Shown here: positions 1-16,197 of the stretch, piece after piece
Layout of the letters: every line of letters begins with the position of its first letter
Numbering within the stretch: the stretch's first letter is position 1
Assembly: GCA_016764115.1 (NCBI GenBank)
Contig: JAESSM010000041.1
Coordinates: forward strand, 1 to 16,197
Source of the DNA: Bacteroidia bacterium
GTDB lineage: Bacteria; Bacteroidota; Bacteroidia; JAESSM01; NORP286
DNA: 16,197 nucleotides
Direction: 5' to 3'
Made by a program: the position numbers and the translations under genes
Notes under the pieces: generated by a model
Databases searched by the model: none
The model's input: the letters and a program-made list of their open reading frames with translations, nothing else
Told to the model about the DNA's origin: nothing

Positions 1-673
1 CAATATTTATTATAAAGTAAATTACAAAATGCAGGATCCTGTTACAGAGGAAGTTCATGAGGAATTTACTTTGTATCCAAACGCTCAGATCAATCCAAGT
101 ATGGGTTTGATCTCCAATCCTGATACCAGGCATTATGCAACCAAGGATATTTACACTCATGTTACTTCCGTGCCGGATAATACAGAAGACAGGAAATTTA
201 AAGACTTACAATTCTTTACTCTATCTTTAGGAGACACGTTGTCCTATAATGGATATAAAGTGGTTTTGAAGCAAATAAATAATGACCCACAAATTACTAA
301 TCTTAATCTCTCAGAATATGAAATTAGAGTTGGGGCATCATTGAGCATTTTATATGAAGCGTGGGATGACTGGATTGAGTATAAAACAGAACCTCTTTAT
401 TTGATCAAGGATTTAGCTTCTTATAATGTGGAAACTTTTGTTGAAGCAATTGGATTAAAGTTCAGTTTCAATAGGATCTTACCTGAGAAAAACGAAATAG
501 AGATCGGTATTGCTGAGGAAAAGGCTGATTACATTGTTATGAAAGCAATTGTTTTTCCGTTTATAAATGTGCTATGGTTAGGAGCAATTACCATGGTAAT
601 TGGTATATTTATTTCTATGAATAGAAGATATCAGGATAACAAAAGAATAAATTCTAACCCATTAGGCGATTGA
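1..673 (+). CDS. ccmF: CcmF-like cytochrome c assembly protein, C-terminal part (5' end outside window)
   Basis: The reading frame is open from the first complete codon (position 2) through the first ATG at 29, with no stop, so that ATG is almost certainly internal and the gene begins before the window. The visible 224 or so residues contain the block NPDTRHYATKDIYTHVTSVP, which matches the region after the membrane core of Bacteroidota CcmF/CcsA-type cytochrome c maturation proteins. These proteins act in the inner membrane to deliver or ligate haem to apocytochrome c. A periplasmic beta-rich stretch follows, then one hydrophobic helix (FPFINVLWLGAITMVIGIFI) and a short basic cytoplasmic tail, as expected for the last helix of this family. 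The haem-handling tryptophan-rich motif would lie upstream and cannot be checked. The CcmF versus CcsA naming is uncertain; membership in the cytochrome c assembly family is fairly secure. Confidence 0.78.
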   Translation, partial: NIYYKVNYKMQDPVTEEVHEEFTLYPNAQINPSMGLISNPDTRHYATKDIYTHVTSVPDNTEDRKFKDLQFFTLSLGDTLSYNGYKVVLKQINNDPQITNLNLSEYEIRVGASLSILYEAWDDWIEYKTEPLYLIKDLASYNVETFVEAIGLKFSFNRILPEKNEIEIGIAEEKADYIVMKAIVFPFINVLWLGAITMVIGIFISMNRRYQDNKRINSNPLGD

Positions 674-757
674 ATTAGTATTTTACTAAACCTTAAGCTA
701 AATCTGACGTTCAATTAGTCAAGATTTTAATTGGGCAACACGTTAAACTCTAATTAA

Positions 758-2062
758 TTGACCCGCAAATTCATTAGAAGTCGTTTACTTCAACCCCTTG
801 CCATCTTACTTGTTTTTCTGGCAAATTTATCCCTTGCCCAAAATCATCAAGAACTATACCCGGATGTAAAAAACAAGAAAGTAAGGTATCTTATGAAAAA
901 CCATATACCCATTAATTTTGAATGGCATTCTGACTCAATATTTGTTGATTTTTTTGATTCAACGGATCTTACTCATAATAAACTGTTTCTGTTAGGACAA
1001 AAGTACGGAGTGAGCGCAAATACGGTTACCATACATAAGTTGTTGGCATATTTGCATAAAAATTCAGAAGTGCGATATCTCATGATGGAAGTCAGTTACA
1101 GTATTGGTTTGATGATCAATGATTATCTAAAAAATGGAGATAAACAGATCTTAGTTCATGCATTATGGAATTGTAAAAAGATCTTTACCAGGGAATATTT
1201 TGATTTTTTCATCAGGCTTAGAGAATTTAACTTGAATGTTGGAGAGGACAATGCGGTTGAAGTTGTTGGTATTAATTACATTGGCGGTTATGAGGCTGAT
1301 TTTTGGGTATTGAATAAAATTGTAAGGTCAAAGTCTATACCTGCGGATGTATATCCAACATTGGTAAAGACCTTTTACATTTATGGGGATCTTAAAAATA
1401 GGCTTGAAAAAGATTCGGTTCGGGTAGATAGTTTTTTAATGGTATTGAAAAAGTTTCCATCATCATCGAACCTTAAACTTTTTGATGAGTTTCAGTTGAA
1501 GTCAATTCCAATAGGTGAAATTCAAGTATATGTGGATTTTTTATTAATGGATATGCCGGCTAACACGGAGCTGTATGAGCGTTTTTTGGGAGAAGATTTT
1601 TTTGATTTTTGGATGATAATCAAAAATATGAGAACAAGATATGATGGCCGTGCACAGAAAGATATTGTCTTTCAAGTCAATTTTTTTAATCTATATCCTA
1701 GACTTACTAAAGGCAATATACTAGGAGTTTTGCCAAGAAGTTATTGTCATTTGAATGCGGTGAGGTTTTACTCGGATCAATTTGCAGGGGACTTAAATTC
1801 ATTGAAAACCTCTCCTGTAAAGAAAAAAGTACTTTCCATTGGAACATATTATCGAAAATGTAGAAAGTATGACAGTGACAAATTATACAATGAAAGTTCG
1901 GTTGCCAGGTTTGATGTGTGTCCACAACGAGGAGTAATTATCTATAAATTGAATGAATACAAAACACAGTTTAAGAAAAAAGCGAAAGATTTCCCATATT
2001 TGATAATTACAAAGGAACAAAGAGAAATGCAATGGTTACGACCAAGATATTGGAACAATTGA
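758..2062 (+). CDS. secreted erythromycin-esterase-like protein, probably non-catalytic
   Basis: A 434-residue protein with a classical signal peptide: basic n-region (RKFIRSR), hydrophobic core and an SLA/Q cleavage site near residues 26-28. The start is TTG at 758; the codon just before it is TAA and the next in-frame ATG lies beyond the signal peptide, so TTG is the only start that preserves export. Residues about 76-180 follow the layout of the erythromycin esterase (Ere) family: a strand ending LLGQKYG, a helix, MEVSYSIGLMINDYLKNGD, a FFIRLREFN helix and VEVVGIN. In Ere proteins the first segment reads roughly GEATHGT and carries catalytic Glu and His; here they are Gln81 and Tyr83, so esterase chemistry is unlikely if the alignment is right. 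The C-terminal half is unfamiliar. The CDS is secure; the family link is by eye. It stands alone between a cytochrome c assembly gene and a DUF2520 gene. Confidence 0.5.
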   Translation: MTRKFIRSRLLQPLAILLVFLANLSLAQNHQELYPDVKNKKVRYLMKNHIPINFEWHSDSIFVDFFDSTDLTHNKLFLLGQKYGVSANTVTIHKLLAYLHKNSEVRYLMMEVSYSIGLMINDYLKNGDKQILVHALWNCKKIFTREYFDFFIRLREFNLNVGEDNAVEVVGINYIGGYEADFWVLNKIVRSKSIPADVYPTLVKTFYIYGDLKNRLEKDSVRVDSFLMVLKKFPSSSNLKLFDEFQLKSIPIGEIQVYVDFLLMDMPANTELYERFLGEDFFDFWMIIKNMRTRYDGRAQKDIVFQVNFFNLYPRLTKGNILGVLPRSYCHLNAVRFYSDQFAGDLNSLKTSPVKKKVLSIGTYYRKCRKYDSDKLYNESSVARFDVCPQRGVIIYKLNEYKTQFKKKAKDFPYLIITKEQREMQWLRPRYWNN

Positions 2063-2168
2063 CTATTATCAATTTTCAATTAGTAATTAACAAATGACAA
2101 TTACCAGTTAGGAAGGATATATATAAACCATAACACCAATACTCTAGTACACTACACCACCAACACCA

Positions 2169-2933
2169 ATGAAAATAGTCTTAATCGGATCAGGAAATGT
2201 AGCAACCCATTTGGGAAAGGCGTTTAGACAAGCAGGGCACCAGATTATTCAGGTATATAGCAGAAATTTGGAAAATGCTTCGGTGCTTGCGGGTGCTTTG
2301 GGTTCGAGTGATGTTGATGATTTTGCAGAAATTTCTGATGAAGCTGATATTTATATCATTGCTTTAAAGGATGATATCATCTCGACATTGCACGAACGAC
2401 TTTCTTTAGCGAACAAGGTTATTGTGCATACTTCAGGATCTGTCCCTATGGTCACTTTAAAGCCAATAAGCAGCAAGTATGGAGTTTTATATCCATTGCA
2501 AACTTTTTTAAAGGATAAGGAGTTGGATATTGCTTCCGTTCCATTTTGCATTGAAGGAGTTAGTGAAGATGTTGAAAACATGCTATCCGATTTGGCGAAA
2601 GAACTTTCCGAAAATGTACAAGTTGTAAATTCTGAGCAAAGGCAAATAGTTCATTTAGCGGCAGTTTTTGCTTGTAATTTTTCTAATCATATGTATGCTA
2701 TTGCCGATGACCTCTTGAAGAACAACGGAATGAACCTGGATTTACTGCGACCATTGATCAAGGTTTCATCTGCGAATTTAGATGATGCAGATCCGGTAGA
2801 TTTGCAAACTGGTCCAGCTGCGAGAGGAGATTCTGAAATAATGGATAAACATTTGGAGATGCTGGAGAGAAATGAGTCGTATCGAAAAGTGTATGAGGAT
2901 ATTTCAAACAGTATAATGAAAAGTCGTGATTAG
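2169..2933 (+). CDS. Rossmann-fold NAD(P)-binding protein with C-terminal DUF2520 domain
   Basis: The N-terminus MKIVLIGSGNVATHLGKAF is a dinucleotide-binding beta-alpha-beta unit with Gly7, Gly9 and the GNVA signature. A second half of about 130 residues has the DUF2520 hallmarks: YPLQTF, then QRQIVHLAAVFACNFSNHMY, then LRPLIKVSSANLDDADPVDLQTGPAARGD. Proteins of this layout resemble pyrroline-5-carboxylate and ketopantoate reductases, with the helical C-terminal domain forming the active-site cleft; the substrate is not established. At 254 residues it has the usual family length. It is followed 69 nt later by a KdsC-like phosphatase, a neighbour pair I recall as common in Bacteroidota. The start ATG immediately precedes the Rossmann strand. 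The soluble cytoplasmic location is inferred from the absence of a signal peptide or membrane segment. Confidence 0.87.
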   Translation: MKIVLIGSGNVATHLGKAFRQAGHQIIQVYSRNLENASVLAGALGSSDVDDFAEISDEADIYIIALKDDIISTLHERLSLANKVIVHTSGSVPMVTLKPISSKYGVLYPLQTFLKDKELDIASVPFCIEGVSEDVENMLSDLAKELSENVQVVNSEQRQIVHLAAVFACNFSNHMYAIADDLLKNNGMNLDLLRPLIKVSSANLDDADPVDLQTGPAARGDSEIMDKHLEMLERNESYRKVYEDISNSIMKSRD

Positions 2934-2994
2934 TATATTCGTTAATTCGTTATTTGTAAATATTAGTATCATTTGTATCAATTAGTATATTCGT
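2929..2994 (+). repeat. 14-bp direct repeat around the DUF2520 stop codon
   Basis: The 14-mer ATTAGTATATTCGT occurs at 2929-2942, overlapping the DUF2520 stop codon, and again at 2981-2994, just before the next gene at 3003. The spacer is similar low-complexity sequence (TTAATTCGTTATTTG and variants). This is AT-rich intergenic slippage-type sequence; no function is visible. Confidence 0.6.
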
Positions 2995-3002
2995 AATTAT
3001 AA

Positions 3003-3509
3003 ATGAGCGATTATTTAACCAAATTTTCTACAGTTAACACATTTGTTTTTGATGTGGATGGAGTTCTTGCAACAGGCGATCTATTGGTAATGAACAATGG
3101 AGACTTGTTGCGTTTTATGAGTAGTAAAGATGGTTATGCATTAAAAGTTTTGGCGGAGAGTGATAAATACAACGTAGCTGTTATTACCGGGGGAAAGTCA
3201 GATGGGGTTGTTACAAGGCTAAAGAGGCTTGGTATAGAACATGTTTACGGAAGCATTGAAAATAAAATGGAAAAGTTTAAGGAGTACGTACAGGAAAACA
3301 ATATTAACAGTGAACATACTCTTTATATGGGTGATGATATTCCTGACTATGAAATAATGAAATCCGTTGGGGTTCCTGTTTGCCCCAAAAATGCTTGTAA
3401 AGAAATTAAAGATCTATCAATTTATGTTTCTCATATAAACGGAGGAGAGGGTTGTGCTCGTGACGTGATTGAGCAAATTATGAAATGTCAGGGGAATTGG
3501 GCTGTTTGA
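3003..3509 (+). CDS. kdsC: KdsC-like HAD phosphatase (3-deoxy-D-manno-octulosonate-8-phosphate phosphatase family)
   Basis: A 168-residue HAD-superfamily enzyme of the small cap-less type. HAD motif I is FDVDGVL with Asp17 (nucleophile) and Asp19 (acid/base). Motif II is ITGG (Thr62), Lys88 fits the motif III lysine, and motif IV is MGDDIPD (Asp111, Asp112). The C-terminal GGEGCARDVIEQI matches the tail that KdsC uses to complete the neighbouring subunit's active site. KdsC removes phosphate from KDO-8-phosphate in the lipopolysaccharide core pathway and works as a tetramer in the cytosol. Residues DGVLATGD depart slightly from the common DGVLTDG, as often seen in this phylum, so another small phosphosugar is possible. 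It lies downstream of the DUF2520 gene in the same orientation and converges on the aquaporin gene, with only 20 nt between stop codons. Confidence 0.83.
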   Translation: MSDYLTKFSTVNTFVFDVDGVLATGDLLVMNNGDLLRFMSSKDGYALKVLAESDKYNVAVITGGKSDGVVTRLKRLGIEHVYGSIENKMEKFKEYVQENNINSEHTLYMGDDIPDYEIMKSVGVPVCPKNACKEIKDLSIYVSHINGGEGCARDVIEQIMKCQGNWAV

Positions 3510-3529
3510 AAATTGAAATTAGAGCATCT

Positions 3530-4174
3530 CTAGTTATCTTCTAGTGCTTCAAATTCATCAGGATTGGTTACTTTATATAAAACGAACCCTAATATTCCGC
3601 CAATAACAGGGCCAACAATGTATAACCACAAATTAGTAACAGAACCACCATTTAAAGCTACGTCAATAACAATTGGGCCGATTCCTACAGCTGGATTAAA
3701 CGCCCCACCAGAAATGGGACCGCCAGCAAAAGAAGCAGCTAATACCGTAAATCCAATTGCCAGTCCAAAGTAGGAGTTTCCTTCTGACTTTTTGGAAGTA
3801 GCAACATTTAAGATTACTATTACTAAAGCAAACGTAAAGAAAACCTCCGTAAATAACGGAGCCCAAATGGATGACGTATATGCTTCTCCAGGGACCAGAA
3901 CAAAAGTAGTTTCTGTCATTAATTTATAGCTTAACGCTGCAAGTAAAGCTCCAATGATTTGAAAGACAATATACATGCCGGCATCTTTTCCTTCGATCTT
4001 CTTCCTTAGTAATATAGCAATCGTTACCGCTGGGTTGTAATGAGCACCTGATATAGGAAAACCTGCATAAACCAAACCCACTAAAATACAACCAATTGCA
4101 ATGGGATTTCCTGCCAGGCCAATTACTAATACAAGAAAAAAAGTTCCGATTAATTCTATTAAATAATTTTTCAT
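3530..4174 (-). CDS. MIP-family channel (aquaporin) lacking the selectivity-filter arginine
   Basis: A 214-residue membrane channel with the two-fold MIP repeat. The first half has GAHYNPAVTIAI (Asn47-Pro-Ala) and the second has GGAFNPAVGIGP (Asn160-Pro-Ala), each after a hydrophobic pair of helices; six membrane helices fit the length. Aligned by the NPA boxes to AqpZ, the aromatic/arginine filter positions Phe43, His174, Thr183 and Arg189 become Ile27, Ser148, Gly157 and Val163. Replacing Arg by Val is known in plant TIP1 aquaporins but is unusual for bacteria and predicts a wider, less polar pore than that of a strict water channel. The solute (water, ammonia, small alcohols, peroxide) cannot be read from sequence. 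The acidic tail NPDEFEALEDN is cytoplasmic. It is divergent from a peroxiredoxin gene across an 82-bp intergenic region. Confidence 0.9.
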   Translation of the reverse strand: MKNYLIELIGTFFLVLVIGLAGNPIAIGCILVGLVYAGFPISGAHYNPAVTIAILLRKKIEGKDAGMYIVFQIIGALLAALSYKLMTETTFVLVPGEAYTSSIWAPLFTEVFFTFALVIVILNVATSKKSEGNSYFGLAIGFTVLAASFAGGPISGGAFNPAVGIGPIVIDVALNGGSVTNLWLYIVGPVIGGILGFVLYKVTNPDEFEALEDN

Positions 4175-4195
4175 AATTTTACCCTTTGTTTAAAG

Positions 4196-4203
4196 CAAAA
4201 GTA
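4196..4203 (-). promoter_or_regulatory. possible -7 box of the aquaporin gene
   Basis: On the - strand these bases read TACTTTTG, an exact match to the Bacteroidota -7 consensus TAnnTTTG, 21 nt before the aquaporin ATG. No TTG is present at the expected -33 distance, so the call is weak. No comparable box was found for the divergent peroxiredoxin gene. Confidence 0.3.
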
Positions 4204-4256
4204 TTAGAACTTTTCTAAATCATTTAAAATAATTTATTAACATTAATATTAAGATT

Positions 4257-4745
4257 ATGGCTATAGAAAAAGGGCAAGAAGCCCCAAACTTTACATTATT
4301 TGATACCGAAAAAAATGAAGTATCATTAGATAGTTACAAAGGGAAGAACGTAGTTCTTTTATTTTTTCCATTAGCTTTTACAGGTACATGTACTACCGAA
4401 TTATGTACTATGAGAGATGAGCTATCAGTTTATGCTGATTTGAATGCTTCTATTATTGGTATATCAGTAGATTCATTGTTTACATTGGGTAAATTTAAGG
4501 AAGAAAATAACCTGAATTTCCCATTGTTATCAGACTTTAATAAAGAAATATCTAACTTATATGGAGCGCAGTATGAAGAATTTGTTTTCGGTATGAAAGG
4601 AGTAGCCAAGCGGTCCGCATTTGTTATAGATTCTGAAGGAATAGTTCAATACGCGGAAATATTAGAAGATGCACCTACAGAACCAAATTATGAAGCAATA
4701 AAAGAAACTCTTAATAGTTTAAAGGGAGCAACAGTAGAATCTTAA
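4257..4745 (+). CDS. peroxiredoxin, Bcp/AhpE-like, atypical 2-Cys
   Basis: A 162-residue thioredoxin-fold peroxidase that reduces hydrogen peroxide or organic hydroperoxides in the cytosol. The active-site motif is PLAFTGTC, with Pro38, Thr42 and peroxidatic Cys45; the conserved catalytic arginine is Arg119 in AKRSAFVID. A second cysteine, Cys50, lies five residues after Cys45, the spacing used for the resolving cysteine in E. coli Bcp, so an intramolecular disulfide is likely. The remaining fold elements (APNFTL, VVLLFFPLAFTG, IIGISVDSLFTLGKFKE, FPLLSDFNKEI) are standard. The length is normal and the ATG at 4257 fits the family N-terminus. It is divergent from the aquaporin gene; if that channel passes peroxide the pairing would make sense, but this is speculation. 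Confidence 0.9.
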   Translation: MAIEKGQEAPNFTLFDTEKNEVSLDSYKGKNVVLLFFPLAFTGTCTTELCTMRDELSVYADLNASIIGISVDSLFTLGKFKEENNLNFPLLSDFNKEISNLYGAQYEEFVFGMKGVAKRSAFVIDSEGIVQYAEILEDAPTEPNYEAIKETLNSLKGATVES

Positions 4746-4748
4746 TAA

Positions 4749-4871
4749 TTACTTCTTAGGATCAAGAATATTTAAGGTCAGGGCATTTGGTGATTTCTGC
4801 TTTTGTAATAGTTTAAACAAGAGGTCTTTAAGAAACAGTGTAGCAATCTGGAATAGTTGTTGTTCGGTGTA
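4749..4871 (-). pseudogene. possible gene-tail remnant (weak)
   Basis: On the - strand, in the same frame as the SpoIIE gene and after a second in-frame stop at 4872-4874, an open stretch of 40 codons runs to a TAA at 4749-4751. It reads from YTEQQLFQIATLFLKDLLFK to TLNILDPKK and has no ATG. It could be the decayed 3' end of a lost gene between the peroxiredoxin and SpoIIE genes, or chance: a frame this short in AT-rich DNA is not significant on its own. I do not recognise a family. Confidence 0.17.
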
Positions 4872-4892
4872 CTAGTCCAGATGAAGTTTAAT

Positions 4893-6251
4893 CTACATGC
4901 GCACTCCAATAACAAGGATATCATCAATTTGCTCCCGGCCATCTTTCCATGCTTCTATTTCTTCTTCTAATTTTCGACACTGCTCTTGCATAGAGTCATT
5001 TTTCAGTGTACTCAGAAATTCTCGCATTTTCCTGGAAGAGTATTTTTTATCCCTTGGTCCTCCAAATTGATCATGATATCCATCAGAATAAATATAAAAG
5101 CTTTCACCCGGTTGTAGTTGTATTTTGTGATTTGTGAAACTCCTTTCTATCTCAACTTCACCTCCAACTCCAGCCTTATCGGCTTTAATTTCTTCCAATG
5201 CATCTTCTTTATTTGGATGCAGAATATTAAGAGGTCTTCGCGCTCCTGCATATTCAATGTTTCTGGTTGTCAAATTAATTTTGCATAGCGCCATGTCCAT
5301 TCCGTCCATTACAATTGCATCAGCATCATATTGATGTAAGGCCTTCCCAATTCCTGCATGAAGTCTATTTAAAATTTCAGAAGGCGTTGTTTCTCCGCTT
5401 TCCAAAATTATTTGGTTAAGCAGATCGTTTCCTATCATTGACATAAAAGCTCCCGGAACACCATGTCCGGTACAATCAACAGCAGCGACCATATAACAGC
5501 CATTGGTTTTGGCGTAATAGTAAAAGTCTCCACTTACTATATCTTTTGGCTTGTATAATATGAAAGAGTCCGGTAGCTCTTTATAAACTTCCTCTTTTGG
5601 GTGCATGATGGCTGTCTGAATTCTTCTGGCATATTTAATACTATCCAGTATCTCCTTGTTCTTTTCCACGATGACTGCTTTCAACTCATCTCGTTTCACA
5701 ACAAAATATTCCAACAGAACATACACTATTGAACATATAACTGAAATGTTCATGACAAAAAATATCATACTTAATTCATTAGTAATTAGTGTTGAATTAT
5801 CAGGGAGTAGATAATCTAATATTCCACTGGTAATTAGGACTGCAATAAACGCGTAGAATAACCTTTTTGCTGTTTTTAAGTTGTGAAACATTAGTGCACC
5901 TAGTGGACTTAAAATTGATGCCATTACTACACTGCTGGCTTCTGTAAATCCTCCAAGAGAACATTGCACACAAAATGGGAGAAACAGAATTAATATGAGT
6001 TGGCTGGTGCGAAAAAATGAGTATTGTTTTGTGAAATAAAAAATGAATAAGTTTATAGCAGAAAGCAATGAATATGCAGTAACAACAGTAGCTGCGAGGT
6101 TAACACCAATTATAAAATAAAGGATTCCCCAAAGAAAACCAAAGCACAGAGTAATAGTGGCTATACGAAGAAGTATAGTTCTTCTGATTCTTTCCTCTTC
6201 GTCAAGATCACATAAGGCAAACCATTTGGTCCAGTTTAAAACTTGAGACAT
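4893..6251 (-). CDS. membrane-anchored SpoIIE/PP2C-like serine phosphatase
   Basis: A 452-residue protein in three parts. Residues 28-185 contain about six hydrophobic helices. Residues 186-218 form a helical linker (EKNKEILDSIKYARRIQTAI) frequent in Bacteroidota SpoIIE proteins. Residues 228-452 are a PP2C-like SpoIIE phosphatase domain. Metal-ligand positions are visible: Asp242 in VSGDFYYY, Asp259 in AAVDCTGHGVPGAFMS, MDGMDMAL near 317-321, the SDG at 389-391 and the terminal DDILVIGV with Asp443/Asp444. Such enzymes dephosphorylate serine on anti-anti-sigma (STAS) or similar partners, often in partner-switching stress control. No STAS or anti-sigma kinase gene is in the window, so the target is unknown. 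It lies 9 nt downstream of the seven-helix membrane protein gene and is very probably co-transcribed with it. The N-terminal helices presumably sense a membrane or envelope signal. Confidence 0.9.
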   Translation of the reverse strand: MSQVLNWTKWFALCDLDEEERIRRTILLRIATITLCFGFLWGILYFIIGVNLAATVVTAYSLLSAINLFIFYFTKQYSFFRTSQLILILFLPFCVQCSLGGFTEASSVVMASILSPLGALMFHNLKTAKRLFYAFIAVLITSGILDYLLPDNSTLITNELSMIFFVMNISVICSIVYVLLEYFVVKRDELKAVIVEKNKEILDSIKYARRIQTAIMHPKEEVYKELPDSFILYKPKDIVSGDFYYYAKTNGCYMVAAVDCTGHGVPGAFMSMIGNDLLNQIILESGETTPSEILNRLHAGIGKALHQYDADAIVMDGMDMALCKINLTTRNIEYAGARRPLNILHPNKEDALEEIKADKAGVGGEVEIERSFTNHKIQLQPGESFYIYSDGYHDQFGGPRDKKYSSRKMREFLSTLKNDSMQEQCRKLEEEIEAWKDGREQIDDILVIGVRM

Positions 6252-6260
6252 TTGAAATGT

Positions 6261-6929
6261 TTAAGTAGCGCTTAAAGGTTGTTTTCTTAATTGACTAAAC
6301 AGATAAATATACGTTGCGTCCAAAATACCTGTAATAACACACATGGTTAACAAAAATCCATCAGTAAAATGGAGAAAACAAAATATTGTAATTAGCAAAG
6401 TACCAACTCCCTTAAACCACCCCGCTAAATATGAAAAACTTCCTATACTATCTTTCATTCTTAAGATCAAAGTGATATAAAGTGCTGACATCATTACATT
6501 TAATATATACCCTGAATAAGCTCCCATGTGGGTAAATGGTGCATCATAATTCTTGATGTAAAAGTATAGCGTTACAAACCAACACAATAGACAAAATGCA
6601 GTTACGGGTTTGAAAAATTTCTTGATACTATCAATGGAAACTTGTTTGTCTCCATATTTAAATAATCCGTAAATGATGAAACAATCCATTAAAAACCATA
6701 CTCTATAGCCCCAAACATAGAGTTCTCCCATGTTGGTTTGAAAAACAAAACTCCAAAGAAATTCCCAGCTGAAGTTCGCACAAATAGCAACTACCGGAAC
6801 CTCTACAAATTGGTGTTTGATGATGTTTTTAATAACTATCACATAAGTGAACACCCACAGCAAACAGCCTACAGCAAACATTACGTGCTCAGTAACGGTG
6901 TAGTCTTGTAAGTTTATTAGAGAACTCAT
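6261..6929 (-). CDS. seven-helix membrane protein resembling Pyr4/PaxB-type terpene cyclases
   Basis: A 222-residue, very hydrophobic protein with about seven predicted membrane helices and short loops. Helix 2 contains ANFSWEFLWSF (Asn52, Trp55, Glu56), followed by YRVWFLMDCFIIYG (Arg76, Trp78, Asp82), and helix 7 contains ITGILDATYIYLF (Asp204). In the fungal membrane terpene cyclase Pyr4, a Glu in a WE-type motif of an early helix (Glu63) and an Asp of the last helix (Asp218) are required; size, helix count and spacing (155 there, 148 here) agree. The match is by eye, so another 7TM family, for example a sensor working with the SpoIIE phosphatase 9 nt downstream, remains possible. The CDS itself is clear. 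The upstream gene on the same strand is an FAD amine-oxidase-like enzyme, separated by a 173-nt gap with a long inverted repeat. Confidence 0.5.
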   Translation of the reverse strand: MSSLINLQDYTVTEHVMFAVGCLLWVFTYVIVIKNIIKHQFVEVPVVAICANFSWEFLWSFVFQTNMGELYVWGYRVWFLMDCFIIYGLFKYGDKQVSIDSIKKFFKPVTAFCLLCWFVTLYFYIKNYDAPFTHMGAYSGYILNVMMSALYITLILRMKDSIGSFSYLAGWFKGVGTLLITIFCFLHFTDGFLLTMCVITGILDATYIYLFSQLRKQPLSAT

Positions 6930-6970
6930 ATTTGTTTACAATTGATTAGCAATATTTCAAATATCTCATA

Positions 6971-7056
6971 TAGTACACTGATTATTAAGATTAGTTATGA
7001 TTAGGACTGATTTTTTGTCATAATAAATCATAACTATCAGTCAGATCAGCGTACTA
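6971..7056. repeat. long nested inverted repeat between the FAD gene and the 7TM gene
   Basis: Outer arms TAGTACACTGAT (6971-6982) and ATCAGCGTACTA (7045-7056) pair at 11 of 12 positions. Inner arms AGTTATGATT (6993-7002) and AATCATAACT (7026-7035) are perfectly complementary. The inner loop holds a T-run. As RNA this could fold into one long two-step hairpin on either strand, located after the stop of the FAD gene and before the start of the 7TM gene (both - strand). It could attenuate or terminate transcription, or protect mRNA ends, or be a remnant of a small palindromic mobile element. Confidence 0.65.
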
Positions 7057-7102
7057 TTAATTGTTGTATTTATTTCGATCATTATTGCCCGAGACTAATT
7101 TT

Positions 7103-8794
7103 TTAACTGAACATTAATTTAATCTTCTGCAGGATTTCTATAAACCAGGGTATTTTGATTTCCCAAGGTAGGCCCTTATCATATCTTTTTTGATCGTGAT
7201 TACGCCAAACTGATAAGATATTTGGTTCATGAAGTTTCCAAATTTCGCAATAGGCAGCATCTACCTTGGATGCGTCAATAATACAATTAACAGCTCTACG
7301 AGCTGCCTCATTTGCTCCTTCCATAGTAGCTAGGTCTGTATTTGTTCTCACGTAATCGGAAGCAAGGAACAAATTAGGAATACGCGTAAATGCATCTGGA
7401 CGTAAATACCATGTTCCAGTTGCATTGACCAATAAAGGTTCAAGATTAACTGCATCATGGGGTCGCATGTCATCAGGAATAATAATATCAGGATCCAGAA
7501 ACCAAGAATTGAGGTTGTCATCTTTTAAGATCTCTTTTCCATTGACATTTAAACTCTTTTTCAGTTGAGCCCATATCTCGTCCTTTATTTCTTCCCTTGT
7601 ACAATCTTTTGCACTTTTATTATAAAGGATTCCTGGGCCATCCCAGTTTGAAACATCTACTGATAAGATCCCATTAACTTTTCCATCACCGTGATCCGGA
7701 AAATCAAAATCTTTCCAAAACTGTTTTTGCGAAATGGAAGTAAGAGCCCAGGGAGTATCTATATATATCACATGCCCATGTATGATCTCAACATCCTCTT
7801 TAAGGTAGAATTGAATTCCGTTCATCCAGGCAACATGGGATCTAAGTTTTTGAATATTAGACAATGTAGGATCTTCCTCCAACATTTCATCAGAGATCAA
7901 ACCACTCATTACTTCTACGGGAAGCGCTGCTATATAATAGTCACCTGTTACTTCTAATGTTTCTGTCCCATTATTAATTGTAGCACTTTGTATTGCTCCG
8001 TCTTTACAGTTGATAGATTCTACTTTTGTATTCAGATGATAATGAACTCCCATTTCCTTCAAATACTTTAACCAGGGGTCAATCCAAACATCATTGGTAG
8101 GTCCGTTTAAAAGCCTGTCACTGCTAGAACCAATTTTCATCATATCAAAAATTAGCTGAAGAATAATATCTCCACCTGTTTTGGTACTTGCCTCAGTTGC
8201 TTTTGCAGCTACAAGTGTTCTTGTTAGACCGGTAGCGAGCAATGTCTTGTAATTTTCTGAAAAACGGTCTGCCTGAACATAATCCCACCAGCAAATTTTT
8301 TCGTATTCGTCAACCCTTCGATTTTCGCAACTGGTCATGATTTGCCACAATCGCTCTGCAAAAAAATCTTTTTCTTCTTTTGTAAACCCCACATCGGAAT
8401 CTTCAAAGGTGCTGATCATTGCTTTAAGGTCTTTCAAATTTCTTGGAAACCTCGTAACGATCTTGATTGGCGATTTGTCAAATCTTGCCATTTCACCTCT
8501 GGTAGCATCAACCAAATTGTCAAATACCCCAAGTGCCTGACCGTTGCAAGGAATCCTCTTCATGGTGTCAGTCACATGCCTATAGAATCCTGGAAAGAAT
8601 CTAAATCCGTGCTCACCTGGTAGATCTTTTCTGTTGTCCTTTCCTGAGTCAGGAACTTTTACACTGCGGGCTTTTCCTCCGGGAATACCCTTTAATTCAT
8701 AAACATGAACATCAAATCCACGCTCAATAAGTTCATGGGCTGCGCTGAGCCCGGCAACACCTCCTCCTAAAATAATTACTTTGTTTTTTATCAT
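7103..8794 (-). CDS. FAD-dependent oxidoreductase, amine oxidase / phytoene desaturase-like
   Basis: A 563-residue flavoenzyme. The N-terminus VIILGGGVAGLSAAHELIER is an ADP-binding GxGxxG (Gly10, Gly12, Gly15), with Glu33 ending the second strand and GIPGGKARS after it. GEHGFRFFPGFYRHV at 60-74 is the substrate-side loop typical of the group often annotated hydroxysqualene dehydroxylase or zeta-carotene-desaturase-like. NLFLASDYVRTNTDLATMEG at 474-493 is the C-terminal FAD-binding motif. Such enzymes desaturate or otherwise oxidise isoprenoids or amines using FAD; the substrate is not readable here. No signal peptide is present, but the PWFIEILQKIKLMFS tail is amphipathic and may contact membrane. 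It has its own promoter (8903-8932), a leader of roughly 100 nt, and the Pyr4-like membrane gene downstream on the same strand. A role in a terpenoid or membrane-lipid pathway is an inference. Confidence 0.83.
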   Translation of the reverse strand: MIKNKVIILGGGVAGLSAAHELIERGFDVHVYELKGIPGGKARSVKVPDSGKDNRKDLPGEHGFRFFPGFYRHVTDTMKRIPCNGQALGVFDNLVDATRGEMARFDKSPIKIVTRFPRNLKDLKAMISTFEDSDVGFTKEEKDFFAERLWQIMTSCENRRVDEYEKICWWDYVQADRFSENYKTLLATGLTRTLVAAKATEASTKTGGDIILQLIFDMMKIGSSSDRLLNGPTNDVWIDPWLKYLKEMGVHYHLNTKVESINCKDGAIQSATINNGTETLEVTGDYYIAALPVEVMSGLISDEMLEEDPTLSNIQKLRSHVAWMNGIQFYLKEDVEIIHGHVIYIDTPWALTSISQKQFWKDFDFPDHGDGKVNGILSVDVSNWDGPGILYNKSAKDCTREEIKDEIWAQLKKSLNVNGKEILKDDNLNSWFLDPDIIIPDDMRPHDAVNLEPLLVNATGTWYLRPDAFTRIPNLFLASDYVRTNTDLATMEGANEAARRAVNCIIDASKVDAAYCEIWKLHEPNILSVWRNHDQKRYDKGLPWEIKIPWFIEILQKIKLMFS

Positions 8795-8902
8795 GACACC
8801 TTTAATAAATGATGATTTAAGTTTTGATTATCAGATAGTTAACTGTGGTATTCCGGATTTAATGTTATCTGGTAAAATTTTTCCTGATAGGAAAATTCGG
8901 CA

Positions 8903-8932
8903 CAAAACTAAAAGAATGATCTAAATACACAA
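8903..8932 (-). promoter_or_regulatory. Bacteroidota-type promoter of the FAD oxidoreductase gene
   Basis: On the - strand a TTG (8932-8930) is followed after exactly 19 nt by TAGTTTTG (8910-8903). Both match the -33 TTG and -7 TAnnTTTG elements of the Bacteroidota housekeeping sigma factor at the standard spacing. Transcription would start about 100 nt upstream of the ATG whose complement ends at 8794. It is the only strict match to both elements that I found in the window. Confidence 0.6.
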
Positions 8933-8953
8933 GTCTGTGATATCCATCAAATT

Positions 8954-9241
8954 ATGCTAATTTTACTTGAAACGAATTTACTCTTGGAAGACAAAAATAA
9001 ACGGAACCTTTACTGGAGGCAGAACATACGATATCTTCTGATGTTATTGGGTGTATGGTTTTTGGTATCGTATGGGTGTGGAATATTATTTGTTGATGAG
9101 CTCGACAAAGTGAAGATTGGAGGGTTTAAACTTGGATTTTGGTTTGCTCAGCAGGGTTCAATTTATGTTTTCGTGCTATTGATATTCATTTATGTTTATC
9201 TGATGAACAAATTGGATAAGAAGTTTGATGTAGAAGAATGA
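8954..9241 (+). CDS. DUF4212 protein, small subunit of a sodium/solute symporter
   Basis: A 95-residue protein with two membrane helices (about 28-47 and 67-84). The blocks NLYWRQNIRYLLMLLGVWF and GGFKLGFWFAQQGSIYVFVL are the signature of DUF4212, the small partner that accompanies VC_2705-type sodium:solute symporters. The next gene on the same strand is that symporter, so the two form one transporter in the inner membrane. The ATG at 8954 adds a hydrophobic MLILLETNLL stretch not typical of the family; a TTG at 8984 would give MEDKNKRNLYWRQN, which looks more like family members. The true start may therefore be 8984. The intergenic region to the symporter is long (195 nt) and contains a REP-like palindrome. 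Confidence 0.85.
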   Translation: MLILLETNLLLEDKNKRNLYWRQNIRYLLMLLGVWFLVSYGCGILFVDELDKVKIGGFKLGFWFAQQGSIYVFVLLIFIYVYLMNKLDKKFDVEE

Positions 9242-9290
9242 AATACTCAAAACTAACTCGTTAATCAATTAAAAACTTAACTAATTGAAA

Positions 9291-9348
9291 GTCAGATTGA
9301 GCGAAGTCGAAATCTGCCGGCCTATGTTTCGACTCCGCTCAACATGAC
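9291..9348. repeat. REP-like palindromic repeat between the two symporter genes
   Basis: The arms TTGAGCGAAGTCGAAA (9297-9312) and TTTCGACTCCGCTCAA (9327-9342) are complementary at 15 of 16 positions around a 14-nt loop. Extending outward to 9291 and 9348 gives 22-bp arms with three mismatches. Elements with a GAGCGAAGTCGAAA core are very common intergenic repeats in Bacteroidota genomes, often REP-like. As RNA it is a strong hairpin that could lower expression of the downstream subunit or protect the upstream message. Confidence 0.75.
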
Positions 9349-9436
9349 CTTGATTTTCAGCAATATAAAAGTTCAAATGATCAATAGTAAAAACCAACAA
9401 CTCATAACTAATTACCCATAACTCATAACTCCCAAA

Positions 9437-11113
9437 GTGGATATTCAAACCTGGACATTTATTATTGTCGGATTGAGCTTTGCGTTGTACATCGGCATTG
9501 CGATTTGGTCAAGAGCAACTTCCACAAAGGAGTTTTATGTAGCAGGCTCAGAAGTTTCTCCATTAGCTAATGGAATAGCTACTGCCGCTGATTGGATGTC
9601 GGCAGCTTCATTTATTTCTATGGCGGGGCTAATTTCATTTCTTGGAAGAGATGGATCTGTATATTTAATGGGCTGGACAGGGGGATATGTGTTGCTTGCA
9701 TTGTTGTTGGCACCATATCTACGGAAGTTTGGAAAATTTACTGTTCCCGATTTTATCGGGGATAGATATTACTCGCAAACAGCAAGGGTAGTTGCTGTAG
9801 TTTGCGCAATTTTCATATCGTTTACATATGTAGCCGGCCAAATGAGGGGAGTAGGGATAGTCTTCTCAAGGTTTTTAAGTGTAGATATCAATACCGGGGT
9901 GCTTATTGGAATGGCTATTGTTTTCTTTTATGCTGTATTAGGCGGTATGAAAGGGATAACTTATACACAGGTTGCTCAATACTGTGTCTTGATATTTGCG
10001 TATTTAGTTCCGGCTATTTTTATCTCCATTATGATGACTGGAAACCCAATTCCACAATTGGGATTTGGCGGAGATCTGGTCAATGAACCTGGAGTCTCAT
10101 TGTTAGATAAATTGGATGGCCTGGGTACCGCACTCGGGTTTACAGCTTATACTCAGGGCAATAAGCCAATGATAGATGTGTTTTTTATTACTGCAGCGCT
10201 GATGGTAGGCACCGCAGGATTACCTCATGTTATTGTAAGATTTTTTACAGTTCCAAAAGTTAGGGATGCAAGGAAGTCTGCTGGATATGCATTGGTGTTT
10301 ATTGCTATTCTTTATACCACGGCTCCAGCTATCGCAGTTTTTGCAAGAACAAACTTAATTCAATCGGTTAGTGAAAAATCATACAATGAAGTACCGAGTT
10401 GGTTTAAAAATTGGGAAACCACCGGACTGGTGGAGTTTAAAGATAAAAATGGGGATGGTAAGATTCAATACGTGCAAAATCCTGAGATCAATGAACTCAA
10501 AATTGATCCTGATATCATTGTTTTGGCAAATCCTGAGATTGCCAAATTGCCCAACTGGGTGATAGGGTTGGTAGCTGCGGGAGGTCTTGCTGCGGCACTT
10601 TCTACAGCCGCAGGATTGTTATTGGTTATTTCTACATCTATTGCCCATGATCTATTGAAGAAAACATTTAGGCCAGAGATCTCAGAAAAAGGAGAGTTAA
10701 GAGCAGCCAGAATCGCGGCAGCTTGTGCCATATTTGTTGCGGGATATTTTGGAATTAACCCTCCCGGTTTTGTGGCGCAAGTTGTTGCATTTGCTTTTGG
10801 TTTAGCTGCAGCCAGTTTTTTCCCAGCCATCTTAATGGGAATTTTCTCAAAAAAAATGAACAAAGAAGGTGCAATTACAGGTATGTTGGTGGGACTAGTA
10901 TTTACTGCAGGTTACATTATCTATTTCAAATTTGTAAACCCTCAAGCTAATAATGCAGATAACTGGCTATTTGGAATTTCTCCTGAAGGTATCGGAACAT
11001 TGGGTATGATATTGAACTTCGCAACAGCTATTATCATTTCTAAATTTTCTAATGATCCACCCCTGGAAGTTCAGGAAATGGTGGAGAACATTCGGGTGCC
11101 TAAATCGGACTAA
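9437..11113 (+). CDS. sodium:solute symporter, VC_2705/acetate-permease-like large subunit
   Basis: A 558-residue SSS-family transporter with about 13 membrane helices. Hallmarks are KEFYVAGSEVSPLANGIATA, ADWMSAASFISMAG (residues 51-64), FTYVAGQMRGVG, GGMKGITYTQVAQY and GLAAALSTAAGLLLVIS. It imports a small organic anion with sodium; acetate is the usual annotation for relatives but the substrate is not shown. A non-membrane segment near residues 305-370 contains DKNGDGKIQY (336-345), an EF-hand-like calcium loop. The start is GTG at 9437: an in-frame TAA lies 15 nt upstream, and the resulting MDIQTWTFIIVGLSFALYIG is the conserved family N-terminus. The DUF4212 gene upstream encodes its small subunit. 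The last 40 nt of coding sequence recur, 36/40 identical, at 12855-12894 (see remnant). Confidence 0.93.
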   Translation: MDIQTWTFIIVGLSFALYIGIAIWSRATSTKEFYVAGSEVSPLANGIATAADWMSAASFISMAGLISFLGRDGSVYLMGWTGGYVLLALLLAPYLRKFGKFTVPDFIGDRYYSQTARVVAVVCAIFISFTYVAGQMRGVGIVFSRFLSVDINTGVLIGMAIVFFYAVLGGMKGITYTQVAQYCVLIFAYLVPAIFISIMMTGNPIPQLGFGGDLVNEPGVSLLDKLDGLGTALGFTAYTQGNKPMIDVFFITAALMVGTAGLPHVIVRFFTVPKVRDARKSAGYALVFIAILYTTAPAIAVFARTNLIQSVSEKSYNEVPSWFKNWETTGLVEFKDKNGDGKIQYVQNPEINELKIDPDIIVLANPEIAKLPNWVIGLVAAGGLAAALSTAAGLLLVISTSIAHDLLKKTFRPEISEKGELRAARIAAACAIFVAGYFGINPPGFVAQVVAFAFGLAAASFFPAILMGIFSKKMNKEGAITGMLVGLVFTAGYIIYFKFVNPQANNADNWLFGISPEGIGTLGMILNFATAIIISKFSNDPPLEVQEMVENIRVPKSD

Positions 11114-11157
11114 TATTATTATATTCGAATTGATAAGATTAAAAATTCAAATTTAAA

Positions 11158-12747
11158 ATGAAGAAAGGCGATATACTTTTTATATTAATTTGCCTGACCC
11201 AGTTGGGGTATTCTCAATCTTTACAATTTGGGCCAAAACATAAAACCTCGGAAATAAAAGGTGGTATTGTGGAGCAAGCGGTTACAGATTCTAATGGGTT
11301 TAGTTATTTATTGTTGACTTATGACACTGAATACATGAATAATAATATAGGCATTGCTAAATTCAATAAGGGTTTAAAATTATTGGAACATGCTTATCTA
11401 ACGTTCGAAAATACTCGAATGAATATAAAAAGAAGTTTTGTTTTTAACAATATGATATATGTTCATACTTCATTATTGAATTATGGAATGCTGATACCCG
11501 CTGCTGAATATTATTATGCAGAATACTTAGTAATTTTTGATCTGAATGGAAAATACAAAAAGCAAACGGAGTTAATTAAAATAACGAAAAATCTAGGATC
11601 TTCCAATGACTATATATCTTCGATCACGATGTTACCGAATCAAGAAAGTTTTTTTTATGTTATATACAACAAATCCTATTCTCCAATTGATGTAACTTAT
11701 AAGGCATACGATGGTTTATTTAAGGAGTTTTGGAGCTATAATATAGAATATGATTATAAGTATAAAGTATTTAAGAAGCATGAACCGTCAGTAATTGGCG
11801 ACAATTTAATTGTATTGCTTGAAATAGAAAAGCATAAAAAGGAGCGAGTAAAAGGTGAAAATTATAATAATTTCATTGTTTATATCCAGCCTATTAACAG
11901 TGCGAACAAAATACTTAAATCATTAGAACTTCAGTATGATAAGTATGTAAGTCAATTGCAAGTGGTAAGGGGTTTGAATGAGTTGGAGGAAGAAGTAGAA
12001 ATATATGGAACCTATAACATTCCTTATGCAAGTAAAGGTATTGTAATTACTACACTTAGTATTGCGAATTTAACTTATAATTCAAAATATACAGAAATAG
12101 CATCCAAAGTCGTAGATCAATTACCAGATTCAAGAAAGGTTTATAAAAAGCGAGATGGCATTGAACATTATGACATTATGAATATTGGAATTATTGATGA
12201 ACATTATTTTCTGATTTTAGAAAAAAATTTAAATCAAACTGGCAGTAGTATGTTTTCGAATTATTCGGTTTCACCAATGGGAGCAGGTGGCCCAGGAATG
12301 ACCATTTACTATACCGGTGGTGGTGAGGTAAGCGGATTTTCAGGAGAAATAATAGTATTAAAATTTAATAATAAAAGAGAGATGGAATGGTTCAAAGTAA
12401 TACCCAAAAGACAAACTGTTTACGCATACCAAAGAAACGATATGCTATCACATAGAATGTTGGCCTCGAAAGACAATTTGTACTTTGTGTACCAAATAAT
12501 TGAAAGTGATAAGGATCTTGAAAGTGGAACTGATGATTTATCAGCTGATGTTGATGAATGCAAAATGAAGATTACAAAATTAACCCCCGATGGAAAACTA
12601 AGTAGCATTTATTTAACTCCTCATACAGATCAAGATATCAAAGATAAAAAACTGTTATACACATATATTCAAAAAGGCAGTAAAAACATATTTTATGCAA
12701 CTTCAGGCAGGATATCTTTTAGATTAATAAAACTTAACAGAAGGTGA
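11158..12747 (+). CDS. secreted protein of unknown function, 529 aa
   Basis: The protein begins with a clear signal peptide (MKKGDILFILICLTQLGYSQ), so it is exported to the periplasm or beyond. I recognise no domain. The mature chain is rich in Tyr, Asn, Lys and Ile, and alternates short hydrophobic strands with polar turns (for example AKFNKGLKLLEHAYLTF, YLVIFDLNGKYKK, EIIVLKFNNKREMEWFKVI, MKITKLTPDGKLSSIYL). This pattern suggests a beta-propeller or similar beta-repeat fold. A glycine-rich patch near residues 372-397 (SPMGAGGPGM, TGGGEVSGFSGE) interrupts it. There is no lipobox, and no C-terminal sorting domain of the Por type is obvious. It sits 44 nt after the symporter stop, and a hairpin terminator candidate follows, so it may be co-transcribed with the symporter. 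It lies between the intact symporter 3' end and a second diverged copy of that 3' end. Confidence 0.75.
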   Translation: MKKGDILFILICLTQLGYSQSLQFGPKHKTSEIKGGIVEQAVTDSNGFSYLLLTYDTEYMNNNIGIAKFNKGLKLLEHAYLTFENTRMNIKRSFVFNNMIYVHTSLLNYGMLIPAAEYYYAEYLVIFDLNGKYKKQTELIKITKNLGSSNDYISSITMLPNQESFFYVIYNKSYSPIDVTYKAYDGLFKEFWSYNIEYDYKYKVFKKHEPSVIGDNLIVLLEIEKHKKERVKGENYNNFIVYIQPINSANKILKSLELQYDKYVSQLQVVRGLNELEEEVEIYGTYNIPYASKGIVITTLSIANLTYNSKYTEIASKVVDQLPDSRKVYKKRDGIEHYDIMNIGIIDEHYFLILEKNLNQTGSSMFSNYSVSPMGAGGPGMTIYYTGGGEVSGFSGEIIVLKFNNKREMEWFKVIPKRQTVYAYQRNDMLSHRMLASKDNLYFVYQIIESDKDLESGTDDLSADVDECKMKITKLTPDGKLSSIYLTPHTDQDIKDKKLLYTYIQKGSKNIFYATSGRISFRLIKLNRR

Positions 12748-12776
12748 GTAATTGCTAGATAAGTCGAGTTCGTAGC

Positions 12777-12802
12777 TTGGTAGCAAACTGCCAACTTTTC
12801 TT
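12777..12802 (+). terminator. possible rho-independent terminator after the 529-aa gene
   Basis: TTGGTAG (12777-12783) pairs with CTGCCAA (12788-12794), with one G-U pair and a CAAA loop, followed by CTTTTCTT. It begins 30 nt after the stop codon. The T-run is interrupted, so termination is plausible but not certain. Confidence 0.4.
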
Positions 12803-12842
12803 AAGATCGGCTGTGTACTTAACTGGAATGGTTCCGAGCAAA

Positions 12843-12896
12843 TAATCACCTCAAGAAGTTCAAGAAATTGTGGAGAGCATTCGGGTACCTAAATGA
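12843..12896 (+). pseudogene. fossil 3' end of a second sodium:solute symporter gene
   Basis: Bases 12855-12894 match the last codons of the symporter gene (11066-11105) at 36 of 40 positions. Read in frame from 12846 they give SPQEVQEIVESIRVPK and then TGA, compared with PPLEVQEMVENIRVPKSD at the end of the intact gene. Two of the four differences are silent. Just upstream the frame is broken by a TAA (12843-12845), and similarity fades after what looks like a one-base deletion. The TGA overlaps the ATG of the GNAT gene. This is best explained as the remnant of a paralogous symporter that was deleted or displaced. Confidence 0.75.
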
Positions 12897-13384
12897 TGAT
12901 TGAGTTTAAAAACATAAAGTTATTCGAACCTGGTATTTTCCAAACAATAGTTAAATCTTGTTACAATGATTTTCTAAAATCTTTTCCTGACGAAAAAGAA
13001 AACTTCTATAATCAATGGGAACAAGAGGATAAGGATGTTTTTGAAAATCTTGATACAATCGGTCAATGTACCTTTATTACATGTATAGATGATACACCAG
13101 TGGGATGTTGGAGCTATGACCCCAGGCAACATCCTATTGGTATTATTGGCCAAAATTGCATTCTACCACAATACCAAAATAAAGGGTACGGTGAGAGACA
13201 AATTCAAGCAATTATTGAGATATTCAAAAAGCAAAATTATAAGGAAATTAAAGTAAGTACCGGAGATAATGAATTTTTTTTACCGGCACAACGAATTTAT
13301 GAGAAATGTGGATTTGTAAAAATTGGATTTTCAAAAGGAGAACTTTTTGATTTAATTGAGTTCAAGAAACGATTACAACATTAG
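12893..13384 (+). CDS. GNAT-family N-acetyltransferase
   Basis: A 163-residue GNAT enzyme that transfers an acetyl group from acetyl-CoA to an amine. Motif A is INCILPQYQNKGYGERQIQA-like, with the pyrophosphate-binding QNKGYG at 95-100 after the CILP strand. Motif B is FLPAQRIYEKCGFVKIG (129-145), the usual AxRxYEKxGF helix-strand. The N-terminal half has DDTPVGCWSYD, the beta-hairpin before motif A. The substrate is unknown. Two adjacent ATGs (12893 and 12896) are possible starts; the first overlaps the TGA of the symporter remnant. A hairpin terminator candidate lies 38 nt after the stop. Single GNAT genes of this kind are frequent in accessory regions, which agrees with the surroundings. 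Confidence 0.87.
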   Translation: MMIEFKNIKLFEPGIFQTIVKSCYNDFLKSFPDEKENFYNQWEQEDKDVFENLDTIGQCTFITCIDDTPVGCWSYDPRQHPIGIIGQNCILPQYQNKGYGERQIQAIIEIFKKQNYKEIKVSTGDNEFFLPAQRIYEKCGFVKIGFSKGELFDLIEFKKRLQH

Positions 13385-13422
13385 CTCTGAAAACGTTATT
13401 CCTCTTTGTCTAAAAATATAAC

Positions 13423-13451
13423 AAATGAGGATTCAATATAATCTCATTTTT
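13423..13451 (+). terminator. rho-independent terminator candidate after the GNAT gene
   Basis: AAATGAG plus ATT (13423-13433, one bulged G) pairs with AAT plus CTCATTT (13440-13449) around a CAATAT loop, and the 3' arm runs into a T-run. The A-rich 5' side and T-rich 3' side also suit a terminator. It is 38 nt beyond the stop codon. Confidence 0.5.
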
Positions 13452-13477
13452 AGTTATAAAACCCTCTATAATGACTG

Positions 13478-13570
13478 AAAAATGTTATTGTAAATTAATA
13501 TTGGTAACGGTATTTTTATCCAACTTTATATAGTGAGTAAAGGACATATGTCCTTTATTCCTATGTTGGC
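13478..13570 (+). repeat. hairpin repeat A, attC-like, upstream of the lipoprotein gene
   Basis: This stretch aligns without gaps, at about 73% identity (68/93 by hand), to 14221-14313 (repeat B). Its 3' half is a long hairpin. CCAAC (13520-13524) pairs with GTTGG (13565-13569), ATAG (13530-13533) with CTAT (13561-13564), and the core 13538-13557 is a perfect 20-bp palindrome centred on ACATATGT. Unpaired TTTAT and TGAG lie on the left arm and TTC on the right. Complementary AAC/GTT end boxes, an asymmetric stem with unpaired bases and a position just upstream of a gene resemble integron attC sites. The end box GTTGGCA departs from the GTTRRRY consensus. Confidence 0.7.
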
Positions 13571-13600
13571 AAACATTTAATCAAAATAAACCATAATCAA

Positions 13601-14095
13601 ATGAAAAATATCACACTTATTGCCCTGCTAACTTTGATATTCAGTTGTTCTACCGATATAAATGAAAAAGAGACCAGCCAATCCAAAAATGTTCCCGAAA
13701 TGAGGGGAAAAGAGACCAACCAATCTAATATTGTTACCAACTTTCTATATGATGTAACAAGTTTGGAAAATGAAGAAAGCAAAAACCCTATTATTAAGTT
13801 TCAAGAAATAGCGAACACTATAGCTGAAAAAGTAATTCTGATAAATAAAGAAAATATTGAATACTTTTTAACTGAAGCCATAGAATATAAATATTGTGTA
13901 ATAACGACTGGAGATCACACTATTGTTAAAATAGAAGATTTCAACAATTGTAAACAATCCGGTTCTTGGGCTGCATGCATGCCTTATGCAGAAGGATATA
14001 TAAAAAAAGGAAAATTAATATTTGAAAAAGATTATAGCAATAATATTATTGGCAGACCTGACTCACAAAAAAGAACGGCTTATCTATTTAATTGA
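13601..14095 (+). CDS. small lipoprotein of unknown function
   Basis: A 164-residue protein with a lipoprotein signal: MKNITLIALLTLIFSC, with a lipobox ending at Cys16, so the mature protein is lipid-anchored. After the cysteine comes a polar linker containing two copies of a 14-residue unit (KETSQSKN... and KETNQSNI...) encoded by a DNA direct repeat. The rest is a mixed domain with Cys98, Cys117 and Cys125 (YKYCVITT, NNCKQSGSWAACMPYAEGY), which could form a disulfide in the periplasm. I do not recognise a family. The gene starts 30 nt after the GTTGGC box of hairpin repeat A and is followed by a REP-like palindrome and then repeat B, so it occupies a unit of its own. Its low GC content and isolated position agree with acquired DNA. 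Confidence 0.7.
   Translation: MKNITLIALLTLIFSCSTDINEKETSQSKNVPEMRGKETNQSNIVTNFLYDVTSLENEESKNPIIKFQEIANTIAEKVILINKENIEYFLTEAIEYKYCVITTGDHTIVKIEDFNNCKQSGSWAACMPYAEGYIKKGKLIFEKDYSNNIIGRPDSQKRTAYLFN
13666..13735 (+). repeat. 42-bp-period internal direct repeat in the lipoprotein gene
   Basis: A 28-bp unit beginning AAAAGAGACCA at 13666-13693 recurs at 13708-13735 with four differences, a period of 42 bp (14 codons). It encodes the KETxQSxx linker just after the lipobox and probably arose by recent slippage or duplication. Confidence 0.7.
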
Positions 14096-14134
14096 CTAAT
14101 TCTAAATGAATATTGATTGAATACCCTCACTATC

Positions 14135-14183
14135 GCGCATTTGTAATGCGTGCTAATTCAGGTCACGCATTACAAATGTGCGC
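14135..14183. repeat. REP-like palindrome between lipoprotein and serine hydrolase genes
   Basis: CATTTGTAATGCGTG (14138-14152) is perfectly complementary to CACGCATTACAAATG (14164-14178) around an 11-nt loop. GCG (14135-14137) and CGC (14181-14183) extend the stem past a two-base bulge. The sharp GC-rich ends and isolated intergenic position resemble REP elements mobilised by RAYT transposases; no such transposase is in the window. As RNA it could also end the lipoprotein transcript. Confidence 0.7.
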
Positions 14184-14220
14184 CAGCATAGAACTCTATA
14201 TAATGGCCTGACCCGTCCTA

Positions 14221-14313
14221 AAAAATGTATTTGGAAGTTGATATTAGTAGGGGCACTTTTATTCAACTCTATGAAGAGGATAAACGACATGTGTCGTTTA
14301 TCTGTACGTTAGC
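14221..14313 (+). repeat. hairpin repeat B, attC-like, upstream of the serine hydrolase gene
   Basis: This is the ungapped counterpart of repeat A, 743 bp downstream of it. The core arms GATAAACGACA (14279-14289) and TGTCGTTTATC (14292-14302) are perfectly complementary around TG. The outer box CAAC (14264-14267) faces GTTAGC (14308-14313) with partial pairing. Relative to A, one G-C pair in the core has become C-G on both arms. Weaker similarity continues further 5' (CTATATAATGG near 14197 against CTCTATAATGA near 13464) with a roughly 10-nt insertion here. The hydrolase ATG lies 36 nt after GTTAGC. Confidence 0.7.
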
Positions 14314-14349
14314 CACTATAAACAACAATAACTATAGTAAATAAAAAAT

Positions 14350-15816
14350 ATGAAACAAAATTCAAAATATACATTAATGAGGATATATGGTATTGGAATG
14401 TTTATCCTTTTGACATCACTTAATGTTTCCTTTGGACAAACCAAAATAGAACAGCTAGACGAATTGTTAAATCTCTATACTGAATATGGACAATTTAATG
14501 GTTCTGTTCTTGTTGCAGAAAAAGGTGAAATTATTTATAAGAAAGGCTTTGGATTGGCTAATATGGAATGGAATATTCTAAATCAACCTAACACTAAATA
14601 CAGATTAGGTTCCCTCACTAAGCAATTTACCGCCATGTTAATTTTACAAATGGCTTCAGAAAATAAACTAAAGTTAGACGTCCCAATCTCAACCTATCTG
14701 CCAGATTATCCAAAACCGAATGGTGACGACATAACTATTCATCACCTACTTACACACTCCTCAGGTATTCCAAATTACACTTCGTTTCCCAACTTTAGAA
14801 ATAAAGAGCGCAATCGTTATAGCCCTGAAGAAATGATCCGTTTTTTCGCTGATTCAACACTTCAATTTACACCGGGAGAAAAATATGAATATAGTAATTC
14901 AGGTTATTTTCTCTTGGGTGCCATAATAGAGAAAGTAACAGGTAAATCATACGAACAGGTATTACAGGACAAGATATTTACTCCCCTTAAAATGATTAAT
15001 ACAGGTTATGATCACCACAGCACTATTTTAAAAAACAGAGCTTCGGGCTATGAACGTGAATGGAATAGCAGGGTATTCATAAATGCCGCCTTCGTTGATA
15101 TGTCAATTCCATATGCAGCAGGATCGATTTATTCAACAGTTGAAGATTTATACCTATGGGATCAGGCTTTATATTCTAACCAGCTCCTTTCAAAGGAATA
15201 TATGGATTTAATTTTTGCGAATCATGGATCAGGTTATGGATATGGTTGGGGTGTTAATAAGGACGATATTCATGGAACAGGAGACAGTCTTTCAGTGATA
15301 GAACATCAAGGTGGAATAAATGGGTTTCATACGCAGATTTTCAGAATTCCATCTGACAAAAACCTGATCGTATTATTTAACAATACCTCAAGGGCCCCTC
15401 TTGATGCAATGACTACTACTATTAATCGAATACTTTATGATAAACCTTATGATTTACCTAAAAAATCTATCGCTCTTTCTTTGTTTGATGTGATAGAGAA
15501 AGATGGTGTCACCACTGCACTTTCATATTATAAGGAGGTTAAAGATTCTAGTCATTGTTATCTCAATGATGATGAAATGAATCAAGTAGGATATCAGTTG
15601 TTGAACTCTGATAGAGCAAATGAGGCAGCATTTATTTTTAAATTGAATGTAGAAGCATTTCCTAATTCTTGGAATGTTTATGATAGTTATGGAGAGGTGC
15701 TGCTGGTTTTAGGAAATAAAGCTCAGGCCATAGAAAATTATAAGAAATCTGTACAATTAAATCCAGGTAATGAAAACGGTATAAAAATATTGAAGGAATT
15801 GAAGAATAAACAATGA
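14350..15816 (+). CDS. secreted beta-lactamase-fold serine hydrolase with C-terminal TPR
   Basis: A 488-residue protein with a signal peptide (hydrophobic core near 12-28, ending SFGQ). The catalytic domain, about 33-365, has the three class C beta-lactamase/penicillin-binding-protein motifs: Ser88-Leu-Thr-Lys91 (SxxK, nucleophile Ser88), Tyr181-Ser-Asn183 (YxN) and His319-Gln-Gly321 (HxG in place of KTG). LLTHSSGIPNY and AAGSIYSTVEDLYLWDQAL are also family hallmarks. Residues about 410-485 form tetratricopeptide-like helices (SYGEVLLVLGNKAQAIENYK), a common appendix in Bacteroidota members. It probably hydrolyses a peptide, ester or D-amino-acid substrate in the periplasm; the HxG motif favours an esterase or peptidase over a true beta-lactamase, so antibiotic resistance should not be assumed. 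The gene sits between hairpin B and hairpin C. Confidence 0.9.
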   Translation: MKQNSKYTLMRIYGIGMFILLTSLNVSFGQTKIEQLDELLNLYTEYGQFNGSVLVAEKGEIIYKKGFGLANMEWNILNQPNTKYRLGSLTKQFTAMLILQMASENKLKLDVPISTYLPDYPKPNGDDITIHHLLTHSSGIPNYTSFPNFRNKERNRYSPEEMIRFFADSTLQFTPGEKYEYSNSGYFLLGAIIEKVTGKSYEQVLQDKIFTPLKMINTGYDHHSTILKNRASGYEREWNSRVFINAAFVDMSIPYAAGSIYSTVEDLYLWDQALYSNQLLSKEYMDLIFANHGSGYGYGWGVNKDDIHGTGDSLSVIEHQGGINGFHTQIFRIPSDKNLIVLFNNTSRAPLDAMTTTINRILYDKPYDLPKKSIALSLFDVIEKDGVTTALSYYKEVKDSSHCYLNDDEMNQVGYQLLNSDRANEAAFIFKLNVEAFPNSWNVYDSYGEVLLVLGNKAQAIENYKKSVQLNPGNENGIKILKELKNKQ

Positions 15817-15827
15817 AATAACGAAAG

Positions 15828-15889
15828 GCTAACAATGTATATGAAATCATAGCTCGTTCCTCGCTACGCTTCAGATACAAACCGTTAGC
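15828..15889 (+). repeat. attC-like hairpin C after the serine hydrolase gene
   Basis: The end boxes GCTAAC (15828-15833) and GTTAGC (15884-15889) are perfect complements. Inside them, TGTATATGAAATCATAGC (15836-15853) pairs imperfectly with GCTACGCTTCAGATACA (15863-15879), about 13 of 17 positions, around the loop 15854-15862. Spacers between boxes and stem are unequal (AA against AACC), and unpaired bases break the stem. Two complementary AAC/GTT boxes flanking an imperfect stem with unequal spacers is the architecture of integron attC sites. The primary sequence is unlike repeats A and B. Confidence 0.6.
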
Positions 15890-15912
15890 ACACATACAAA
15901 GGAGACAGTTGA

Positions 15913-16035
15913 TTCAGGAAAATAAATTGTATTAGTTGCGGAAAGGATGAAGACCCAGGAGAATATCGAATAAAAAGTGATGTGGATGATACAAAAGCAG
16001 CAAATGCAGATAGTTTATCAGGAGATACACCCTAA
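15913..16035 (+). pseudogene. small zinc-ribbon-like reading frame without a start codon
   Basis: Between the in-frame stop at 15910-15912 and TAA at 16033-16035 runs FRKINCISCGKDEDPGEYR followed by about 19 more residues, ending LSGDTP. CISC (Cys-x-x-Cys) near the front looks like half of a zinc ribbon. There is no ATG, GTG or TTG in frame; the ATA at 15922-15924 sits where a start giving MNCISCGKDE would be expected, so a mutated ATG is the simplest reading. It begins 24-33 nt after the GTTAGC box of hairpin C, as the intact genes do after A and B. The remaining 80 nt to 16115 contain nothing I can identify. Confidence 0.35.
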
Positions 16036-16115
16036 CTTGAATTTTACTCGAACTATAACTCTACCTAAAAAAAGAAATCTTACTATAACTGTTGTATAGC
16101 AAAGTTTTTAGTATT

Positions 16116-16197
16116 CTAAAACCACCTCCTCAAAAAATCCTTTTCAAATAGCACTTTACCAGCGTGCCAGTGGATACCAGGCTTATACATTTTGATC
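16116..16197 (-). CDS. C-terminal fragment of a gene entering from the right edge
   Basis: On the - strand the frame from the window edge reads IKMYKPGIHWHAGKVLFEKD, then FLRRWF and TAG (stop at 16118-16116). The composition (two Trp, two His, PG, mixed charges) looks like real protein, and the frame is open to the edge, so the gene probably continues beyond the window. I do not recognise the family from 26 residues. Confidence 0.4.
   Translation of the reverse strand, partial: IKMYKPGIHWHAGKVLFEKDFLRRWF

Follow-up and report, generated by a model that had tools for sequence, protein, structure and literature searches.

Integrons are known for the spread of antibiotic resistance, and the distal part of the window (the whole stretch of DNA analysed here, 16,197 nt of a Bacteroidia genome) raises the question whether genes are captured in an integron-like manner in Bacteroidota, and by which enzyme. 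A first-pass annotation had pointed to three hairpins ending in GTTRGC, each with a gene close behind, and had read them as integron-type units. The boxes were found exactly where it had placed them (GTTGGC at 13565, GTTAGC at 14308 and GTTAGC at 15884), and so were the genes, with the lipoprotein starting at 13601, the hydrolase at 14350 and a start-less frame following the third hairpin. The hairpins look like the insertion sites and gene ends of an integron-like gene-capture system, and with a probability of roughly 80% the window holds the end of a cassette region of such a system in Bacteroidota, a system comprising a clade of recombinases together with attI-type and attC-type sites.

Layout of the Window

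The order on the forward strand is attI-type site e1, lipoprotein, attI-type site e2, serine hydrolase and attC-type site e3:

12893..13384, + strand: GNAT acetyltransferase (PF00583, E 2.7e-14), upstream of e1
13456..13521, + strand: upstream block before e1, same as the block before e2 (e1/e2 local alignment)
13522..13579, + strand: e1, attI-type palindromic site (R3 match of 65.9 bits, with e1 in the R3 training set)
13601..14095, + strand: putative lipoprotein, 164 aa, in the interval e1-e2 (attI-gene-attI)
14188..14264, + strand: upstream block before e2 (e1/e2 local alignment)
14265..14322, + strand: e2, attI-type site with GTTAGCC at 14308 (R3 match of 64.6 bits as a training-set member; homology to e1; stem covariation of the family)
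14350..15816, + strand: serine hydrolase, 488 aa, beta-lactamase-fold family (PF00144, E 9.2e-64), putative cassette between e2 and e3
15824..15892, + strand: e3, attC-type site with R″ GGCTAAC and R′ GTTAGCA at 15884 (R2 match of 67.9 bits, E 1.1e-12, with e3 itself being one of the 66 training sequences of R2)
15913..16035, + strand: CxxC frame without usable start codon following e3, where the next unit begins (read from the sequence)

Of the three supposed integron-type units, the attC-like nature of e3 was retained, while e1 and e2 are to be classed as attI-type, which leaves the hydrolase interval as the only one with an attI-gene-attC arrangement. The upstream block common to e1 and e2 could possibly be an accessory part of the site, and e1 would be predicted to recombine at G|TT of its box at 13565. 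The putative lipoprotein had no match in Pfam and none in NCBIfam. The serine hydrolase exhibited a weak TPR match under the TPR cut-off and, in the NCBIfam search, stayed far under the cut-off of all 25 models listed. No family was found in an Rfam search of the window, and no plasmid or phage sequence matched the region in blastn. The contig ends at 16197, soon after the frame downstream of e3, and belongs to a genome that is 69% complete and split into 244 contigs.

When folded as single-stranded DNA, e1 (z -3.25) and e2 (z -3.49) both beat 200 of 200 dinucleotide shuffles. The fold of e3 was weaker (z -1.82, with 8 of 200 dinucleotide shuffles being equally good); the status of e3 is based on homology instead of folding energy. 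e1 and e2 are mutually homologous over approximately 145 nt (local alignment score 105, with 46 as the top of 200 letter shuffles); similarity of this kind was absent between e3 and e1 or e2. The complementary AAC and GTT boxes noticed before do pair, but the outer boxes of e2 add to this just one T-G beyond a mismatch. A blastn search of e1 against its own genome returned, beyond itself and its mirror, weak short matches only (best E 0.08), and a short e1/e2 pattern yielded 37 matches there against 25 for its reversed control, which is inseparable from chance; on viral contigs the e1/e2 pattern was too loose to be informative. The R1 model, built on e1 and e2 only, gave weak matches outside the window and was superseded by R3.

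A Family of attC-Type Sites

A search with the 5′ arm of e3 alone, in which this arm was fixed by the pattern and the 3′ arm was free, led to 77 loci, 71 of them from Bacteroidota by title. A matching 3′ arm was present in 73 of the 77 loci, and GTT followed it in 59. For the alignment A2, e3 was combined with 65 relatives (66 sites in total), omitting 12 of the 77 loci (four in which no proper 3′ arm could be made out by eye, eight with an atypical 3′ end); the GTT count of 56/66 in A2 is thus somewhat favourable compared to the 59/77 of the full set. Throughout A2 the fold known from attC was seen, with an AAC/GTT outer pair, an unpaired spacer, an asymmetric inner stem and a variable loop. 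Pair covariation of these stems carries no information, as their 5′ arm had been set by the search pattern. Few sites have the canonical boxes (RYYYAAC 1/66 and GTTRRRY 5/66); that the boxes lie off the consensus had been remarked before for the three hairpins of the window. By its sequence, e3 is an attC-type site. A strict e3 pattern matched the window alone among 198 genomes; two viral contigs also matched the e3 pattern, both inside a long ORF, and these hits were judged to be chance.

Cassette Arrays and Circular Matching of Unit Ends

In all 37 multi-site loci, some of which are adjacent stretches of a single contig, the sites lie on the same strand, with mirror-strand and duplicate hits having been removed by hand before the array and complementarity counts. 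Weak matches were mostly retained in these sets (E up to 1, 0.5 or 0.1, depending on the search). Among the 59 inter-site intervals, 28 contain exactly one ORF and 18 contain two; 101 of their 104 ORFs run in the direction of the sites, and the median gap from a site to the first ORF start is 21 nt. Copies elsewhere border different genes in one-strand arrays.

If such units were circular before insertion, the site at the far end of a unit should match the unit's own first bases. This own-start complementarity reached a mean of 3.66/6 as compared to 1.68/6 for the adjacent box (50 intervals from 15 genomes); shuffling gave 2.0/6, and none of 10,000 shuffles reached the observed value. A perfect match to the own start was found in 17/50 intervals, a perfect match to the adjacent box in 0/50. 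The 12 intervals that begin at an attI-type site scored even 4.5/6 versus 2.1/6. Eight of the 50 intervals had an own-start score of 0/6, possibly owing to overlooked sites in between. For the hydrolase interval of the window the signal is modest (own start 4/6, adjacent box 3/6), and the start of the hydrolase cassette, GTTAGCC, has its exact 7-nt reverse complement in R″ of e3. A second array in the same genome includes a NUDIX cassette with 5/6 for its own start versus 1/6 for the adjacent box, its upstream site being a weak match.

Gene swaps between relatives had been proposed to show junctions at G/TT. In two of the six locus pairs compared, a common cassette end is indeed followed by divergence directly past the box (past GTTA in L184/L225 and past GTTG in L189/L221); the other pairs lack a clean break. 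The claim that the hairpins are recombination sites of a cassette system withstood these checks, which were made on relatives and not on the strain of the window; for the window itself it is inferred that the cassettes once moved.

attI-Type Sites and the Integrase Clade

In several genomes, a tyrosine recombinase heads such arrays. These enzymes form one side of a branch with a support of 100/99; the border between this clade and lower-scoring integrases (526 versus 390 bits) was drawn after the gap was seen. The catalytic residues R, K, H, R, H and Y are conserved, and the clade integrase carries an extra N-terminal part. The IntI-specific domain is missing: the TIGR02249 score lies under the cut-off with the match split into two stretches, the respective region comprises 23 residues as compared to 66 in IntI4, and in the predicted structure the flanking helices are 16 residues apart. 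In sequence and in fold (the fold look-up covered residues 105-382), the clade lies close to IntI4 and to enzymes of the XerA/XerC type. The idea of clade members on plasmids or phages was discarded, as the best plasmid relative was 44.9% identical and, among the best 8 of 18 phage records, identity was 37.1% with 66% covered.

Palindromes matching R3 begin at most ~20 nt from the integrase coding end for 12 of 16 clade integrases versus 0 of 14 lower-scoring ones, of which three (L430, L436 and L437) have less than 170 nt of downstream sequence; the R3 training set includes five integrase-side sites and four sites from the genome G275, none of them among the 16 tested places. Of the seven clade integrases in the discovery set, three (G320, G311 and G338) had no adjoining R3 match, and one lower-scoring integrase (L324) did adjoin one. 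The attI type also has many copies that do not adjoin an integrase (10 places in G275 and 15 in G323), as found by genome searches with R2 and R3 in which 50 of the 53 genomes had been picked for an e3-arm hit. The family of e1/e2-type palindromes shows stem covariation, and from their sequences e1 and e2 are attI-type, belonging to a palindromic family in attI position.

attC-type sites occurred in 10/16 clade genomes versus 32/379 genomes (p 3.2e-7), while no such link was seen for lower-scoring integrases (13/136 versus 19/243, p 0.57); the genomes are non-independent, so p-values serve as guides. In 6/16 clade genomes attC-type sites at E ≤ 1e-3 were absent, and the co-occurrence search, like the R1, R2 and R3 profile searches, used stricter filters by which weak matches are lost. 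We infer from these patterns that the clade integrase is the enzyme of the system. A tyrosine integrase, which the first-pass annotation had suggested to look for, heads arrays in several relatives and is not a canonical IntI; its clade was not found in the window's own, incomplete genome. TIGR02249 likewise gave no hit over the cut-off in that genome (G000), in 60 genomes including it, or in 15 genomes with attC-type sites, several of them near-complete.

Proposed Mechanism and Alternative Explanations

In the proposed mechanism, a tyrosine recombinase, whose gene in relatives precedes the array and points into it, would insert circular, mostly one-gene cassettes at a palindromic attI-type site and would cut GTTR between its G and TT. 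Each cassette would carry one attC-type hairpin at its 3′ end, presumably used as a folded single strand, and once the cassette is circular the R″ box of attC would pair with the first bases of that same cassette. In the window, e1 and e2 would be tandem attI-type sites with the lipoprotein between them, and the hydrolase would be a cassette between attI (e2) and attC (e3). This model draws on what is legible in the DNA, namely the site families, the GTTR junctions, the circular logic of the units and the adjacency of integrase and attI in other genomes.

The same palindromes could form a second, attC-like class of cassette end. Their many copies per genome, their one-strand runs in G323 (C2:106-149 kb) and the lipoprotein bounded by e1 and e2 would fit with this idea, yet as downstream ends of the preceding genes they exhibit no own-start complementarity (2.25 versus 1.98 for shuffled sequences, p 0.26, with only 8 testable pairs), and they begin close to integrase coding ends, which together make a second class rather unlikely. 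It appears quite improbable that ordinary integrons, moved by a canonical IntI that is simply missing from the assemblies, left these sites behind as attC and attI relics (CALIN, cassettes without integrase). The site layout does resemble attC as generally known and the window's genome is incomplete; however, the failure of TIGR02249 extends to all genome sets searched, and the patch-less clade occupies the array head instead.

As the window's genome encodes generic tyrosine recombinases and the integrase clade is itself Xer-like, one might also think of the host XerC/XerD recombinases acting on dif-like palindromes. This is highly doubtful, since adjacency and co-occurrence track the special clade and not the lower-scoring recombinases. 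Hardly credible, and disfavoured by us, is the view that the hairpins are plain intergenic repeats (MITE- or REP-like) or terminators without a role in recombination: intergenic hairpins are common and e1 and e2 repeat each other, but circularly matched unit ends, between-genome breaks directly past GTTR and attI adjacency all speak against it. We thus favour an integron-like cassette region served by the integrase clade. Whether this clade represents a widespread integron lineage of Bacteroidota, with an integrase that recombines hairpin attC without the IntI-specific I2 domain, either by another solution (e.g., the extra N-terminal part) or in a double-stranded reaction, is a proposal for and against which we see the chances evenly balanced.

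Comparison With Known Systems

The IntI-specific domain has been described as indispensable for integron recombination, and the standard detector demands its presence (PMC9668308). The acquisition of this domain is held to be what turned double-strand into single-strand recombination (PMC7790495). For Bacteroidetes, the IntegronFinder 2.0 paper mentions only In0 earlier and then one complete integron (Salinibacter). No description of a patch-less integron from Bacteroidota was found in the open-access literature, mostly at the level of listings and abstracts. A cassette system with attC-type hairpins and a domain-less enzyme would make the double- to single-strand step directly testable. If the proposal is true, detection that requires the domain has missed complete integrons in Bacteroidota, and cassette gene capture in this phylum would be under-counted.

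With class 1 and chromosomal integrons the system shares arrays on a single strand in which most units hold one or two genes. Also shared are imperfect hairpins of the attC type that carry AAC and GTT, the crossover signal G|TT, and an acceptor of the attI type adjoining a tyrosine recombinase in which R, K, H, R, H and Y are conserved. The system differs from them in an integrase that has no IntI-specific domain and possesses an additional N-terminal part, in an attI that forms a long palindrome where the integrase gene ends and recurs in extra copies, and in its box consensus. By its sequences the system would work like an integron, while strict membership fails on the IntI domain. In chromosomal integrons of Treponema, transcription of intI is described as leading toward attI and having the same direction as the cassettes (PMC3607928), and here the integrase also points into the array; compared by description, the Treponema enzyme is an IntI, whereas the present clade is without the IntI domain and found in Bacteroidota. 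The e1-lipoprotein-e2 arrangement, with attI on both sides of a gene, resembles the attI-gene-attI (delta-attI) cassettes of class 1 integrons, which are reported to excise efficiently with IntI1 (PMC12901181), although integrase and site sequence are different here and known from sequence alone. Finally, all three clade proteins tested pass the cut-off for XerA/XerC-like recombinases (NF040815), but unlike these the clade heads cassette arrays, where an attI-type site of its own usually accompanies it.

Attachment sites resembling e3

The three hairpins of the window, e1 (13522-13579), e2 (14265-14322) and e3 (15824-15892), would belong to a system which, judged from sequence, works like an integron. 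A search of the species-genome collection with a 24-nt degenerate pattern covering the 5′ arm of e3 only yielded 77 loci, by record title 71 from Bacteroidota (including Balneolales) and six others, mostly metagenome-assembled. The pattern leaves the 3′ side free, and 73 of the 77 loci had a 3′ side near TTCATATAC (at least 7 of 9 bases), with GTT following the 3′ arm within 10 nt in 59 and GTTR in 56. In sites of this type a short unpaired spacer separates the outer AAC/GTT pair from an inner stem with a 4/3 internal loop, which is followed by a short stem and a variable loop. The Y before AAC and the R after GTT are randomly paired (TA 18, TG 17, CA 15, CG 13 of 66 sites), which is expected if the bases past the G are those of the next unit. 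These features argue for e3 being an attC-type site.

A covariance model of such sites (R2) matched 51 genomes in a set of 53, of which 50 had been picked for their e3-arm match, and 42 of 395 evenly drawn Bacteroidia. The source genome (G000) holds further sites, with six in the first of these R2 searches; on its contig C156 a NUDIX gene lies between two attC-type sites and a GNAT gene after them. One Aquimarina array (L309) carries two similar 214-aa genes (4858-5502 and 11289-11933); an attC-type site comes after each, and the two sites resemble each other and are unusually short (57 nt).

Such sites form arrays: after removal of mirror-strand matches at the same places, all sites were on the same strand in each of the 37 loci with at least two sites. 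The 59 inter-site intervals had a median length of 1,461 nt and contained one ORF in 28 cases, two in 18, three or more in 11 and none in two. ORF direction agreed with site direction for 101 of 104 ORFs, the first ORF starting at a median of 21 nt from the site.

Integrases and attI-type sites

Palindromes of the e1 kind were found directly after an array-facing tyrosine recombinase gene in Aquimarina sp. AU58, Crocinitomix catalasitica and one Crocinitomicaceae genome, and likewise directly after a tyrosine recombinase gene in locus L225. A covariance model of these sites (R3) was built on 12 sites, some of which had been found via the palindrome itself, and their stem covariation was strong (score 0.665 vs. 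0.174 when shuffled, 0/500). A search of the 395 Bacteroidia with an integrase alignment (A6) separated a clade of 16 genomes at 526-645 bits from the next score of 390. For 12 of the 16 clade integrases an R3 match (E ≤ 0.03, same strand) starts between 6 nt before and 17 nt after the coding end. Besides the four loci named above, the initial discovery set held three further clade integrases, those of G320, G311 and G338, with no R3 match beside the gene. No match, even at E ≤ 1, was present at 14 lower-scoring integrase loci; L324, a lower-scoring integrase outside this set, has an e1-type site. Both e1 and e2 are thus putative attI-type sites.

attC-type sites were more common in clade genomes (10/16 vs. 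32/379, Fisher p = 3.2e-7), and lower-scoring integrases showed no link to them (13/136 vs. 19/243, p = 0.57). In at least six of the 395 genomes an integrase matched by A6 has a same-strand attC-type site within the next 10 kb downstream: G236, G441, G166 and G261 of the clade, and G050 and G355 with lower-scoring integrases. As attC-type sites lie directly downstream of non-clade integrases in G050 (C3:233607-236084) and G355 (C80:47141-49545), the integrase group serving attC-type sites may be wider than the clade.

The units as cassettes

A unit that once formed a circle joined at G|TT should carry, ahead of its 3′ hairpin, a box complementary to its own first bases and not to those of its neighbour. 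Over the six bases beyond AAC in 50 intervals from 15 genomes, the own-start match was 3.66/6 vs. 1.68/6 for the adjacent box (shuffled: 2.0; 0 of 10,000 shuffles reached the observed value). Perfect matches to the own start occurred in 17 of 50 intervals and to the adjacent box in none, with an own-start score of 0 in eight. Intervals with an e1-type upstream site reached 4.5/6 (12 intervals). In the window, reverse-complementing GTTAGCC at 14308 gives exactly the e3 box, GGCTAAC; as own start and adjacent box score 4/6 vs. 3/6, the adjacent box fits fairly well too.

The first-pass annotation had suggested looking for gene swaps with junctions at G/TT. Independent evidence comes from six pairs of loci whose upstream sequences are similar: two diverge straight after GTTR and four lack a clean break. 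L184 and L225, each from a different uncultured Flavobacteriales genome, show 90-100% identity in 50-nt steps along ~1 kb until CGTTA and are unrelated beyond. L189 (Saprospiraceae) and L221 (Crocinitomicaceae) share 98-100% identity over 150 comparable upstream nt until CGTTG and are likewise unrelated beyond; this common cassette end reflects either a recent cross-order transfer or MAG mis-binning. The stretch common to L181 and L247 extends ~30 nt past GTT, and similarity fades less sharply in L181/L253, L247/L253 and L204/L233. Pairing and breaks together indicate that the units between sites are cassettes.

Reading of the window

All three hairpins and GTTRGC boxes lie where they had been reported. 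Their proposed role as recombination sites of a cassette system is supported, with different parts for the three: e3 stands as attC-type, having 5′-arm relatives with the 3′ arm, and e1 and e2 are of the type that follows integrase genes elsewhere. The latter two are homologous across ~145 nt, including an upstream part of ~65 nt, and e3 differs from them in sequence. The window, the entire contig C93 (16,197 nt), would accordingly read as attI e1, lipoprotein gene, attI e2, serine hydrolase gene, attC e3 and the start of the next unit at the contig end. The A6 search found no clade integrase in G000 (2.09 Mb, 244 contigs, 69% complete); the simplest reason is missing sequence, loss being possible as well. 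The relatives of G000 available for comparison are related at class level only.

A near-perfect 19-bp inverted repeat at 14134-14182 (CGCGCATTTGTAATGCGTG, loop 11), between the lipoprotein gene and e2, forms a hairpin that surpasses e1, e2 and e3 in strength (z -4.46) and is probably a terminator or other repeat. The lipoprotein gene contains an in-frame 42-nt tandem duplication (13653-13736, 76% identical).

attI-type sites away from integrases

e1-type sites occur at 10 places in G275 and 15 in G323, one of each adjoining an integrase, and at four in G000. Some of those away from integrases lie close behind an unrelated gene. Individual e1-type sites include:

L402:7012-7067 (G000), gene after it on the same strand
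L403:8731-8789 (G000), begins at an unrelated gene's stop codon, gene after it on the same strand
L356:12792-12849 and L401:9699-9755 (G275/G298), adjoin genes resembling umuC/dinB-type polymerases (judged by eye from the ORF starts)

Such sites may act as additional landing sites. Where they end a unit, they showed no own-start pairing in the eight pairs open to testing. L394-L396 (G323 C2:106-149 kb) hold nine attI-type sites on one strand with few attC-type sites interspersed, and the intervals often contain several genes, a pattern which exceeds what one attI per integron explains.

Relation to known integrons

The IntI-specific domain was looked for in the clade integrases and was absent, and the system is therefore not classed as a canonical integron. 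No description of this integron-like lineage turned up in searches of an open-access library. Bacteroidota are among the phyla listed with integrons (PMC8618304), and one complete integron is reported from Salinibacter (PMC9024848). For a gene flanked by two attI sites, as the lipoprotein gene is by e1 and e2, the attI1-aadB-attI1 arrangement of class 1 integrons, described as working with IntI1 (PMC12901181), offers a precedent. An intI co-directional with its cassettes is described from Treponema (PMC3607928); the recombinase genes of Aquimarina sp. AU58, Crocinitomix catalasitica and the Crocinitomicaceae genome likewise point into the array.
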